This document shows positions 1 to 64,000 of a DNA stretch of 64,000 nucleotides, in pieces (positions within the stretch are counted from its first letter, which is position 1; every line of letters begins with the position of its first letter). Made by a program: the position numbers and the translations under genes. The notes beneath the pieces were generated by a model. It made no database searches. It was given only the letters and a program-made list of their open reading frames with translations, and had not been told where the DNA came from. Source of the stretch: Carbonactinospora thermoautotrophica (GTDB taxonomy: Bacteria > Actinomycetota > Actinomycetes > Streptomycetales > Carbonactinosporaceae); the NCBI RefSeq assembly GCF_001543895.1, contig NZ_JYIJ01000016.1, positions 310,001 to 374,000 on the forward strand. Direction: 5' to 3'.

Positions 1-1
1 G

Positions 2-556
2 GACCGGTTCGACCCGGAGCGCGGCGTGGAGTTCTCCACGTACGCCACGCCGACCATCGTGGGCGAGATCAAGCGGCACTTCCGGGACAAGGGCTGGGCG
101 GTCCGGGTTCCCCGGCGGTTGCAGGAACTGCGGCTGTCGCTGACCACCGCGACCAGCGAGTTGTCGCAGCGGCACGGCCGCTCCCCCACGGTGACCGAGT
201 TGGCCGAGCACCTGGGCCTCAGCGAGGAAGAGGTGCTGGAGGGCCTGGAGTCGGCCAACGCGTACAGCACGCTGTCGCTGGACGTGCCGGAGGCGGGCGA
301 CGAGGAAGCGCCCGCGGTGGCCGACTCCCTCGGCGCGGAGGACGACGCGCTGGAGGGCGTGGAGTACCGCGAGTCGCTGAAGCCGCTGCTGGAGCAGTTG
401 CCGCCGCGCGAGAAGAAGATCTTGCTGCTGCGCTTCTTCGGCAACATGACCCAGTCGCAGATCGCCGAGGAAGTGGGCATCTCCCAGATGCACGTGTCCC
501 GCCTGCTCGCCCGCACGCTCGCCCAGCTGCGCGAGCGGCTGCTGGTGGAGGAATAA
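2..556 (+). CDS. RNA polymerase sigma factor, SigF/SigB/SigG family (5' truncated by window edge)
   Basis: Alternative sigma factor of the stress/sporulation SigB/SigF class, which directs RNA polymerase core to a subset of promoters. The open frame runs in from the window edge, so the N-terminus and region 2 promoter-melting helices are missing. What remains starts at the end of region 2.4 (FSTYATPTIVGEIKRHFRDK), followed by the region 3 helix (RVPRRLQELRLSL) and a C-terminal region 4 helix-turn-helix (MTQSQIAEEVGISQMHVSRL). The preserved APTIVGEIKRHFRD-type motif is characteristic of this class rather than of ECF factors. No anti-sigma partner is visible downstream; it would lie outside the window, upstream. 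The class is clear, but the exact paralogue (SigF, SigB, SigN and others) cannot be assigned from the C-terminal part. Confidence 0.93.
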   Translation, partial: DRFDPERGVEFSTYATPTIVGEIKRHFRDKGWAVRVPRRLQELRLSLTTATSELSQRHGRSPTVTELAEHLGLSEEEVLEGLESANAYSTLSLDVPEAGDEEAPAVADSLGAEDDALEGVEYRESLKPLLEQLPPREKKILLLRFFGNMTQSQIAEEVGISQMHVSRLLARTLAQLRERLLVEE

Positions 557-614
557 GCCGGTGGCCGGCGCGTGAGCGGCGCCACGGGTCACGCCGACCA
601 AGGCCGTGGCGCGG

Positions 615-986
615 CTAGGAGCCGCGCGCCGCACGGGCTGTCAGGAGCACCAGGGCGACCAGCGCCACCAGGGCCGCCAGCCCGAGCGGCACGCCGAGCG
701 CGTACGCGCCGGCCTGGAACATGTTCCAGGTCACGGCGAGCGCGAGCAGCTGGACGAGCACCCCGGGCCCGCGGCTCCACCGCCGCTCCCGGTACAGGCC
801 CCAGGCGACGAGCAGCACCAGGACGCCGAGCAGCATCAGGTACCCGGCGACCGCCTCGATGCCCGCCAGGCTGTGGGGCCGTCCGGAGATCGCGATGACC
901 AGCACGTACCCGGCGTAGCCGGCCAGGACCAGGCCCTCGAGCGCGACCAGGACCGCGGCGACGAGCGACAGGAAGGTTCGGGTCAC
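615..986 (-). CDS. Hypothetical four-helix integral membrane protein
   Basis: A 123-aa protein made almost entirely of four hydrophobic helices (about residues 5-30, 40-62, 75-97 and 100-118) with short charged loops containing YRERRW. There is no enzymatic motif or cysteine cluster. The start is GTG with only a weak upstream purine stretch. It is convergent with the sigma-factor gene and divergent from the lipid kinase gene, 56 bp apart. Codon third positions are strongly GC, which supports coding. I do not recognise the family; it resembles the many small actinobacterial integral membrane proteins of unknown role. Confidence 0.7.
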   Translation of the reverse strand: MTRTFLSLVAAVLVALEGLVLAGYAGYVLVIAISGRPHSLAGIEAVAGYLMLLGVLVLLVAWGLYRERRWSRGPGVLVQLLALAVTWNMFQAGAYALGVPLGLAALVALVALVLLTARAARGS

Positions 987-1042
987 GAGGCGAGGGTAGT
1001 GCCCCGGGCATGGGACGAAGTACGGCTGGGTAGCCTTCGAAC

Positions 1043-1969
1043 ATGCGCGCGCTCCTGGTGGCCAACCCGTCCGCGACGACCACGGACGAGCGGCGACGTG
1101 ATGTGCTGGTCCGGGCGCTGGCCAGCGAGCTGGAGATCGAGGCGGTCACCACCGAATACCGCGGGCACGCCATCGAACTGGCGTACAAGGCCCGTGCCGA
1201 GGGGGTGGAGCTGGTGATCGCGCTGGGCGGCGACGGCACCGTGAACGAGGTGGTCAACGGGCTCCTCGCGGACGGCCCGGATCCCGGCGGCCCGGCACTG
1301 GCGGTCGTCCCAGGCGGCGGGACCAACGTGTTCGCGCGCACGCTCGGGCTGGCGAACGACCCGTTCGAGGCGGTGGGCCAGCTGCTGGCGGCGCTGCGGG
1401 AGCGCCGGCGGCGCGTGATCGGGCTGGGCCGCGCCGACGACCGGTACTTCACGTTCTGCGCCGGCCTGGGGATCGACGCCGAACTGATGCGCCGGGTCGA
1501 GCAGCGCCGCGCCGAGGGCCACCGGCCGAGCGCCTGGCTGTACGTGCGCGAGGGGCTGCGCCAGTTCTTCTTCGCCACCGATCGTCGGCATCCCTCGATC
1601 ACCCTCGAACGGCCGGGCCGCCCGCCGGTTCAAGGACTGTTCCTCACGGTGGTGGCCAACACCGCCCCCGCCACCTACCTGGGGCCACGCCCGATCAGCC
1701 CGTGCCCGGACGCCTCGTACGACACGGGGCTCGACGTCTTCGGGATGACGAGCCTGAGGATCATGCCGGTCGCCTGGCACGCGGCTCACCTGCTGCTGGA
1801 CCGCCGGCGTCCGCCCCAGGGGCGCTCGGTGGTGCTGTTGCACGACGAGCCGGAGTTCACCGTTTCGAGTGAGCGCCCGATCGCGCTACAGGTCGACGGC
1901 GAGGCCCTGGGCGAGTTCACCCGGGTGCGGTTCGTGTCCGTGCCCCGGTCACTTTCGGTAATCGTTTAA
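1043..1969 (+). CDS. Diacylglycerol kinase catalytic-domain (YegS-like) lipid kinase
   Basis: A 308-aa cytoplasmic lipid kinase of the DAGK_cat family, which phosphorylates diacylglycerol-like lipids with ATP. An N-terminal alpha/beta domain carries the nucleotide-binding GGDGTVNEVVNG loop (about residues 66-77) followed by the PGGGTNVFAR loop (near residues 93-102). These are the two hallmark motifs. The C-terminal half is the beta-sandwich domain ending in LQVDGE, typical of the family. Length matches the usual 290-320 aa. The start ATG follows a poor Shine-Dalgarno. In actinobacteria such kinases commonly sit near whiB1 and SigF-type genes, as here. The precise lipid substrate cannot be read from the sequence. 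Confidence 0.92.
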   Translation: MRALLVANPSATTTDERRRDVLVRALASELEIEAVTTEYRGHAIELAYKARAEGVELVIALGGDGTVNEVVNGLLADGPDPGGPALAVVPGGGTNVFARTLGLANDPFEAVGQLLAALRERRRRVIGLGRADDRYFTFCAGLGIDAELMRRVEQRRAEGHRPSAWLYVREGLRQFFFATDRRHPSITLERPGRPPVQGLFLTVVANTAPATYLGPRPISPCPDASYDTGLDVFGMTSLRIMPVAWHAAHLLLDRRRPPQGRSVVLLHDEPEFTVSSERPIALQVDGEALGEFTRVRFVSVPRSLSVIV

Positions 1970-2219
1970 TAACGAGACGGGCCCGACCTAGCGTCACTCG
2001 AGCGAGCGACCCTTCCCACCCCGGAAACCCAGGATGTGACCCAGCAGACACCGAAGAATTGAAAAACATCCCCGAAGGGTCTTGTATTGCGGCCCAGGCT
2101 TTGCCAACCTGGTGTCCGGCGTTCAGGGAACGCGTTGATCCGCGTTTGTTCTCGCGCCTCTCGAATCTTCTCCACAACCCCAGGGACCGAGCACTCGGCC
2201 CTTACGGTGTGGCTAGATT
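1970..2219. other. Intergenic region between lipid kinase and whiB1 with an inverted repeat
   Basis: A gene-free stretch upstream of whiB1, noticeably less GC-rich than its neighbours. It contains a perfect inverted repeat with arms GCGTTC (2119-2124) and GAACGC (2128-2133), and a second, looser pair (CCAGG...CCTGG near 2095-2112). I see no gene. It could hold extra regulatory sites for whiB1 or a terminator for the kinase gene, but no U-tract follows either repeat. Confidence 0.4.
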
Positions 2220-2235
2220 CGTGAAACTATTCACA
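2220..2235 (+). promoter_or_regulatory. CRP-like binding site upstream of whiB1
   Basis: The site reads CGTGA-N6-TCACA, nine of ten matches to the CRP/FNR-superfamily consensus TGTGA-N6-TCACA, with a perfect GTGAA/TTCAC dyad inside it. It lies about 60 bp upstream of the whiB1 start codon. A possible -35 TTCACA (2230-2235) and -10 GATACA (2252-2257), 16 bp apart, would place the site over the -35 box. In M. tuberculosis whiB1 is known to be controlled by CRP (Rv3676), so the position makes sense. The promoter boxes are inferred. Confidence 0.6.
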
Positions 2236-2294
2236 AGCCGCCCAGACCTGAGATACACGTTGTCTCAAGATCGAGCCTAGAGGAGATGTTTCGC

Positions 2295-2546
2295 ATGGAC
2301 TGGCGCCACCGCGCTGCCTGCCGTGACGAGGACCCCGAACTGTTCTTCCCGATCGGCAACACCGGCCCTGCGCTCCTCCAGATCGAGGAGGCCAAGGCCG
2401 TCTGCCGTCGGTGCGAGGTCGTCGACATCTGTCTGCAGTGGGCGCTGGAGACCGGACAGGACGCCGGAGTCTGGGGTGGCATGAGCGAGGACGAGCGTCG
2501 CGCGCTCAAGCGTCGCGCCGCCCGGAGCCGCGCTCGCACCGCCTGA
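2295..2546 (+). CDS. whiB1: WhiB1/WblE-type transcriptional regulator
   Basis: An 83-aa Wbl-family iron-sulfur regulator. The N-terminal CRDEDPELFFPIG segment and the CRRCEVVDICLQW segment supply the four cysteines that ligate a [4Fe-4S] cluster. They are followed by the conserved turn GVWGG and a basic C-terminus (RRALKRRAARSRAR) used for DNA contact. WhiB1 binds the primary sigma factor region 4 and its cluster reacts with nitric oxide. The ATG at 2295 is preferred over an in-frame ATG at 2286 because AGGAG (2281-2285) sits 9 nt before 2295 but directly abuts 2286. It is convergent with pdtaS, the same pairing as in mycobacteria. Confidence 0.95.
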   Translation: MDWRHRAACRDEDPELFFPIGNTGPALLQIEEAKAVCRRCEVVDICLQWALETGQDAGVWGGMSEDERRALKRRAARSRARTA

Positions 2547-2612
2547 GAAACTCGCAACCACCTGAGAGAACCTGGCCCTCAGCGCACCTGACCACGCCTG
2601 GCTCCAGGTGAC

Positions 2613-2635
2613 GCCGTGGGCTCGCAAGCCACGGC
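2613..2635. terminator. Hairpin between convergent whiB1 and pdtaS
   Basis: A perfect inverted repeat with arms GCCGTGG (2613-2619) and CCACGGC (2629-2635) and a 9-nt loop lies between the two convergent genes. There is no U-tract, as is common for actinobacterial terminators. Its role as a bidirectional terminator is inferred from position. Confidence 0.45.
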
Positions 2636-2792
2636 ACCCTCGGTCTCGTCCTCCCAGAGTCCGGGGGTGCCGTCCGTGTCGGTGCTCCGTCCTGTCGGCG
2701 CTCCGGCGTACCCGGTGGATCGGTCCGTGGGGCGAGTCGAGCGAAGACCCGCAACCCCCAGACTAGGGGATCGCGACGACAGCGACGCTCGG

Positions 2793-4262
2793 TTACGCCT
2801 TGAGCGGAATGTCCAGGACGGCTCGCGTACCACCCCCGGGCCGCGGGCCCAGCTCCAGCTGCCCGCCCAGCTCCCCCACCACCAGGGTCCGCACGATCTG
2901 CAGGCCGAGGTTGCCCGAGGTCTCCACGTCGAACCCGGCAGGCAACCCCCGGCCGGAATCCTCCACGGTCAGCCGCAGCCGGCCCGCGGCCCGGCTGGCG
3001 GTCACCACCAGGCTCCCCCTGCCCTCGGGCAGGCCGTGCTCCAGGGCGTTCTGCAGCAGCTCGTTCAGGACCATCGCCAGCGGGGTGGCGATCTCGGCGG
3101 TCAGCACGCCGAACGAGCCCTCCCGCCGAGGCTGGACCGTCGCCACCCCGGCCAGCCGGGTCACTTCGACCACCATTGCCATCATCCGGTCGGCGATCTC
3201 GTCGAACTCGACCGTCTCCTCCAAAGCCTGCGACAGGGTCTCGTGCACGATCGCGATCGCGCCGACCCGCCGGACCGCCTCGTCCAGCGCCGCCCGGGCC
3301 TCCGGCACACCGAGCCGGCGCGCCTGGAGCCGCAGCAGCGCCGCCACGGTCTGCAAGTTGTTCTTCACCCGGTGGTGGATCTCCCGGATCGTGGCATCCT
3401 TGGTCACCAACTCCCGCTCGCGGCGGCGCAGCTCGGTCACGTCCCGTACCAGCACGAGCGCCCCGATCCGCCGCCCGCCCGGGTTCAGCGGGATCGCGCG
3501 CAACTGCACGATGGCGTCGTTCGCCTCGACCTCGGCCTCCCGAGGCGCCCAGCCGCTGCACACCACCGAGATGGCCTCGTCGACCGGCTCCTCCTGCGGC
3601 GGGACCAGCGACGCCGTGGTGTCCCCCAGGTGGGTGCCGACCAGGTCCGTGGCGAGCCCGAGCCGCCGGTAGGCCGACAGCGCGTTCGGGCTCGCGTACT
3701 GGACCACCCCGTCACGGTCCAGCCGCAGCAGGCCGTCCCCCACGCGTGGCGCGGCCTCCATGTCGGTCTGCCCGCCCACATGGGGGAACCGCCCCTCGGC
3801 GATCATCTGCGCCAGGTCGGCCGCGGTCTGCAGGTACGTGAGTTCCAGCCGGCTCGGCGTGCGTGCGGTCAGCAGGTTCGTGTTGCGTGAGATGACCGCG
3901 ATCACCCTGCCGTCCCGGCGCACCGGGATCGACTCGACCCGCACCGGCACCTCGTCCCGCCACTCCGGGTCACCCTCGCGGACGATCCGGCCCTCGTCCA
4001 GCGCCGCGTCCAGCAACGGCTTCTTGCCCCGCGCCAGAAACTGCCCGACCAGATCCTCCAGATACGCGGTCGGTCCGGTGGTGGGCCGCATCTGCGCGAC
4101 CGCGACGTACCCCTGCCCGTCCTTGGTGGGCACCCACAGGACCAGGTCGGCGAAGGAAAGGTCGGCCAGCAGCTGCCAGTCCGACACCAGGACGTGCAGC
4201 CACTCCAGGTCTGGCTCGGTCAGGCTCGTGTACTGCCGGACCAGGTCGTTCAACGAGGGCAC
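2793..4262 (-). CDS. pdtaS: PdtaS-type sensor histidine kinase
   Basis: A 489-aa cytosolic histidine kinase of the HWE/HisKA_2-type group that phosphorylates an ANTAR-domain response regulator (PdtaR, not in this window). The order is an N-terminal GAF-type domain (WQLLADLSFADLVLWV near residue 30), a PAS domain (near 200-290), the phospho-acceptor helix ATIREIHHRVKNNLQTVAAL with H in EIHHRVKNN, then the HATPase_c domain with NELLQNALEHG, EDSGRGLP and GNLGLQIV nucleotide-binding boxes. Sequence and length match mycobacterial PdtaS closely. The GTG at 4262 (VPSLNDLV) is chosen because it aligns with the family N-terminus; upstream in-frame starts would overlap bioF. There is no membrane helix. 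In mycobacteria PdtaS senses copper/NO, but that is family knowledge only. Confidence 0.93.
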   Translation of the reverse strand: MPSLNDLVRQYTSLTEPDLEWLHVLVSDWQLLADLSFADLVLWVPTKDGQGYVAVAQMRPTTGPTAYLEDLVGQFLARGKKPLLDAALDEGRIVREGDPEWRDEVPVRVESIPVRRDGRVIAVISRNTNLLTARTPSRLELTYLQTAADLAQMIAEGRFPHVGGQTDMEAAPRVGDGLLRLDRDGVVQYASPNALSAYRRLGLATDLVGTHLGDTTASLVPPQEEPVDEAISVVCSGWAPREAEVEANDAIVQLRAIPLNPGGRRIGALVLVRDVTELRRRERELVTKDATIREIHHRVKNNLQTVAALLRLQARRLGVPEARAALDEAVRRVGAIAIVHETLSQALEETVEFDEIADRMMAMVVEVTRLAGVATVQPRREGSFGVLTAEIATPLAMVLNELLQNALEHGLPEGRGSLVVTASRAAGRLRLTVEDSGRGLPAGFDVETSGNLGLQIVRTLVVGELGGQLELGPRPGGGTRAVLDIPLKA

Positions 4263-4374
4263 GTCCGCAGGGTAAATCGCGGTGCCGCCCGCGGCCCAAC
4301 CGAGACCCGGGCAGGGCGCCGGCTTATCGTGATGCGCACGCGACGATCGTCGCCGGGAGAGTATGGGAGCGCGC

Positions 4375-5514
4375 ATGACCGGCAACCCGCTGGACTGGCT
4401 CAAGACCCGCGCGGCCGAGCGGGCTGCCGCCGGGCTGCGGCGGCGGCTGCGGCCCCGCTCCGCACGAGACCCGCTGCTGGACCTGGCGAGCAACGACTAC
4501 CTGGGCCTGGCCCGGGACCCGCGGGTGGTCGCGGGCGCGGTGGACGCGGTGCGCGCCTGGGGCGCGGGCTCGACCGGGTCACGGCTGGTCACTGGGTCGA
4601 CCGAGCTGCACGCGGAGCTGGAGCGGGAGCTGGCGGAGCACGTCGGAGCCGCGGCCGGGCTGGTGTTCTCCTCCGGCTACCTGGCCAACCTGGGCGCGAT
4701 CGCGGCGCTCACCGGGCCGGGGGCGCTGGTGGTGTCCGACGCGCTCAATCACGCCTCGATCGTGGACGCCTGCCGGCTGTCGCGCGCGCGTGTGGTGGTC
4801 ACCCCGCACCGGGACGTCACGGCCGTGGAGAAGGCGCTGGCGGACCGTACGGAGGAGCGGGCCCTGGTCGTGGTGGACGCGGTGTTCTCCGTGGACGGGG
4901 ACCTCGCCCCGCTGGCCGAGCTCGCCGGGGTGTGCCGCCGGCAGGGCGCGGCGCTGCTCGTGGACGAGGCGCACGGGCTCGGGGTGATCGGCACGGGCGG
5001 GCGCGGCGCGGCACACGCGGCCGGCTTGGCCGGCGCGCCGGACGTGGTGGTGACGGCGACCCTGTCCAAGGCCCTCGGCAGCCAGGGCGGAGCGGTGCTG
5101 GCCAGCCAGGACGTGGTGGACCACCTGGTGGACGCGGCGCGCGCGTTCATCTTCGACACCGGGCTCGCGCCGGCCTGCGCGGGCGCGGCGCTGGCAGCGC
5201 TGCGCGTGCTGCGCGCCGAGCCGCACCTGGCAGAGAGGGTACGCGATCGGGCGCGCGAGCTGGCCGGCCTGGCCCACGCGCTCGGCTTGCCTGTCACGCG
5301 TCCGGAGGGCGCGGTGGCCTCGGTGCTGATCGGCGAGCCGGCGGCCGCGGTGCGCGCCGCCGAGCGCTGCGCTGAACTGGGGGTGCGGGTAGGCTGCTTC
5401 CGGCCGCCGTCGGTGCCGGACGGGGTCTCGCGGCTACGCCTGACGGCCCGCGCCGATCTGACCGACGAGGACCTGGCTCTCGCCCGACGCGCCCTCGCGG
5501 CGGTACGGGGCTGA
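4375..5514 (+). CDS. bioF: 8-amino-7-oxononanoate synthase
   Basis: A PLP-dependent enzyme of the alpha-oxoamine synthase family that condenses pimeloyl-ACP/CoA with L-alanine in the first dedicated step of biotin ring assembly. Family signatures include the glycine-rich GSTGSRLVTGSTELHAELE segment, VVVDAVFSVDGD (the PLP-contact aspartate), LLVDEAHGLGVIG, and TLSKALGSQGG carrying the Schiff-base lysine. The 379-aa length is normal. ATG 4375 follows GGGAG with 5-nt spacing; the ATG at 4363 is less well placed. bioD and bioB lie about 1.8 kb downstream on the same strand, separated by a convergent gene pair, so bioF is probably transcribed on its own. No bioA is in the window. Confidence 0.93.
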   Translation: MTGNPLDWLKTRAAERAAAGLRRRLRPRSARDPLLDLASNDYLGLARDPRVVAGAVDAVRAWGAGSTGSRLVTGSTELHAELERELAEHVGAAAGLVFSSGYLANLGAIAALTGPGALVVSDALNHASIVDACRLSRARVVVTPHRDVTAVEKALADRTEERALVVVDAVFSVDGDLAPLAELAGVCRRQGAALLVDEAHGLGVIGTGGRGAAHAAGLAGAPDVVVTATLSKALGSQGGAVLASQDVVDHLVDAARAFIFDTGLAPACAGAALAALRVLRAEPHLAERVRDRARELAGLAHALGLPVTRPEGAVASVLIGEPAAAVRAAERCAELGVRVGCFRPPSVPDGVSRLRLTARADLTDEDLALARRALAAVRG

Positions 5515-5721
5515 GCCGTCCGCGGCGTTTCGCCGGGCGGTGAACCCGGCCACCAGAACGGCGCACAGCATCGACCCGACCAGCACCAGCACCCGGGCGC
5601 GCAGGGTGAGCTGCCCGGCCAGGGGTTCGAGCGCGAGCAACACCGGCACGCTGAGCGCGAGACCGTACCCAGCGGCAGCCGCCAGCCGATCCGTAGGCTC
5701 GTCCGGTTCCCGCTGTTCCAC
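5434..5721 (-). CDS. Small two-helix membrane protein overlapping bioF 3' end
   Basis: A 95-aa open frame with two hydrophobic helices (about residues 15-38 and 42-62, GYGLALSVPVLLALEPLAG and VLVLVGSMLCAVLVAGF) and a polar tail. The last third overlaps the 3' end of bioF on the opposite strand by 81 bp, so its C-terminus may be spurious. I do not recognise the family. The hydrophobic pattern and good GC third positions in the non-overlapping part argue it is real. Confidence 0.45.
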   Translation of the reverse strand: MEQREPDEPTDRLAAAAGYGLALSVPVLLALEPLAGQLTLRARVLVLVGSMLCAVLVAGFTARRNAADGSAPYRREGASGESQVLVGQIGAGRQA

Positions 5722-5883
5722 CTCAGTACTCCCTCATGATCGTCCCCGAGACTCGGAACAACCCATACCGTACGCGGTCAGGCAAGCCGGTCCACCGTGG
5801 GAAAGCTCCCCGCGGGGTTTTCGCGCCCCCCGACCAGGGAGGAGGGCCGGGGAACGCCGGCCGGGCCGATCCCGCCCCGCGGC

Positions 5884-6939
5884 TCAGCGGGTCTCGGTGA
5901 CCTTCGCCAGCGCCCGGGGAGCGTCCGGGTTGAGCCGGCGGCTCACCGCGATCTCGTACGCCAGTCGCTGCAGCGGCAGGATCTCCAGGATCGGCGAGAC
6001 CTCCTCGGCCACGCCGGAGGGCAGGACGAAGCCCGCCACACCCTGTTCGACGGCCTGGGGCGTGCCGAACACGCACAGGTCGGCCTGCCGCTCGTGGATG
6101 CGCTCGATGACCGGCTCCAGGGCCTGCCCGCCGGCGCCCTCCGGCCGGATCGCGATGACCGGGCTCTCCTCGTCGATCATGGCCAGCGGCCCGTGCAGCA
6201 GCTCCGCGCCGGAGAACGCGTGCGCGGCCAGGTACGAGGTCTCCATGATCTTCAGCGCGGCCTCCCGGGCGGTCGGGTAGCCGTACCCGCGCGCGGTGAT
6301 CACCAGCCGGTCCGCGAACCGGTACCGCTGCGCCAGCGCCCGGACCTCCTCCCCGCGCGCCAGCAGGTCCGCGGCGAGCTGGGGCAGACGCCGCGCCGCC
6401 GCCCCGTCCCCGCCTCGGATCAGGTCGACGAGCAGGTACAGGGTGAGCAGTTGCGCGGTGTAGGTCTTGGTGGCGGGCAGCGCCCGCTCCGGACCGGCCA
6501 GGACGTCCAGGTGCAGCTCGGTCACCTCGGCGAGCGGCGAGCCCGGCGCGTTGGTCACGCCCAGGGTGAGCGCCCCGCACTCGCGGGCGACCCGGGTCGA
6601 CTCGACCAGGTCGGGCGAGCCGCCGGACTGGCTCACCGAGATCATCAGGCAGTCGCGCAGGTCCGGCCAGGAGCCGTACACCGTGGTGGTGGACGGGGAG
6701 GTGAGCCCGGCCGGCAGACCGAGCAGCACCTCGACCAGGTACTTGGCGTACTGGGCGGCGTTGCCGCTGGTGCCCCGGGCGGCGAGCAGGACGAACCGGG
6801 GCATGCGGGCTCGCAACTCGTCCGCCACCTTACGGATCTGCGGCAGCCCCTCGGCGAGGACGCGCTCGAAGACGTCCGGCTGCTCGGCCATCTCCCGGGC
6901 CATGAGACCGCCGGGCGTGGCGGGCTGGTCCCCGGTCAA
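5884..6939 (-). CDS. Double-SIS-domain sugar isomerase/deaminase-like protein
   Basis: A 351-aa cytoplasmic protein with two sugar isomerase (SIS) domains, homologous to the isomerase half of glucosamine-6-phosphate synthase but lacking the glutaminase domain. SIS1 (about residues 35-170) contains FVLLAARGTSGNAAQYAKY and the phosphosugar loop SVSQSGGSPDLVEST; SIS2 (about 200-330) contains ARGYGYPTAREAALKIMETS and EELLHGPLAMI-like sequence. Proteins of this build act as NagB-II type glucosamine-6-phosphate deaminases or AgaS-like isomerases; which one cannot be told here. The first in-frame codon is TTG, with AAGGAG about 10 nt upstream; an ATG at 6903 is an alternative. Confidence 0.88.
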   Translation of the reverse strand: MTGDQPATPGGLMAREMAEQPDVFERVLAEGLPQIRKVADELRARMPRFVLLAARGTSGNAAQYAKYLVEVLLGLPAGLTSPSTTTVYGSWPDLRDCLMISVSQSGGSPDLVESTRVARECGALTLGVTNAPGSPLAEVTELHLDVLAGPERALPATKTYTAQLLTLYLLVDLIRGGDGAAARRLPQLAADLLARGEEVRALAQRYRFADRLVITARGYGYPTAREAALKIMETSYLAAHAFSGAELLHGPLAMIDEESPVIAIRPEGAGGQALEPVIERIHERQADLCVFGTPQAVEQGVAGFVLPSGVAEEVSPILEILPLQRLAYEIAVSRRLNPDAPRALAKVTETR

Positions 6940-7263
6940 CCTGATCTCGCTCCTTCCTCACGGGTCGACGGTGCGTCCGGTGTGCTCGAGCCGTGCCACC
7001 ATGTTCCCTACCCAGCGGTGGCGGCGCGTGTCGCGGACGACCACGCGTCCGTCCCGGCGACCGGAGCGCCGGGGGCGGGGTTGCCCGGCCGGGAGCTGAC
7101 CGTGCCGATCTCCCCCGCCCTCCTCGGGCCGGCCGTCGGCGTACCCAAGGGTCACCGTGGCGTGGCGAACGGCTCCGTACCCCGTCCGCTCAGGTGAAAC
7201 GACACGCACGCCCGACCGGGGACAGTCCCGCTGGCGCTCGCTGACCAAGTAGGGTGGCCCGGC
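6940..7263. other. Divergent intergenic region between SIS gene and bioD
   Basis: About 320 bp between two divergent genes must contain both promoters. I see no convincing gene, no clear biotin-repressor operator and no strong hairpin in it. Confidence 0.4.
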
Positions 7264-7986
7264 GTGAGCATCCTCGTCGTCACCGGGACCGGTACCGAGG
7301 TCGGCAAGACCGTCGTCACCGCGGCGATCGCCACGCTGGCGGCGGCCCGGGGCTCTTCGGTGGCTGTGGTCAAACCGGCTCAGACCGGGGTTGGTCCGGA
7401 TGATCCTGGCGACATCGACGTGGTGCGCCGCCTGTCCGGGGTCGAGGACGTGCACGAGTACGGGCGGTTCCCCGACCCGCTGTCGCCGGCTGCGGCGGCC
7501 CGGGTCTCCGGGCTGCCACCGGTGGACCTGTACGCGGCGGCCGAGCGGATCCGCCAGCTCGCCGAGACCCGGCGGCTGGTCCTGGTCGAGGGCGCGGGCG
7601 GGCTGCTCGTGCGGTACGACGAGGAGGGGACCACGATCGCGGACCTGGCCCGGGCGCTGCGCGCCCCGGTGCTCGTCGTCGCGCACCCGGGGTTGGGGAC
7701 CCTGAACGCCACGGCGCTCACCCTGGAAGCCCTCGCCGGGCGCGGGCTGGAGCTGGCCGGGATCGTGCTCGGCTCCTGGCCGGCCGCCCCGGACCTGGCC
7801 ATGCGGTGCAACATCCGGGACCTGGAGACGCTGGCCGCGCGCCCGCTGGCCGGGGCGCTGCCGGAGGGCGCAGGCGCGTCGCACCCGGCCGAGTTCCTGG
7901 TCCTCGCGCGCGAAAGCCTGGGTCCCCTCTTCGGGGGGACTTTCGATGCGGCACACTTCCGTGAGCAGTACGACCCGAAGGGGTGA
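7264..7986 (+). CDS. bioD: Dethiobiotin synthetase
   Basis: A 240-aa ATP-dependent enzyme that closes the ureido ring of 7,8-diaminopelargonic acid to give dethiobiotin. It has the P-loop variant GTGTEVGKT (residues 7-15), the VVKPAQTG substrate loop, EGAGGLLV and the RVSGLPPVD-type region, all typical of BioD. Length is normal. It starts with GTG. The stop codon is 3 nt before the bioB start, so the two are clearly one operon and probably translationally coupled. Confidence 0.95.
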   Translation: MSILVVTGTGTEVGKTVVTAAIATLAAARGSSVAVVKPAQTGVGPDDPGDIDVVRRLSGVEDVHEYGRFPDPLSPAAAARVSGLPPVDLYAAAERIRQLAETRRLVLVEGAGGLLVRYDEEGTTIADLARALRAPVLVVAHPGLGTLNATALTLEALAGRGLELAGIVLGSWPAAPDLAMRCNIRDLETLAARPLAGALPEGAGASHPAEFLVLARESLGPLFGGTFDAAHFREQYDPKG

Positions 7987-7989
7987 GCT

Positions 7990-9021
7990 GTGACCGAGAC
8001 CCTGGACCGTACCGACACCCTTGCCGGCGACATCCTGAGCACGGCCCGCCAGCAGGTGCTGGAGGAGGGCCGCGGCCTGTCCGAGGCGCAGGTGCTGGAG
8101 GTGCTGCGGCTGCCGGACGAGCGGCTGGAGGAGCTGCTGCAGCTGGCGCACGAGGTCCGGATGCGCTGGTGTGGGCCGGAGGTCGAGGTCGAGGGCATCG
8201 TCTCGGTCAAGACCGGCGGCTGCCCGGAGGACTGCCACTTCTGCTCCCAGTCCGGGCAGTTCTCCTCCCCCGTCCGCGCGGCCTGGCTGGACATCCCCGA
8301 GCTGGTGAAGGCGGCGCGGGAGACCGCGCGGACCGGGGCCACGGAGTTCTGCATCGTGGCCGCGGTGCGCGGCCCGGACCGGCGGCTGATGAGCCAGGTC
8401 CGCGAGGGCATCAAGGCGATCCGCGACGCCGGCATCGAGATCAACATCGCCTGCTCGCTCGGCATGCTCACCTCCGAGCAGGTCGACGAGCTGGTGGAGA
8501 TGGGCGTCCACCGGTACAACCACAACCTGGAGACGGCCCGTTCGTACTTCCCTCAGGTGGTCACCACCCACACCTGGGAGGAGCGCTGGGAGACGCTCGT
8601 CATGGTGCGCGACGCCGGCATGGAGGTGTGCTGCGGCGGCATCATCGGCATGGGCGAGACCGTCGAGCAGCGGGCCGAGTTCGCCGCGCAGCTGGCCGAG
8701 CTCGGCCCGGACGAGGTGCCGCTGAACTTCCTGAACCCCCGACCGGGCACCCCGTTCGCCGACTATCCGGTGTTGGAGCCCCGGGAGGCGCTCAAGACGA
8801 TCGCGGCGTTCCGGCTGGCGCTGCCGCGCACGATCCTGCGGTATGCGGGCGGCCGGGAGATCACGCTGGGCGACCTGGGCACCGAGCAGGGCCTGCTGGG
8901 CGGCATCAACGCGGTGATCGTCGGCAACTACCTCACCACGCTGGGCCGGCCCGCGGAGCAGGACCTGAAGCTGCTGGCCGACCTGAAGATGCCGATCAAG
9001 GCACTTTCGGACACCATCTAG
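7990..9021 (+). CDS. bioB: Biotin synthase
   Basis: A 343-aa radical-SAM enzyme that inserts sulfur into dethiobiotin, the last step of biotin synthesis. The SAM-binding [4Fe-4S] cluster motif CPEDCHFC gives Cys78, Cys82 and Cys85. Other BioB hallmarks are [15 protein letters not shown] and the C-terminal YAGGREI segment that carries the arginine near the auxiliary [2Fe-2S] cluster. GTG start in the bioD-bioB operon. Actinobacterial BioB is reported to depend on the small auxiliary protein BsaP, usually encoded next to bioB; here a BsaP-like gene lies 6.3 kb away at 15340-15540. Confidence 0.97.
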
Positions 9022-9423
9022 GGGTTCCGAGGCAATCGATCGGGTGATCGACACCGAAGTTGGCGTATCCACTCGGTGACGCACCACGACGTCGCTTCGG
9101 GCTGCGGGCACTGACCGGCCGGCGCTCCGGTGTCGCGTCAACGTTTGCGGGGTGAGGCGGAGCGGTCGCCTGACCTGCCGCGGGACTTCGCGGAGCTGGT
9201 CGACGGTTACCTGGGGCTGGCCCGGTTCCTGCGCGCCGACCGGGCGGCGCTGTCGAGACCGCGACCGATCTGGTGCCGCACGTCCCGTGATCCGCCCGAT
9301 CCAGGACGGGCTTCAGGCGCGTTGCCGATTCGTTACCCCGAACGAACGCTGGTCGATATATCCAAGTCCTAGCCTTCCCCCACCTAGGTCCTGACGCTTC
9401 GCCTCGTCCTCGGGAGATTCTCG
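9022..9423. other. Intergenic region after bioB with one hairpin
   Basis: A 400-bp stretch without a convincing gene. Arms CACCGA (9052-9057) and TCGGTG (9073-9078) could form a weak stem-loop shortly after bioB that may act as a terminator. A possible 80-codon frame at 9130-9372 has no recognisable motif and no good ribosome binding site. The last 60 bp are less GC-rich and probably contain the promoter for the transporter genes. Confidence 0.35.
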
Positions 9424-9705
9424 GTGCAAGAAACCTCCACGAACCGCCGACGAGCGGTGAGGCCCAAGCTGGTGGTGGCCGGGCTCTGCTTGCTGGTGCC
9501 CATCGTCACCTCGCTCTGGGTCTCCTCCTACGCACGGGTCGAGCCGCGGCTGTTCGGTTTCCCCTTCTTCTACTGGTACCAACTGCTCCTGATCCCGATC
9601 TCCGTCACGCTCACCGCGATCGCCTATGTGCTCGTCGTGGGTGAGGAACGCGCGCGGAAGCGCGCCCGGCAGCGAAGCGACGACGCGGAGGAGGGGACGC
9701 AGTGA
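9424..9705 (+). CDS. DUF3311 small membrane protein, MctP-associated
   Basis: A 93-aa protein with two membrane helices (about residues 15-33, LVVAGLCLLVPIVTSLWVS, and 48-70, WYQLLLIPISVTLTAIAYVLV) and the FGFPFFYWYQL loop typical of DUF3311. These proteins are encoded immediately upstream of SSS-family carboxylate symporters and are thought to be accessory subunits. GTG start preceded by CGGGAG. Its last codons overlap the start of the next gene by 4 bp, which supports translational coupling. Confidence 0.88.
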   Translation: MQETSTNRRRAVRPKLVVAGLCLLVPIVTSLWVSSYARVEPRLFGFPFFYWYQLLLIPISVTLTAIAYVLVVGEERARKRARQRSDDAEEGTQ

Positions 9706-11351
9706 ACCACGCAGCGAGCAGCGCGGCGGACAACAGCCTGGACTGGACCGCGCTCACCGTCTTCGTGCTGCTGTTCGCGCTCGTCACGGTCATGGGTTTC
9801 CTCGCCTCCCGCTGGCGGCGCGCGCGGAGCCTCATGCACCTGGACGAGTGGGGGCTGGGCGGTCGCAGCTTCGGCACGTTCATCACCTGGTTCCTGCTCG
9901 GCGGCGACCTGTACACCGCGTACACGTTCATCGCGGTGCCCGCGCTGCTGTTCGGCGTCGGCGCGATGGGCTTCTTCGCGGTGCCGTACACGATCGTCGT
10001 GTACCCGCTGATCTTCATCTTCCTGCCGCGGCTGTGGTCGGTCTCGCACCGGCACGGGTACGTCACCCCGGCCGACTTCGTGCGCGGGCGGTGGGGATCG
10101 CGGGCGCTCGCCCTGGCCGTCGCGCTGACCGGCATCCTCGCCACGATGCCCTACATCGCGCTCCAACTGGTCGGCATCCAGGTCGTGCTCGACGTGATGG
10201 GCCTGGGCGGCGGCGAGAACACCAACTGGCTCGTCAAGGACCTGCCGCTGTTCATCGCGTTCGCGGTGCTCGCGGCCTACACGTACTCCTCCGGCCTGCG
10301 CGCGCCCGCGCTGATCGCGTTCGTCAAGGACACCCTGATCTACCTGGTGATCCTGGTCGCGGTCATCTACCTGCCGGTCAAACTCGGCGGCTGGGGGCAC
10401 ATCTTCGACACCGCCGGCGAGGCGCTGAAGCAGACCAACCCGGTGACCGGCAAGCCGAAGGGCTCCCTGGTCACCGGCGAGCAGCAGTACTGGGCGTACG
10501 CGACGCTGGCGCTCGGCTCGGCCCTGGCGCTGTTCATGTACCCGCACTCGATCACCGCGGCCCTGGCCACCAAGGACCGGAACGTGGTGCGGCGCAACGC
10601 GGCCATCCTGCCGGCGTACTCGCTGCTGCTCGGCCTGATCACGCTCCTTGGGTTCATGGCGCTCGCGGCCGGCGTGAAGACGAACGGCAACGCCCAGCTC
10701 GCGGTGCCGCTGCTGTTCGAGCAGCAGTTCCCCGGCTGGTTCGCGGGCGTCGCGTTCGCGGCGATCGCCATCGGCGCGCTGGTGCCGGCGGCGATCATGT
10801 CGATCGCGGCGGCGAACCTGTTCACCCGCAACGTCTACCGCGAGTTCATCCGTCCCGACGCCACGCCGGAGCAGGAGACCAAGGTCTCGCAGCTGATCTC
10901 CCTGATCGTGAAGGTGGGCGCGCTCGTCTTCGTGCTCGGCCTGGACAAGACCTTCGCGATCAACCTCCAACTGCTGGGCGGCATCTGGATCCTGCAGACG
11001 TTCCCGGCGATCGTGTTCGGCCTGTACACCCGGTGGTTCCACCGCTGGGCGCTGTTCGCCGGGTGGCTGGCCGGCATGGCGTACGGCAGCTGGACCGCGT
11101 ACCTGCAGGAGGTGCCGGGCAAGCCGGGCACCCACTTCGGCGCCCAGGTCGCCAAGATCCCGCTGCTGGGCGAGACCGGCTACATCGCGCTCACCGCGCT
11201 CGTCGTCAACATCCTGGTGGCGGTCGTCCTCACGGTCGTGCTGCGCGCGCTCAAGGCGCCGGAGGGCGAGGACCAGACCAGGCCGGACGACTACGTGGCG
11301 GACGCCAGCGACGAGGGCGTGCGCAAGGACTCACCGGAGCTGGTCCGCTGA
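9702..11351 (+). CDS. mctP: Sodium:solute symporter family monocarboxylate permease
   Basis: A 549-aa polytopic transporter of the SSS family, about 13 predicted membrane helices. The N-terminal WGLGGRSFGTFITWFLLGGDLYT region and the AAGVKTNGNAQLAVPLLFEQ loop resemble MctP, a monocarboxylate (lactate, pyruvate, acetate) permease. Helix 5-6 region GIQVVLDVMG and the IAIGALVPAAIMSIAAANLFTRN segment match the SSS core. It forms a two-gene unit with the DUF3311 gene. Substrate assignment is from family context and not proven by sequence. Confidence 0.88.
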   Translation: MNHAASSAADNSLDWTALTVFVLLFALVTVMGFLASRWRRARSLMHLDEWGLGGRSFGTFITWFLLGGDLYTAYTFIAVPALLFGVGAMGFFAVPYTIVVYPLIFIFLPRLWSVSHRHGYVTPADFVRGRWGSRALALAVALTGILATMPYIALQLVGIQVVLDVMGLGGGENTNWLVKDLPLFIAFAVLAAYTYSSGLRAPALIAFVKDTLIYLVILVAVIYLPVKLGGWGHIFDTAGEALKQTNPVTGKPKGSLVTGEQQYWAYATLALGSALALFMYPHSITAALATKDRNVVRRNAAILPAYSLLLGLITLLGFMALAAGVKTNGNAQLAVPLLFEQQFPGWFAGVAFAAIAIGALVPAAIMSIAAANLFTRNVYREFIRPDATPEQETKVSQLISLIVKVGALVFVLGLDKTFAINLQLLGGIWILQTFPAIVFGLYTRWFHRWALFAGWLAGMAYGSWTAYLQEVPGKPGTHFGAQVAKIPLLGETGYIALTALVVNILVAVVLTVVLRALKAPEGEDQTRPDDYVADASDEGVRKDSPELVR

Positions 11352-11675
11352 CCGGTTCGAGGAGACGATCTCTGCGTACCCGCTCGTGCGCAGTTCGCTC
11401 GCTCTGCCCGCGCGCGGCCCTGCTCCTCACGGGCCTTCGCCCTCCCACACGCAGCGGCCGCGCGCGGGCTGCTGGAACTGCTCACATCTCCGCCCGTGTC
11501 CTCGGCGGGCGGGCCCACGCCTCCGGCGTGCCGTACCAACGTGGTCGCCCACCCGGAGGTGGCGTACCCCCGGACGGCGACCGGCTCGGATCGCGGCGCC
11601 CTGTGCGCACCCCCACGTGGTTCTCTGGCGACTCTTCCAGGCCTGTTAGCGCAGCCGCCAGGGGCCAGGCGGAGG
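11352..11675. other. Intergenic region between convergent mctP and MMPL genes
   Basis: About 320 bp between two convergent genes. I find no supported gene and no clean terminator hairpin. Confidence 0.4.
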
Positions 11676-13871
11676 TCACCCCTGCGCCGGCTCGCGTTCC
11701 CCGTGGAGCACCGGGATCCGGGGTGCCGGCTCGTCGGTCTCCCGCAGGCCGTACCGCTCCCACCAGCGGGCGAGCGGGGCGGGCGCCCACCAGTTGGCCG
11801 TGCCGAGCAGGCGCATGGTCGCCGGCACCAGGAGGGCGCGTACCACCGTGGCGTCCAGCGCCACCGCGATTCCCAGCCCGACGCCGACCATCTTCATGAG
11901 CGTGACGCCCGCGGTGGAGAAGGCCGCGATCACCACGATGAGCAGCAGGGCGGCGCCGGTGATGATGCGCCCGGTGCGCTGCAGCCCGGCGGCCACGGCG
12001 GCGGCGTTGTCCCGGGTGAGATCCCACTGCTCACGCACCCGGGAGAGCAGGAACACCTCGTAGTCCATGGACAGGCCGAACGCGATGACGAGCATGATGA
12101 GCGGCGTGGTGGCCTCGATGTACCCGGTCGGGGTGAAGTCCAGCCAGCCGGCGAAGTGGCCGTCCTGGAAGACCAGCACCAGCGCGCCGAACGACGCGGT
12201 GAGCGACAGCAGGTTCATCACGAGCGCCTTGAACGGCAGCACGACCGAGCCGAAGGCGGCGAACAGCAGCACGAAGGTCACCACGCCCACGAACAGCGCC
12301 ATCCAGGGCATCCGGTCGCCGAGCCCGTCGAGCAGGTCGACCAGCTCCGCGGTCTGCCCGCCGACCAGGACGCGCGCGCCGGCCGGGGCGGGCAGCGCCC
12401 GGATGCGGCGCACCAGCTCGCGCGCCTCCTCGGACGTCGGATCGGCCTCGTAGCGCACGCTGACCCGTGCGGTGTCCGCCCGAGCGCCGGTGACCTGCGC
12501 CCCGGTCACCCCGGGCAGGGCCCGGATCCGCTGGACGTACTCGCCCAGCGCGGCCTGGTGCCGCTCGACCGGGCCGGGCAGGATCACCACGGCCTCGATC
12601 GGGTTGGTCACGTTGCCCGGGAACTCCCGTTGCAGCCGCTCCTGCGCGACCCTGCTCTCCGTCCCGGCCGGCAGCACGCGCGCGTCCACCCAGCCCCAGG
12701 AGACGCGGGTGAACGGCAGGGCGAGCACGACGAGCACGGTGGTCAGCACGCTCGCGTACAGGACCGGGCGGCGCATGACGCTGCGGGCTACCCGGTACCA
12801 GAGGCCACGCTCACCCCGGGCGCGGGACCGGTCGAACCAGGGCAGCCGCAAGGCGTCGACCCGCCGGCCGAGCACGGCCAGCAGCGCAGGCAAGACGGTG
12901 ACCGCGGCCAGCATCGCGAACAGCACCGCGGCGATGCCGCCCATCCCTATGGAGCGCAGGAACATCTGCGGGAAGAGCAGCAGGCCGGCCAGTGACATGG
13001 CGACGGTGAGCGCGGAGAAGACGACCGTGCGGCCGGCGGTCGCCACGGTACGCGCCACCGCCTCGATGACGTCGTCGCCAGCACTGTCCCCGGCGCTGTC
13101 CGGTTGCCGGTCCAGCTCCTCACGGAAGCGGCTCACGATGAACAGCGCGTAGTCGATGGCCAGGCCGAGCCCGATCATCGTGACGATGTTCATCGCGAAG
13201 ATCGAGACGTCGGTAACCAGGGTCAGCACCTTGAGCAGGGTGAGCGCGCCGAGGATGGCCAGCCCGCCGATGGCCAGCGGGGTGGCCGCCGCGACGAGGC
13301 TGCCGAAGATCACCACGAGGAGCACCAGCAAGGCCGGCATCGAGAGCATCTCGGCGCGCGCCAGGTCGGCGCTGGTCTGGGTCTCGACGTCCCGTTGGAT
13401 GGGCAGCGCGCCGGTGAGCTGGACGGTGAGGCCGGGAGCGCGCAGCCGGTCCTCGACCCGCTCGTACGCCGCCTCCTTGTCGCCGACGAGCCGGAGCGCG
13501 ACGTAGGTGGCGTGCCGGTCGCGGGAGACCAGATCGGGGGAGCGCGTCGCCCAGTACGTGACGACCTGCTCGACGTCACCGCGCGGCAGGGTGGCGAGGG
13601 CTCGCTGCACCGCGTCCCGGAAGGCCGGGTCGTCCACGGTGTGGGTGGGGTGGGAGTAGATCGCGAGGACGTCGGGGCCGATCGCGCCGATGACCCGCTC
13701 GGCGTGGACGCGGGCGCGCTCGGACTCGCTGTCCGGGTCGGCGTACCCACCACCCTGGAGCCGTTGGACGACGCTGGTTCCCCAGAGGGCCGCAGCCACG
13801 GTGAACAGTCCGGCCAGGGTGAGCACCCACCACCGGTGCCGGGCTGTTCGGTAGCCCAGCCATGTGAACAT
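11676..13871 (-). CDS. MMPL family (RND-type) membrane exporter
   Basis: A 731-aa transporter of the MMPL group within the RND superfamily, which exports lipids or small hydrophobic compounds using proton motive force. It shows the two-fold layout: a helix at residues 15-33, a large extracytoplasmic domain, a block of about five helices (residues 185-370) including GLGLAIDYALFIVSRFREEL, a second periplasmic loop, and a second block (540-700) including FGLSMDYEVFLLSRVREQW. The two G-DY motifs are the proton-relay signatures of MMPL proteins. ATG with AAGGAG 7 nt upstream. It is divergent from a TetR gene with a large dyad between them, so it is almost certainly regulated by that protein. Confidence 0.93.
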   Translation of the reverse strand: MFTWLGYRTARHRWWVLTLAGLFTVAAALWGTSVVQRLQGGGYADPDSESERARVHAERVIGAIGPDVLAIYSHPTHTVDDPAFRDAVQRALATLPRGDVEQVVTYWATRSPDLVSRDRHATYVALRLVGDKEAAYERVEDRLRAPGLTVQLTGALPIQRDVETQTSADLARAEMLSMPALLVLLVVIFGSLVAAATPLAIGGLAILGALTLLKVLTLVTDVSIFAMNIVTMIGLGLAIDYALFIVSRFREELDRQPDSAGDSAGDDVIEAVARTVATAGRTVVFSALTVAMSLAGLLLFPQMFLRSIGMGGIAAVLFAMLAAVTVLPALLAVLGRRVDALRLPWFDRSRARGERGLWYRVARSVMRRPVLYASVLTTVLVVLALPFTRVSWGWVDARVLPAGTESRVAQERLQREFPGNVTNPIEAVVILPGPVERHQAALGEYVQRIRALPGVTGAQVTGARADTARVSVRYEADPTSEEARELVRRIRALPAPAGARVLVGGQTAELVDLLDGLGDRMPWMALFVGVVTFVLLFAAFGSVVLPFKALVMNLLSLTASFGALVLVFQDGHFAGWLDFTPTGYIEATTPLIMLVIAFGLSMDYEVFLLSRVREQWDLTRDNAAAVAAGLQRTGRIITGAALLLIVVIAAFSTAGVTLMKMVGVGLGIAVALDATVVRALLVPATMRLLGTANWWAPAPLARWWERYGLRETDEPAPRIPVLHGEREPAQG

Positions 13872-13911
13872 GTGTGTCTCCTTGGCAAGAAGCGCTATGG
13901 TGGTTAACAGA

Positions 13912-13943
13912 GTTAACAGCGTTAGCTAGATAACGGCGTTAAC
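13912..13943. promoter_or_regulatory. Large dyad operator between MMPL gene and TetR regulator
   Basis: A 32-bp dyad: outer arms GTTAAC (13912-13917) and GTTAAC (13938-13943), inner perfect arms CGTTA (13920-13924) and TAACG (13931-13935). An extra GTTAAC copy lies at 13903-13908. Halves match at 11 of 14 positions. The stretch is AT-rich compared with its surroundings and sits between two divergent genes, as expected for a TetR autoregulatory operator. Confidence 0.75.
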
Positions 13944-13993
13944 TAAACATACGATGTAAACGATCGTCAAGCCTGGGCACGAGGAGGACAGCC

Positions 13994-14707
13994 GTGGCGG
14001 TCCCGGCCAGCCGGCGAGAGCGGCAGCGCGAGGCCACGCTGCGCGAGATCAAGCAGGTCGCCCGGCGCCTGCTGGTGACGAAAGGCGCCGGCGCGGTCTC
14101 GCTGCGCGCGATCGCCCGGGAGATGGGCATGACCGCGCCCGGCCTGTACCGGTATTTCGCCAGCCACGAGGAGCTGCTGCACGCCCTGTGCCAGGACATC
14201 ACCGCCGAGCTGTGCGACCGGCTGGAGGCCGCCCGCGACGCCGTGGAGGGGGACGCGGTCACCCGGCTGTTCGCGACCGCGCGCGCCCTGCGCGCCTGGG
14301 CCCTGGAACACCGCGCCGAGTTCGGGCTCACCTTCGGCGGCACGACCCTGCCGGACCTGCGTCTCCCCCCCGAGTGCCGGACCGGCGACCCGCTGCACGA
14401 GCAGGGCTACCGGTTCGGCCGGATCTTCTTCGACCTGTTCGTCGAGGTGTGGCGGACGCGCGGCTTCGCCGCCCCGGACCCGGCGGACCTGGACCCGCGG
14501 CTGGTTCCCCAGCTCCAGACGCTCCAACTGGGCATGGGCGGGAGGCTGCCGCTCGGTGCCTGTTACGTGTTCCTGGAATGCTGGGTGATGCTGTACGGCA
14601 TCGTGTCGCTCGAGGTGTACGGCAAGCTCGACTTCGCGCTCACCGACACCGCGCCGATGTTCGAGTCATACCTGCGGCGCATCGCCGACCGGCTCCTGAC
14701 ATCCTGA
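13994..14707 (+). CDS. TetR/AcrR family transcriptional regulator
   Basis: A 237-aa repressor-type protein. The N-terminal helix-turn-helix (about residues 20-60) reads LLVTKGAGAVSLRAIAREMG with GLYRYFASHEELL, the classic TetR signature. The C-terminal ligand-binding domain resembles the TetR_C WHG-like group (MLYGIVSLEVYGKL). GTG start with GGAGG 6 nt upstream. The divergent MMPL exporter is its likely target, and the shared intergenic dyad its operator. The ligand is unknown. Confidence 0.92.
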   Translation: MAVPASRRERQREATLREIKQVARRLLVTKGAGAVSLRAIAREMGMTAPGLYRYFASHEELLHALCQDITAELCDRLEAARDAVEGDAVTRLFATARALRAWALEHRAEFGLTFGGTTLPDLRLPPECRTGDPLHEQGYRFGRIFFDLFVEVWRTRGFAAPDPADLDPRLVPQLQTLQLGMGGRLPLGACYVFLECWVMLYGIVSLEVYGKLDFALTDTAPMFESYLRRIADRLLTS

Positions 14708-14930
14708 CCCCGCTCACCCGGTCCCCCGCAGGGTCGCGCGACGACCTCCGTCGACCACCCGGCTCCTCTGCTCCTGGCGGACCAAGGCAATCCCGCTAGG
14801 GCGCCGCCGCTGGTCAGCACGTTGTCCGCGACGTACCGCACGTCGGGGTCGATCTTGGCCAGCGGCGGGCCAGTCGTCCACGTACCGCCAGCGGGTCGTG
14901 CGCCGCCGCCCATCGAGCAGCGGTACCGCG

Positions 14931-15320
14931 CTACGCCCGGGCCCGTAGGCGGGCCAGGAACCGCTCGCGCTCCACCACGACGCGCGTGATCTGCCCGTGG
15001 CCCACCAGTTCGCCGTGCTCGTCCTCGGCGAGCACCTCGAAGCGCAGCGTGCCGTCGTGCACGTCGACCAGCTCGGCGCGGATCGTCACCCGCGTGCCGA
15101 TCCCGCTGGCCCGCCGGTGCTCGAGCTGCACGCGAGTGCCGACCGAGGTGTGTCCCTCCCCCAGCTCACCCTCGACCGCCCGAACCGTGGCCGCCTCCAC
15201 CAGGGCGAGCAGCCGCGGCGTAGCCAGCACCGGCACGTCCCCGCTCCCCACGGCGATCGCGGTGTCCTCCTCGGTGACGACATGCTCGATGACGGCAACG
15301 AGTCCAGAACGCAGCGCCAT
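14931..15320 (-). CDS. Hotdog-fold thioesterase-like protein (FlK-like)
   Basis: A 129-aa single-domain protein of the hotdog superfamily resembling the fluoroacetyl-CoA thioesterase group. Features are [21 protein letters not shown], which forms the central helix, followed by [23 protein letters not shown], with the catalytic threonine-type position and an E/H pair in the strand. It ends in a beta hairpin ([20 protein letters not shown]). ATG 15320 is chosen because the upstream frame loses family similarity and enters the divergent bsaP gene 19 bp away. The acyl-CoA substrate is unknown. Confidence 0.78.
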
Positions 15321-15339
15321 GCCTCGTACCCTACGGGCC

Positions 15340-15540
15340 GTGGAGCGAGAACTGGTGTACTGCGACCACTGTGGCGAACCATGTGTCAACGCGCCGGCCG
15401 ACGCGCACGCCCGCTGCCGGCGCATGCGCGAGTTGGAGCCGCCGCGGTACTGCGCCCAGTGCCGCCGCCGGATGGTGGTCCAGGTGACACCGAGTGGCTG
15501 GACCGCCCGGTGTGTCGAACACGGCGTCATCAACGGTTAA
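15340..15540 (+). CDS. bsaP: BsaP-like biotin synthase auxiliary protein (cysteine-rich)
   Basis: A 66-aa protein with three cysteine pairs: YCDHCGEPC at the N-terminus (Cys8, 11, 15), [14 protein letters not shown] in the middle and WTARCVEHG at the end. As I recall the family, BsaP (Rv1590-like) proteins share the CRRRMVVQV...GWTARC pattern and are needed for BioB activity in actinobacteria, probably by helping its Fe-S chemistry. GTG 15340 starts just before the first cysteine motif. Unlike the mycobacterial arrangement it is not adjacent to bioB; instead a biotin-carrier protein gene follows directly. An unrelated zinc-ribbon protein is the alternative. Confidence 0.62.
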
Positions 15541-15576
15541 GGTGTGACAGGAATCACAGGAAGAGAGGAGACGGGA

Positions 15577-15792
15577 GTGGCCGAGGAAGTACGCGCGGAG
15601 ATGGTGGCGAATGTGTTCAAGGTCGTCGTCTCCGAGGGTGAGAGCGTCCAACCCGGCGACACTCTCGTCATCCTCGAGTCGATGAAGATGGAGATCCCAG
15701 TCGTCCCGGAGACCGCCGGCAAGGTCACCCAGGTGAAGGTGCACGAAGGCGACGTCGTCCAGGAGGGCGACCTGATCGCCGTGATCGAGTAG
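15577..15792 (+). CDS. Small biotin/lipoyl-attachment carrier protein (TB7.3-like)
   Basis: A 71-aa protein that is a single biotinyl domain. The modification site is ESMKME with the target lysine flanked by methionines, the signature of biotinylated rather than lipoylated domains. It starts EEVRAEMVANVFKVVVSEG and ends GDLIAVIE, closely matching the mycobacterial TB7.3 (Rv3221c) family. GTG 15577 has AGGAG 6 nt upstream; an earlier GTG at 15544 is poorer. It lies 36 bp after bsaP on the same strand. Its partner carboxylase is unknown. Confidence 0.9.
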   Translation: MAEEVRAEMVANVFKVVVSEGESVQPGDTLVILESMKMEIPVVPETAGKVTQVKVHEGDVVQEGDLIAVIE

Positions 15793-15836
15793 TAGAGTTT
15801 GCGCCACCCTCGGATGATCTTGGGAGACTGCCCCCC

Positions 15837-16433
15837 GTGGGACTGGCGCTGCTCGTCCTCTTCATCGCGGTGATCGCCGGCCGGCTGGCCGGTGGCCGGA
15901 TCGCCGGACTGGCCCACTTACCCATCAAGGGACTCGGCATCCTCGTCGGCGCCCTGGCCGCACAACTGGCCGGCACGCTGCTCGCCGGTGTGGCCCAGCC
16001 GCTGTACCCACTCGGGCTGGGGCTGTCCGCCGCGCTCACCGGCTGGTTCGCCATCCGCAACCGGCGGCTGGCCGGCATCCCGCTGGCTGGGCTCGGGCTC
16101 GTGCTGAACGCCCTCGTGGTCGTGCTGAACGGGGAGATGCCGGTGTCCGAGCACGCGGCGGCGCGCGCCGGCCTGATGTCGCGGCTCGACCTGGCGGGCG
16201 ATCCGCGGCATGAGGCGATCGGGCCGGACACCCGGCTGGGGTTCCTCGGCCAGGTGATCCCGGTGCCGATCCCGGTGCACCGCGAGGTGGACAGCGTCGG
16301 CGACGTGCTGCTCGCCGCCGGCATCGGCCTGCTGGTGTTCACCGGGATGGTCGTCCAGCCGCCGTCCCCGTCCACCAGCCGCTGGGACAAGGTCCCGGAC
16401 ACCGGCGTGGTCGGTGCCGATGAGATGCCGTAG
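15837..16433 (+). CDS. DUF5317 integral membrane protein
   Basis: A 198-aa membrane protein. Four to five hydrophobic helices lie within the first 105 residues (LALLVLFIAVIAGRLAGG, GILVGALAAQLAGTLLAG and so on), then a soluble loop containing MPVSEHAAARAGL and a last helix near residues 155-175. The conserved LNGEMPVS and PVHREVDSVGD segments match the DUF5317 family of unknown function. Start at GTG with upstream purines. In actinobacteria this family often neighbours HD-domain membrane proteins, as it does here on the opposite strand. Confidence 0.82.
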   Translation: MGLALLVLFIAVIAGRLAGGRIAGLAHLPIKGLGILVGALAAQLAGTLLAGVAQPLYPLGLGLSAALTGWFAIRNRRLAGIPLAGLGLVLNALVVVLNGEMPVSEHAAARAGLMSRLDLAGDPRHEAIGPDTRLGFLGQVIPVPIPVHREVDSVGDVLLAAGIGLLVFTGMVVQPPSPSTSRWDKVPDTGVVGADEMP

Positions 16434-16453
16434 GCGGCCGCCGCTGGCGGAGG

Positions 16454-17731
16454 CTACGCCCGGGCCAGCCGCTCCACCACGCGCGACAGCGAGTCGACCA
16501 CGCGCGGATCGTACTCCGACGCCGTGCCCAGCCGCAGGCGTTCCAGCGCCTCGGCGCGTCGGGTGGGGTCGAGCGAGCCGCCGACCAGGTCGTCGTACGC
16601 GTTGACCGCCTTGATGATCCGGCTGGCCAAGGGCACTGCCGGGTCAGGTTGTTGGGGCCGCCGGTACGGCTCGGCCTGCCGCTCCACGATGGTGGCAACG
16701 TTGTCGAGTACGCCGGTCTGCCGGATGATCTCCGCGCCGAGCCGGGCGATGCGCTTCTGCTCCTCCGGCGACACGATCACGGTGGCCCCGCCGGGGATCG
16801 GGTCGGCGAGTGAGAGCTGGCCAACGTCGTGCATGAGGGCCGCGTACTCCAGGTCGAGCAGCTCCGGCTCGCTCATGCCGAGTTCCCGCCCGACCGCAGT
16901 GGCCAACTGGCTCACCCGGCGAGCGTGCCCGCTCTCGGTGTACCCGCCGATCTCGGTCACCCGGGCCAGCGCCCGGATGGTCTGCAGGTAGGTGGCGCGG
17001 ATCGCCGCGTACCGGCGGAACGAGAACTGGGTGAGCACCAACGGCACCGACAGGATGACCAGCGCCCACAGCCCCATGATGTTGGCGGCGAGCGCGATCA
17101 GCATGCCGGTGGCGCTGATGGCCGAGACGATGCCGAGCAGGGCCCGCGCCTCGTTCCGCAGCGCCGCGCCGAACGGCGTGCGGTCCCGTCCGACGCGTAC
17201 CAGAGCGGCGAGCGCGGCGTCGATGACCGCCGCGACGCTGACCACGAGACCCATGAACAAGGCGAGCAGGATCGGGCGGGTGTCGAACGCCGGGAGCCGG
17301 TGCGCCAGGTACAGCGGCCGGAACAGGACCGCGGCGGCGCCGACGACGAGCAGGCGACGGGCCACGTAGTCGAGCAACGGTGCCCGGCCGACCGCCATGT
17401 GCGGGAGGGCGCCGAGCAGGATGCCGCAGGCGGTCAGCGCGACGACCTGCAGGGCGCCGTGCGTCGCGACGTGATCGCCCACGACCAGCAGCAGCGCGTA
17501 CGCCAGCGCGCCGGCCGAGCTGAGCGGTGCGGCCTCCCGGTCGCCGGGCAACACGATCCGGATCAGTTCCCCGAACGCGATCAGCGCGCCGAAGGCCAGC
17601 GCGTAGCCTGGCTGCCTGATCCCCTGGACGGCGGTCACGACCAGGGCCGCGGCGGCCAGCACGGCCGCGGCCAAGACGAGCATCCCGGAGATGCGGGCGT
17701 TGGCGTCTTCGAAACGGAGCGGTTGGGTCAT
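16454..17731 (-). CDS. Membrane-anchored HD-domain protein, GYP motif absent
   Basis: A 425-aa protein with about seven N-terminal membrane helices (residues 15-230) and a C-terminal HD domain. The domain keeps YTESGHARRVSQLATAVG and the metal-binding ALMHDVGQL motif but lacks the HHE...GYP signature of active c-di-GMP phosphodiesterases; instead it has VERQAEPYR and NAYDDLVGG. It may have lost catalysis or act on another nucleotide. Its start codon overlaps the stop of the upstream HD-GYP gene (ATGA), so the two are co-translated. Confidence 0.85.
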   Translation of the reverse strand: MTQPLRFEDANARISGMLVLAAAVLAAAALVVTAVQGIRQPGYALAFGALIAFGELIRIVLPGDREAAPLSSAGALAYALLLVVGDHVATHGALQVVALTACGILLGALPHMAVGRAPLLDYVARRLLVVGAAAVLFRPLYLAHRLPAFDTRPILLALFMGLVVSVAAVIDAALAALVRVGRDRTPFGAALRNEARALLGIVSAISATGMLIALAANIMGLWALVILSVPLVLTQFSFRRYAAIRATYLQTIRALARVTEIGGYTESGHARRVSQLATAVGRELGMSEPELLDLEYAALMHDVGQLSLADPIPGGATVIVSPEEQKRIARLGAEIIRQTGVLDNVATIVERQAEPYRRPQQPDPAVPLASRIIKAVNAYDDLVGGSLDPTRRAEALERLRLGTASEYDPRVVDSLSRVVERLARA

Positions 17732-19068
17732 CGGCGCTGTTCGCTGGGTGCCACGGGCAGGGACGCGGTCGGGTCGTCGTGGTCGTACCTGCTGACCTCG
17801 GCCCCCGGCGGGGGAACGGTCGGCGGCTTCGCCGGCTGCCAGCCCTGTTGCTCGATCGCCCGGATGAGTGCCTCGACCATGACCGGGTCGAACTGCTGGC
17901 CGGCGCAGCGGCGCAGCTCCTCGATCGCGTCCGGCACCGGGCGCGCCCGCCGGTACGAGCGGGTGGACGTCATCGAGTCGAACGCGTCCGCGACCGCGAT
18001 CACCCGTGCGAACTCGGGGATCTCCTCACCCCGCAACCCCATGGGATAGCCCTTGCCGTCCAGGCGCTCGTGGTGGTGCATGATCCCGGCGTACGCCTCG
18101 CCGAGGAATTCGATCTCCCGCACGATCTCGACCCCCCGGATGGGATGGAGCTGGATCATCTCCAGCTCGTCGGGCGTGAGGGGCCCGGACTTCTGCAGCA
18201 GCCGGGTGGGCACGCCGAGCTTGCCGACGTCGTGCAGGATCCCGGCGTATCGCAGGGCGTTCAGGCGGTCCTCGCGCATGCCGAGCTCCCGCCCGATCAT
18301 CACCGATGCCCGGGAGACCCGCTCGCTGTGGCCGCGGGTGTAGTAGTCCTTGGTCTCCACCGCCTGGATGAGCGTGCGAACCGTGGCGTCGTACGCGGCC
18401 TGCTCCCGCGCGTACTGGGCGAGCGCCCAGCGGGCGGCGATCAGCGGCAGCAGGATGAGGACGGCGGCGAGCGGACCGAGCGACTGCCACAACACGGCCA
18501 TGACCAGGCCGATCAGGCTGTACCCCAGGTAGGAGACGACGGACCGGCCGATGCCGGTGCGCCAGAGGTCCACGAAGCGGGTCCCCTCCGCCAGCATCAC
18601 GATCCCGGTGATCAGCAGGCCGTTCACCGCGCAGTAGACGGCAGCGGCGGCCGACACGGGCAGGAGCGCCTGCGCGAAGATGTCGGCGGTGAACTCCCGC
18701 GGCCCGTCGAGCAGGTGGTAGACGATCGACGCGGACACGGCGGCCAGCGCGAGCTGGGCGGCGTTGAAGACCGACTTGATCCGCCGATCCCGGTCCGGGG
18801 ACGGCACGAAGACCCGCAGCAGTGCGATCAGCGCCACCCCGCTGGGCGGCAGCAGCACGACGGCGGCCAGGGCGACCGCCGGCCCGAGCGAGAGGTGGAT
18901 ACGCCCGAAACGCGCGGAGGAGACGAACTCGACGAGCAGGTACAGGACGGCGACGACGGCCAGGTCCATCCAGGGGACGGGGGTCCACGCGAGGGGCACG
19001 GCGGCCAGCACGGCCGCCACGGTCACCAGGGTTACGTAGGCTCGTGCGCCCAGCGGTAGCCCGCTCAT
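17728..19068 (-). CDS. Membrane-anchored HD-GYP domain phosphodiesterase-like protein
   Basis: A 446-aa protein with an MASE-like N-terminal domain of about seven helices (residues 8-225) followed by a complete HD-GYP domain. Visible motifs are GHSERVSRASVMIG, ILHDVGKLGVP, HPIRGVEIV, MHHHERLDGKGYP and DAFDSMTS, matching catalytically active c-di-GMP phosphodiesterases. ATG 19068 is chosen because GAGGAG lies 5 nt upstream and the membrane domain begins directly after it. Perfect arms CCGAAC (19081-19086) and GTTCGG (19098-19103) lie just upstream and could be a leader hairpin or operator. Confidence 0.88.
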   Translation of the reverse strand: MSGLPLGARAYVTLVTVAAVLAAVPLAWTPVPWMDLAVVAVLYLLVEFVSSARFGRIHLSLGPAVALAAVVLLPPSGVALIALLRVFVPSPDRDRRIKSVFNAAQLALAAVSASIVYHLLDGPREFTADIFAQALLPVSAAAAVYCAVNGLLITGIVMLAEGTRFVDLWRTGIGRSVVSYLGYSLIGLVMAVLWQSLGPLAAVLILLPLIAARWALAQYAREQAAYDATVRTLIQAVETKDYYTRGHSERVSRASVMIGRELGMREDRLNALRYAGILHDVGKLGVPTRLLQKSGPLTPDELEMIQLHPIRGVEIVREIEFLGEAYAGIMHHHERLDGKGYPMGLRGEEIPEFARVIAVADAFDSMTSTRSYRRARPVPDAIEELRRCAGQQFDPVMVEALIRAIEQQGWQPAKPPTVPPPGAEVSRYDHDDPTASLPVAPSEQRR

Positions 19069-20038
19069 ATGGCTCCTCGACCGAACGTGCGGGGGCTGTT
19101 CGGACACAAGCGTCTCACTCACCAGGGCTCCTGGCCACAAGATTGAGTAGGTTCCCGGCCTCTGGGCGCACGCCCCCATCACCCGAGAAGGGCCGAGCTC
19201 GTGTCCGACGACTCGACCCTTCCCCTAGATAAGCACACGACCAAATGAGCGCTCACGCTCGCGCCTCGGTACGCGAAACTGTCTCAACTCGTCCAGGTCC
19301 ATCCCGGCAGACGGGTCTCCCCGGCCATGTTCCACGTCCAACCGGCTCCACGGTAAGCGGCGACCACGTGACCCGCGGTAGCGACCAGCTCGAGCATTGT
19401 GCGTCCCCTTTCAGCAACTCCTCGATGCGCACGAGGTCTGACGCCGCGGCGAGTCCACCCGGCCGGGCCCGTTCGCCGTCTCCAAACGGCATGCGACGTC
19501 ACCTCGTCTCGTGCTCACGCCGTGATATCAACGCCGAATCCCGGCAAATTCTTTAACCAGCCGTGATCCGACGTTTTACGTGCGCAGCCCTGGCATACGC
19601 ACGTGAATGTCGCTCGGTTCCCTGTCTCGTTCCGGCAACGCAGAAAAGTCAAATCCGATTGCCCATCGCCGTCAAGGCGGGACACGAATTGTTCACGAAA
19701 TGATGCCTGGAAAGTTGCACGCTAAAGATCTTCAGCCGAAACGGCAGATCACTTTAGGAGTTTGCATACGAGTAGATCCCAACTCGCAGACCTGAAGGAG
19801 AAATGCCGCGGTTGCGCTCAGATGTACGGCTTGCCGGGCGCCCGCGCAAGATCCCTCGGGAAGATGCGTTCTAGATCCACACAGCTATGATCGGCTCCTT
19901 GCCGAACGACCTTGAGCGACGAGCCAAAACCAGGCCGAAAAACCTTGTGGTGTCGGCGAAAATCCACCCCCTGGGCTATCCGCGCCGCAGGCGGCGCTGG
20001 ACACCCCACGGCGAAGGCGTACCGCGTCGCCGCCCGCG
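19069..20038. other. 970-bp gene-poor region with an AT-rich core
   Basis: No supported conventional gene lies between the HD-GYP start and rsrA. Roughly 19500-19800 is far less GC-rich than the rest of the window. It has perfect arms ACGTGCG (19578-19584) and CGCACGT (19598-19604) and several short AT-rich motifs. A 62-codon frame at 19607-19795 has non-host codon use. It ends next to GAAGGAG and a 23-codon frame at 19804-19875. The region may be a decayed insertion or hold small RNAs or peptides; I cannot decide. Confidence 0.45.
19804..19875 (+). CDS. Candidate 23-aa small ORF with strong ribosome binding site
   Basis: ATG 19804 is preceded by GAAGGAG at near-ideal distance, right after the stop of a 62-codon frame. 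The peptide is very basic, starts MPRLRSDVRLAG and contains GRPRK, the core of an AT-hook. There is no known family. It may be chance; the strong ribosome binding site in a region without genes is the only real support. Confidence 0.2.
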
Positions 20039-20320
20039 CTACTCGACGAGCGTCCGCTGGCTGATCTCGGCGCGCACCTGTGCGATGCGCAGGAGCACCT
20101 TCTGGCGTAGCCGCTGTGGCACGGGGTCACAGCCGCACGAGCGGTGCACCAGCGCCTTGACGACCTGCTCCAGCCCGTACTTCTCCAGGCACGGGCCGCA
20201 TTCGTCCAGGTGCTGACGCCACTTCTCGCAGTCAGCCGTTTCCATCTCGTTGTCGAGGTACTCGTAGACGCGCCTCAGGATCTCGGCGCAGTCGATCTCG
20301 TGCGGTTTCCCACAGCTCAT
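20039..20320 (-). CDS. rsrA: Mycothiol-system zinc anti-sigma factor RsrA
   Basis: A 93-aa redox-sensitive anti-sigma factor of the ZAS family. The zinc ligands are in HLDECGPC (H-X3-C-X2-C) plus an upstream cysteine (METADCEKW). Disulfide formation releases zinc and frees SigR. The C-terminal CGCDPVPQRLRQKVL adds further cysteines. ATG 20320 aligns with MSCGK starts of the family; the longer open frame upstream is not supported. It follows sigR by 64 bp on the same strand, so the two are an operon. Confidence 0.94.
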   Translation of the reverse strand: MSCGKPHEIDCAEILRRVYEYLDNEMETADCEKWRQHLDECGPCLEKYGLEQVVKALVHRSCGCDPVPQRLRQKVLLRIAQVRAEISQRTLVE

Positions 20321-20384
20321 GACCGCACCTCGCTCCGCTCGGCGCGTTCCTGAGTAATGGCGGCGCGTTCCACGCTTCGCACGC

Positions 20385-21218
20385 TCATGCGCCCGGATCC
20401 TTCCGCGCGTCTGCCGCCGTCTCGTCGGCCGCCACAGGCAGGAGCCCGCGTTCGCGCGCGTAGTCCTCCAGCAGCTCACGCAACTGCCGGCGACCGCGGT
20501 GCAGCCGGGACATCACCGTCCCGATCGGCGTACCCATGATCTCCGCGATCTCCTTGTACGCGAAACCCTCCACATCCGCCAGGTACACCGCGATCCGGAA
20601 CTCCTCCGGGATCTGCTGCAACGCCCTTTTCACATCGGAGTCCGGCAGATGGTCCAACGCCTCGGCCTCCGCCGAGCGCAGGCCCGCGGAGGTGTGCGAC
20701 TCCACCCGGGCCAGCTGCCAGTCCTCCAACTCCTCCCCGACGGTCTGCTGCGGCTCCCGCTGCCGCTTGCGGTAGGAGTTGATGAAGGTGTTCGTCAAGA
20801 TCCGGTACAACCACGCCTTCAGGTTCGTACCGGCCGTGAACTGGTGGAACGACGCGAACGCCTTGGCGAACGTCTCCTGGACCAGGTCCTCGGCGTCCGC
20901 CGGGTTACGGGTCATGCGCAGAGCGGCCGAGTACAGCTGATCCAGGTACGGCAACGCCTCCTGCTCGAAACGCGCCGTGCGTTCTTCAAGGGTCTCCTGG
21001 GCCTGTCTGACCTGACCCACCTCCTCCGGCTGAACCGGGGTGGTGTCAGAACCCGCGCCGCCGGCACCGTGATCGAAGCGCTCGACGCCCCGATCATCGG
21101 AGCCGCCAGCCGGGGACGCCACCTCCGGTACGGAGGATATCGAGCCGTCCGGTTCCCCACCCAGCTCCCACTCGGACAGGGAAAGGGTCGTCGGCTCGCA
21201 GCATGGCGTGGCCAGCAT
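20385..21218 (-). CDS. sigR: Thiol-stress ECF sigma factor SigR (long form with N-terminal extension)
   Basis: An ECF (group 4) sigma factor homologous to Streptomyces SigR and mycobacterial SigH, the master regulator of disulfide stress. Region 2 is [19 protein letters not shown] followed by [20 protein letters not shown]; region 4 is [20 protein letters not shown] with [17 protein letters not shown] 21218 has GGGAGG 6 nt upstream, giving 277 aa with a roughly 75-residue N-terminal extension before the conserved [18 protein letters not shown]. This recalls the unstable long SigR' isoform of S. coelicolor. A GTG near 21020 could start a short form. A SigR-type promoter lies upstream, so autoregulation is expected. 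Confidence 0.94.
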
Positions 21219-21265
21219 CAGAGACCTCCCGCTGAACATCCCGGGCTCGCTCCACGCCGTTGCAC

Positions 21266-21292
21266 AACACGCGCCCGAACGTGACGATTCCC
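21266..21292 (-). promoter_or_regulatory. SigR-dependent promoter of sigR (GGGAAT-N18-GTT)
   Basis: On the minus strand the -35 element GGGAAT (rc of 21287-21292) is followed by exactly 18 nt and then GTT (rc of 21266-21268). This is the published SigR consensus GGGAAT-N18-GTT. It lies 48 bp upstream of the preferred sigR start at 21218, so the gene is very probably autoregulated. Confidence 0.8.
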
Positions 21293-21311
21293 CGGGACAG
21301 CCGTGGCCGGA

Positions 21312-21989
21312 TCATGGGTAGAAACTCTTTTCCAGCCAACCTGCCACCGCGTCGACCAGGATGTTCAGCGCCTCCTGCTGGCCGAGGTCCGCCGACCGGG
21401 GTACGGCGAAGCCGTGGTCGGCCGCTGGGACGCGCCGCAACTCCACCTCCGGCGGAAACTCCTCCGGCGCGCCGAAGGCGTCCCGCTCCCCCTGCACCAC
21501 CAAGGTCGGCACGCCCGTACCGAGCAGTTCCTCCACCCGGCTCCGCTGTGTCGCGCGGGGGAGATCCCCCGCACCCTCCGCCGGCCGGCCGGGCGGGTGC
21601 AGCGGGAACGCCAGCGCCACCACACCGGCCGCGCCGACCCGCCGCGCGGTCCGGCAGGCGACCCGGGCGCCGGCGCTCCGCCCGGCCACGACCAGCCGTC
21701 CGGTCAGCTCGTCCCGCAGCGCCTCCAGCACGGCCACCCACGCGGTATCCAACCGCGACGGCGCCGGTGCGATCCGCTTGCCGGCCACCCGCCACGGTTG
21801 CTCGACCCGGACCACGGTGAGGCCGCGCGCGGGCAGCGCCGCGGCCAGGGCCGCCAGGTCGCGCGCCTCGACGCCCCCGCCCGCCCCGTGGCCGGCGACG
21901 AACGTGCCCCACGGGTCCGCCGCCGCGTCGACCACGACCCGCGCGTCCCCGGTCGGGGTGGGGATCAGCCGGTCAGAAGAGGAGCCCAC
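21312..21989 (-). CDS. Alpha/beta hydrolase of the KANL3/Tex30 type
   Basis: A 225-aa cytosolic alpha/beta hydrolase. The nucleophile elbow is GRSAGARVACRTA; VVQGERDAFG carries the acidic residue of the triad and AADHGF the histidine. The early FVAGHGAGGG provides the oxyanion loop, a signature of the KANL3/Tex30 branch. The substrate is unknown. Its first 17 bp overlap the 3' end of the SRAP gene upstream on the same strand, so the two are co-transcribed. Confidence 0.85.
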   Translation of the reverse strand: MGSSSDRLIPTPTGDARVVVDAAADPWGTFVAGHGAGGGVEARDLAALAAALPARGLTVVRVEQPWRVAGKRIAPAPSRLDTAWVAVLEALRDELTGRLVVAGRSAGARVACRTARRVGAAGVVALAFPLHPPGRPAEGAGDLPRATQRSRVEELLGTGVPTLVVQGERDAFGAPEEFPPEVELRRVPAADHGFAVPRSADLGQQEALNILVDAVAGWLEKSFYP

Positions 21990-22779
21990 CGCGCCCCTCC
22001 GGATTCTCGACCCCGCTGTCGGGCTCCGGCGGCAACGGCTCGATCAGGTGCGGCCCGTTGTTGCGCACGTCGTTCACGGCCGTCGACACCGGGTACGCCG
22101 CCAGCCGGCCGGGCGCGGCCGGCGCCAGCAGCGCGCGCAGCTCGTCCGGGTCGCGCCGCCGGGGGTCCAGCCAGACGTCCCACCGGTCCGGCTCCACGAG
22201 CAGCGGCATGCGGTCGTGGATCCGCCCGAGGGAGTCCTCCGCGCGGGTGGTGAGCACCGTGCAGGTCCACCGCCACCGGTCAGGGTCGTCGGCCGGGCGC
22301 GACGGGTCGCACCACAGCTCGTACAGCCCGGCCATCGCCAGGATCCCCCCGTCCTTCGGGCGGATGAAGAACGGCTGCTTGCGCCGGCCGGCCGCGGACG
22401 CCTCCTGCGGCGTGTACCACTCGTAGTACCCGTCGGCCGGGAGCAGGCAGCGACGCCCGACGAACGCCCGGCGGAAGGCCGGCTTCTCGGCCACCGTCTC
22501 CACGCGGGCGTTGATCAGCCGGTTGCCGATCGCCGGGTCCTTCGCCCAGAACGGCACCAGCCCCCACCGCACCACCCGCAGTTGCCGGACCGGCGCGTCG
22601 GCGGTGGCGCCGCCTCCCCCGTCATCCTGGTCGGGCTGGCACTCCAGCACCGCGTACACCCGCTTGGTGGGCGCCACGTTGTAGTCCGGAGCAAGCGCCT
22701 CGGTGACCACGACCTGGTCGATCCGGAACTCCTCGACCAGGTCGTCGAGCCCACGGCTCAACGCGTACCGACCGCACAT
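21973..22779 (-). CDS. SRAP/HMCES-type abasic-site DNA-protein crosslinker
   Basis: A 268-aa SOS-response associated peptidase (YedK/HMCES family). The mature protein would begin with Cys2 of MCGRYALS; this cysteine forms a thiazolidine crosslink with abasic sites in single-stranded DNA. Other conserved elements are YNVAPT, RWGLVPFWAKD, NARVETV, RRCLLPADGYYEWY (catalytic glutamate) and the C-terminal STAVNDVRNNGPHLIEP with the histidine. Length is somewhat above the family mean because of an acidic/glycine insert after CQPDQDDGGGG. Linked to the downstream hydrolase and close to aroA as in mycobacteria. Confidence 0.94.
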   Translation of the reverse strand: MCGRYALSRGLDDLVEEFRIDQVVVTEALAPDYNVAPTKRVYAVLECQPDQDDGGGGATADAPVRQLRVVRWGLVPFWAKDPAIGNRLINARVETVAEKPAFRRAFVGRRCLLPADGYYEWYTPQEASAAGRRKQPFFIRPKDGGILAMAGLYELWCDPSRPADDPDRWRWTCTVLTTRAEDSLGRIHDRMPLLVEPDRWDVWLDPRRRDPDELRALLAPAAPGRLAAYPVSTAVNDVRNNGPHLIEPLPPEPDSGVENPEGRGGLLF

Positions 22780-22892
22780 GAGGCCAAGCCTGCCACGCCC
22801 GCGGCGGCCCGGCCACGGCCGCGCCCGAACCCCGGCGCGGGAATCCCACGGTCAGGAGCGCCGGCCCGCCGGGCTGACTAGGCTCACGTTAC

Positions 22893-24176
22893 GTGACTAC
22901 TCCACCGCACTGGCCCGCACCGACGGCCCCGGGACCGGTCGAGGCCGTGGTCGAGGTGCCCGGCTCCAAGTCGGTCACCAACCGCGCCCTCGTACTGGCC
23001 GCGCTCGCGGACGCGCCGAGCTATCTGCGGCGCCCGCTGCACAGTCGGGACACCCTCCTCATGGCCAACGGCCTGCGCGCGATGGGCGTGGTGATCGAGG
23101 AGCAGAGCTCCGGCGCCCACCCGGACTGGTACGTGATCCCCGCCGCGCTCCGCGGCGACGCTCGCGTCGACGTCGGGAACGCCGGCACGGTGATGCGGTT
23201 CCTGCCGCCCGTGGCGACCCTCGCCGAGGGACCGGTGCACTTCGACGGCGACCCCCGCTCCCGGCAGCGCCCACTCGGCCCGCTCATCGAGGCGCTGCGC
23301 GCGTTGGGCGCGCGGGTCGACGACACCGCCGGCGCGCTGCCGCTGACCGTCCACGGCACGGGCAGCCTGACCGGCGGCACGGTGACGCTGGACGCCTCGT
23401 CGTCCTCCCAACTGGTCAGCGGCCTGCTGCTGTCCGGCCCGCGGTTCAACCTGGGTGTGGAGGTCCGTCACGACGGACCGCCGCTGCCCTCGCTGCCGCA
23501 CATCGCCATGACCGTCCAGATGCTGCGCCAGGCCGGCGCGCAGGTCGACGACGTCACCGAGAACCTGTGGCGGGTTTCCCCCGGCGCGCTGCTCGGCCAG
23601 GACCTGGTCATCGAGCCGGACCTGTCGAACGCCGCGCCGTTCCTGGCCGCCGCGCTGGTCACCGGCGGCCGGGTGACGATCCGCGACTGGCCCGAGCGCA
23701 CCGCCCAGCCGGGTGACGCGCTGCGCGACCTGTTCGGCCGGATGGGTGGTGAGTGCGAGCTGCGCGAGGACGGGCTCACCCTGCGCGGCACCGGTCAGGT
23801 GCACGGGATCGACGCCGACCTGCACGACGTGGGCGAGCTGACCCCGGTGGTCGCCGCCGTGGCCGCGCTCGCCGATTCCCCCTCCCGGCTGCGCGGCATC
23901 GCCCACCTGCGCCGGCACGAGACCGACCGGCTGGCCGCGCTGGCCAAGGAGATCAACGGGCTGGGCGGCGACGTCACCGACACCGGGGACGGCCTGGTGA
24001 TCCGGCCGAAGCCCTTGCACGGCGGTGTGTTCGCCACGTACGACGACCACCGGCTGGTCATGGCCGCGGCCGTGATCGGGTTGGTGGTGCCCGGCGTGGA
24101 AATCGAGAATGTGACGACGGTGGGCAAGACGCTGCCCGAGTTCCCGGAGCTGTGGACGCGGATGCTGGGAGGCTGA
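22893..24176 (+). CDS. aroA: 3-phosphoshikimate 1-carboxyvinyltransferase (EPSP synthase)
   Basis: A 427-aa shikimate-pathway enzyme that joins shikimate 3-phosphate and phosphoenolpyruvate. It has [18 protein letters not shown] (substrate lysine), [54 protein letters not shown] and [13 protein letters not shown], covering both halves of the active site. In the GNAGT loop the position occupied by a conserved proline in E. coli is phenylalanine, as in other actinobacterial AroA. GTG start. The next gene follows immediately and is probably translationally coupled. Confidence 0.96.
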
Positions 24177-24177
24177 C

Positions 24178-25164
24178 CTGAGCAGGAGCCGGTACCTCGA
24201 CGAGGACGACGTCCGGATGCGTCCTGGGCGTGGTTCACGCCCGAGAACCCGGATCCGTCCAAAGTACGAGGACGCGGCCTCGGGATTCGTCGTCGGCGTG
24301 GCCCGCGGCCGCTACGCCGTCCGAGTGGACGGCCGCGAGGTGGTCGCGATGAAGGCCCGTCCGCTCGGCCGCAAAAGCGTCGTCGTGGGCGACCGGGTCG
24401 CCCTGGTCGGCGACCTGTCGGGCGAGCCGGGCACGCTCGCCCGGATCGTGCGCGTCGAGCCGCGCGCCTCGGTCCTGCGCCGGACCGCCGACGACACCGA
24501 CCCGGTGGAGCGGGTGATCGTCGCCAACGCCGACCAGCTCGTGATCGTGACCGCGCTGGCCGACCCCGAGCCGCGCCCGCGGCTCATCGACCGGTGCCTG
24601 GTGGCCGCGTACGACGCGGGGCTCGACCCGCTGCTCTGCCTCACCAAGGCCGACCTGGCCGCCCCGGACCAACTGCTGGAGATCTACGCGCCGCTGGGCG
24701 TGCCGTACGTGGTGACCTACAAGGGCGGCCCGCTGGATGAGCTGCGCGCCAAGCTGTCCGGCCGGTTCAGCGTGCTGGTCGGCCAATCCGGCGTGGGCAA
24801 GTCCACGCTGGTCAACGCGCTGGTCCCGGGGGCCGACCGGCGGACCGCCGAGGTCAACGAGGTAACCGGCCGGGGCCGGCACACCTCCACTAGCGTGGTG
24901 GCCCTCCAACTGCCCGGCGACGACGGCTGGGTGATCGACACCCCAGGCGTGCGGAGCTTTGGGCTCGCGCACGTCAGGCCGGAGGACCTGATCAAGGCCT
25001 TCCCCGACCTGGAACCAGGCGCGGCGGAGTGCCCGCGCGGCTGCTCCCACGACGAGCCGGACTGCGCGCTCGACGAGTGGGTGGCCGCCGGGCACGCCGA
25101 ACCGGCCCGGCTGGAGTCGTTCCGGCGCCTGCTCGCCAGCCGCGTCGGCGGCGACCAGGACTGA
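24178..25164 (+). CDS. rsgA: Ribosome small-subunit-dependent GTPase RsgA
   Basis: A circularly permuted GTPase that checks late 30S maturation. Order: N-terminal OB fold (FVVGVARGRYAVRVDGREVV), the permuted G-domain with LCLTKADLA (G4), GQSGVGKSTLVNAL (G1) and DTPGVRSFGL (G3), then a zinc motif C...C-C-SHDEPDC...C. From ATG 24217 it is 315 aa, but 13 further upstream codons encode RYLDEDDVR-like residues conserved in actinobacterial RsgA. A CTG at 24178 has GGGAGG 5 nt upstream and no ATG, GTG or TTG lies in frame just before it, so I use CTG as the start (328 aa) with ATG as fallback. It begins 1 nt after aroA ends. Confidence 0.93.
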   Translation: MSRSRYLDEDDVRMRPGRGSRPRTRIRPKYEDAASGFVVGVARGRYAVRVDGREVVAMKARPLGRKSVVVGDRVALVGDLSGEPGTLARIVRVEPRASVLRRTADDTDPVERVIVANADQLVIVTALADPEPRPRLIDRCLVAAYDAGLDPLLCLTKADLAAPDQLLEIYAPLGVPYVVTYKGGPLDELRAKLSGRFSVLVGQSGVGKSTLVNALVPGADRRTAEVNEVTGRGRHTSTSVVALQLPGDDGWVIDTPGVRSFGLAHVRPEDLIKAFPDLEPGAAECPRGCSHDEPDCALDEWVAAGHAEPARLESFRRLLASRVGGDQD

Positions 25165-25191
25165 CCGTCACCTCGGCTGGCGCGTCGGGGG

Positions 25192-25653
25192 TCAACGTCC
25201 GGAGGTGGACCGGACGATGTCACCCCAGGCCGCCTGCGACCCCGAATGTCCAGCACGGGCGGTCTGGACCAGCGTGGCCGCGGCCACTGCGACGGCCACC
25301 AGCGATACCAGCCCGCCCAGCGGCCCTCGTCGGCGCCGGCAGAACAACGCGAGGAACAGGCTCGTGGCACACAGGGCCAGCACGTAGTAGGGCAGCGACC
25401 CGGCGATTTCCCGATGCTCCGTCACGGCCGAGGACTCGCCGATCCGGCGGAGGAACGCCTCGCCCGACTCTCTGGCCAGGTACGTGACGCCGAGCATGAC
25501 CAGGTCGAACACCGCGACCGGCCAGATGAGACGCTCGCGCCAGGGCCGCCTGACCGCGACCGCGGCGGTGAGCACCGTCGCTACCGGGATCCCGGCGACG
25601 GCCGCGTGCACCACGAGGACGTGCAGCGGCAGGCCCAGGAACGTGTCGAACAT
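25192..25653 (-). CDS. DUF2231-like membrane protein
   Basis: A 153-aa membrane protein with four hydrophobic helices (about residues 5-25, 35-57, 80-103 and 110-135). It opens FLGLPLHVLVVHAAVAGIPV, with the paired histidines and PVATVL helix typical of DUF2231; these may bind heme or metal. ATG 25653 gives a start directly before the first helix, with purine-rich upstream sequence. Convergent with rsgA. Function unknown. Confidence 0.75.
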   Translation of the reverse strand: MFDTFLGLPLHVLVVHAAVAGIPVATVLTAAVAVRRPWRERLIWPVAVFDLVMLGVTYLARESGEAFLRRIGESSAVTEHREIAGSLPYYVLALCATSLFLALFCRRRRGPLGGLVSLVAVAVAAATLVQTARAGHSGSQAAWGDIVRSTSGR

Positions 25654-25701
25654 CTTGCCCCCATCCTGGGAGGGACCGTACCTCAACCACGCATCGGACA
25701 A

Positions 25702-25731
25702 AGCTTCGATCCGGATAGCTTCGATCCGGAT
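25702..25731. repeat. Exact tandem duplication of a 15-bp unit upstream of hisN
   Basis: The unit AGCTTCGATCCGGAT occurs twice back to back, each containing the palindrome ATCCGGAT. It lies in the 143-bp divergent region between the DUF2231 gene and hisN, 65 bp before the hisN start. It could be two adjacent operator half-sites or a replication slippage product. Confidence 0.6.
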
Positions 25732-25796
25732 ACCGTCCCACCGCCAGCGGAGCGGCGAGGCGACGAATCCGGCCCCATCCGGCTAACGTTCGTGTC

Positions 25797-26582
25797 ATGC
25801 CCGGCTTTGACGACGACCTGCGCCTCGCCCACGTGCTCGCCGACGCGGCCGACGACACCACGCTCGCCCGGTTCAAGGCGATCGACCTGCGCGTGGACAC
25901 CAAGCCCGACATGACCCCGGTGACCGACGCCGACCGAACCGTCGAGGAACGCATCCGCGCCACGCTCGGTCGCGTGCGGCCTCGGGACGCGGTCGTCGGG
26001 GAGGAGTTCGGCGCCGAGGGCAGCAGCCGGCGCAGCTGGATCATCGACCCGATCGATGGCACCAAGAACTTCGTACGCGGGGTCCCGGTCTGGGCCACGC
26101 TGATCGCCCTGATGGTGGACGACGAGCCGGTCGTCGGCCTGGTGTCCGCACCGGCGCTGGGCCGCCGCTGGTGGGCCGCCGAGGGGCACGGCGCGTGGAC
26201 CGGCCGGAGCCTGTCCACGGCGACCCGGTGCCAGGTGTCGCAGGTCGCCGCGCTGGAGGACGCCTCGTTCGCGTACTCGGAGATCACCGAGTGGGAGAAG
26301 GCGGGCCGACTGGAGGGCTTCTTGGACCTGAACCGGGCGTGCTGGCGCTCCCGGGCGTACGGCGACTTCTGGTCCCACATGCTCGTGGCGGAGGGCGCGG
26401 TCGACGTCTCGGCCGAGCCCGAGGTGGCGCTGTGGGACCTGGCCGCGCTGGCGGTGATCGTCATGGAAGCGGGCGGCCGGTTCACCAGCCTGGACGGCAC
26501 GCCGGGGCCGGGGGGCGGCAGCGCGGTGTGCTCGAACGGGCTGCTGCACGACCAGGCCTTGCGGTTCCTGGCGCCGCGATGA
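25797..26582 (+). CDS. hisN: Histidinol-phosphatase, inositol-monophosphatase type
   Basis: A 261-aa Mg-dependent phosphatase of the IMPase superfamily. Metal-site motifs are GEEFGAEG, DPIDGTKNFVRG and the C-terminal WDLAALAVIVMEAGG. In actinobacteria this branch is HisN, which dephosphorylates histidinol phosphate in histidine synthesis; the gene sits next to rsgA and aroA in Streptomyces, as here. Start ATG 25797. The alternative is a general inositol monophosphatase, but neighbourhood and the FVRGVPVWATLIAL segment favour HisN. Confidence 0.9.
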   Translation: MPGFDDDLRLAHVLADAADDTTLARFKAIDLRVDTKPDMTPVTDADRTVEERIRATLGRVRPRDAVVGEEFGAEGSSRRSWIIDPIDGTKNFVRGVPVWATLIALMVDDEPVVGLVSAPALGRRWWAAEGHGAWTGRSLSTATRCQVSQVAALEDASFAYSEITEWEKAGRLEGFLDLNRACWRSRAYGDFWSHMLVAEGAVDVSAEPEVALWDLAALAVIVMEAGGRFTSLDGTPGPGGGSAVCSNGLLHDQALRFLAPR

Positions 26583-26747
26583 CCAGCCGGCCGTGATCCG
26601 GCCCCGGTCGGGCGGGGTGCGATGGATCAGCCGGACCGGCCCGTGGCGGACGTCCGACCGTTCACCACCGGTGGGGAGTCTTGTTCTCGACCTTGGGAGC
26701 GAGGACGATGAGAAGACCTTCCCGCATGCCGAGGAGGTGGTGGACCC

Positions 26748-27149
26748 ATGCAGGTCCGTGAGGCCATGACCACGGTTGTGCTCACGATCGGCCCCAGGCA
26801 CACCCTGCGGGAGGCGGCTCGGCTGATGTCTGCCCGACGGGTGGGCGCAGCCGTCGTCATCGACCCCGAGACATCGGGAATCGGCATCTTGACCGAGCGT
26901 GACATCCTCAACGCGATCGGCGCCGACCAGAACCCCGACACCGAGCGCGCCGAGGCTCACCTCACCTCCGAGCTGGTCTTCGCCACGCCCGATTGGACCC
27001 TGGAACAGGCGGCCGAGGCGATGACCCGAGGCGGCTTCCGGCACCTGGTCGTGCTGGAGCAGGACGAGGTGGTGGGGATGATCTCGGTACGGGACATCGT
27101 GCGCTGCTGGGTGCGGGAGGGCGCCGCGCCGCAGCAGCTCGTCAGCTGA
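26748..27149 (+). CDS. Two-CBS-domain protein
   Basis: A 133-aa protein made of a tandem pair of CBS domains (residues 5-60 and 72-126). Characteristic pieces are REAARLMSARRVGAAVVID with GILTERDIL, and EQAAEAMTRGGFRHLVVLE with GMISVRDIVR. Such Bateman modules bind adenosine nucleotides. Stand-alone CBS pairs of this length are common in actinobacteria, often stress-induced. ATG with a strong GGAGG upstream. Its 3' end overlaps the convergent transporter gene by 8 bp. Confidence 0.92.
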   Translation: MQVREAMTTVVLTIGPRHTLREAARLMSARRVGAAVVIDPETSGIGILTERDILNAIGADQNPDTERAEAHLTSELVFATPDWTLEQAAEAMTRGGFRHLVVLEQDEVVGMISVRDIVRCWVREGAAPQQLVS

Positions 27150-28425
27150 TCTCCGGCCGGGACGCCTCGCGGCGGCCGTCCGCGTGTGGGATCTCGGCGG
27201 CCTCGCTTTCCACCACGGCTTCCCGCGGCTCGGCCCGCTCGGACAGACGCGCGAAGTACTGGATGGAGACGTTGAGCGCGGCCACGATCGGCACGGCCAC
27301 CAGCGCGCCGCCGATGCCCGCGACCAGCGTGCCGGCGGACACCGCGAGCACGATCGCGAGCGGGTGGAGCTTGACGAGCTTGCCCATGATCAGCGGCTGC
27401 AGCACGTGCCCCTCCAGCTGCATGACCACGACCAGCCCGGCCAGCACGATCAGCGCGGTGACCACGCCTTTCACGACCAGGGCGACCAGCACCGCCACGG
27501 TGCCGGCGAGCACCGAGCCGATGATCGGGATGAACGCGCCGAAGAAGATCAGGATGCCCAGCGGCACGGCCAGCGGGACCTTGAGGATGAGCAGCAGGAT
27601 CGTGATCGCGATGGCGTCCACGGCGGCCACGATCACCGTGCCGCGCACGATCGCGGTGAGCGCCTGCCAGGCCAGCCGCCCGGCCTCGTCCACGTCCCGC
27701 TCGACCCGTCTTGGGAACAGCCGCACGATCCACGCCCAGATCTTCTCCCCGTCGTAGATGAAGAAGAACGTCGCGAACAGGGTGAGCAGGAAGCCGGCGC
27801 CCACCTCGCCGACCACGGTGGCGGTGGAGAGCGCGCCGCTGGCGATCTTGTCCCGGTTCTGGGCGAGCGACCGCTGGAGGCTCTCCCACAGCTGGCCGAA
27901 GTCCCGGTCGCTGAGCTTCAGCGGCCCGGCCTGGAGCCAGCCCCGGATCTTCTGTACCGCGTCGGCGAGGTTCTGGCTGATGTCCTGCAAGCCGGCCGCG
28001 AGCGTCGTGACCAACGCCGTGAGCGCGAGCGCCAGGATCAGGAAGCCGGAGACGAAGACGATCGTCGCCGCCACGCCGCGCGGCATGCCCCACCCGGTCA
28101 GTCGCACCGTGGCCGGGCGCAGCAGCGTGGCGACGAACAGCGCGATGACGACTGGGAACACCAGGATGGCGAACCGGCCGAGCAGGTTCAGGAGCACCGC
28201 GATCGCGGCGCCGATGACCAGGAGGCGCCAGGACCAGGCCGCGGCGGCCCGCACCGGTCTGGGCACCGGGTGCGGGTCGTGCTCCGTGTCACGGAGAGCG
28301 GTTTGGTCGAGCGCCCGCCGGGAGGTGGCGACCTGGGCCGCTCCCGGCTGCTCGACGGCCGCGGCCTCCGGCGAGTTGTCCCGGACCGTTTGCCAGGTCC
28401 GCCGGAGGCGTGACCAGAAGCCCAT
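27142..28425 (-). CDS. AI-2E/PerM family transporter
   Basis: A 427-aa polytopic membrane protein of the AI-2E transporter (PerM/YhhQ-like UPF0118) family. Eight helices are visible, including a pair near residues 60-110 and a cluster at 210-360. Signature segments are FLLTLFATFFFIYDGEKI, FGAFIPIIGSVLAG and LQPLIMGKLVKLHPL. The C-terminal 45 residues and the N-terminal 55 residues are polar and probably cytosolic. Substrate unknown; some members are Na+/H+ antiporters. ATG with AAAGGA upstream. Confidence 0.9.
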   Translation of the reverse strand: MGFWSRLRRTWQTVRDNSPEAAAVEQPGAAQVATSRRALDQTALRDTEHDPHPVPRPVRAAAAWSWRLLVIGAAIAVLLNLLGRFAILVFPVVIALFVATLLRPATVRLTGWGMPRGVAATIVFVSGFLILALALTALVTTLAAGLQDISQNLADAVQKIRGWLQAGPLKLSDRDFGQLWESLQRSLAQNRDKIASGALSTATVVGEVGAGFLLTLFATFFFIYDGEKIWAWIVRLFPRRVERDVDEAGRLAWQALTAIVRGTVIVAAVDAIAITILLLILKVPLAVPLGILIFFGAFIPIIGSVLAGTVAVLVALVVKGVVTALIVLAGLVVVMQLEGHVLQPLIMGKLVKLHPLAIVLAVSAGTLVAGIGGALVAVPIVAALNVSIQYFARLSERAEPREAVVESEAAEIPHADGRREASRPEIS

Positions 28426-28639
28426 GGCGTCCTTTCGTCTCGTCGCGCCCGTGTCCGGGATATCCCGTTCGAGCGCTGGTAATCCTCGACCGCCCGCTGG
28501 TCACCGCCCTATGCCACGGCCAGGATCGTCCGAGAGGCCGCGTGCGCGCCGGTCCACGACGAACCGCGGCCGCCCGGTCGGCTGCGGCAGGGGCGTGGTA
28601 CCAGGATGCAGGACGCGCCAGGCGGTGTCTTCGGAACGC

Positions 28640-29152
28640 TCAGTCGGCGCAGAGCTCACCCGGAAAGGTCGGGTCGACCAGGTGTAGCTCGGCGCACCGG
28701 GGCAGATGGTCGAGGGGCCGGTACGTGATCAGGCTCCACAGCCCGTTGCGCTCGGTGAAGTAGGCGCGGACGAGGTGGGCGCCGCAGGGCGGGGTCTCAC
28801 CGGACCCGGTCACCGGATCCGGGCGCGAGCAGCCCGGGCTGCCGAAGTCCAGGTCGAGGACCAGATGCCGGCTGTCGCAGTACACCCCCGAGAACGGGAA
28901 CGGCGCGCCGTCGATCTCACGGGCGATGGCCCGCCGGTACGACTCCTCATGACAGGCCGCCCGCAGGGATGGCGGCGGAGACGGCAGCCGGCAGTCGGCG
29001 GAGCTGGTGACGCAGTCGGCCGGCACCTCCTGGGGCTCCCTGGCCGCGGTACGGGCCAGGGGGAGGTCGGGCGCGCCACAGCCGGTGGTGAGCAGGGCGA
29101 CCGCGATGCAGACAGCGGTACGGAAGAGCCGGTGGGAAGCCCCGAGATCCAC
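28640..29152 (-). CDS. Putative secreted lipoprotein of unknown function
   Basis: A 170-aa protein with a lipoprotein signal: RTAVCIAVALLTTGC, where the cysteine follows a TTG lipobox near residue 22. The mature part is rich in cysteines (CVTSSADC, RAACHEE, VYCDSRH, GCSRPD, PPCGAH, RCAEL, ELCAD), which suggests an exported disulfide-bonded fold. GTG 29152 gives a normal-length signal; the longer frame upstream lacks support. I do not recognise the family. Confidence 0.68.
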   Translation of the reverse strand: MDLGASHRLFRTAVCIAVALLTTGCGAPDLPLARTAAREPQEVPADCVTSSADCRLPSPPPSLRAACHEESYRRAIAREIDGAPFPFSGVYCDSRHLVLDLDFGSPGCSRPDPVTGSGETPPCGAHLVRAYFTERNGLWSLITYRPLDHLPRCAELHLVDPTFPGELCAD

Positions 29153-29389
29153 GGGCCGGCAGTTTGCCCCGTGATCACCAGGTGACGCAACTGCGCCGGT
29201 GAACGCGGCGTGACGCGGTGAATTTCGGAGGTCGGGGTGAATTCGGCGGGTGTCCGAACTGGTCGCCGCGGCCCTGTGCCGGGTGATCCGTGTCACAGAG
29301 AGTCATGACCGGACATCCGATCTGGTCAGCGTTCTGCCATTGGACCGGTGGCGAACGTTCCGTTCAATGGAACGATTCTCCTTGAACTC

Positions 29390-29433
29390 GCCTTTTACTA
29401 GCCTTTACTTAGCTTTCTTTTCGCCTTTTGAAA
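29390..29433 (+). repeat. Four phased 11-bp pyrimidine-rich repeats
   Basis: Four consecutive 11-bp units: GCCTTTTACTA (29390-29400), GCCTTTACTTA (29401-29411), GCTTTCTTTTC (29412-29422), GCCTTTTGAAA (29423-29433), with a fifth partial GCC. The period equals about one helical turn, so a protein or bent DNA could present all copies on one face. This is the most AT-rich spot nearby. Confidence 0.65.
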
Positions 29434-29488
29434 GCCGAGGACCTTAGAATTCTGGACACGTAGCGTGCTCGAGTGGAAACTTAGAGTC

Positions 29489-29521
29489 ACCCATTTGCGC
29501 TCTTTCGAGCGTGTGGTGGGT
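29489..29521. repeat. Nested inverted repeat (hairpin) upstream of the membrane protein genes
   Basis: Outer arms ACCCA (29489-29493) and TGGGT (29517-29521) enclose inner arms CGCTC (29498-29502) and GAGCG (29507-29511) with a TTTC loop. It is followed by TTTG. It may be a terminator, a regulatory stem-loop or part of a cis-acting DNA site. Confidence 0.5.
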
Positions 29522-29653
29522 TTGTCGCGATGAGTCCGGAATTCAGCGCCAGATATCCAGGTGGAACAACTGAACACGCGCAACCAGCAGCTCATCGACG
29601 GCACCTGTTCACCCAGCAGCGGTGTCCGGCGAGCTTTCCTCGGGGGTCACACC

Positions 29654-30199
29654 ATGCGATCCGTGACGCTGTCTCGGTTATTTGCGGGGGTGAAGGCCGC
29701 TGCCCGCAGCCAGGACGGCGGTGCGTCGGCGCGTACCAGCGGTCCGGCTGGCGCCAGCGCTGCTGGCGTCGGTGCCGGTGTCGTCACTCACTCCGTCAGT
29801 AGCCCTGCTGGCACGGATGCCACCACCGGTATCGGCGTTCCCAGCCTCGGGCCGGTCGTCCCCGAACCCGTGTTCGAGTCGTCGCGGGGGACGACTCGGG
29901 GTTCACGGGTTGTCGCGTCCCGCCCGACGCCGTTCGCCGCGGGGTACCCCAGCGTCTCCGTGCCGCGCGCGGCAACGGGCATGATCTCGAGCGCGGTGGG
30001 CCGGATCGCCCGTGCGGACGACCTGCCGAGCCAGATCTTCCACACCGCGTACGCGCTGTGCACCTTGCCGGTGATCATCGCGCTCTACTGTGCGATCTGG
30101 GTGCTGGCCACCCCGCAGCGCTTCGCGTTCACCGTACTCGTGCTCCTCGCGCTGGCCGCTCTGGACGGCGCGATCATGCAGGTTCACCCCGTCCATTGA
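29654..30199 (+). CDS. Membrane protein with long polar N-terminus, FtsK-locus associated
   Basis: A 181-aa protein: about 110 residues rich in Gly, Ser, Thr and Ala with no recognisable domain, followed by two membrane helices (residues 118-140, HTAYALCTLPVIIALYCAIW, and 145-168). ATG 29654 starts MRSVTLSRLFAG; an in-frame start about 90 nt earlier is less likely. It ends 14 bp before a second small membrane protein gene. The layout of small membrane proteins next to an FtsK-type ATPase recalls the Spd (spread) genes of Streptomyces conjugative elements, but I see no clear homology. Confidence 0.62.
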   Translation: MRSVTLSRLFAGVKAAARSQDGGASARTSGPAGASAAGVGAGVVTHSVSSPAGTDATTGIGVPSLGPVVPEPVFESSRGTTRGSRVVASRPTPFAAGYPSVSVPRAATGMISSAVGRIARADDLPSQIFHTAYALCTLPVIIALYCAIWVLATPQRFAFTVLVLLALAALDGAIMQVHPVH

Positions 30200-30213
30200 G
30201 GAGTGGTCCCTCC

Positions 30214-30408
30214 ATGGTCCTATCCATCTCCGGCGTCGTGCTGCTAGGGGTCATCGTGTTCTTCTTCCTGAAGAAGGACGGCCTGAAGATGACGCACGCG
30301 ATCGTCTGCGCGTTGTTCGGTTTCTACCTGTCGACGACGACGCTCGCGCCGAGCATCCGGGCCACCGGGACCAGCTTCGCGAATCTGATCAGCGGATTCC
30401 GCTTCTGA
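30214..30408 (+). CDS. 64-aa small membrane protein upstream of FtsK-like gene
   Basis: A short protein with two hydrophobic helices (residues 3-19, LSISGVVLLGVIVFFFL, and 27-45, THAIVCALFGFYLSTTTLA) joined by the basic loop KKDGLKM. It looks like a conserved small protein found with FtsK-type translocases in Streptomyces relatives, though I cannot name the family. ATG 30214 has GGAG some 12 nt upstream and lies 14 bp after the previous gene. Likely in one operon with its neighbours. Confidence 0.72.
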   Translation: MVLSISGVVLLGVIVFFFLKKDGLKMTHAIVCALFGFYLSTTTLAPSIRATGTSFANLISGFRF

Positions 30409-30543
30409 GGTCCCACTGAGCGGGCTGACCGGCCGGCGGGCCTATAGCCTGTCCGGCGAATCATGCTGCCCGGCTCGCGTAGCGGGCTGGTTCACCGGCA
30501 CGTCCTTGCGAACCGCCGGCCGGTGGCCTGGGAGGAGCCGAAC

Positions 30544-32025
30544 ATGCCGCAGAAGCGGTCCCCTCGACTGGTCCGGAAGGTGCGCGAGACGGCGAAGGCG
30601 GGGAACGCCAAGGCCAAGGACGTCCTGTACCCGTTGATCCTCATCCTGCGGGGCACCCGCAAGGGGATCAGACGGGCCAAGGGCTGGTGGGTGAAGACCC
30701 CCAAGGACCGGCGCAACGGAATCCTGTTCCTCGTCGCCCTCGCGCTGATCGTCGTCTCCTTGTTCCCCTGGGGTCCAGTGCTCGTGCTCGCGGCGCTGAT
30801 GCTGCTCGCGGCGTGGGCGGGCCGGGAGAAGGAGGACCCCAAGAAGAAGGTCACCCAGGCCCAAGCCAAGAAGCTGCAGGCCATATACGACGGTCTGGTC
30901 CCCTACCTGCATGATCCGGCTGATCCGGATCAGCTGTTCAAGCACGGCGGCGACTTCAGGGCCTCCTTCGACCGCTGGAAGTTCGACCAGAACGACGAGC
31001 TGGCCGAGCTGGAGCTGCACTACTCGCGCTATTTCCGCGACGGCGAGGCCGAGCAGCGCGACAAGGTCGAGACCGTGATCGAGCTCAAGGCCGGCAAGGC
31101 CCGGGACTACCTGTTCCAATGGGACGAGCAGGGCAATCGGCTGGTGGTGTCGTCCCGGCCGCCGATGCCTTCCCTCATCCCGGCGCAGCCGTTCGTGGTG
31201 GCCCGCGGCGAGATCGTGATCGGGTTCACCGACCCGGTCTCGGCGCGCCGGCAGATCCCGGTTGAGATCGACGGGGTCACCCGCCAGCTGGCGCCGGTGG
31301 TGTGGCGGGTGGGGCGCAGGTCCACCGAGCCGCACCTGCTGGCCCTGGGTCACCCGGGATCCGGCAAGTCGAACCTGCTGCGCAGCTTCGCCCTGCAAGC
31401 GGTGCGGGCCGGCCACAGGGTGATCTTGATCGAGGGCAGGAAGACGGGCGACTTCGCCTGCTTCCAGGGTCGACGAGGGGTCGCTCGCGTGGCAGCCGGC
31501 CTCGACGACGCGCTGGATGCGCTGCGCTGGCTGGCCGAGGAGACCGAGCGGCGCGCCGACGCCATCAGCCAGGCCAGGCTGGCGCACGCCCCGGTCCCGG
31601 ACGAGGTGTCCCAGCAGCTGTGGCTGATCGTGGACGACCTGGTCGACCTGGTCGACCTGGCACGGGCAGCCGACCGCCCCGACCCCCAGCAGTACCTGGA
31701 GGCGCCGCTGCGGCTCGGCCGGTCCGCGAACGTCACGGTGGTGCTGAGCGCCCAATACGCGCAGGCGAGGCAATTCAAGCCGGTTCAGCTGACCCAGTTG
31801 CGGGCGCGGGTGGGCCTGGGCGCGATCGACCAGGCCGGGGCGAAGTTGCTGTTCGGCTCCACGCTGGGGACCGGCAAGGATGACGAGCTGCCACCCGGAC
31901 GCGGCTGGGCCAAGATCGGCAGCGCCGGCATGGTCCGGGTCCAGGTGCCGTACACGCCCGACCCGTACGACGAGGAGACGGCCGAGACCGACCGCAGCCG
32001 CGTGCTGGCGTTGCTCGCCTCGTGA
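30544..32025 (+). CDS. FtsK/SpoIIIE-type DNA translocase (TraB-like)
   Basis: A 493-aa membrane-anchored ATPase. Two adjacent helices at residues 58-93 (NGILFLVALALIVVSLFPWG and VLVLAALMLLAAWAG) precede the motor domain. Walker A is GHPGSGKSNL (about residues 269-278), Walker B is LWLIVDDL (near 359), and SAQYAQ plus GLGAIDQAGAKLLFG match FtsK/SpoIIIE sensor regions. It lacks the C-terminal gamma DNA-recognition domain of true FtsK and is shorter than plasmid TraB proteins. ATG 30544 has GGAGG about 8 nt upstream. With the small membrane proteins before it and no integrase nearby, it may be a domesticated conjugation module. Confidence 0.9.
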   Translation: MPQKRSPRLVRKVRETAKAGNAKAKDVLYPLILILRGTRKGIRRAKGWWVKTPKDRRNGILFLVALALIVVSLFPWGPVLVLAALMLLAAWAGREKEDPKKKVTQAQAKKLQAIYDGLVPYLHDPADPDQLFKHGGDFRASFDRWKFDQNDELAELELHYSRYFRDGEAEQRDKVETVIELKAGKARDYLFQWDEQGNRLVVSSRPPMPSLIPAQPFVVARGEIVIGFTDPVSARRQIPVEIDGVTRQLAPVVWRVGRRSTEPHLLALGHPGSGKSNLLRSFALQAVRAGHRVILIEGRKTGDFACFQGRRGVARVAAGLDDALDALRWLAEETERRADAISQARLAHAPVPDEVSQQLWLIVDDLVDLVDLARAADRPDPQQYLEAPLRLGRSANVTVVLSAQYAQARQFKPVQLTQLRARVGLGAIDQAGAKLLFGSTLGTGKDDELPPGRGWAKIGSAGMVRVQVPYTPDPYDEETAETDRSRVLALLAS

Positions 32026-32034
32026 CAGATCTGA

Positions 32035-32068
32035 AGGGGCCTGGTCCGGCCAGGGGGACCAGGCCCCT
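32035..32068. terminator. Strong bidirectional hairpin terminator
   Basis: A perfect 13-bp stem, arms AGGGGCCTGGTCC (32035-32047) and GGACCAGGCCCCT (32056-32068), with an 8-nt loop. It sits between the convergent FtsK-like and ABC permease genes and can serve both. Confidence 0.85.
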
Positions 32069-32083
32069 CGTCACGTCCCGTGC

Positions 32084-32878
32084 TCAGTCCAGCACGCGCC
32101 GGGCGAACCGCTGCACCGCCAGCCACCCGATCAGCGCCAGCCCGCCGAGCAGCACCGCGCGCAGCCCCTCGCTCATGTACACCACCGGGTTGACGAGCAC
32201 GGCGACCTGCAGCCATCGCACCTGCTCCAGCGCCGCCCACGAGTAGTAGACGCAGCCGAGCATGGTCGCCGGCAGCATGATCACGGTGAACACCGCCTGC
32301 GCCTTGTTCGGCTCGATCAGACAGCCGATCAGCAGGCCGAGCGCCGCGGACAACAGCGCGCTCGCGACCATGACCAGAAGGAACAACGGCCAGTTGTGGA
32401 TCTCCACGCTCGGCCCCTGGCCCTCGGCGTGCACGAACAGCACGGCCGGGAAGACCAGCGCCGCCGCGATCAGTCCCTGGAGCGCGCCGGACACGATCTT
32501 CTGCAGACCGACCAGCCAGACCGGTACCGGCGCGAGCAGCCGGTCCTCGATCTCCTTGGTCCACGACAGCTCCATGACCAGCTGCATGACGACCGAGGTC
32601 AGGCCGGTGAAAACCAACGCGGAGGCCACCATGCCCGGGACCAGGACCGTCGAGAACGTGGGCCGCCCCGGCGCGGCCCCGGCCGCGAAGGAGCCACCGC
32701 CCGGGCCGATCTTCGGCAGCACGTACGCGAACACGAAGACGAACAGCAGCGGCTGCATCACGACGCGGACCACGAACGTCACCAGGTCCCGGCGGATGAC
32801 CCGCAGGTCGCGCAGGATCAGGGCGGCGCACGTGCGCAGCGCCGAAGCGCGGGGCGCGGTCGGGGCGAGCGTGCTCAT
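32084..32878 (-). CDS. ABC-2 type transporter permease
   Basis: A 264-aa permease with six membrane helices and the ABC-2 core (DLVTFVVRVVMQPLLFVFVF, then MELSWTKEIEDRLLAPVPVWLVG, PNKAQAVFTVIMLPATMLG and NPVVYMSEGLRAVLLGG). It pairs with the ATPase encoded immediately upstream; their stop and start overlap by 4 bp. Such MarR-controlled ABC-2 systems usually export drugs or lipids; the substrate is unknown. ATG start. Confidence 0.92.
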   Translation of the reverse strand: MSTLAPTAPRASALRTCAALILRDLRVIRRDLVTFVVRVVMQPLLFVFVFAYVLPKIGPGGGSFAAGAAPGRPTFSTVLVPGMVASALVFTGLTSVVMQLVMELSWTKEIEDRLLAPVPVWLVGLQKIVSGALQGLIAAALVFPAVLFVHAEGQGPSVEIHNWPLFLLVMVASALLSAALGLLIGCLIEPNKAQAVFTVIMLPATMLGCVYYSWAALEQVRWLQVAVLVNPVVYMSEGLRAVLLGGLALIGWLAVQRFARRVLD

Positions 32879-33838
32879 TCGCGGTACTCCCGTCCGGTCA
32901 GGGTGAGGAAGACGGTCTCCAGGCTGGGTGACAGGGTCGCGGCGTCCCGTGGCGTCCGGCCGACCTGGGCGCCGGCCGCGATCAGCTCGCCGAGCAGGCC
33001 GTCGGCGCCGGACGCGAACACCCGCAGCTGCGGCCCGTCGCTCTCCACCCGGCGCACCCCGGGCAGCCGCCAGGCGAGCTCGGCCACCGGAGCGGAGTCG
33101 TCCGCGTACGTGAGGGTGAACACCGTGTCCGCGTCCACGGACTTCTTCAGCGCGGGCACGGTGTCGCAGGCCAGCACCTGGCCGTGGTCGATGATCGCGA
33201 CCCGCTCGCAGAGCGTCTCGGCCTCCTCCAGGTAGTGGGTGGTGAGGAGGATCGTCTGCCCCTCGGCGTGCAGCCGCCGCAGGGTCTCCCAGAGATTCAA
33301 CCGGGTCTGCGGGTCGATCCCGGCGGTCGGCTCGTCCAGGAACAGCAGCGGCGGCCGGTGCGCCAGCGCCCGCGCGATCAGCAGCCGCTGGGCCTGGCCG
33401 CCGGACAGCTCGTACACCATGGCCTTGCGCCGCTCGCCCAGGTTGAACAGGTCGAGCAGCTCCCCGGCCCGCCGCCGCGCCTCCCGGGCGCTCATCCCGA
33501 AGTACCGGCCCCGGAACTCCAGGTTCTCGGCCACGTCGAGCCGCCGGTCCAGGGTGTTGTGCTGGGACACCACGCCGATGTGGCGCTTGACCTCGACCGG
33601 GTGCGCGCGGACGTCGATCCCGTACACGAACGCCTGGCCCCCAGCCGGGATCACGCGCGTGGTCAGCATGCCGATCGTGGTGGACTTGCCCGCGCCGTTC
33701 GGGCCGAGCAGGCCGAAGAACTCACCCTGCGCCACGGTGAGGTCGATGCCGGCGACCGCCTCGATCTCGCCGCGCGGGCCGGAGTACGTCTTGCGCAGGC
33801 CGACGGTACGGATGGCGGGGGGGCGCGGAATCCGTCAC
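32875..33838 (-). CDS. ABC transporter ATP-binding protein with an apparent frameshift near its N-terminus
   Basis: The ATPase of an ABC-2 exporter: Walker A GPNGAGKSTTIG, Q-loop VVSQHNTLDRRL, signature LSGGQAQRLLIARAL, Walker B LLFLDEPTAGID and H-loop TTHYLEEAE, then a C-terminal DUF4162-like domain. The uninterrupted frame begins only at GTG 33735, inside the first beta strand. The missing codons (IRTVGLRKTYSG, EIEAVAGIDLTV) are present upstream in the same frame but have no start. A GTG at 33838 overlaps the MarR stop (GTGA) and would join them if the G7 tract at 33817-33823 were one base shorter. This is either an assembly error or a real, possibly phase-variable, frameshift. Confidence 0.85.
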
Positions 33839-34317
33839 GTCCTCTCCCCTGGCTTGAGGAGCGCGCCGAGGCGCTCGATGGATGTGATCAGGAAGTCCCT
33901 GATCACGGGTGCGTGCTCGGGCTCGATGAAGTCGAACGGCTCGCTCCAGCGGCTCTCCAGCTCGCGCTGGCACTCGGCGACCAGTTCGCGACCGGCCTCG
34001 GTGATGTGGAGCCGCACGACCCTGCGGTCCTTGCCGTCACGGCGGCGTTCCACCAGCCCGTCCCGTTCCAGGGTGTCGACGATCCCGGTGAGCGTCGCCG
34101 GCGTGCACCAGGCGGCCTGCGCCGCCTCCCGGGAGGTCACCCCGTCGCGGCGCGCCAGCGTGATCAACAGGCTCATCCCGCTGGACGAGACCCGTGGGGA
34201 GTCCATCAGCCGGAAGAAGAGCAACCCGTTCAGCCGGGCGACGACGTTGAGCAACGCCGGGATCGTCATCTCCCGCAGCCGCTCCGGGTCGGTCCACCCG
34301 AGATCGTCGCGCACCAC
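33835..34317 (-). CDS. MarR-family transcriptional regulator
   Basis: A winged-helix regulator, about 160 aa. The wHTH spans TSREAAQAAWCTPATLTGIVDTLE and the wing is RRDGKDRRVVRLHITEAG, both classic MarR features. The longest frame starts at TTG 34353, but that codon falls within a dyad in AT-rich DNA, so I prefer GTG 34317. Its stop overlaps the presumed GTG start of the ABC ATPase. The three genes form an operon that it probably represses. Ligand unknown. Confidence 0.9.
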   Translation of the reverse strand: MVRDDLGWTDPERLREMTIPALLNVVARLNGLLFFRLMDSPRVSSSGMSLLITLARRDGVTSREAAQAAWCTPATLTGIVDTLERDGLVERRRDGKDRRVVRLHITEAGRELVAECQRELESRWSEPFDFIEPEHAPVIRDFLITSIERLGALLKPGERT

Positions 34318-34331
34318 GAGAAGAATGTTAG

Positions 34332-34364
34332 CTACCGTATTATTAGGCAGCAAGATAATTAGGT
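34332..34364. promoter_or_regulatory. Probable MarR operator
   Basis: Imperfect dyad TACCGTATTAT (34332-34342) and ATAATTAGGTA (34354-34364), 9 of 11 positions matching, with an 11-nt spacer. It lies in a short AT-rich region just upstream of the MarR-ABC operon. Overlap with the TTG at 34353 argues that translation begins further downstream. Confidence 0.6.
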
Positions 34365-34401
34365 ATCAAAGTTTAGTGATGATCGAGGGGCATGGCGAGG
34401 C

Positions 34402-34839
34402 TCAGGTCGCGGGCAGGGCGGTGGCGAGCAGGACGACGCCGAGCGAGCCGACGAGTGAAGTGACCGCCATGGCGCGGGCGAAGGCGGGACGGCCGCGGCC
34501 GTTCGCCCAGCCGTGCAGCATGGCCGCGACCATGACGGCGACGAAGAGCAGCAGCTTGGCGGCGAGGACGCGGCCGTAGCCGGGGTAGTACAGCGATTCC
34601 CAGGTGACCCCTTTGTGCCAGGCCATGGCGATGCCCGTGGTGATCTGCACCGGCAGGAAGAACGCGCCGGTGAACTGGCCGAAACGCCGTCCGATCGCGC
34701 GCAGCACCCGGCCGCGCTGGCCGGTGTCCAGCGTGTCGCGGGCGAGGGGCAGGACGACCAGCGAGATGGTGAGCTGGCCGCCGACCCAAAGCGCCGCGGA
34801 GGTGACGTGCAGGAAACGGATCAACGCCCACCAGGTCAT
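34402..34839 (-). CDS. CopD/DUF-type four-helix membrane protein
   Basis: A 145-aa membrane protein with four helices (about residues 5-30, 45-70, 80-100 and 115-140). LIRFLHVTSAALWVGGQLTI at the N-terminus with its histidine, and the later MLHGWANG, resemble CopD and related copper-export or heme-binding families. ATG 34839 has GAGGTGAT upstream. It starts 4 bp after the nitrite reductase gene ends, in the same operon, so a role in copper supply or NO handling is plausible. Confidence 0.75.
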   Translation of the reverse strand: MTWWALIRFLHVTSAALWVGGQLTISLVVLPLARDTLDTGQRGRVLRAIGRRFGQFTGAFFLPVQITTGIAMAWHKGVTWESLYYPGYGRVLAAKLLLFVAVMVAAMLHGWANGRGRPAFARAMAVTSLVGSLGVVLLATALPAT

Positions 34840-34843
34840 GCGA

Positions 34844-37333
34844 TCACCTCGTGACCCGGAACAGACCGTGGGCGCCGTTCTCGGCGTGGCGCATGTCGTG
34901 GTCGACGAACGGGTAGTTGCCGGGCTCGGGGAAGACGGTCTCCACGAAGCCACCCTGGGCGGGTGCGAGATCGAGGACCTGCGCGCCCCCCGGATCGTCC
35001 TTGCGGAGCAGATAGGCGCCTTCCTTGTACACGGTGTCGAACCTGGTTCCCACGATGTGGAAGGCCGTGCCGGATGCGGGCCCGGCGGCGACCACCCACA
35101 CGCGCACCCGTTCTCCCGCTCGGGCGGCGAGCGGCGCGTGGTCGTAACCGGCCGCTGTCCCGTTGAACATCCAGGCGTCCGGGCGCCCTTCTCGCATGTT
35201 CGCGACCTGGGCCTGGCTACCTGGCTCTCCCCGGTACAGTTCGCCCTGGACGAGGAGGTACTCGCGGTCGACGCGGGGCAGCCCGGGCGGATCGATGATC
35301 ACGGCACCGTACATGCCGTTGGCGATGTGCTGGAGCATCGGGTGAGTCGAGCAGTGGTAGAGCCAGGCACCGGCCCGATCGGCCCGGAACTGGTAGACGA
35401 GCCGCTCACCCGGCTGGATGGTGCGCATCGGCCCGTCCGGGGCGAGCGCTCCGGCGTGGAAGTCGATGCCGTGCCCCATCGTGCCGTCGTTGACGAACGT
35501 CACCGTGAACACGTCGCCGACCTTGCCACGCAGCACCGGGCCGGGGACGGTTCCGTTGAACGTCCACATCCGCTGGCGCACGCCGGGGGCGACCTCCAGG
35601 TCCCTCTCCATCGCGTGGATCTCGACACGGTGCTCGGTGCCGCCAGGCGCGGGCCGCAGCGTGGCATCGTACGGGCGCCAGCCCGGGCTCATCGGCCCGG
35701 ACAAGTCGAGCCCGCCGAGTGAACCCTGGGCATCCTGCTGCGGCATCCCCGGGTCGTCCCCGTGATGGTGGCCGGAACCGTCGCCGGTCACCCGAACATG
35801 CAGGGTCATGCCGGCGGCCCGGTGGCCGGGAACCGTGCACCAGGCTTCCACCGACCGGGTCAGCGGGGGCAGGCGCAGCACGGCGGTCTCACCCGGGTCG
35901 AGCAGTTCGGTGTGCTCGCCGGTCGCGAACCGCAGGTCGTGGCGTTGGGCATCCCGGTTGGTGACGCGGAGCACGAGGCGTGTGCCCGCCGCGGCGTCGA
36001 TCGCGGCGGGCTGGATCCGCATGTCGGCGAGCGTCACGTCGACCGTGCGTGTGTCTCCGGTGACCGTGCCCGTGTTTCCGGCGACCGTCACCGGCTGAGG
36101 GCGGGGAGCGCCGCTGACCGCCACGCCCACCGCACCCGCCGTGAGCAGGGTCCCAACGACGATCCCGGCGACCGCGGGTGAGGGACGCGGGACCCGACGG
36201 GAACCCCGAGCTTGCAAGAGCGCCACCACCGCGAGCACCGTGAAGGCGGCCAGCGCGGTGATCACGACCGCCCAGCCGAGCAACGCGAGAGGTCGTGGCA
36301 CCGGCAGCGCGATCAGGGGCAGTGCCGCGTTGACGGCGCTGACCCGGGCCACCCAGCCCCGCTCCAAGGTCGCCGCGGTCGCCTTGAGGCGGGCCGGGCC
36401 GCCACCGAGGACGACCGGCAGCAGATATGTCAGGGCACCGAGCAGGATCTGACCGACGAAGCCGACGATCGCCGACGTCACCAGCGGGTCCGGCGGGAGA
36501 GCCGGGCCCTTGCGGGCCACCAGGACGAGGTCGGCGAGCACGACGACGGCGAACCAGGCCGTGCCCGCCGCGATCATCCACGACGCCGCCGTGTGCGGGC
36601 CGCGCCGTCGGGCGGTCCGGACGAAGGGGACCAGCGACAGCGCCACCGCGGTCGCGTACAGCGCGAGCCCGGCGACGGCGACCGCCTGGTTGGCGGCGAG
36701 CAGCCCGACGACGGCGAGCGCCAGACCCGGCACCGCGACCCGCAGCGCCCGCCGGGCCACCATGTCGACGTCGTCCGTCGCGCGGGTGCGCAGCACCGTG
36801 GGCCAGAGGAGGAACAGGGTGCCCAGCACGGTCAGACCGACCCAGCCGAGCACGTTCGCGTGGACGTGCGCGGCGTGCAGCCGTTCGTGCCAGGACCCCG
36901 GTGTGAGGTGTCCGGCCATGAGGCCGCCCATCGTGCCGCCCGCGACCAGCGCCGCCCCGGCCGCGACGTACCAGGAGACGAGACGGGAGAACCGGCTGGG
37001 GAGCGTGCGACGTACCCGCACGGCGAGCATCACGGTGTGCGACCCCACGACCATGACGACGGCTGCGGCGCCGGCCGCGGTGAGCGCCGGGAGGTCGATG
37101 ACGACCCCGGCCAGCACGGCGGCCACGCCCGCGTTGAGCGCGCCCAACCGGATCGCCGACCAGCGGGCGGACGGCTGCGGCGCGCGCAGCAGGACCACGG
37201 CGAAGTGTTCGCTCCAGGTGAGGATGGCGTTGGTCACCGCACCCAGCAGGAACAGGTGGACCAGCAGCCAGCGCGGCACGGGCAGCCAGTCCCGGGTGAG
37301 CGTCGCGATCACGGTGAGGACGAGCCACGCCAC
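34844..37333 (-). CDS. nirK: Membrane-anchored three-cupredoxin copper nitrite reductase (NirK type)
   Basis: A large fusion. Residues 1-395 form about 12 membrane helices and include HAAHVHANVLGWVGLTVLG, histidine-rich like NnrS/cbb3-related proteins. Residues about 420-510 are a type-1 cupredoxin with RHDLRF, WCTVPGH and a methionine ligand. Residues about 540-829 are a two-domain NirK core: HGIDFH, YHCSTHPMLQHIANGM, FHIVGT and VDHDMRH supply all type-1 and type-2 copper ligands plus the catalytic aspartate and histidine. It should reduce nitrite to NO on the outer face of the membrane. The uninterrupted frame starts at GTG 37333. A GTG at 37437, overlapping the NnrS stop and with AAAGGAG upstream, may be the true start if a base is missing near 37405. 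Operon with NnrS-like and CopD-like genes. Confidence 0.9.
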   Translation of the reverse strand: MAWLVLTVIATLTRDWLPVPRWLLVHLFLLGAVTNAILTWSEHFAVVLLRAPQPSARWSAIRLGALNAGVAAVLAGVVIDLPALTAAGAAAVVMVVGSHTVMLAVRVRRTLPSRFSRLVSWYVAAGAALVAGGTMGGLMAGHLTPGSWHERLHAAHVHANVLGWVGLTVLGTLFLLWPTVLRTRATDDVDMVARRALRVAVPGLALAVVGLLAANQAVAVAGLALYATAVALSLVPFVRTARRRGPHTAASWMIAAGTAWFAVVVLADLVLVARKGPALPPDPLVTSAIVGFVGQILLGALTYLLPVVLGGGPARLKATAATLERGWVARVSAVNAALPLIALPVPRPLALLGWAVVITALAAFTVLAVVALLQARGSRRVPRPSPAVAGIVVGTLLTAGAVGVAVSGAPRPQPVTVAGNTGTVTGDTRTVDVTLADMRIQPAAIDAAAGTRLVLRVTNRDAQRHDLRFATGEHTELLDPGETAVLRLPPLTRSVEAWCTVPGHRAAGMTLHVRVTGDGSGHHHGDDPGMPQQDAQGSLGGLDLSGPMSPGWRPYDATLRPAPGGTEHRVEIHAMERDLEVAPGVRQRMWTFNGTVPGPVLRGKVGDVFTVTFVNDGTMGHGIDFHAGALAPDGPMRTIQPGERLVYQFRADRAGAWLYHCSTHPMLQHIANGMYGAVIIDPPGLPRVDREYLLVQGELYRGEPGSQAQVANMREGRPDAWMFNGTAAGYDHAPLAARAGERVRVWVVAAGPASGTAFHIVGTRFDTVYKEGAYLLRKDDPGGAQVLDLAPAQGGFVETVFPEPGNYPFVDHDMRHAENGAHGLFRVTR

Positions 37334-37433
37334 GACGACCGCGTTCGCCCGGGCGTGCCAGGCGGCGCGGCGGCGTGCCGGAGGGGCGGAGGCGGCGGTC
37401 CACCGGGCAGGTCGACGCGTACGTCCACCAAAG

Positions 37434-38711
37434 TCACAGAGGCTCCTTTCCCGGCTTGTTCGCCGGCTTCCTGACCAGCCGGGTCGCGGCGACGGCGCAG
37501 CCGGCGAAGGCGAGCAGCGCCACCTCGCCGAGGACCCCGCCCGCGGTCCGCAGGGCGTCGACGCCGATGAGATCGCCGGTCACGCGCACCAGCAGCGTCG
37601 TGTGCAGCAGTACGACAGGTGCGTACAGCACCGGGTGGTAGGGCAGCCGGACCCGCAGCACGGCGGGCAGGATCACCGGCGCGTGCCCGAAGACCAGGGA
37701 GATGACGAAACCGAGGAACAGCGCGTGCAGCGCGGCGTCGTAGCGGCCCCCGTCGTCCTGGAGGCCGCCGGCGGCCCACAGGACCCCGGCCACCGCCAGC
37801 CAGGCGTACCCGACGAGCAGGCACCAGGCGGTGTAACGCGGCAGTCCGCTGCCCCTCACCGTGCGCCGCGCGACGTCGTGGCGGGCGAGCCAGGCCGCGA
37901 GCAGCAGCAGGCCCCCGCCTGCCACCCGCCAGCCGATGTCCGGTACCACCGCCGATGCCACGGTGCCCGCGGCGAGCCCGGCGACCGCCGCCATCGAGCC
38001 ATTCACCACCCGTCGTCGCGGGAACGCGATGCGAGCCAGCTCCAGCCGCTCACCGACGATGGTCAACACCAGGAACGCGGCCAGCCACGGCACGATGTCC
38101 CGAACGTCGCGGCCGGCGAGCCACAGCAGCCCACCGGAGTACCACGCGACCGCGCCGGTGAGCTGCAACAGCACCTCGCCGCTGGGGCTACGTCCCAGCA
38201 GCACCAGGTACACCGCGATCAGCCAGCCCCCGGCCGCCGTGAGCAGTATCCGGCCGAGCGGATCCGCCTGCCCGGCCGCGGTGGCGAGCCCTCCGGACAC
38301 GGCGAGCGCCGGGGCCGCGTACGCCCACGGCCGGCCGAGGGCAACCGCACGCTCGAGCGCCACGAGCGTGCCCAGGAAGCCGAGCGTCATCAGGGGCCCG
38401 TGCCCGGCGGCGAACGCCGCGTGCGGAAGCGGCGCTTTGATGCCGAGCAAGGCGAGGCCGCCCCACAGCGCGACGAGCAGGCACAACAGCGCCCCGGCGA
38501 GCAGTGGCAGCCGGCGGACGGCGACCGCGGGGCGGCCGGGAGCTGTGGCTGCGCCGCGGGCTTCGGCAAGGACCTCCCGTCGGCTCGCCACCGGTCCTCC
38601 CGACCCGGGCCGACGAGCCATCGACGCAGGGGCTCCGGATGTCGGCCGCCACGGCTCACGGGGGCCGGCGTCCGGTGTGCCCACGGGTCCACCGGGGTTC
38701 GGTTCGGTCAC
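37434..38711 (-). CDS. NnrS-like multi-pass heme/copper membrane protein
   Basis: A 425-aa membrane protein with 11-12 helices after a Pro/Gly-rich N-terminal tail (residues 1-60). Conserved-looking pieces are AAGHGPLMTLGFLGTLVALERAVALG, VGERLELAR and LHALFLGFVISLVFGHAPVILPAVL, with several intramembrane histidines. The pattern matches the NnrS family, heme/copper proteins that protect against nitrosative stress during denitrification. GTG 38711 is used; the longer frame runs into the divergent hemerythrin gene. Its stop overlaps a GTG that may start the nitrite reductase, so they are coupled. Confidence 0.8.
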   Translation of the reverse strand: MTEPNPGGPVGTPDAGPREPWRPTSGAPASMARRPGSGGPVASRREVLAEARGAATAPGRPAVAVRRLPLLAGALLCLLVALWGGLALLGIKAPLPHAAFAAGHGPLMTLGFLGTLVALERAVALGRPWAYAAPALAVSGGLATAAGQADPLGRILLTAAGGWLIAVYLVLLGRSPSGEVLLQLTGAVAWYSGGLLWLAGRDVRDIVPWLAAFLVLTIVGERLELARIAFPRRRVVNGSMAAVAGLAAGTVASAVVPDIGWRVAGGGLLLLAAWLARHDVARRTVRGSGLPRYTAWCLLVGYAWLAVAGVLWAAGGLQDDGGRYDAALHALFLGFVISLVFGHAPVILPAVLRVRLPYHPVLYAPVVLLHTTLLVRVTGDLIGVDALRTAGGVLGEVALLAFAGCAVAATRLVRKPANKPGKEPL

Positions 38712-38724
38712 GCCTCGATTTTGC

Positions 38725-38766
38725 ACAACATTAGTTGTAAGTACAAAATGAATCGTAAAAATTACG
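38725..38766. promoter_or_regulatory. Cluster of three palindromes in the nnrS-hemerythrin divergent promoter
   Basis: Within a 75-bp AT-rich intergenic region lie ACAAC-ATTA-GTTGT (38725-38738), overlapping TTGTA-AG-TACAA (38735-38746), and CGTAA-AAA-TTACG (38754-38766). All are perfect. Genes on both sides are NO-related, so these are good candidates for an NO- or redox-responsive regulator (NsrR, FNR/DNR-like); none matches a consensus I can state with certainty. Confidence 0.65.
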
Positions 38767-38786
38767 TCCATCCTCCAGGAGCATCG

Positions 38787-39626
38787 ATGAGGCCATCCGA
38801 CGCCGCGGCCGACGCGCAGCAGGCCGCTTGTGAAGCCCGGCAGGAGCACGTCGTGGCTGCGATTCGCGCCCACCACGCCCAGCTCGCCCGCACCCTGGTC
38901 GACCGCACGGTGACCGTGCAGGACTCGGTCGACCGCCTGACCGTGGCCCGCGACGGGCAGCGCGCGGCGCTCGTCTCCTTCTGCGAGCAGGAACTGCTCC
39001 CCCACGCGGCGGCCGAGGAGGAGACGCTCTACCGCGCCGCAGCGGATCTGCCGGAGACCAGGCTGCTGGCCCGTGCCATGATCGCCCAGCACGGCCAGCT
39101 GCGCGAGGCGGTGAGCGGACTCGCGCAGGCCCGCACCCCCGCCGAGATCGCGGGCCACACCGCAGCCCTGCGCGTGATGTTCCTCACTCACCTCGACGCG
39201 GAGAACGACCTGCTGTTGCCCGCCTTGGTCGACGCCGGCGTCGACGTGGCGTCACTGCTGGAGGGGATGCACGAGATCCTCGGCACCGGCCGCCAGCCAG
39301 AGGCGGCCGCGCCGGGTACCGGCTGCACCTGCGGCGGGCATCACGACTCCATGGGGGAGCCCGGCGCGACCGCCGAGCTGATCGACGGCGAGCTCGACGT
39401 GCGCCGGCTGGTGCCGGCCGAGCGGCACCGGCAGATCTTCGCCACATTCCGGGCGCTGCCGGAAGGGTCGGCGTTCGTTCTCGTCAACGACCACGACCCC
39501 AAGCCCCTGTACTACCAGTTCGCGGCGGAGCACCCGGGTGAGTTCGTCTGGGAGTACCTCGAGTCCGGGCCGCAGACATGGCGGGTCCGCATCGGCCGTC
39601 CCCGAGCAGGTGATCAGTGCGCGTGA
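38787..39626 (+). CDS. Hemerythrin-domain protein fused to DUF2249
   Basis: A 279-aa cytosolic protein. Residues about 20-165 are a hemerythrin four-helix bundle with the di-iron ligands HHAQLARTL, HAAAEEETLY, QHGQLREAV and HLDAENDLLLPAL. A short linker with CTCGGHHD leads to a DUF2249 domain (about 195-272, LDVRRLVPAERHRQIFATF, FVLVNDHDPKPLYYQF, WEYLESGP). Such fusions occur with denitrification genes and are linked to NO or oxygen handling. ATG 38787 has CAGGAG 5 nt upstream. It is divergent from the nnrS-nirK operon. Confidence 0.92.
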   Translation: MRPSDAAADAQQAACEARQEHVVAAIRAHHAQLARTLVDRTVTVQDSVDRLTVARDGQRAALVSFCEQELLPHAAAEEETLYRAAADLPETRLLARAMIAQHGQLREAVSGLAQARTPAEIAGHTAALRVMFLTHLDAENDLLLPALVDAGVDVASLLEGMHEILGTGRQPEAAAPGTGCTCGGHHDSMGEPGATAELIDGELDVRRLVPAERHRQIFATFRALPEGSAFVLVNDHDPKPLYYQFAAEHPGEFVWEYLESGPQTWRVRIGRPRAGDQCA

Positions 39627-39912
39627 TGAGCTCTCCTCACCGTCTCGGCGACCGCCGCGGAGGCCGGCGAGCGCGGCGGCTGCCGCGCTCCTCGGCCGAG
39701 CGGAGTGTGGCGGCCCAAGGGGTCCCCCATCCCCGAGCCGGCCTGAAACGCGCTCCCGACCTCGGATCGAATGACGATCCACCACACGTCGTCGCGGTGT
39801 GCACCGACCGCGCGGTAGCTCACACGCTGGCAGAGCTGGTCCTGTCCGGCGTGCTCGCCTCCCCGGAAGTGGCGTGATCGGCTCGTTAGCAAATCCGTTA
39901 GCAACAGGCACC
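39627..39912. other. Gene-poor region between hemerythrin gene and initiator tRNA
   Basis: About 285 bp. Two overlapping frames exist (around 39617-39877 on + and 39614-39904 on -), but neither has a recognisable domain or a good ribosome binding site. I see no supported gene here. Confidence 0.35.
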
Positions 39913-39947
39913 AAAAACGCCCGAGGACCGTACGGTCCTCGGGCGTT
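39913..39947 (-). terminator. Rho-independent terminator of the initiator tRNA
   Basis: A perfect 32-bp palindrome (39916-39947; arm AACGCCCGAGGACCGT) followed on the minus strand by a five-T tract. It begins 8 bp past the tRNA 3' end and fits an intrinsic terminator. Confidence 0.88.
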
Positions 39948-39955
39948 CTCCCTAG

Positions 39956-40029
39956 TAGCGGGGGCAGGATTTGAACCTGCGACCTCTGGGTTATGAGCCC
40001 AGCGAGCTACCGAGCTGCTCCACCCCGCG
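39956..40029 (-). tRNA. Initiator tRNA-fMet (CAT anticodon)
   Basis: A 74-nt cloverleaf read on the minus strand: it begins CGCGGGG, has anticodon CAT in the loop CTCATAA, and a GGTTCAAATCC T-arm. Initiator features are the unpaired C1:A72 and three consecutive G:C pairs in the anticodon stem (GGG/CCC). The 3' CCA is not encoded. Confidence 0.97.
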
Positions 40030-40156
40030 TCGACGGTTCAGACGTTACGTGATCGCGGTGCCGATTCGCAAATCGGCGGTTGACCCGCGTTCACGGGGTC
40101 GGGCACGCGTTTCCGCGTGCCCGACCTGTGCAACATCTTCGGTGACCGTCCTATTC

Positions 40157-43114
40157 CTAGCCGGCGGGAGCCGGGCTGGGGGTTGGGGACGGCGGCGGGG
40201 TGGATCCGCCGCCTTGGGAGGCCCTGGCCGCCCGGTCGAGGGCTTCCTTGAGGCGGCGTTGCGCCTCGCCGTACTTGGCGAAGTCGCCGTTCTTGAGGGC
40301 CTCCTGGCCGTCCTGGTAGGCCTGCTGGGCGTCCCGCAGGGCCTGCTGCAGGTCGCCGCCGGGCGGAGCCGGTTGCGACGGCTTACCGGGCTTGGCGGGT
40401 TGCTGGCCCTCGCCGGTCTGGGAGCCGGCGTCGCCCTGGAACACCGCGTCCAGCGCCTGCTGCAGGGTTTCCCGCATCTGGATCTGGTCACCGAACCCGA
40501 CCACGACCTTGTGCAGCAACGGGTAGGAGGTGCCGGTCGCGGCCTGGATGTAGATGGGCTCGACGTACAGCAGGCCGCCGCCCACGGGGAGGGTGAGCAG
40601 GTTGCCGCGCTTGACCTCGGAACCACGGCCGCGGAGCAGGCTCAGCTCCCGGGACACCTCGGGGTTGGACTCGAAGTTGTTCTGCACCTGTCCAGGGCCG
40701 GGGATCGTGGTGTTCCGGCTCAGCTCCAGCACGCGGATCTTGCCGTAGTCGGGCCCGGGCTGGGCGTTGACCGCCATGAACGCCGCCAGATTCGTCCGCT
40801 TGTTGGGGACGAAGGAAGTGGACAGCGAGAACGTCGGCCGGTCCTGGCCCGGCATCTGCATGGTCAGGTAGTACGGCGGCTGGTCCGCGCTGCGGTCCCC
40901 AGACTCGTCCTGGGTCGGGTCGGCCGGGACCTTCCAGAAGTCCTGGCCGCCATAGAACGACTGCGGGTCGGTCACGTGGTATCGGGTGAAGATGTCCCGC
41001 TGCACCTTGAACAGGTCCTGCGGGTACCGCAGGTGGCTCATCAGCTCGGGGCTGATGTCCTTGCGCGGCTTCACCGTGCCGGGGAAGGCGCTCATCCAGG
41101 TCTTGAGGACCGGGTCGTTCTCATCCCAGGCGTACAAGGTGACCGTGCCGTCATACGCGTCCACGGTCGCCTTGACCGAGTTGCGGATGTAGTTGATCTG
41201 GTCCCGGAGGGCGAGCACGGTCCGCTGGCTGGTGGTCAGGGAGTCCGAGGTGGCCGCACCCAGCGTGGTCCGCGTCGAGTATGGGTACCCGTTGGCGGTG
41301 GTGTAACCGTCGACGATCCACATGATCCGGCCCTTGACGACGGCCGGGTACGGGTCACCGTCCAAGGTGAGCCAGGGCGCGACCTTTTGGACGCGCTGGC
41401 GTGGGTCCCGGATGTACAGGATCTTCGAGCGGGAGTTGACCGCGCTGGACAGCAGGATCTTCTCCTCGCGGAACTTGATCGTGTACAGCAGCTTGTTGAA
41501 CAGCGACCCGATGGGCACGCCGCCCTTGCCCTGGTACGTGTACCGCTTCTCCCCGGACGGGCTGGAGTCGTCCGGGTAGTCCAGCTCGCGCGGCTCGGCC
41601 CCGGGAGGGGCGCCGACGATCGAGTACTCCGGCGACTTCTCACCGAAGTAGATGCGCGGCTCGTACTGGCCCATCTTGCCGGACGGGGGCACGTTGCTCT
41701 CGACGAACACCGGCTGACCCTTGGCGTCGCGCGTGGTCCCCAGGGCTGCGACGAAACCGTAGCCATGGGTGTACTTCAGGTGGTCGTTCACCCAGCTGCG
41801 CTGCGCATCCGGGATGCCGCCCAGGTCGAGCTCGCGGACCGCGACGACGGTGTCCTGCAGCTTGCCGTCGATCATGTACCGGTCCACGTCGAGCGCCTCG
41901 CTCGGGAAACTGTAGAAGGACCGGATCTGCTGCAGCTGCTGGAACGTGGGCGGCACGACGCTCGGGTCGAGCAACCGGATGCTGTTCGTGGTCTCGGCGT
42001 CGTCGCGCAACTGGCCCGCGGTGACCTCGGTCTTCGCGTCGTACGGCTTGGTCTCGACGTTGTCCAGGCCGTACGCCTTGCGGGTCGCCTCGATGTTCCG
42101 CTTGATGTACGGCGCCTCCTTGTCCGCCTCGCTGGGGCGGACCTGGAACTGCTGGACGATCGCCGGATACACCCCACCGATCAGCACCGCGGACAGAACG
42201 AGCAGTCCGAAGCCGAGGCCGGGCAGCAACCAGGTGCGCCGGACCACGTTGAGGAAGAACAACAGCGCACAGATCACCGCGATCGCCGCGAGGATCGTCT
42301 TGGCCGGCAGGACCGCGTGCACGTCCTTGTACTTAAGGCCGGCCCAGCCCTGGATGAAGTTGTCGGACTGCACCGCCAGGCCGTACCGGTCCAGCCAGTA
42401 CGAGCCCGCCTTCAGCAGCACGAAAACGCCTAGCAGAACGGAGAGGTGGGCCTGCGCGGCCGGTGTCGCCTTCTCCCCCGGCGACTGCAACCGCAGGCCG
42501 CCGTACAAGTAGTGGGTCGCGATCGTCAGGATCAGACTGAGAATCACCGCCGCGAACGCGAACGACAGCAGGAACCGCCACCAGGGGTAGCCGAACGTGT
42601 AGAACGACACGTCCAACTGGAACTGCGGATCCCGGGTGTCGAACCGCGCGCCGTTGCGCCACGCCAGCCAGGTGCGCCACTGCCCGGCCGCGGAGATGCC
42701 GGCCAGGACGCCGATGCCGCCAGCGATCAGCAGCAAGACGAGGCGGCGGTACGGCTCGAGCGCCATCCGGTACCGGTCGAGGCTCTGTTGCTCGAGCGTC
42801 ATGCCACGGAAGCCCGGACGCAGTCGGTACGCGATCAGCATGTTCGCGCCGACGATCAGGGCCATGAGCAGCCCGAAGGCCAGGAACAGCCCGATCTTCG
42901 TGCCCAACTGCGCGGTGAACACGCTCGCGTACCCGACCGACCGGAACCACAGCAGGTCGGTCCAGAAGTCCGCGAACAGGCTGAAGCCGAAGGCCAGAAC
43001 CAACAGGATGACGATCGTCGGAAGCAGTGCTCCTGTCCGGCGCCGCCCCGACGCGAAGGCCGGGTGGCGCGGTGGCTCACCGGTTTCTGGAATGTCGAAG
43101 CTCAAGGGTGGCAC
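40157..43114 (-). CDS. UPF0182 family large membrane protein
   Basis: A 985-aa protein of the UPF0182 (Rv3193c-like) family. Seven helices occupy the first 330 residues (TIVILLVLAFGFSLFADFW, then FLAFGLLMALIVGANMLIAY and so on). A large extracytoplasmic domain follows, with DGDPYPAVVKGRIMWIVDGY, NGYPYSTR and INYIRNSVKATVDAYDG. A Pro/Gln-rich C-terminal tail begins near residue 890. GTG start. Function unknown; located beside the YlbL/PPA1309 cluster as in other actinobacteria. Confidence 0.96.
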   Translation of the reverse strand: MPPLSFDIPETGEPPRHPAFASGRRRTGALLPTIVILLVLAFGFSLFADFWTDLLWFRSVGYASVFTAQLGTKIGLFLAFGLLMALIVGANMLIAYRLRPGFRGMTLEQQSLDRYRMALEPYRRLVLLLIAGGIGVLAGISAAGQWRTWLAWRNGARFDTRDPQFQLDVSFYTFGYPWWRFLLSFAFAAVILSLILTIATHYLYGGLRLQSPGEKATPAAQAHLSVLLGVFVLLKAGSYWLDRYGLAVQSDNFIQGWAGLKYKDVHAVLPAKTILAAIAVICALLFFLNVVRRTWLLPGLGFGLLVLSAVLIGGVYPAIVQQFQVRPSEADKEAPYIKRNIEATRKAYGLDNVETKPYDAKTEVTAGQLRDDAETTNSIRLLDPSVVPPTFQQLQQIRSFYSFPSEALDVDRYMIDGKLQDTVVAVRELDLGGIPDAQRSWVNDHLKYTHGYGFVAALGTTRDAKGQPVFVESNVPPSGKMGQYEPRIYFGEKSPEYSIVGAPPGAEPRELDYPDDSSPSGEKRYTYQGKGGVPIGSLFNKLLYTIKFREEKILLSSAVNSRSKILYIRDPRQRVQKVAPWLTLDGDPYPAVVKGRIMWIVDGYTTANGYPYSTRTTLGAATSDSLTTSQRTVLALRDQINYIRNSVKATVDAYDGTVTLYAWDENDPVLKTWMSAFPGTVKPRKDISPELMSHLRYPQDLFKVQRDIFTRYHVTDPQSFYGGQDFWKVPADPTQDESGDRSADQPPYYLTMQMPGQDRPTFSLSTSFVPNKRTNLAAFMAVNAQPGPDYGKIRVLELSRNTTIPGPGQVQNNFESNPEVSRELSLLRGRGSEVKRGNLLTLPVGGGLLYVEPIYIQAATGTSYPLLHKVVVGFGDQIQMRETLQQALDAVFQGDAGSQTGEGQQPAKPGKPSQPAPPGGDLQQALRDAQQAYQDGQEALKNGDFAKYGEAQRRLKEALDRAARASQGGGSTPPPSPTPSPAPAG

Positions 43115-43278
43115 CTCGGTCCGATCGTGCTGCGCCGCGGGTTTTTCGGCGCTGTCAAAGGCAACTTACCGAGCCGGCGCACGGTTCCCCACCTCGAGCG
43201 GCCCGGTTGTGGACAACCGCCGCATCGTGGACGACCGGACCCTGCGCGAGAACACGGCCCGTCGGGGAGGATGAGGGC

Positions 43279-43809
43279 ATGACCACGACCCCCCTCCACT
43301 TGAGCCAGGTCGTCCTGGAGATCGAGCAGCACGTCGCTCGCGGCGGCTGGGACCAGCCGGCCCGGCTGTACGCGCTGGTCGAGACCGCCGGTCTGGTGCG
43401 CCACGAGCCGGCGCTGGCGGAGCGGCTCGGCATCCCGGCGACGGTCGCGCCCGGCGAGCTCACGCCCATCGAGCAGGAGGCGCTGCCCGCCGACCGGCCG
43501 CTGGGCGAGCTGCTGGCCGGGATCGCCTGGCCGCCGAAGGTGCTGGGGTGCGCGCTCGTCGTGGAACGACTCATGCTGCCCCCGGACGTGGAGGCGGAGC
43601 TCGCCGACCGGGACCCGGCCGACCTGATCCGGAAGGTGGCGGACCATCCACGGCGGCAGGAGGTGCGGATCGCGGTGGGGGTGCTGCGCGACGGGTCCCG
43701 GCAGACCACGATCCGGCTGCGCTCGCACGACTCCGATGACATGGTGCTGACCGGTCCGGAACTGGTACCCAACCTGGCCGAGGCGCTCGCCATGACGCTG
43801 GAGGACTGA
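43279..43809 (+). CDS. PPA1309 family protein
   Basis: A 176-aa soluble protein matching the actinobacterial PPA1309 family. It shows an N-terminal helix LSQVVLEIEQHVARGGWDQP, a conserved middle DRPLGELLAGIAWPPKVLGCALVVERLMLP, and EVRIAVGVLRDGSRQTTIRLR toward the end. No catalytic motif is visible. ATG 43279 has GGGAGG upstream. It is divergent from UPF0182 and convergent with the Lon-like protease gene, a layout conserved across actinobacteria. Function unknown. Confidence 0.92.
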   Translation: MTTTPLHLSQVVLEIEQHVARGGWDQPARLYALVETAGLVRHEPALAERLGIPATVAPGELTPIEQEALPADRPLGELLAGIAWPPKVLGCALVVERLMLPPDVEAELADRDPADLIRKVADHPRRQEVRIAVGVLRDGSRQTTIRLRSHDSDDMVLTGPELVPNLAEALAMTLED

Positions 43810-43846
43810 TGGAGGACACATTGAGGAGGGCTGAGCCGCGGAACCG

Positions 43847-44890
43847 CTAGCGAGCACAGCTCGGCACGTCGCCCTTGCCCGTGCGCAGGGCCTCCAGCGC
43901 CTGGACCGCCCCATGCAGGGTCTCGACCTTCACCAGCTTGATCTCCGGCTCGATGCCGAGGGCCTCGTCGCAGTTCTGCGCCGGCACCAGGAACGCGGTC
44001 GCGCCGGCCTTCTGGGCCGCGATGATCTTCATCTGGATGCCGCCGATGGGACCGACCCGGCCCTCGTCGTCGATCTCACCGGTGCCAGCGATGAACTGGC
44101 CGCCGGTCAGCTCGCCCGGAGTCAGCTTGTCGACGATGCCGAGCGCGAACATCAGGCCGGCGCTCGGCCCACCCACGTCATCGAGCTGGATCTTGACCTC
44201 GAACGGGTAATCGTGGCCCTCGCCCACCACGATGCCGACGATCGCGCGCTCGCCGTCGCCGGGGTCTGCCTTGGTCGGGACCGACACGTCGACCCGCTTG
44301 CCCTCCCGCTCGACCCTGAACCGCACCGTCTCACCCGGGCGGTGCCGCGATACCGCCGCCCGCACCTCCTCGGGGTTGCGCACGGCCTTGCCGTCGATCG
44401 CGACGATCTCGTCCCCCGCGTGCAGCTTGCCGAGCGCCGGGGCGTCCTTGACCACGGAGCTGACCACGACCGTCTCGGTGACCGGGATCTTCAGCTCGCG
44501 TAGGGCCGCGACCGTGGCGTGCTCCTGTGAGTTCTGCATCTCCTCGGCGTTGCGCTGCTGGATCTGCTGGTCGCTCGCGTCGTCCGGGTACACCGTCTGG
44601 CGCGGCACGATGGCCTCGTCCGGGTCGAGCCACCCGCGCAGCGCCTGGAACAGGCTGATCCGCTCGTCCGAGCGGGTCACCCCGACTGTGGTGAGGTCGA
44701 GACGTCCCTTGGCGGGGTACGTCTGGCGGCCTTCGATCTCGATCAGCGGCTTGCCGTTGACCGAGCCGAGCGTGTTGAAGGTCGGACCGGGCGAGAACTC
44801 CACGTACGGCACGGGGAGCATCGCCGCGACCACGGCGAGCACGACCAACAGGAAGCCGGAGACGAACAGCGTTGCAGTACGGCGGGTCAC
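43847..44890 (-). CDS. YlbL-type PDZ and Lon-like (S16) membrane protease
   Basis: A 347-aa protein: an N-terminal signal anchor (residues 5-27, TATLFVSGFLLVVLAVVAAM), then a PDZ domain (about 135-215, GDEIVAIDGKAVRNPEEVRA), and an S16 Lon-like protease domain. The catalytic serine is in GGPSAGLMFALGIVD and the lysine in GIQMKIIAAQKAGA, the Ser-Lys dyad of this family. Homologues include YlbL and Rv3194c. The active site would face outside the cell. GTG start with weak ribosome binding site. Confidence 0.94.
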   Translation of the reverse strand: MTRRTATLFVSGFLLVVLAVVAAMLPVPYVEFSPGPTFNTLGSVNGKPLIEIEGRQTYPAKGRLDLTTVGVTRSDERISLFQALRGWLDPDEAIVPRQTVYPDDASDQQIQQRNAEEMQNSQEHATVAALRELKIPVTETVVVSSVVKDAPALGKLHAGDEIVAIDGKAVRNPEEVRAAVSRHRPGETVRFRVEREGKRVDVSVPTKADPGDGERAIVGIVVGEGHDYPFEVKIQLDDVGGPSAGLMFALGIVDKLTPGELTGGQFIAGTGEIDDEGRVGPIGGIQMKIIAAQKAGATAFLVPAQNCDEALGIEPEIKLVKVETLHGAVQALEALRTGKGDVPSCAR

Positions 44891-44916
44891 AACTACAAGA
44901 CCCTAAGGGACGCACC

Positions 44917-45144
44917 CTAGGAGCGACGCCGTCCCTGGGCCTGCGTCGCGTCCTCGGGCGAGGAGGACGTGCGGTGGAGCCCGACCACGTTGTCATGCTC
45001 CATGGCCTCGCGGAAGCGCCGGTAGCTCTCCACCGACTCGAAGACATCCGCCGGACGTTTGGGCCTGCTGGCCCAGACCGCCCACCCGATGGCCATCACG
45101 AGGCCCAATGCCGGGATGGCCCACCACAGAGCGATCGATGCCAT
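44917..45144 (-). CDS. Small single-helix membrane protein
   Basis: A 75-aa protein with one N-terminal membrane helix (residues 3-24, SIALWWAIPALGLVMAIGWA) and a charged tail containing VFESVESYRRFREAM and SSSPEDATQAQ. ATG 45144 has GGAG 6 nt upstream. It lies 26 bp upstream of the YlbL gene on the same strand and may be co-transcribed. A conserved actinobacterial hypothetical in this position, as far as I recall; function unknown. Confidence 0.7.
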   Translation of the reverse strand: MASIALWWAIPALGLVMAIGWAVWASRPKRPADVFESVESYRRFREAMEHDNVVGLHRTSSSPEDATQAQGRRRS

Positions 45145-45264
45145 TGTCCACTCCGTTCGATTTCGCCCGAGCAAGGACAAGATCCCCCGAGCTCTTCTTC
45201 AGAGTAATCTCGACTTGAGCAATGCGGGGATACAGGCCGAATTCGGGCTACGCCGTACGGGTGG

Positions 45265-45693
45265 TCAACAACAGATACCTACCCATTCCTCCTCGCCGTC
45301 CGTGAAGCATTGGCGCTTCCAAAGCGGCACCGTGTGCTTGAGCTCGTCGATGAACTGCCGGCAGGCGGTGAACGCCTCGGCCCGGTGGGGGCAGGCGACG
45401 GCGAGAACCACCGCGATGTCGCCCACCTCCAGCTCACCCACCCGGTGCATGGCCGCGAGCGCCCGTACCGGGTGCTCGGCCGCGATCTTCTCCGCTACTC
45501 GGCGCAGTTCGTCCTCGGCCGTGGGGTGCGCGGTGTAGTCGAGGCGAGTCACCTGCCGCCCGCTGTCGTGGTCACGCACCGTACCGAGGAAGACCACCGT
45601 GCCGCCTGCGTGGGCGTCCCGGACCGCCGCGATGACCTCGTCCACGGACAGCGGCTGCTCCCGTACCGCAAGCAGCCGGATCACATCCTCCAT
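45265..45693 (-). CDS. moaE: Molybdopterin synthase large subunit
   Basis: A 142-aa MoaE protein, the catalytic subunit that inserts sulfur into cyclic pyranopterin monophosphate using thiocarboxylated MoaD. Motifs include GGTVVFLGTVRDHDSG, EDELRRVAEKIAAEHPVRALAAMHRVG, VACPHRAEAFTACR and the catalytic lysine-bearing LKHTVPLWKRQ. ATG 45693 matches the family start. No moaD lies next to it, so its partner is encoded elsewhere. Likely transcribed alone. Confidence 0.95.
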   Translation of the reverse strand: MEDVIRLLAVREQPLSVDEVIAAVRDAHAGGTVVFLGTVRDHDSGRQVTRLDYTAHPTAEDELRRVAEKIAAEHPVRALAAMHRVGELEVGDIAVVLAVACPHRAEAFTACRQFIDELKHTVPLWKRQCFTDGEEEWVGICC

Positions 45694-45798
45694 GTGTCGA
45701 AAGATTAACCGGACACAGATGCTGGTCCACCACCAGGTCACCGTGGCGAGCGGCGAAAAGGGACCTGTGAATCGCCGTAACCACCAAGTGGGTTCGTT

Positions 45799-46905
45799 TT
45801 ACCCGCCGGTACGGCGCTTGCGCCGGGCGCGGCGGACCAGCGCGGCGGTGCCGACGAGGGCCACCGTGGCACCCGCCGCGCCGAGCGTCGCGGCGGCGTC
45901 CTTGCGGCCCAGCCGCCGGGAGGCCACCGCGTGCCGGCCCCGGGTCTGCTCGACCAGCAGCGCCAGCACCTCCTCGTTGGTGTACCGGGGCTGCCAGCCA
46001 GCCGCCCGCAGCCGCGCCGACGGCACCACCCACGGATGCGTGACGAACTGCAGTTCGCTGGCGGGAGCCGGGGTGAGCCCGAGACGGTGCAGCCGCTCGG
46101 CGGTGCCGAACGCGAGCGAACTGGGCAGCTCCAGGCGCCGGATGCCGGAGATCTCCTCCACCTGCTCCTGTTCCAGCCAGCCGTCGCAGCCCACCGTGAC
46201 CACGCCTTCGACCAAGCCCAGCGCCGCGCACTCCAGCGCGGACACCAGGTCGTCCACGTGACAGAACTGCCAGCGCGGACGGCTGTCTTTGATCACCAGC
46301 AGCCGGGGCGCCTCGAAGTGCCGGGTCAGCACGCTGTCCACGTCCGGCCCGACCAGCGTCGCGGGCCGCACGACGGTGACGGTGAGACCCGGGTGCGATC
46401 GGGGAGCGCGGGCGGCGAGCCGCTCCATCTCCAGCAGGTCCGACAGCAGCGGCCCCTCAGGGTCGGCGCGCAGCGGGGCGTCCTCGTCCAGCGGCACCGG
46501 GTTGTCCGGCAACGCGCCGTACACCATCGCGCTCGTGCACAGCACGACCCGACGCACGCCCGCCGCGGCCGCCGCGGTCAGCACCGTCTGGGTGCCGCGC
46601 ACGTTGAGCGAGGTACGGGCCTGCGGCGGTGTCTCGACCGAAGTGTCGGTCGCCAGGTGCACGACCACGTCCACGCCGGAGAGCCGGTCGGCGAGGATCG
46701 GGTCCCGCACGTCCAGGACCCGCCACGTCACACCGCGCACGTCGCCGCGCCGCTCGTCGACGGCGACCACCTTGCGCACCTGCTCGCACGCTGCCAGCCG
46801 CTGCGTCAAGGCGCGCCCGACCCCGGACGCGGCGCCAGTCACCGCGACGACCGGGCGCCCGCGCGGAATGCGCCCTGAGCGAACCACCGAGCCTTGGGAA
46901 CTCAC
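45799..46905 (-). CDS. NAD(P)-dependent epimerase/dehydratase-like SDR protein with C-terminal helix
   Basis: A 368-aa extended short-chain dehydrogenase. The N-terminal Rossmann loop is VTGAASGVGRALTQRL (residues 20-35); VVHLATDTS and the catalytic SAMVYG (Y-X3-K region is degenerate) follow. A C-terminal stretch, LGAAGATVALVGTAALVRRARRK, forms a membrane helix with a basic tail. The family is common and its substrate unknown. GTG start with GAGAGG upstream. It is divergent from the zincin-like gene. Confidence 0.85.
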   Translation of the reverse strand: MSSQGSVVRSGRIPRGRPVVAVTGAASGVGRALTQRLAACEQVRKVVAVDERRGDVRGVTWRVLDVRDPILADRLSGVDVVVHLATDTSVETPPQARTSLNVRGTQTVLTAAAAAGVRRVVLCTSAMVYGALPDNPVPLDEDAPLRADPEGPLLSDLLEMERLAARAPRSHPGLTVTVVRPATLVGPDVDSVLTRHFEAPRLLVIKDSRPRWQFCHVDDLVSALECAALGLVEGVVTVGCDGWLEQEQVEEISGIRRLELPSSLAFGTAERLHRLGLTPAPASELQFVTHPWVVPSARLRAAGWQPRYTNEEVLALLVEQTRGRHAVASRRLGRKDAAATLGAAGATVALVGTAALVRRARRKRRTGG

Positions 46906-47000
46906 GGGCCTCTCACCTGGTTACGGTTAAAGCATGTACGAGCCGTGCGACACGTCCCCCATCCTGCCCGAGCGGCTTCAGTGATCTTCGAGGTGCTCTC

Positions 47001-48437
47001 GTGAACAAGGACGACGACCGCCCCGACGAGGGCAACGACGAGAGCCGGCAGGAGCGGGAGCGCTCCGGTCAACCGCCCGAGGGCCAGCCGGGCGGCCAGG
47101 GTTCCTCCGGCGGCCCGGGATCGTCCGGCGCACAGGGCGCCGGCGGTCTGTTCGGGGTCGGGGACTTCAACCCGTTCGCGGACCCGCGCAACCCGTTCCT
47201 GGCCTTGTTCGGCCAACTGGACCCCCAGGATCTGGGCGCGACGTTCCAACAGCTCGGACAGATGCTGTCCGGCCAGGCCGGCGGTCCGGTGAACTGGGAG
47301 CTGGCCAAACACATCGCCCGCACCGCCCTGGCCAGCCGGACCGACCGCTTCCCCACACAGCAGGAGAGCGTCGAGGTGGCGGAGGCAGTACGGCTGGCTG
47401 AGCTGTGGCTGGACGAGGTCACCACCTTGCCGGCCGGCACGACCGACGCGGTCGCCTGGACCCGCGGCGAGTGGATCGAGGCGACCCTGCCGGTCTGGCG
47501 CCAGCTCGTCGAGCCGGTCGCCAGCCGCGTAGCCGACGCCATGGAGGAGGTCGTGCCCGACGAGGTACGCCAGATGGCCGGCCCGTTGCTCAGCGTGATG
47601 CGCAACCTCGGCGGCTCGCTGTTCGGCGCCCAGCTGGGGCAGGCGCTCGCGACGCTGGCCGGGGAAGTGGTGTCGTCCACCGAAATCGGCCTGCCGCTGG
47701 GGCCGCCCGGCAAGGCGGCGCTGTTGCCGGCCAACATCGAGGAATTCAGCGCCGGCCTCGGCATCCCAGCCGACCAGGTGCTGCTGTTCCTGGCGCTGCG
47801 CGAGGCCGCGCACCACCGGTTGTTCGCCCACGTGCCGTGGCTGCGCGCCCACCTGCTCGGCGCGGTCGAGGGGTACGCGCGCGGCATCCGGGTCGACCGG
47901 ACGCGGCTGGACGAGATGATGGGCCAGTTCGACCTGCACAACCCCGAAGCACTGCAGGAGGCGTTGTTGTCCGGCATGTTCGAGCCGCGGCAGACGCCGG
48001 AGCAGGCGGCGGCCCTGGCCCGCCTGGAGACGGCGTTGGCGCTCGTGGAGGGGTGGGTCGACGCGACTGTGGAGGCGACCGCCGGCAAGCGCCTGCCGGC
48101 CGCTGCGGCGCTGCGCGAGACGATCCGGCGGCGCCGGGCCTCGGGTGGGCCCGCCGAGCAGACCTTCGCGGCGCTGGTCGGCCTGGAGCTGCGGCCCCGG
48201 CGGCTGCGGGACGCCGCCCGGCTGTGGCACCTGCTCACCGAGCGGCACGGCATCGAGGGACGGGACGCGGTGTGGGGCCACCCCGACCTGCTGCCCACGG
48301 CGGAGGACCTGGACGACCCGGAGTCGTTCGTCGACCGGAGCCAACTCGACCTGTCCGGGCTGCTCGGCGACGCCGAGGCGGGCGACAACCCGCCCCCGAA
48401 GGAACCGCCGGCCGACGAACGCGAGCCGGACCGGTGA
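47001..48437 (+). CDS. Zincin-like actinobacterial metalloprotease-family protein
   Basis: A 478-aa protein of the actinobacterial zincin_2 family (Rv3195-like, annotated as zinc-dependent metalloprotease or F420-biosynthesis associated). After a disordered Gly/Gln/Ser-rich N-terminus (residues 1-50) it has FNPFADPRNPF and an alpha-helical core. The family active-site region is REAAHHRLFAHVPWLRAHLL (near residue 266), an E..HH variant; a classical HEXXH is not present. The C-terminus is acidic. GTG 47001 with GAGGTG 6 nt upstream is preferred over longer frames. Confidence 0.9.
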   Translation: MNKDDDRPDEGNDESRQERERSGQPPEGQPGGQGSSGGPGSSGAQGAGGLFGVGDFNPFADPRNPFLALFGQLDPQDLGATFQQLGQMLSGQAGGPVNWELAKHIARTALASRTDRFPTQQESVEVAEAVRLAELWLDEVTTLPAGTTDAVAWTRGEWIEATLPVWRQLVEPVASRVADAMEEVVPDEVRQMAGPLLSVMRNLGGSLFGAQLGQALATLAGEVVSSTEIGLPLGPPGKAALLPANIEEFSAGLGIPADQVLLFLALREAAHHRLFAHVPWLRAHLLGAVEGYARGIRVDRTRLDEMMGQFDLHNPEALQEALLSGMFEPRQTPEQAAALARLETALALVEGWVDATVEATAGKRLPAAAALRETIRRRRASGGPAEQTFAALVGLELRPRRLRDAARLWHLLTERHGIEGRDAVWGHPDLLPTAEDLDDPESFVDRSQLDLSGLLGDAEAGDNPPPKEPPADEREPDR

Positions 48438-49024
48438 GGGGTTCCCATGGCGGCCTGCGCGCGGCCGCCGTCCGGGTCCTGTCCACCTGGTCTGCCCCGG
48501 ACGCGGGCCAGGAGCGCCTGCGCGTCGAGTACCTGGCGCACCTGGACCGGTACGCCGACGGCGTCTGGCGGTCCTGCACGGCCGGGCACGTGACCGCGAG
48601 CGCGGTGGTGTTCGACGCGGCGGGTGAGCGCGTGCTGCTCACGTTGCACCCCAAGGTCGGCCTGTGGGTGCAGATGGGCGGGCACTGCGAGGAGCACGAC
48701 GCGTCGCTGGAGGAGGCCGCCCTGCGGGAGGCGACCGAGGAGTCCGGCATCCGCGGGCTGCGGCTGCTTCCCGGCCCGGTGCGGCTGGACCGGCACGCCG
48801 TACGCTGCGGCCCGCTCGGACGCTGCAGCGAGCACCTGGACGTGCAGTACGCCGCGGTCGCCCCCGCGGGGGCGACCGAGCGGATCAGCGCCGAGTCCCT
48901 GGAGTTGCGCTGGTTCCCGGCAGACGCCCTGCCTGACCGCACCGATGCCGCCCTGCGCGACCTGGTCGCCGCCGCGCGCCCGCTGGTCAACCGGGTGGGA
49001 GCGCCACGGCGAACTCGACCGTGA
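48434..49024 (+). CDS. Nudix hydrolase
   Basis: A 196-aa Nudix protein. The Nudix box runs GGHCEEHDASLEEAALREAT followed by EESGI, satisfying G-X5-E-X7-REUXEEXGU. It cleaves nucleoside diphosphates linked to another group; the exact substrate is not evident. The N-terminal part contains GHVTASAVVFDAAGERVLL. GTG 48434 overlaps the stop of the zincin gene (GTGA), so they are translationally coupled. Its 3' end overlaps the convergent YceI gene by 38 bp. Confidence 0.92.
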   Translation: MRGSHGGLRAAAVRVLSTWSAPDAGQERLRVEYLAHLDRYADGVWRSCTAGHVTASAVVFDAAGERVLLTLHPKVGLWVQMGGHCEEHDASLEEAALREATEESGIRGLRLLPGPVRLDRHAVRCGPLGRCSEHLDVQYAAVAPAGATERISAESLELRWFPADALPDRTDAALRDLVAAARPLVNRVGAPRRTRP

Positions 49025-49541
49025 CGTCGTCGCTGAGCCTGAGCGCGCCGAGGAACGCCGAGTAAGGCTTGATCCCCCACCGGCTCTGGACGACCGTCGT
49101 CGTGCCGTGTATCCGCCCGTCGTCGGACACGGCCGCGCGCACCGTGACCGGACGGGTCACGCCCATGATGGTGAGGTCGCCCTCGATCGTGAACGACTGT
49201 TCCGTTCCGGCGACCCGCGTCGACCGGAAGGCGATCTCCGGGTACCGGCCGGTATGAAGGATCTTCTCACGGGTGATCCGCTGGATGTCCGCCCGGTCGG
49301 AGTCGGTGAGCGGCTTCACACCCCCGGTCCCCTCCCGGACCTCCAACGAGTCGGCGTCGACGGTCACGGTCACCGAGGAGTTCGCCGGGTCATCGGGGTC
49401 CACCGTGGCGCTGCCCTCCCACCGGGTGGCCTCGATGGTGAGGTCGTGACCCATCTTCGCGCCCAGGCCGGCGCGGCGTGTCTTGACCAGGAGCCGGCCG
49501 TGTCGCGATCCCAGCTCGTGGACACCGCCGGTGAGGGCCAT
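48987..49541 (-). CDS. YceI family protein
   Basis: A 184-aa lipocalin-like barrel protein of the YceI family, which bind polyisoprenoids or other lipids. Segments include SRHGRLLVKTRRAGLGAKMG, VTVDADSLEVREG, REKILHTGRYPEIAFRST, FTIEGDLTIMGVTRPVTV and the final strands. No signal peptide is present, so this member is cytosolic. ATG start with GGGTGA upstream. Divergent from an Lrp-type regulator 320 bp away. Confidence 0.92.
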   Translation of the reverse strand: MALTGGVHELGSRHGRLLVKTRRAGLGAKMGHDLTIEATRWEGSATVDPDDPANSSVTVTVDADSLEVREGTGGVKPLTDSDRADIQRITREKILHTGRYPEIAFRSTRVAGTEQSFTIEGDLTIMGVTRPVTVRAAVSDDGRIHGTTTVVQSRWGIKPYSAFLGALRLSDDVTVEFAVALPPG

Positions 49542-49861
49542 GGTTTCACCCGCTCAGGAGGTGACGCGTCGAAGGCGTGCGGTAGTCCTTCCAGAATCCC
49601 ACGCCTGGGCCGGTGGCGTTTCCGGCGAGGTGGCCGAGGCGCCTGAGCCGAGCGCGGCAGGGTGGCGCCCGGGCCCTGCTCCAAGCCGGCGCGCAGGTCG
49701 TCCGGGCCCCGGGCGATGGACAGGCCGGCGGGCGGAGAAGCAGGCAGAACCGCCCCAATACAGCGAATGATCAACGCGAATGAAGAAAAAGTCGGAATTT
49801 AATTCGGCAAACTGTGCAAATCTCTTGCGAATCATCGGACAAACCGGCCAAGCTGGTCGCC
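49542..49861. other. Divergent region upstream of YceI and Lrp genes
   Basis: About 320 bp. The 80 bp before the Lrp gene are markedly AT-rich and include GAATT-T-AATTC (49795-49805), a plausible Lrp-type autoregulatory half-site. The rest shows no supported gene. Confidence 0.4.
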
Positions 49862-50350
49862 GTGCCGAATAACGCACCGCACGAGTTGGACACCGTCGAC
49901 TGGGCGATCCTGCGCACCCTGGCGTTCGACGGCCGCATCCCCAACAGCGCGCTTGCCGAGGCCGTGGGCGTGGCACCGTCGACGTGCCTGGCACGCGTCC
50001 GATCCCTGCGGGAGCGCGGGGTGATTCGCGGCTTTCACGCCGACATCGACCTGGCCGCCCTCGGGCTGCCGTTGCAGGCGCTCATCGCGGTACGGCTGCA
50101 CTCCCACAACCGGGAGGAGGTGGACGCCTTCCGGACGAGGGCGCTCGGGCTACCCGGCGTGCTGTCGGTGTTCCACGTGGCCGGCGTCGACGACTACCTG
50201 CTGCACGTGGCCGCGGCCAGCCCGGACGCACTGCGGGACTTCGTGCTCGACTACCTGACCGGGCACCCGGTCGTCCAGCACGCGCAGACCAGTCTGATCT
50301 TCGAACACGTCCGGGGATCCGCCCCGTTCCAGCCGCCAGCCGGCGGCTGA
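49862..50350 (+). CDS. Lrp/AsnC family transcriptional regulator
   Basis: A 162-aa protein with an N-terminal helix-turn-helix (LDTVDWAILRTLAFDGRIPN, then NSALAEAVGVAPSTCLARVR) and a C-terminal RAM effector domain (GLPGVLSVFHVAGVDDYLLHV). These regulators bind amino acids or related metabolites and often control a neighbouring gene. GTG 49862 is chosen at the conserved N-terminus. The AT-rich region upstream is the likely autoregulatory site. Its target is not obvious from the neighbours. Confidence 0.93.
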   Translation: MPNNAPHELDTVDWAILRTLAFDGRIPNSALAEAVGVAPSTCLARVRSLRERGVIRGFHADIDLAALGLPLQALIAVRLHSHNREEVDAFRTRALGLPGVLSVFHVAGVDDYLLHVAAASPDALRDFVLDYLTGHPVVQHAQTSLIFEHVRGSAPFQPPAGG

Positions 50351-50542
50351 GGCCGCGGCGCGGCGAGCCGGGCCGGCGCGGGCGGCGAGCGCCACCAGAC
50401 CCCGCCGTCCACCGGGCAGGCGGCGACCTTCGCCGTCCCCAGCGCCCGGAACAGCTTGGCGACGGGCGACGACGGCAGGCCCGGGTCGACCGCAGGACCG
50501 GCGCGGCCGGTCGGGCGAGGACGGCCGCGGCGAGGCGTGCGG

Positions 50543-51118
50543 TTATTGGTCGGTCTCGTCGGACCACTCCAGCCCCTGCGCGGCGGCCACCCCGTCGAGG
50601 TAGCCGCGGGCGCGCTCGGTGCGCGGGTACTTGGCGAGCAACGCCCAGAACTTCGGGCCGTGCCCGGGCACGAGCAGGTGGGCGAGCTCGTGCAGCAGCA
50701 CGTAGTCGATCACGTACTGGGGCATGCCGTACAGCCGCCGAGACAGGCGGATGGACCGGTCGGCCGGGGTGCACGAGCCCCAGCGGGAGAACTGGTTGCC
50801 GACCCACCGCACGCTCGCCGGCTGGGCACGCCCGTCCAGGTAGCGGGCGGACAGCTCCCGCGCCCGGCGCAGCAAGGCGGCGTCGCTCGGGCGCCGACGC
50901 TTCTCCTGCGCGGCAAGGCGCTCGAGCATGACCTTGACCCAGCGGGCCTCCTCCGCCCGGCTCATCCGCGCCGGGATCAGCACGATGACGCGGTCCCCGT
51001 CCCGGTAGGCCGACACGGTGCGGCGCCGCCGGGCGCTGCGGCGCACCTCGACGGCTGGATGCGCGTTGCGGCCGCCCCCTGGCTGGATGCCGAGGTCAGC
51101 CCCGCTTTCGAGGGCCAC
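50543..51118 (-). CDS. YgjP-like (DUF45) metallopeptidase-domain protein
   Basis: A 191-aa protein of the M48/YgjP-like group. The zinc-binding motif is LLHELAHLLVPGHGPKFW (HELAH plus a downstream histidine), preceded by FSRWGSCTPADRSIRLSRRL, a DUF45 signature. The N-terminal strands RRSARRRRTVSAYRDGDRV match the family. The first 20 residues are not conserved-looking, and translation may start later than GTG 51118. Probably an intracellular protease; substrates unknown. Confidence 0.88.
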   Translation of the reverse strand: MALESGADLGIQPGGGRNAHPAVEVRRSARRRRTVSAYRDGDRVIVLIPARMSRAEEARWVKVMLERLAAQEKRRRPSDAALLRRARELSARYLDGRAQPASVRWVGNQFSRWGSCTPADRSIRLSRRLYGMPQYVIDYVLLHELAHLLVPGHGPKFWALLAKYPRTERARGYLDGVAAAQGLEWSDETDQ

Positions 51119-51316
51119 AGCAAGACGCTACCGCGATTCCGTTCGGACCACCCAGCCGGATCCGTGGGACCGGGTAACGCACCGGGTGCGAGCACCGCGA
51201 GGGTCATCACACTCCGATTTACCTGCCAGGCTCAATCATCCATCGATCTTTACATAGATAGATATTGCGTCTAACTTTCGTACAAGAATCGCTCATCTGT
51301 ATAGCAGGAGGCGCAC

Positions 51317-53368
51317 GTGTCCGACGGCAGGGCCGTGGCGACGTCCGGAGTCTCCCCGGTGCTCAGCGAGGCGGAAGCGCAGGCAGTGCGCCGCGGCGTG
51401 CCCGATCCCGGGATCCCCCTACCCAGGGTCGCGGTGCCCACGGTCGCGCTGTTCGTCGCTTCCCTGGCGGTGTGGGTGCTCGCCACGTGGCTGGCGGCCA
51501 CGCACGCCTCACCGTGGCTGACCATCCCGTTGCACGCGCTGGTCACCTTCACGATGTTCACCGTGCTGCACGAGGCCACGCACCATGCTGCCGGCCGCCT
51601 GACGTGGGTCAACGAGTTGCTCGGGCGGCTGTCGCTGCCGTTCGTGGCTTGCTACGGGAGCTTCGGGATGGTCCGGTACATCCACATCGAGCACCATCGC
51701 AACACCAACGAGGACATCCGAACCGACCCGGACGCGTGGACGAGCCACGGGCCAGCGTTCCAGTTGCCCCTCCGGTGGCTCACCATCGACTTCTGGTACG
51801 CCGCGTTCTGGCTGTCCCGGATCCGCCGCCGGCCACGACGCGAGGTGGTGGAGACGCTGGTCCTGGTCGCGGGGAGCGCAGCCGGGCTGGTGGTCGCGAT
51901 CGCATCAGGTCACCTGTGGGAACTCGCGGTGCTCTACCTCGTGCCGCAGCGGATCGGACTCTTCGTACTGGCGTGGTGGTTCGACTGGCTGCCGCATCAC
52001 GACCTGCCGTACACCGCGAAGCAGGACCGGTTCCGCTCCACCCGCGTGCGGGTCGGCCTGGAATGGCTGCTGACACCGATGATGCTGTACCAGAACTACC
52101 ACCTGGTGCACCACCTGCACCCGGCCATCCCCTTCTACCGCTACATCACGGCGTGGCAGCGCAACCAGGACGTCTACCTCGCCCACGAGGTGCCCATCGC
52201 GACCGCCTGGGGCCGTGAGCTGACCGCCTCGGAGTACCGCGCGTGGCGCCGGCTGACCTCGTCCTTCTACGCCGAGGACGCCGTTGAGCCAGCCGCCGCG
52301 GCGCGGCGCGGCCGGTTCCACCGGCTGACGGTGTCCGACGTCCGGCGGCTGACCCCGGACGCCGTCTCGATCAGCTTCGACATACCGCGGCACCTGCGCG
52401 AGGAGTACCGCTTCAAGCCCGGCCAGCACCTGACGCTGCGTGCCGAGATCGACGGCCGCGAGGTCCGACGCACGTACTCGATCTGCACCGCGGCGACCTC
52501 CGACCTGGTGCGGATCGCGGTCAAGCGCGTCCCGGGCGGGGTGTTCTCCACTCACCTCTGCGAGCGGGTCGGCGTGGGTGACGTGCTCGAGGTCATGCCG
52601 CCGGCCGGCCGGTTCACCCTGGTCCCGGCCGAGGGGAACGCCAAGCACTACGTGGGCATCGCGGCGGGCAGCGGCATCACACCCGTCATCTCCATGCTCA
52701 GCACCGCGCTGCTGGTGGAGGACGGCAGCCGCTTCACCCTGCTCTACGGCAACCGCACCGCGGAGTCGATCATGTTCCGGGACGAGCTGGAGATGCTCGT
52801 CCGGCAGTTCGAAGGACGGCTGCGCGTCGTGCACTTCCTCTCCGGCGACGAGGCCCGCCACACGCCGTCGACCGGTTTCGAGGAGGTGGTGCCGGGCCGC
52901 ATCGACCCGGAGAAGCTGACCTCGCTGCTGCGCGGCCGGCTCGCCCCGGACAAGGTCGACGACTGGTTCCTGTGCGGCCCCCAAGACCTGGTGGACCAGA
53001 CCAGGGAGTTGCTCCTCGCGCACGGGGTCGCAGCCGAAAAGGTGCACGTCGAGCTGTTCCACACGGTGAGCCGGACTCGCGCCATCGGGCGAACCAGCGC
53101 CATCACGGCCACGATCGACGGTCGCCGCGCCAGCGTGACCTCCGAAGGCACCGAGTCCGTGCTGGAAGCCGTGCTGCGTTCGGGCGCGGATGCGCCGTAC
53201 GCGTGCATGGGCGGCGCCTGCGGCACATGCCGGGCCAAGGTGCTCCGCGGCACGGTGGACATGGAACTCAACTACGCGCTGAGCGAGGCCGAGGTCCACG
53301 CGGGGTACGTGCTCACCTGCCAGTCCCGGCCCACCAGTGAGCGCCTCGACGTCGACTACGACGCCTGA
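51317..53368 (+). CDS. Self-contained desaturase/hydroxylase fused to ferredoxin reductase and 2Fe-2S ferredoxin
   Basis: A 683-aa multidomain protein. Residues about 40-320 form a membrane fatty-acid-desaturase/hydroxylase domain with three His boxes: HEATHH (from residue 85), HIEHH (123) and HLVHHLHP (262). Residues about 335-570 form an FNR module with RRTYSICTA and the NAD-binding GIAAGSGITPVISML and FLCGPQD. Residues about 590-683 are a plant-type ferredoxin with CMGGACGTC (Cys630, 635, 638) and a final cysteine near 668. All electron-transfer parts are in one chain, so it should work with NAD(P)H and oxygen alone. GTG 51317 has AGGAGG 5 nt upstream. Substrate unknown (acyl chain, alkane or carotenoid-like). 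Confidence 0.92.
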   Translation: MSDGRAVATSGVSPVLSEAEAQAVRRGVPDPGIPLPRVAVPTVALFVASLAVWVLATWLAATHASPWLTIPLHALVTFTMFTVLHEATHHAAGRLTWVNELLGRLSLPFVACYGSFGMVRYIHIEHHRNTNEDIRTDPDAWTSHGPAFQLPLRWLTIDFWYAAFWLSRIRRRPRREVVETLVLVAGSAAGLVVAIASGHLWELAVLYLVPQRIGLFVLAWWFDWLPHHDLPYTAKQDRFRSTRVRVGLEWLLTPMMLYQNYHLVHHLHPAIPFYRYITAWQRNQDVYLAHEVPIATAWGRELTASEYRAWRRLTSSFYAEDAVEPAAAARRGRFHRLTVSDVRRLTPDAVSISFDIPRHLREEYRFKPGQHLTLRAEIDGREVRRTYSICTAATSDLVRIAVKRVPGGVFSTHLCERVGVGDVLEVMPPAGRFTLVPAEGNAKHYVGIAAGSGITPVISMLSTALLVEDGSRFTLLYGNRTAESIMFRDELEMLVRQFEGRLRVVHFLSGDEARHTPSTGFEEVVPGRIDPEKLTSLLRGRLAPDKVDDWFLCGPQDLVDQTRELLLAHGVAAEKVHVELFHTVSRTRAIGRTSAITATIDGRRASVTSEGTESVLEAVLRSGADAPYACMGGACGTCRAKVLRGTVDMELNYALSEAEVHAGYVLTCQSRPTSERLDVDYDA

Positions 53369-53380
53369 GGAGGCCACACG

Positions 53381-53400
53381 CTGGCCCCGCGCGGGGCCAG
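53381..53400 (+). terminator. Perfect-palindrome terminator after the desaturase fusion
   Basis: A 20-bp perfect palindrome (CTGGCCCCGC/GCGGGGCCAG) starts 12 bp after the stop codon. There is no U-tract, which is common in this group. Confidence 0.75.
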
Positions 53401-53812
53401 CCGCCACGACATCCGGTCACCTCCGCCCACAGCGCGAGCGGGGCGTCAGCGGCTGCGATCCACGATCCGCGGAGGTCCGCTCGTCACGCCGTGGAACCGC
53501 CTATCCGCTCGCCGCCGTGGACGCGGCGGCCACCTCGCCGACGACGACCGGGCTTCGGCTACACGAAGCCGCGCGTCGACCACCGCCTGGGGAGGACGCG
53601 GATCGGCTGTTGCGGCGCCCGGTTGCACCCGGCAAGCGGATTCGCCCGACTTCGCCCGCTGCCTGAATTGTCCAGAGATGGGCGATGAAACGTTGACTCG
53701 GCATGTACCGCGCCCGTACGTTCGGTGTATCGAAGCCCTCGCGCAGGGGCGTCCATTCGCAAGGGGAAGGCGAGTGGCCGCTACTCCGGGGGCTTCGGCC
53801 TTCGCTACCGGA
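53401..53812. other. Gene-poor region before the convergent enoyl-CoA hydratase gene
   Basis: About 410 bp. I find no supported gene. The part near 53640-53760 is slightly less GC-rich but contains no clear repeat or site. Confidence 0.35.
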
Positions 53813-54613
53813 TCAGCGCCCGGAGAAACGCGGCCGCCGCTTCTCCCGCTGCGCCCGCAGGCCCTCGTGCAGGTCCTCCGTCGCCAGCGTCACCGGCTGC
53901 GCCAGCGCCTCCCAGCGCAGTGCGTCCTCCAGCGAGGCATGCCCGCCGTTCGCGAGCGCCACCTTGGTGAGCCGGGTCGCGATCGGCGCCATGCCCGCCA
54001 CCCGCTCGGCGACGCCCACGACCTCGTCCAGCAGCTTCTCGCCCGGGAAGACGCGGTTGACCAGCCCCAGGCCGACCGCCTCCGTGCCCGTGACCGCACG
54101 GCCGGTGAGCAGCAGTTCGCGCGCGACCGCCAGGCCGGCGACCTCGGGCAGCAGCCACGTGGCGGCCATGCCCGGGTGCAGGCCAAGGGCGGTGAACGGG
54201 ACCGCGATCTTCGCGTCCTCAGCCGCGTAGCGCAGGTCGCAGGCGAGCGCCAGGCACGCGCCGGCCCCGACGGCCGGCCCGTTGATCGCGGCGATCGTCG
54301 GCACCTCCAGATCCCGGATCGACAGCCACGTCCGGTAGAAGGGCAGCATCCGGTCGCGGAGCTGGTCGACGGTGGCATCGGGCTCCGAACCGATCCAGCC
54401 GGTGTCGCCGCCGGAGCAGAACGCGGTGCCGGCACCGGTCACGACCACGCACCGCACCGACCGGTCGCTGCGCAGCTCGTCCATCAGCCGGCGCCACGAT
54501 TCGGTCATCGGAGCGGACATGGCGTTGCGCCGCTCGGGTAGATCCAGCGTTACCAGCACGATGCCGCTGTCACGGCGGTCGACACGCAGATGCTCCAGGG
54601 CCAGTTCAGTCAT
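53813..54613 (-). CDS. Enoyl-CoA hydratase/isomerase family protein
   Basis: A 266-aa crotonase-fold protein. The oxyanion-hole segments are GAGTAFCSGGDTGWIG and AINGPAVGAGACLALACDLRYA. Other features are the substrate segment PFTALGLHPGMAATWLLPEVAG, where a glutamate expected of true hydratases is not obvious, and GLVNRVFPGEKLLDE. It could be a hydratase, isomerase or decarboxylase acting on acyl-CoA; the function is unassigned. ATG 54613 aligns with the family start; upstream in-frame sequence overlaps the DUF5679 gene. Confidence 0.92.
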   Translation of the reverse strand: MTELALEHLRVDRRDSGIVLVTLDLPERRNAMSAPMTESWRRLMDELRSDRSVRCVVVTGAGTAFCSGGDTGWIGSEPDATVDQLRDRMLPFYRTWLSIRDLEVPTIAAINGPAVGAGACLALACDLRYAAEDAKIAVPFTALGLHPGMAATWLLPEVAGLAVARELLLTGRAVTGTEAVGLGLVNRVFPGEKLLDEVVGVAERVAGMAPIATRLTKVALANGGHASLEDALRWEALAQPVTLATEDLHEGLRAQREKRRPRFSGR

Positions 54614-54802
54614 GCCCCGGAGGGTAGCGGGTGGATCGCGCGGGCGTGTCGGCCGGTAGCGGGTACGGGTACCACGGAGCGACCGGGTGCGCCGGGCCTC
54701 GGGGCCGCGTCGAGCGACATCCGCGCATCGGGTGCGCCAACGGGGCACGAGCTGCCGCAGAGGAACGGCGGCCGGCACGGCATGGAGATCGAGGAGGACC
54801 CG

Positions 54803-54961
54803 ATGGCCGAGACGTACGAGGGCGAGGCCTACTGCGTCAAGTGCAAGGAGAAGCGTGAATTCAAGGGAGAGGTCAAGGTCACCGAGTCCGGGCGGCGCAT
54901 GGCCCAAGGGACCTGCCCCGTCTGCGGCACCAAGTTGAACCGCATCCTGGGAAAGGCTTGA
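54803..54961 (+). CDS. DUF5679 zinc-ribbon small protein
   Basis: A 52-aa protein with two cysteine pairs, AYCVKCKEKREF and GTCPVCGTKLNRILG, forming a probable zinc ribbon. It matches the DUF5679 family, always found in this neighbourhood of actinobacterial genomes as I recall. ATG 54803 has GAGGAGG upstream. Function unknown; it resembles ribosomal or nucleic-acid binding ribbons. Confidence 0.9.
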   Translation: MAETYEGEAYCVKCKEKREFKGEVKVTESGRRMAQGTCPVCGTKLNRILGKA

Positions 54962-55189
54962 GCACTGGTCACACCCGGGAGGCGGCCAGCGCTAGCGAGC
55001 GCGGTCCCGCGGTCTTGCGTCCGGTCTCCCGGCGCGTCTCCGGCATGCCCGGTCCGACCGCCGCAGCCCGGGTATTGGTTTTCCACAGGTTGTCCACAGG
55101 TTGCCCGAGGCTGTGGACAACGAGTGCGGCGATTCCGGGGAATATGCGAGGCTTCCCGTGATCCGTCCGCGACGAGCTGGGAGGCAGCT

Positions 55190-56278
55190 ATGCGGCCCAC
55201 CCTCAAGCCTGGACTGCGCCGTTTCTGGCGCGACCAGAGCACGTTCCAGATCGGTCTGGACCCCGACCGCGCCGTCCTGGTCACGGGCGCCGACGCGGGA
55301 GCCTGGAAGTTCGTCTCCGCACTGGACGGTACCCGGGACCGGGACGCCGTCCTGGCGATGGCGCGCCGACACGGCATCCGCAAGGCGCACGCGGCGGCGT
55401 TGCTCGACGAGCTGACCGCCAAGGGCCTGCTCGATGACGCGACCACCGACAGCTCCGTCCTGCAGCGGCTGTCCCTGGACGAACGGGACCGGCTCCGGCC
55501 CGACCTGGCGGCGATCTCGCTCCAGTCCGGCCGGCCGGACGCGGGTCTGGGCGTGCTGCAGCAGCGCCGCTCGGCCGTCGTGGAGGTGCACGGCTGCGGC
55601 CGGGTCGGGGCGTCCGTCGCCCGGCTGCTCGCCGCGGCGGGCGTCGGCTGCGTGGTGCCCCGGGACGACGCGCTGGTCCGGCCGGACGACCTCGCGCCTG
55701 CCGGGCACGGCTCCCGTGACCGTGGAGCCACCCGCGAGCGTGCCCTGGCCCGGGCGCTCCAAGCTGAGTTTCCGACCGTGTCGACCCGCCTCCCCCGCGG
55801 CAAGCGCCTGCCGGACCTGGTGATCCTGGCCCCCGCTGACACCCTCGAAGCCGCCGATCGGGACGTGTTCCTACGCCAGGGTGTCCCCCATCTGTACGCC
55901 CGGGTACGCGAGACCCGTGGCCTCGTCGGTCCGCTTGTTCTCCCTGGACGCAGCTCGTGCCAGCGCTGTCACGACCATCACATGACGGATCGGGATCCGG
56001 GCTGGCCGTACCTGGTGGCAGAGCTGGTCTCCCCTGCCAAGCGGTCCGTGGACGCCTGCGACGTCGTGCTCGCGACCATGGTGGCCGCGCACACCGCGCT
56101 CCAGGCCCTCGCGTTCCTCCAGGGCGAGATTCCCTCGTCGGTCGACAGCATGTGGGAGATCACGTTGCCGGACGGCGTGATGTACCAGCGAACCTGGGGC
56201 CCGCATCCTCGCTGCGGCTGCGTATGGCCTGCCGCCCGCGTCAGCGGAGAAGCCGCGTTGGCGGCAGATGCGGCGTGA
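55190..56278 (+). CDS. TOMM-type E1-like (ThiF/YcaO-partner) protein
   Basis: A 362-aa protein of the TOMM precursor leader-peptide-binding/cyclodehydratase group. The N-terminus (about 1-90, LKPGLRRFWRDQSTFQIGLD) looks like a RiPP leader-peptide-binding winged helix. A ThiF-like Rossmann region follows (VEVHGCGRVGASVARLLAAA). Cysteine pairs SCQRCHDHH and PRCGCVWP would bind zinc. No YcaO or precursor peptide gene is in the window. It lies between DUF5679 and the ABC1 kinase as in other actinobacteria, suggesting a conserved housekeeping-like role. ATG 55190 with GGGAGG upstream. Confidence 0.82.
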   Translation: MRPTLKPGLRRFWRDQSTFQIGLDPDRAVLVTGADAGAWKFVSALDGTRDRDAVLAMARRHGIRKAHAAALLDELTAKGLLDDATTDSSVLQRLSLDERDRLRPDLAAISLQSGRPDAGLGVLQQRRSAVVEVHGCGRVGASVARLLAAAGVGCVVPRDDALVRPDDLAPAGHGSRDRGATRERALARALQAEFPTVSTRLPRGKRLPDLVILAPADTLEAADRDVFLRQGVPHLYARVRETRGLVGPLVLPGRSSCQRCHDHHMTDRDPGWPYLVAELVSPAKRSVDACDVVLATMVAAHTALQALAFLQGEIPSSVDSMWEITLPDGVMYQRTWGPHPRCGCVWPAARVSGEAALAADAA

Positions 56279-56361
56279 TCCGGTCTGAAGGGAGGCCCCG
56301 CTGTGGGCGGTTTCACACGGATCCACTTCGCTCAGGCGTTTTGATCAGCCAGAATGGGCTC

Positions 56362-57672
56362 GTGCTTGATCTCCCGCGCAAGGCGGTTACCAGGACGGCG
56401 AAACTCGCCACCCTGCCGCTTGGAGTGGCCGGACGGGCGACGATCGGATTGGGCAAACGCATCGGGGGCCGTCCCGCCGAGATCGTTGTGGCGGAGATCC
56501 AGCAGCGCACCGCCGAGCAGATCTTCCGTGTGCTGGGCGAGCTCAAGGGCGGGGCGATGAAGGTCGGCCAGGCACTGTCGATTTTCGAAGCGGCCCTGCC
56601 CGACGAAATCGCCGGTCCGTACCGGGCGGCGCTCACCCGCCTCCAGGAGGCCGCTCCCCCGCTGCCGGCCGCGGCGGTGCACAAGGTCCTGGCTGAGCAA
56701 CTGGGCGAGGACTGGCGCGATCTTTTCCGGGAATTCGACGACAGGCCGGCTGCGGCGGCCTCCATCGGGCAGGTCCATCGGGCCGTGTGGTCGGACGGCC
56801 GGGAGGTGGCGGTCAAGGTCCAGTACCCGGGCGCCGGCGCCGCCCTGATCTCAGACCTGAACCAGGTCGGGCGGCTGGGCCGCGTGTTCGGGGCGCTGAT
56901 CCCCGGGCTGGATGTCAAGCCGCTGGTCACAGAACTCAAGGCGCGGGTGACCGAGGAGCTGGACTACCAGCTGGAGGGGAAGTCCCAGGCCCAGTACGCG
57001 GAGGCGTACGCGGGCGACCCCGACATCGCCATCCCCTCGGTGGTCGCCGCGGCGGACCGGGTGCTGGTCACGGAATGGCTCGAGGGTACGCCGCTGTCAC
57101 GGATCATCGCCCAGGGCACGCGGGAGCAACGCGATCGAGCCGGGCATCTCCTGGTGAGGTTCCTGTTCTCAGGGCCGGCCCGCGCCGGCCTGCTGCACGC
57201 GGACCCGCATCCCGGCAACTTCCGGCTGCTGCCCGACGGGCGGCTTGGGGTACTGGACTTCGGCGCGGTAAACCGGCTCCCCGACGGGCTGCCGAAGCCG
57301 ATCGGGGTGGCCTTGCGGTTCGCGCTCGACGGCGACGCGGACGGCGTGCTGGAGGTGCTGCGCGAGGAGGGATTCGTCAAGCCGACGATCGAACTCCCCG
57401 CGCAGGAGCTGCTCGACTACCTGCTGCCCCTGATCGAGCCGGTGATGGTGGACGAGTTCACGTTCAGCCGGGCCTGGCTCCGGGCGCAGGCCGCCCGGAT
57501 GGGCGACCCTCGCTCGCCGGCCGCGAGCCTCGCCCTCCAGCTGAACCTGCCGCCGCCGTACCTGCTGATCTACCGCGTGACTCTCGGTGCGATCGGCGTC
57601 CTGTGCCAGCTCGAGGCACGCGCCCCCTACCGCGGCGAACTCGAAGCCTGGCTCCCCGGATTCGCCGACTGA
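56362..57672 (+). CDS. ABC1/UbiB/AarF-type atypical kinase
   Basis: A 436-aa ABC1 family protein. It carries the KxGQ motif (GGAMKVGQALS), the Ala-rich nucleotide loop AAAASIGQVHRA, the lysine VAVKVQYPG, the ExD motif EELDYQLE, the catalytic HADPHPGNF and the metal-binding LDFGAVNRL. It is an unusual, ATP-binding protein kinase-like fold linked to lipid or quinone metabolism. No quinone pathway gene is nearby; the position next to whiB7 is the same as Rv3197. GTG 56362 (VLDLPRKAV) matches the family N-terminus. Confidence 0.94.
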   Translation: MLDLPRKAVTRTAKLATLPLGVAGRATIGLGKRIGGRPAEIVVAEIQQRTAEQIFRVLGELKGGAMKVGQALSIFEAALPDEIAGPYRAALTRLQEAAPPLPAAAVHKVLAEQLGEDWRDLFREFDDRPAAAASIGQVHRAVWSDGREVAVKVQYPGAGAALISDLNQVGRLGRVFGALIPGLDVKPLVTELKARVTEELDYQLEGKSQAQYAEAYAGDPDIAIPSVVAAADRVLVTEWLEGTPLSRIIAQGTREQRDRAGHLLVRFLFSGPARAGLLHADPHPGNFRLLPDGRLGVLDFGAVNRLPDGLPKPIGVALRFALDGDADGVLEVLREEGFVKPTIELPAQELLDYLLPLIEPVMVDEFTFSRAWLRAQAARMGDPRSPAASLALQLNLPPPYLLIYRVTLGAIGVLCQLEARAPYRGELEAWLPGFAD

Positions 57673-57960
57673 ACCGCCACCAGCCCTGGCCGAGTCGGTT
57701 CTGGATGCCGTGCGGGTCTCGCGCGAGCGCCGCTCGCAGTGGTACCGCGGCCGGTCTTCCCCGCGCAGGGCGCCCAGAACGCTCGCCTCGGACCACGCGC
57801 GCCTTGGGTCGAGCGGCTGGTCCAGCGGAGCACGGCTCACCGGCTCCGCGACGGCACTGGCTCCGAGGGTCCGGGACACGGGACCGGGATGGGGCCGCAC
57901 GGCAGGCCGCGGGGCCAGGTCAGGCCGTGAGCAGGCCAGGGCTTGATCGTCAGGCGGAGC

Positions 57961-58914
57961 TCAGGCCGCGGAGGAAGCAACTCGGGGGAAGCGCTGGCGG
58001 GTGGTGAGCAGCGGCTCCATGAGATCCCCGAACTCGTCGACCCGGCCCAACACATCGGCACTCTCGAAACGCAGGTCGGCCGGGGACCGGCAGGACTCGA
58101 CCTCGTCCCAGGTCACCGGTGTGGACACGGTGGGCGCATTGGTGGCGCGCAACGAGTACGGGGCGACGGTGGTCTTCGCGGCGTTGTTCTGACTCCAGTC
58201 GACCAGCACCTTGCCCGGACGCAGGGTCTTGCGCATGTGGTAGACGACGAGATCGGGGTGAGCGCGTGCCAGCCGGCGAGCCAGCTCCTTGGCGTAGCCG
58301 GAGGTGCGCTCGTCCGAGGTCTCGTTGATCGGCACGTAGAGCTGTAGCCCCTTCTTCCCGGAGGTCTTCGCCCATGCTTGCAGGCCGTCTTCGCGTAGCA
58401 ACTCCCGTAGCAGGCAGGCGACCCGACAGCACTCCACGATCGTGGCCGGTGCTCCCGGGTCGAGGTCGAACACCAGCAGGTCGGGCTTGCGCACCCCGCC
58501 CCGTGGACCGACTCGCCACTGAGGCACATGAAGCTCGATCGCCGCCAGGTTCGCGGCCCAGATCAGCGTGGGGAGGTCGTCGATCACGACGTAGTTGACG
58601 GTCTCCCGTCCCTCATAGGTGCTGCCCGGCGCCGGCAACTCGATGGTGCGCACCCATTTCGGCGTGCCGCGTGGGGCGTTCTTGGCGAAGAACCCCTCCT
58701 CGTGGACCCCGTTCGGGTACCGCTTGAACGACACGGGCCGGCCCTTGACGTGCGGCAACAGCACTGGGGCGATGCGCGTGTAGTAGTCGAGCATCTGGGC
58801 TTTGGTGAACCCCACGTCCGGATAGAGCACCTTATCCAGATTGGTCAGCGTGAGAACTCGATCGTCGATCTTAGTGCGTACCTTCTGTCCAGGTCCGATA
58901 CCTTCCCACGGCAT
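57961..58914 (-). CDS. LigD-type polymerase domain protein (NHEJ primase-polymerase)
   Basis: A 317-aa stand-alone polymerase of the AEP/LigD-Pol group that fills or extends ends during non-homologous end joining. Conserved pieces are NLDKVLYPDVGFTKAQMLDYY, GRPVSFKRYPNG, FFAKNAPRGTP, the metal-binding LVFDLDPG, KTSGKKGLQLYVP and DWSQNNAAKTTVAPYSLR. There is no ligase or nuclease domain in this protein or window. ATG 58914 is 31 bp from the divergent ku gene start, so promoters must overlap. Its partner ligase lies elsewhere. Confidence 0.94.
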   Translation of the reverse strand: MPWEGIGPGQKVRTKIDDRVLTLTNLDKVLYPDVGFTKAQMLDYYTRIAPVLLPHVKGRPVSFKRYPNGVHEEGFFAKNAPRGTPKWVRTIELPAPGSTYEGRETVNYVVIDDLPTLIWAANLAAIELHVPQWRVGPRGGVRKPDLLVFDLDPGAPATIVECCRVACLLRELLREDGLQAWAKTSGKKGLQLYVPINETSDERTSGYAKELARRLARAHPDLVVYHMRKTLRPGKVLVDWSQNNAAKTTVAPYSLRATNAPTVSTPVTWDEVESCRSPADLRFESADVLGRVDEFGDLMEPLLTTRQRFPRVASSAA

Positions 58915-58945
58915 ATTCCTGTCCTGCCCTGGAAATGATTTTCTC

Positions 58946-59857
58946 ATGCAGACAATCTGGAAAGGCGCGATTTCGTTCGGTTTTGTCACGATACCGATAC
59001 GCCTCTATGCAGCCACCGAGGAGCGGGACGTCGCGTTCCACCAGGTGCACGCCAAGGACAAGGGACGGATCCGGCACCGGCGGGTGTGCGAACTCGAGGG
59101 AAAGGAGGTTCCGTACACAGAGATCGCCAGGGGATATGAGCTCCCGGACGGCGACGTGGTCGTCCTGACCGACGAGGACCTCGAAGACCTGCCGCTGGTG
59201 TCGAGCAAGGTCATTGACGTGCTCAAGTTCGTCCCGCTCGACCAAGTCGACTGCATCTACCTGCAACGCAGCTACTATCTGCAGCCGGACGAAACCGGCG
59301 CCAAGCCGTACGTGCTGTTGCGGGACGCGCTTGAGCGCTCAGGCAAGGTCGCCCTCGTGAAGGTGACGCTGCGCAACCGGGAGTCGCTGGCCCTGCTACG
59401 GGCACGGGACGGCGTACTGGTACTGCATACGATGCTGTGGCCGGACGAGATCCGCGACCCCAAGACCGTGGCGCCCCCCGAGGACGTCAGCGTGCAGCCG
59501 CAGGAGATCGCGGTGGCCGAGTCGTACATCACCATGCTGACCGAGGATTTCCAGCCGGACGAGTACGTCGACGAGTACCGCCAGGCGGTCGCGGAGCTGG
59601 TCCAGGCCAAGGCTGCCGGCCGCGAGACCCGCGCGCCCGAGAAAGTAGAGGTCGAGGTCAGCAAGGTGGTCGACCTGATGGCTGCCCTGCAGGCCAGCGT
59701 GGAAGCGGCCAAGAAGCAACGCGTCGCAGCCGAGACCGGTCGGACGTCAGCGCGCAGGACCGCTGCCGAGAAATCGCAGAAGGCAGGTGAGAGCACGACA
59801 CCCGCGCCGAAGACCGCGAAAAAGACCGCCAGGAAGACACCCCGCAAGCCGACCTGA
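58946..59857 (+). CDS. ku: Ku-like DNA end-binding protein
   Basis: A 303-aa bacterial Ku homodimer subunit. It has the family N-terminus WKGAISFGFVTIPIRLYAAT, then VHAKDKGRIRHRRVCELEGKEV, a central beta-barrel, LRNRESLALLRARDGVLVLHTM, and a C-terminal helical region (DEYVDEYRQAVAELVQAK). The lysine/alanine-rich tail (residues about 265-303) probably adds DNA affinity. ATG 58946 follows a GGAAATGA stretch. It recruits the LigD system to double-strand breaks and is divergently paired with the polymerase gene. Confidence 0.95.
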   Translation: MQTIWKGAISFGFVTIPIRLYAATEERDVAFHQVHAKDKGRIRHRRVCELEGKEVPYTEIARGYELPDGDVVVLTDEDLEDLPLVSSKVIDVLKFVPLDQVDCIYLQRSYYLQPDETGAKPYVLLRDALERSGKVALVKVTLRNRESLALLRARDGVLVLHTMLWPDEIRDPKTVAPPEDVSVQPQEIAVAESYITMLTEDFQPDEYVDEYRQAVAELVQAKAAGRETRAPEKVEVEVSKVVDLMAALQASVEAAKKQRVAAETGRTSARRTAAEKSQKAGESTTPAPKTAKKTARKTPRKPT

Positions 59858-60344
59858 TCTTCCCGCACCCCGGACACCCGGTGTGCAGCTCCGCACCATC
59901 AGGCGGCCGACGGAGGACGACGCCGCGCGAAGAGGCCGGCAGGACAAGAGCGCTTCCTCAGCCGGTCGAAGTCCACAGACGCGGTCCGGGACAGCGCACC
60001 GGACATCCGTGAATGCGACCGGCCCAGCCGCACCGCCCGGTGAGGAACGGTATCGCCGGCAGGCCTGGCCCGGCAGCCCGAGTCGGCTCGTGCCCCTACC
60101 GCGATGCGCTGAAAGGTGATCAACCCTTTGTCGCCGGGCCGGTTTCGGGGCGAACCAGGCTGGTGCCTTCTACCCCGCTCGTCCAGCACGCGCGTGCTCA
60201 CCCGCACCGCGGTCGGGTTTGACCACCGCCCCGGCCCAGCCTGGCCAGACCCGGCTGTCACGCCTGGGCCGATTCGCCCAGGACGTCGCGAATCCGCTGC
60301 TCGGCGAATGGGGAGCCGGTCTTCGAGGCGACCGGGCGGGGTGC
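59858..60344. other. Gene-poor region after ku
   Basis: About 490 bp with no supported gene on either strand. It is followed on the minus-strand side by the terminator of the small repeat protein gene. Confidence 0.4.
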
Positions 60345-60373
60345 CCAGGGCGCGGGGGTCGCCCGCGCCCTGG
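60345..60373 (-). terminator. Terminator of the small repeat-protein gene
   Basis: A perfect 12-bp stem with arms CCAGGGCGCGGG (60345-60356) and CCCGCGCCCTGG (60362-60373) and a 5-nt loop. It begins about 30 bp past the stop of the gene at 60404-60619 on the minus strand. Confidence 0.78.
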
Positions 60374-60403
60374 CCCCCGGACGTGGTGGCTGTGCGGGTG
60401 GAT

Positions 60404-60619
60404 TCAGTCGATCTGCGCGATCGCGAGGGCGCGGCGGGCGCGCAGCGCGGCCAGTTCGGCACGGCGACGGGCACGCCGGGCGCGCAGCGCCGCCAACTCG
60501 GCACGGCGACGGGCGCGGCGGGCTGAGCTGATGCGGGACACGAGACGGTCGCGCTCGGCCTCGCGCAACCGTTCCTCGTACATCTGGGCTCGTGCGAGCG
60601 CTTCGGGCAACAGGTACAT
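60404..60619 (-). CDS. Small basic repeat-containing protein downstream of whiB7
   Basis: A 71-aa protein: MYLLPEALARAQMYEERLR followed by an Arg/Ala-rich coiled-coil-like stretch. A 14-aa unit (core RRRAELAALRA) is repeated twice in tandem, also visible as a 42-bp direct repeat in DNA. It likely forms one long charged helix. ATG 60619 has TAGGA about 9 nt upstream. It sits 104 bp after whiB7 on the same strand with its own terminator. No family is recognised. Confidence 0.65.
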   Translation of the reverse strand: MYLLPEALARAQMYEERLREAERDRLVSRISSARRARRRAELAALRARRARRRAELAALRARRALAIAQID

Positions 60620-60723
60620 CGTGCGGTTCCTAGTGGTGGTAGTGAAGGTCATGGGCTGTTGGCGGACGGTTACGGTGTGCTGCTGGTCCGCGACGCGGCG
60701 GCGGACTCCGATGCGGGAGGTGG

Positions 60724-60999
60724 TCACGCGGCGACCTCCGTCTTGCGCGGGCGGCCACGCGGTCGCTTCCGCGGCACGATCACGCCCTGGATGAACAGTT
60801 CTCCACCCCAGACGCCCCACGGCTCGCGCCGTTCCAGAGCGCCGACGAGACATGCCAGCCGTGCCGGGCACTCGAGGCACAGCGACTTGGCGAACTCGAC
60901 GTCAGCCGGGGACTCGGCGAAGAACAGCTCGGGGTCGTACGACCGGCACGGAAGCTGTTCGCCGTAGCGCTCGACCAAGTCAAGAGCGCTGGCCGGCAT
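60724..60999 (-). CDS. whiB7: WhiB7/WblC antibiotic-response regulator
   Basis: A 91-aa Wbl protein. The Fe-S ligands are in QLPCRSYDP and SLCLECPARLACLVG, followed by the WGVWGGELF turn. The C-terminal RKRPRGRPRK is an AT-hook, unique to WhiB7, which reads AT-rich DNA next to the -35 of its targets. It activates intrinsic antibiotic resistance genes together with the primary sigma factor. ATG 60999 has a near-perfect AAGGAGGTGA 5 nt upstream. Neighbours (ABC1 kinase, uvrD2) match the mycobacterial locus. The presumed autoregulatory promoter is over 600 bp upstream. Confidence 0.96.
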   Translation of the reverse strand: MPASALDLVERYGEQLPCRSYDPELFFAESPADVEFAKSLCLECPARLACLVGALERREPWGVWGGELFIQGVIVPRKRPRGRPRKTEVAA

Positions 61000-61063
61000 G
61001 GTGTCACCTCCTTGTGATGCTCGCAGGCTCGGTTCTCCGCCCGGGTCGACCCGAGATACACGA

Positions 61064-61096
61064 AGGCCGCGGATCCCGGGTCGGGTTCCGCGGCCT
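61064..61096 (-). terminator. Attenuator/terminator hairpin in the whiB7 leader
   Basis: Perfect 10-bp arms AGGCCGCGGA (61064-61073) and TCCGCGGCCT (61087-61096) lie between the 135-aa gene and whiB7. A second palindrome CGGGTCGACCCG (61042-61053) follows nearer whiB7. whiB7 genes in other actinobacteria are controlled by leader attenuation, so this may be the switch hairpin; it could also simply end the upstream gene. Confidence 0.6.
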
Positions 61097-61119
61097 AGAG
61101 GTGCCGGTCGGATGCGATG

Positions 61120-61527
61120 TCAGACCGGCGGACTCCAGCTTTGGAAACCCGGACGACCGTTGAAGACGGTGGCGTTGTTGAAGTTGTTGACAATGACCGC
61201 AAATTCGGTTGAAAGCGACTTCCCGGTCGGTCGCAGGCTGCGGCGCGGGGCCGTCGTGGACACACGGGTCCCCGGGTTCTGGGTCCGTTCGGGCGCCTGG
61301 ACAGGCCACCCCCCCACGAACGCGACCTGCTGCGCTGCCGTGCCGCCGGCCGGAATCGTCGTCACCATGCCAGTCAGCACCGACAGGCGCTGGGGCTGGA
61401 GGAGACCCATCCCGGGCGACTCATAGCCGGACACGCCGTTCGGCGTGCGCAGCGGCAGGCCGTGAACCGGGAGCGTGGCGTGGAGGGCGACCGGACGCGC
61501 GTCAACCCACATGAGCTCGCTGATCAC
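61120..61527 (-). CDS. Hypothetical 135-aa protein between the whiB7 promoter and whiB7
   Basis: A 135-aa protein with strong host-like GC third positions. It begins VISELMWVDARPVALHA, has LSVLTGMVTTIPAGGTAAQQV and AFVGGWPVQAPERTQNPGTR, and ends LSTEFAVIVNNFNNATVFNG. It contains no cysteine and no membrane helix; the Asn/Phe/Val composition at the end suggests beta structure. I do not recognise the family. GTG 61527 has GGGAGGTGA 6 nt upstream. It lies inside what would be the whiB7 leader transcript, followed by the hairpins before whiB7. Confidence 0.68.
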   Translation of the reverse strand: MISELMWVDARPVALHATLPVHGLPLRTPNGVSGYESPGMGLLQPQRLSVLTGMVTTIPAGGTAAQQVAFVGGWPVQAPERTQNPGTRVSTTAPRRSLRPTGKSLSTEFAVIVNNFNNATVFNGRPGFQSWSPPV

Positions 61528-61607
61528 CGGTCGTCACCTCCCTCGCCGAGGCCTGGGTCTGGAACGGAAGCAGTGCATGACCGTGTACGGCACCGGTCGT
61601 CGATCAT
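61524..61607 (-). CDS. Candidate 27-aa upstream ORF in the whiB7 leader
   Basis: A 27-aa frame starting MIDDRCRTRSC on the minus strand, beginning inside an 18-bp perfect palindrome (61598-61615). Its stop overlaps the GTG start of the 135-aa gene (GTGA). There is no good ribosome binding site before it. whiB7 leaders typically hold a short regulatory ORF, so this is a candidate leader peptide, but the evidence is only positional. Confidence 0.3.
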   Translation of the reverse strand: MIDDRCRTRSCTASVPDPGLGEGGDDR

Positions 61608-61637
61608 GATCGACGCCGGCCGTACCCCGGTGCTGGC

Positions 61638-61676
61638 AGGTTAGAGCCGACGAGGATGGGGGCGCAATTTATTTTT
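61638..61676 (-). promoter_or_regulatory. WhiB7-type autoregulatory promoter
   Basis: On the minus strand an AT-rich run AAAAATAAATT (rc of 61666-61676) abuts -35 TTGCGC (rc of 61662-61667), then 18 bp, then -10 TAACCT (rc of 61638-61643). AT-rich sequence right before the -35 is the hallmark of WhiB7-dependent promoters. Arms GTACGGC/GCCGTAC (61585-61591, 61619-61625) form a large hairpin just downstream. Confidence 0.65.
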
Positions 61677-61802
61677 CGGGGCACTCGAACGGAGCCGAAT
61701 CCCGCCCAGCCGGTCGCTCCACGGGGCGTGCTTACGCCTTCACCTCCCGGTTCGGCGGCTGTGCCGGAGACCCCACCTACACGCCCTGGGCGCGGACGTC
61801 GT

Positions 61803-63884
61803 TCAGGTGTCGGTCCGCTCCCGGCACAGGCGCAAGACGTCCTCCCCGTATCGGTCGAGCTTGGCCCGGCCGACCCCGGAGATCGTGGCCAGCTCCCCAG
61901 TCGTGGTCGGCCGGATCTCGGCGATCGCGGTCAGCGTGGCGTCGGTGAACACGCAGTACGCGGGCAGGCCCTGTTCCTGGGCGCGCTCCAGCCGCCAGGA
62001 GCGCAACCGCTCGTACAGCTCCTCGTCGAAATCGGCCGGGCAGTCCGCGCACCGGCCGAGCTTCCGGTCAAGGGCGGCCACGAGTGCCTTACCGCAGACC
62101 CGGCAGGGCGCGGGCCCGTTGCGGCGCCCGCCGTTCGATCCGGACCGGCCGCTCCGGCCCGCCGCCCCGGCAGCACGCCGCGCCGGACGCAGCTCCTCGA
62201 CGAACCGCGACACCCGGCGGCTGGGGCGGGAGCCGGGCGAGCGGGCGAGCGCCCAGGACAGCGTCAGCCGCTCACGCGCACGCGTGATCCCGACGTACAG
62301 CAGCCGGCGCTCCTCCTCGAGCGCCTCGGGTGTCTCGGCGTACGCGATCGGCAGCATGCCTTCCACGAGTCCCACCAGGAAGACCGCGTCCCACTCCAAC
62401 CCCTTGGCTGCGTGCAGCGACGCCAGGGTGACCCCCTGGAGGGTGGGGACGTGCTGGACTGCGGCCCGCTCCTCCAGGTCAGCCACGAACTCCGCCAGGG
62501 TCGAGCCGGGCCGGACGGTGGCAAGGTCCTCGGCCATGCGGACGATCGTGGCGAGGGATTCCCAGCGTTCGCGGGTCGCGCCGATGCCCTGCGGCGGTTC
62601 GGGCGACCAGCCCACGCTCGACAGCACCCCGCGCACGTCGCCCAGCAGCGTGTCCGCCCCGCCACCACGCGCGGCACCGCGCAGCAGGAACATGGCCTCC
62701 CGTACCTCGGGCCGCGCGAAGAACCGTTCCGCGCCGCGTACCACGTACGGGACGCCCGCCTCCGCGAGCGCCTGCTCGTACGCCTCGGACTGTGCGTTGG
62801 TGCGGAACAGCACGGCGATCTCGCTCGCCTTCACGCCCTCGTCCAGCAACCGGCGGATCTCGCGGGCCACGGTCTCCGCCTCGGCGGGCTCGTCGGGGTA
62901 CTCGGCGAAGACCGGCTCCGGCCCGGCCGGGCGCTGGGCGACCAGTTCCAGCCGGTGTCGCGCGGCCTGCCCGTCAGCCCGCTCCAGCAGCCGGTTCGCC
63001 AACGCGGTGATCTGCGGCGTGGACCGGTAGTCGCGGACCAGCCGGATGACTTCCGCGTTCGCGTACCGCTTGCGGAAGTCGAGCAGGAACCGCGGGCTGG
63101 CCCCGGCGAAGGAGTAGATCGTCTGGCTGGCGTCGCCGACCACGCAGACGGAGTCCCGGTCGCCGAGCCACAGGTCGAGCAGCCGCTGCTGGAGCGGGCT
63201 CACGTCCTGGTACTCGTCCACCACGAAGTGGCGGTACTGTCGACGCACGGTCTCGGCGATGTCCGGCCGATCGGTCAGGATGCCGGCGGTGAGCAGCAGC
63301 ACGTCCTCGAAGTCGATGTAGCCCCTGCGGCGCTTGACCTCCTCGTACGTGGCATAGACGCGCGCCACCTCGACCGGGTCGCGCGGCGGGCGGCGCCCCG
63401 CCCGGGCGGCCGCGGCCGGGTAGTCGTCCGGCGCGGTCTGGGTGACCTTCGCCCACTCGATCTCGGCGGCGAGATCACGGACCTCGGTCCGCTCCGTGAC
63501 CAGACGGCACCGGGTGGCCGCCTCGCCGACCAAGCCGTACTTGCTCTCCGCGATGCGCGGCGGTTCACCGCCGACCGCCTGGGGCCAGAAGTACTGGAGT
63601 TGCCGCAGCGCGGCCGAGTGGAACGTGCGCGCGGGCACGCCGGCCACGCCCAGCTCACGCAGCCGGACGCGCATCTCGCCGGCGGCCCGGGTCGTGAAGG
63701 TGACGGCCAGCACGTGCTGCGGCGCGAAGGCGCCGGTGAGCACCCCGTACGCGATCCGGTGCGTGATGGCACGTGTCTTCCCGGTGCCGGCGCCGGCGAG
63801 CACGCACACCGGCCCGTCGAGCGCGGTCGCGACGGCGCGCTGGTCGGGGTCCAGCGCGCCGAGCACGTGATCGGCGGAAGTCAC
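61803..63884 (-). CDS. uvrD2: UvrD2-type ATP-dependent DNA helicase with HRDC domain
   Basis: A 693-aa superfamily 1 helicase. Motifs: Q-like DPDQRAVA, Walker A GAGTGKTRAI, Ia TFTTRAAGEMR, II VVDEYQDV, III GDASQTIYSF, IV VIRLVRDYRSTPQI, V TLASLHAAKGLEW, VI VGITRARERL. After a basic linker comes a Cys pair region (CRVCGK...CADCP) and a C-terminal HRDC domain (YCVFTDATLTAIAEIRPTT). This is the architecture of mycobacterial UvrD2 (Rv3198c). It unwinds DNA in repair and replication. The start ATG follows a normal upstream region. Divergent arrangement with whatever lies past the window end. Confidence 0.96.
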   Translation of the reverse strand: MTSADHVLGALDPDQRAVATALDGPVCVLAGAGTGKTRAITHRIAYGVLTGAFAPQHVLAVTFTTRAAGEMRVRLRELGVAGVPARTFHSAALRQLQYFWPQAVGGEPPRIAESKYGLVGEAATRCRLVTERTEVRDLAAEIEWAKVTQTAPDDYPAAAARAGRRPPRDPVEVARVYATYEEVKRRRGYIDFEDVLLLTAGILTDRPDIAETVRRQYRHFVVDEYQDVSPLQQRLLDLWLGDRDSVCVVGDASQTIYSFAGASPRFLLDFRKRYANAEVIRLVRDYRSTPQITALANRLLERADGQAARHRLELVAQRPAGPEPVFAEYPDEPAEAETVAREIRRLLDEGVKASEIAVLFRTNAQSEAYEQALAEAGVPYVVRGAERFFARPEVREAMFLLRGAARGGGADTLLGDVRGVLSSVGWSPEPPQGIGATRERWESLATIVRMAEDLATVRPGSTLAEFVADLEERAAVQHVPTLQGVTLASLHAAKGLEWDAVFLVGLVEGMLPIAYAETPEALEEERRLLYVGITRARERLTLSWALARSPGSRPSRRVSRFVEELRPARRAAGAAGRSGRSGSNGGRRNGPAPCRVCGKALVAALDRKLGRCADCPADFDEELYERLRSWRLERAQEQGLPAYCVFTDATLTAIAEIRPTTTGELATISGVGRAKLDRYGEDVLRLCRERTDT

Positions 63885-64000
63885 GGGCCCATCTTCTCAG
63901 GCCTGGACGACGGCTCCCACCGCCCGATCGCGATCTGTGGACAACCTCACGGCACGCCCGGGAAGATCTCCGCGGTCCTCTCGGTTGACGAGAAGCAGCG
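63885..64000. other. Window-end segment upstream of uvrD2
   Basis: About 115 bp, presumably holding the uvrD2 promoter and the start of the next intergenic region or gene. I see no supported feature in it. Confidence 0.3.

Follow-up and report, generated by a model that had tools for sequence, protein, structure and literature searches.

The leader of whiB7, also named wblC, is a known regulatory system, said to be covered by Burian and Thompson in 2018. As described in several reports (PMC10727445, PMC11550727, PMC4128351, PMC13236596), its attenuation mechanism has been published, and the arrangement of the leader reading frame has already been described across the bacterial class considered here. 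The WblC motif GAAAWY lies 3 nt upstream of the -35 element (PMC7157823), and a long 5' UTR of wblC that may contain a small ORF has been noted (PMC4921905). In mycobacteria, whiB7 has an upstream open reading frame (uORF) and transcription starts about 350 nt upstream of the gene (PMC4128351), while the uORF of M. abscessus is MAB_3509c, annotated as a hypothetical protein (PMC10727445). Regarding Streptomyces, the uORF attenuator of Lee, Lee & Roe 2022, as cited in PMC11550727 and PMC10727445, consists in these citing accounts of a WhiB7-type promoter, a translated uORF, a Rho-independent terminator and an antiterminator formed by the overlap of uORF and terminator. A ribosome-mediated switch between terminator and antiterminator is also found in the attenuators of vmlR, lmrC, msrD, are5sc and tiaA, which use leader peptides of few codons (MLV, MRS, and MVGDDDISG for are5sc and tiaA) (PMC12421871).

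The window analysed here is a stretch of 64,000 nt from Carbonactinospora thermoautotrophica, and its minus strand carries, in order, a UvrD2-like helicase with an HRDC domain (63884-61803), a promoter, a 135-codon ORF (61527-61120), a GC hairpin, whiB7 and a small basic ORF (Table 1). Given the published whiB7/wblC leaders, this leader is, as read from its sequence, a lineage-specific instance of the known attenuator, with the four elements reported from Streptomyces. The Streptomyces leaders recovered in the present comparison share this anatomy but differ from the window in uORF length (about 90-120 codons compared to 135), in the uORF C-terminus (PWSDPA instead of SWSPPV) and in the register of the outer antiterminator helix, UUCCGYGG, where the window and Embleya/Yinghuangia have a CGGGUU-type. 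The mycobacterial leader follows the same logic, and its uORF was likewise called a hypothetical protein, but it is shorter than that of the window. The vmlR, lmrC, msrD, are5sc and tiaA attenuators differ from the window not only by their very short peptides but also by lacking an autoregulated WhiB7 promoter. The original prediction of a long whiB7 leader with a WhiB7-type promoter, which is of the autoregulated kind, and with attenuation is supported by anatomy, conservation, covariation and the folding order in silico.

Table 1. Features of the whiB7 leader and gene, in coordinates of the window
Feature	Position	Strand	Basis
AT-rich WhiB7 (WblC) box AAAAATAAA, abutting the -35 element upstream	61668-61676	-	sequence; conserved in 109 order-mates
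Promoter: -35 TTGCGC (61662-61667), 18-nt spacer, -10 TAACCT (61638-61643)	61638-61667	-	sequence; order-mates
5'-terminal leader hairpin	61585-61625	-	folding; architecture recurs, sequence does not
Shine-Dalgarno sequence GGAGGT, preceding the GTG start of the long uORF by 8 nt	61536-61541	-	sequence; order-mates
whiB7 uORF (the "unknown 135-aa gene"), 135 codons + stop, C-terminus FNGRPGFQSWSPPV	61120-61527	-	positional counterparts; class-wide C-terminal motif
Antiterminator outer helix, 5' strand CGGGTTTCC, in uORF codons	61143-61151	-	pairs with 61082-61089
Antiterminator inner helix, 5' strand CTGGAG, in uORF codons	61133-61138	-	pairs with 61095-61100
Stop-codon hairpin GCCGGTC-TGA...-GACCGGC	61103-61129	-	folding; compensatory changes across lineages
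Antiterminator inner helix, 3' strand CTCTAG, overlapping the terminator base	61095-61100	-	pairs with 61133-61138
Rho-independent terminator/attenuator GGCCGCGGA-N13-TCCGCGGCC-TTCGTGT	61058-61095	-	near-identical in order; folding energies
whiB7 (wblC), 91 aa	60724-60999	-	WhiB domain Pfam PF02467, E=2e-14; RGRPRK AT-hook; neighbour uvrD2-like helicase

The genome of the window is the sole member of its family in the collection, and its nearest relatives there are Streptomyces-like and Catenulispora-like members of the same order. For the comparison within Streptomycetales, 110 loci were used, made up of the window, a first set of 29 and another 80 named loci drawn from the species collection of GTDB (Kitasatospora, Yinghuangia, Embleya, Streptacidiphilus, Actinacidiphila, Catenulispora and Streptomyces), of which at least three Catenulispora loci duplicate species of the first set. 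At class level, another 60 whiB7 loci, representing about 40 families, were searched mechanically for promoter, Shine-Dalgarno-led uORF and terminator. An orthologue of whiB7, with 71-80% identity, was found in 59/59 order-mates searched, and in the window the uORF-bearing leader lies directly 5' of this gene with its WhiB domain and AT-hook. Downstream of whiB7, the small basic ORF (MYLLPEALARAQMYEERLREAERDRL..., 60404-60655, minus strand) has counterparts at the same place (MQLMPEALARAHM...RRAERASLRARRALAMAVMQ) in most relatives checked, being likely a genuine co-transcribed small protein. A tandem 42-nt duplication (60427-60510, 88% identical) lies within it, giving it 14 extra residues compared to relatives (RARRRAELAALRAR repeat).

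The promoter had been proposed from AT-rich DNA, a TTGCGC, an 18-nt spacer and a TAACCT, with a leader of about 630 nt, and it was confirmed at 61638-61676 (minus strand), with conservation in the 109 order-mates; transcription is predicted to start at about 61631 (minus strand), resulting in a predicted leader of that length. All 110 Streptomycetales loci, including the window, have a WhiB7-type promoter with the AT-rich box just before the -35 element, seen in order-mates as AAAAATAGTTTGCGC...TAGCCT and variants. In the 109 order-mates, approximately 0.7-1.0 kb separate it from the aligned coding region of whiB7 further downstream (674-834 nt in the first 29 loci), and its recurrence at similar distances in 109/109 is far beyond chance. 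A search of the window leader downstream of 61638-61676 for a sigma-70-type promoter nearer whiB7 found none, as the earlier reading had also seen no closer one. The large hairpin proposed between promoter and ORF is present as well. In 73% of the order-level loci (n=110), the first 60 nt of the leader also fold strongly (z<-1.5), with no conservation of the sequence.

Concerning the reading frames of the leader, a short uORF of 27 codons and a separate full protein gene of 135 aa had been proposed. The long GTG frame itself is real and well coded, with a GC content by codon position of 0.65/0.55/0.83 and a strong Shine-Dalgarno sequence, and it is presumably translated; it begins 110 nt past the -10 element and its stop lies 25 nt before the terminator stem. 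What did not stand is its status as a separate gene, since a Shine-Dalgarno-led uORF occupies this place in 110/110 order loci (88-163 codons, median 118.5), starting 98-225 nt past the -10 element with GTG in 83 and ATG in 27 (n=110). In 109/110, these uORFs stop 27-36 nt short of a near-identical terminator, measured to its CCGCGG core; for one locus (L041), the automatic ORF choice was replaced by a candidate ending in PWRERT. Moreover, promoter, Shine-Dalgarno-led uORF and terminator occur together in 48/60 class-wide loci, where the uORFs have 42-172 codons and many end in RTWSPPV, RAWSPPV, RSWSPPV or NWSPPV, as the one of the window ends in QSWSPPV. On these sequences, the window has the widespread uORF end, and the PWSDPA of Streptomyces is derived-looking. 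The position of the order-mate uORFs, the common stop-to-terminator spacing, the class-wide (W)SPPV and the antiterminator in the last codons indicate that the 135-codon frame is the sensing uORF, and it is almost certainly whiB7's own leader uORF with no extra gene inserted. The uORF length has an approximately four-fold spread across the class, over a drifting peptide (e.g., L013, L023, L038, L080 and L084).

Two hairpins had been reported just before whiB7, of which one was retained. The GC stem at 61065-61095, formed by GGCCGCGGA and TCCGCGGCC with a U-rich tail extending to 61058 (minus strand), is predicted to be a Rho-independent terminator and is near-identical in 109/110 Streptomycetales loci and in most class-wide loci, where the usual form is (A)GGCCGCGGAACCC-loop-GGGATCCGCGGCC(T). 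A generic terminator scan of the window leader did not flag it, due to its weak U-tract. Weak U-tracts are common in actinobacteria. The second hairpin, at about 61038-61053, is no more stable than shuffled sequences (z = +0.89), which leaves a single attenuator hairpin instead of two.

Pairing is possible between the final uORF codons and the 5' side of the terminator, resulting in an antiterminator that is mutually exclusive with the terminator in silico. The outer helix joins CGGGTTTCC to GGAACCCG, located inside the 5' arm and loop of the terminator, and the inner helix changes in a compensatory manner across lineages (CCTGGAG:CTCCAGG, CTTGGAG:CTCCAAG, CCTCGAGG:CCTCGAGG, GCCTTTGAG:CTCAAAGGC, GCCTCGGGG:CCCCGAGGC and CCTCAGGTCC:GGACTTGAGG), with a mean of 6.6 Watson-Crick pairs compared to 5.0 for shuffled 5' segments. 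As seen in silico, the core of the terminator 5' arm is paired to uORF sequence further upstream in 108/109 loci before the 3' arm emerges, and masking the footprint of a ribosome at the stop codon leads to the terminator in 109/109. The folding of alternative leader hairpins, suggested as a check, gave the same order in the window: in a transcript ending at 61082, both antiterminator helices and the stop hairpin are formed, and the terminator displaces the antiterminator once its 3' arm has emerged. At equilibrium, the full segment favours the terminator in 103/109 loci, which requires a kinetic switch, as other attenuators use. When the C-terminal codons were randomly replaced by synonymous ones, the antiterminator was not significantly destabilised in most lineages (z of -1.6 in the window and -2.9 in Embleya/Yinghuangia); this test being weak, the support for the antiterminator comes from covariation and position and not from energy. 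When uORF ends were swapped between lineages, the energies were not clearly lineage-specific, except in Catenulispora.

A covariance model built on the uORF end and the terminator recovered the window copy with E = 1e-20. In 13/13 order-level genomes and most of 40 class genomes, it gave a single strong match, located at whiB7. Six weaker secondary matches were inspected and lie at gene ends, without a whiB7-like leader. No Rfam 15 model matched this region of the window at E<=1, and none reached its gathering score in 14 related leaders.

Regarding the peptide, the dN/dS of the middle of the uORF is about 0.74 compared to 0.067 for whiB7, and the last 16 codons have a pS of 0.076 compared to 0.189 in mid-ORF, values that are descriptive only because the 472 pairs of close uORFs are not independent. 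These last codons are slow at non-synonymous sites too, and elsewhere the uORF peptide is weakly constrained. The comparison of the interval in relatives confirmed the position and layout of the frame, but the peptide is without a credible sequence relative. The 135-aa product had no relative in Pfam, NCBIfam or PDB, nor among the order relatives, and four weak matches among 394 other class genomes contain internal stops and were rejected as noise. The structure prediction that had been suggested was run without an alignment and gave no fold (mean pLDDT 36), being uninformative and of little weight.

With these data, the proposal that the 135-aa ORF encodes a separate protein, co-induced with whiB7 or sensing the drug, while the 27-codon frame attenuates, is very unlikely. 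Its open frame has good codon bias and a Shine-Dalgarno sequence, and a mid-ORF dN/dS below 1 could reflect slight constraint on a protein; however, that same value, near 0.74, together with the lack of a predicted fold, makes a co-induced functional protein unlikely, and the database and genome searches speak against it as well. In addition, the 27-codon frame (61607-61524, minus strand) has no Shine-Dalgarno sequence and an overlapping ATG uORF exists in just 6/110 loci, whereas the long ORF stops at a fixed distance from the terminator and contributes its last codons to the antiterminator; this speaks against a short uORF plus a separate gene within the leader. Even less probable is that the promoter drives the 135-aa ORF alone and whiB7 has its own promoter 3' of the terminator, as no promoter-like site lies downstream and a single WhiB7-type promoter was found 5' of whiB7 in all order-mates.

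Somewhat less remote, though still improbable, is a long frame that acts as the sensor and also encodes a functional or arrest peptide, whose nascent (W)SPPV-stop would stall ribosomes or sense drugs. The C-terminal residues recur across the class, and Pro-Pro by the stop could slow ribosomes, as poly-proline is known to stall them. However, all these codons sit in RNA helices with co-varying partners, their synonymous sites are frozen as well, and DPA, ERT or SGPPG replace SPPV in other lineages while the helix is kept.

It is therefore very likely that the locus is a standard whiB7/wblC leader, in which translation of the uORF decides between terminator and antiterminator. The sigma-A polymerase, aided by WhiB7, would start at about 61631 and transcribe the 135-codon uORF. 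When the uORF is fully translated, the ribosome at the stop codon would occlude the stop hairpin and the C-terminal codons, the emerging transcript would fold into the terminator at 61065-61095, and no WhiB7 would be made. Meanwhile, ribosome-targeting drugs or a lack of amino acids would slow or halt ribosomes within the long uORF, then the exposed last codons would pair first with the 5' arm of the terminator, allowing the polymerase to read through and WhiB7 to amplify its own promoter. Probably the peptide is dispensable for this switch, what matters being translation and the RNA sequence of the last codons.

Beyond what the citing accounts of the Streptomyces attenuator describe, the comparison adds covariation across the class and the finding that uORF length varies widely while the peptide drifts. 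It also prevents the annotation of such a regulatory frame as a new protein linked to resistance, which has happened with MAB_3509c in M. abscessus. In the class-wide picture, each genome has a single leader RNA of this kind with a covarying antiterminator, and all the strong matches checked lie at whiB7. The reason for the great length of the uORF is now a testable question. As a tentative and rather doubtful suggestion, the uORF may be kept long by selection even with a peptide nearly free to change, the length setting the number of required elongation steps. If so, the leader would be a tunable integrator of translation speed, with a length matched to the drug exposure of each lineage, in contrast to the stall-site sensing of short leader peptides.
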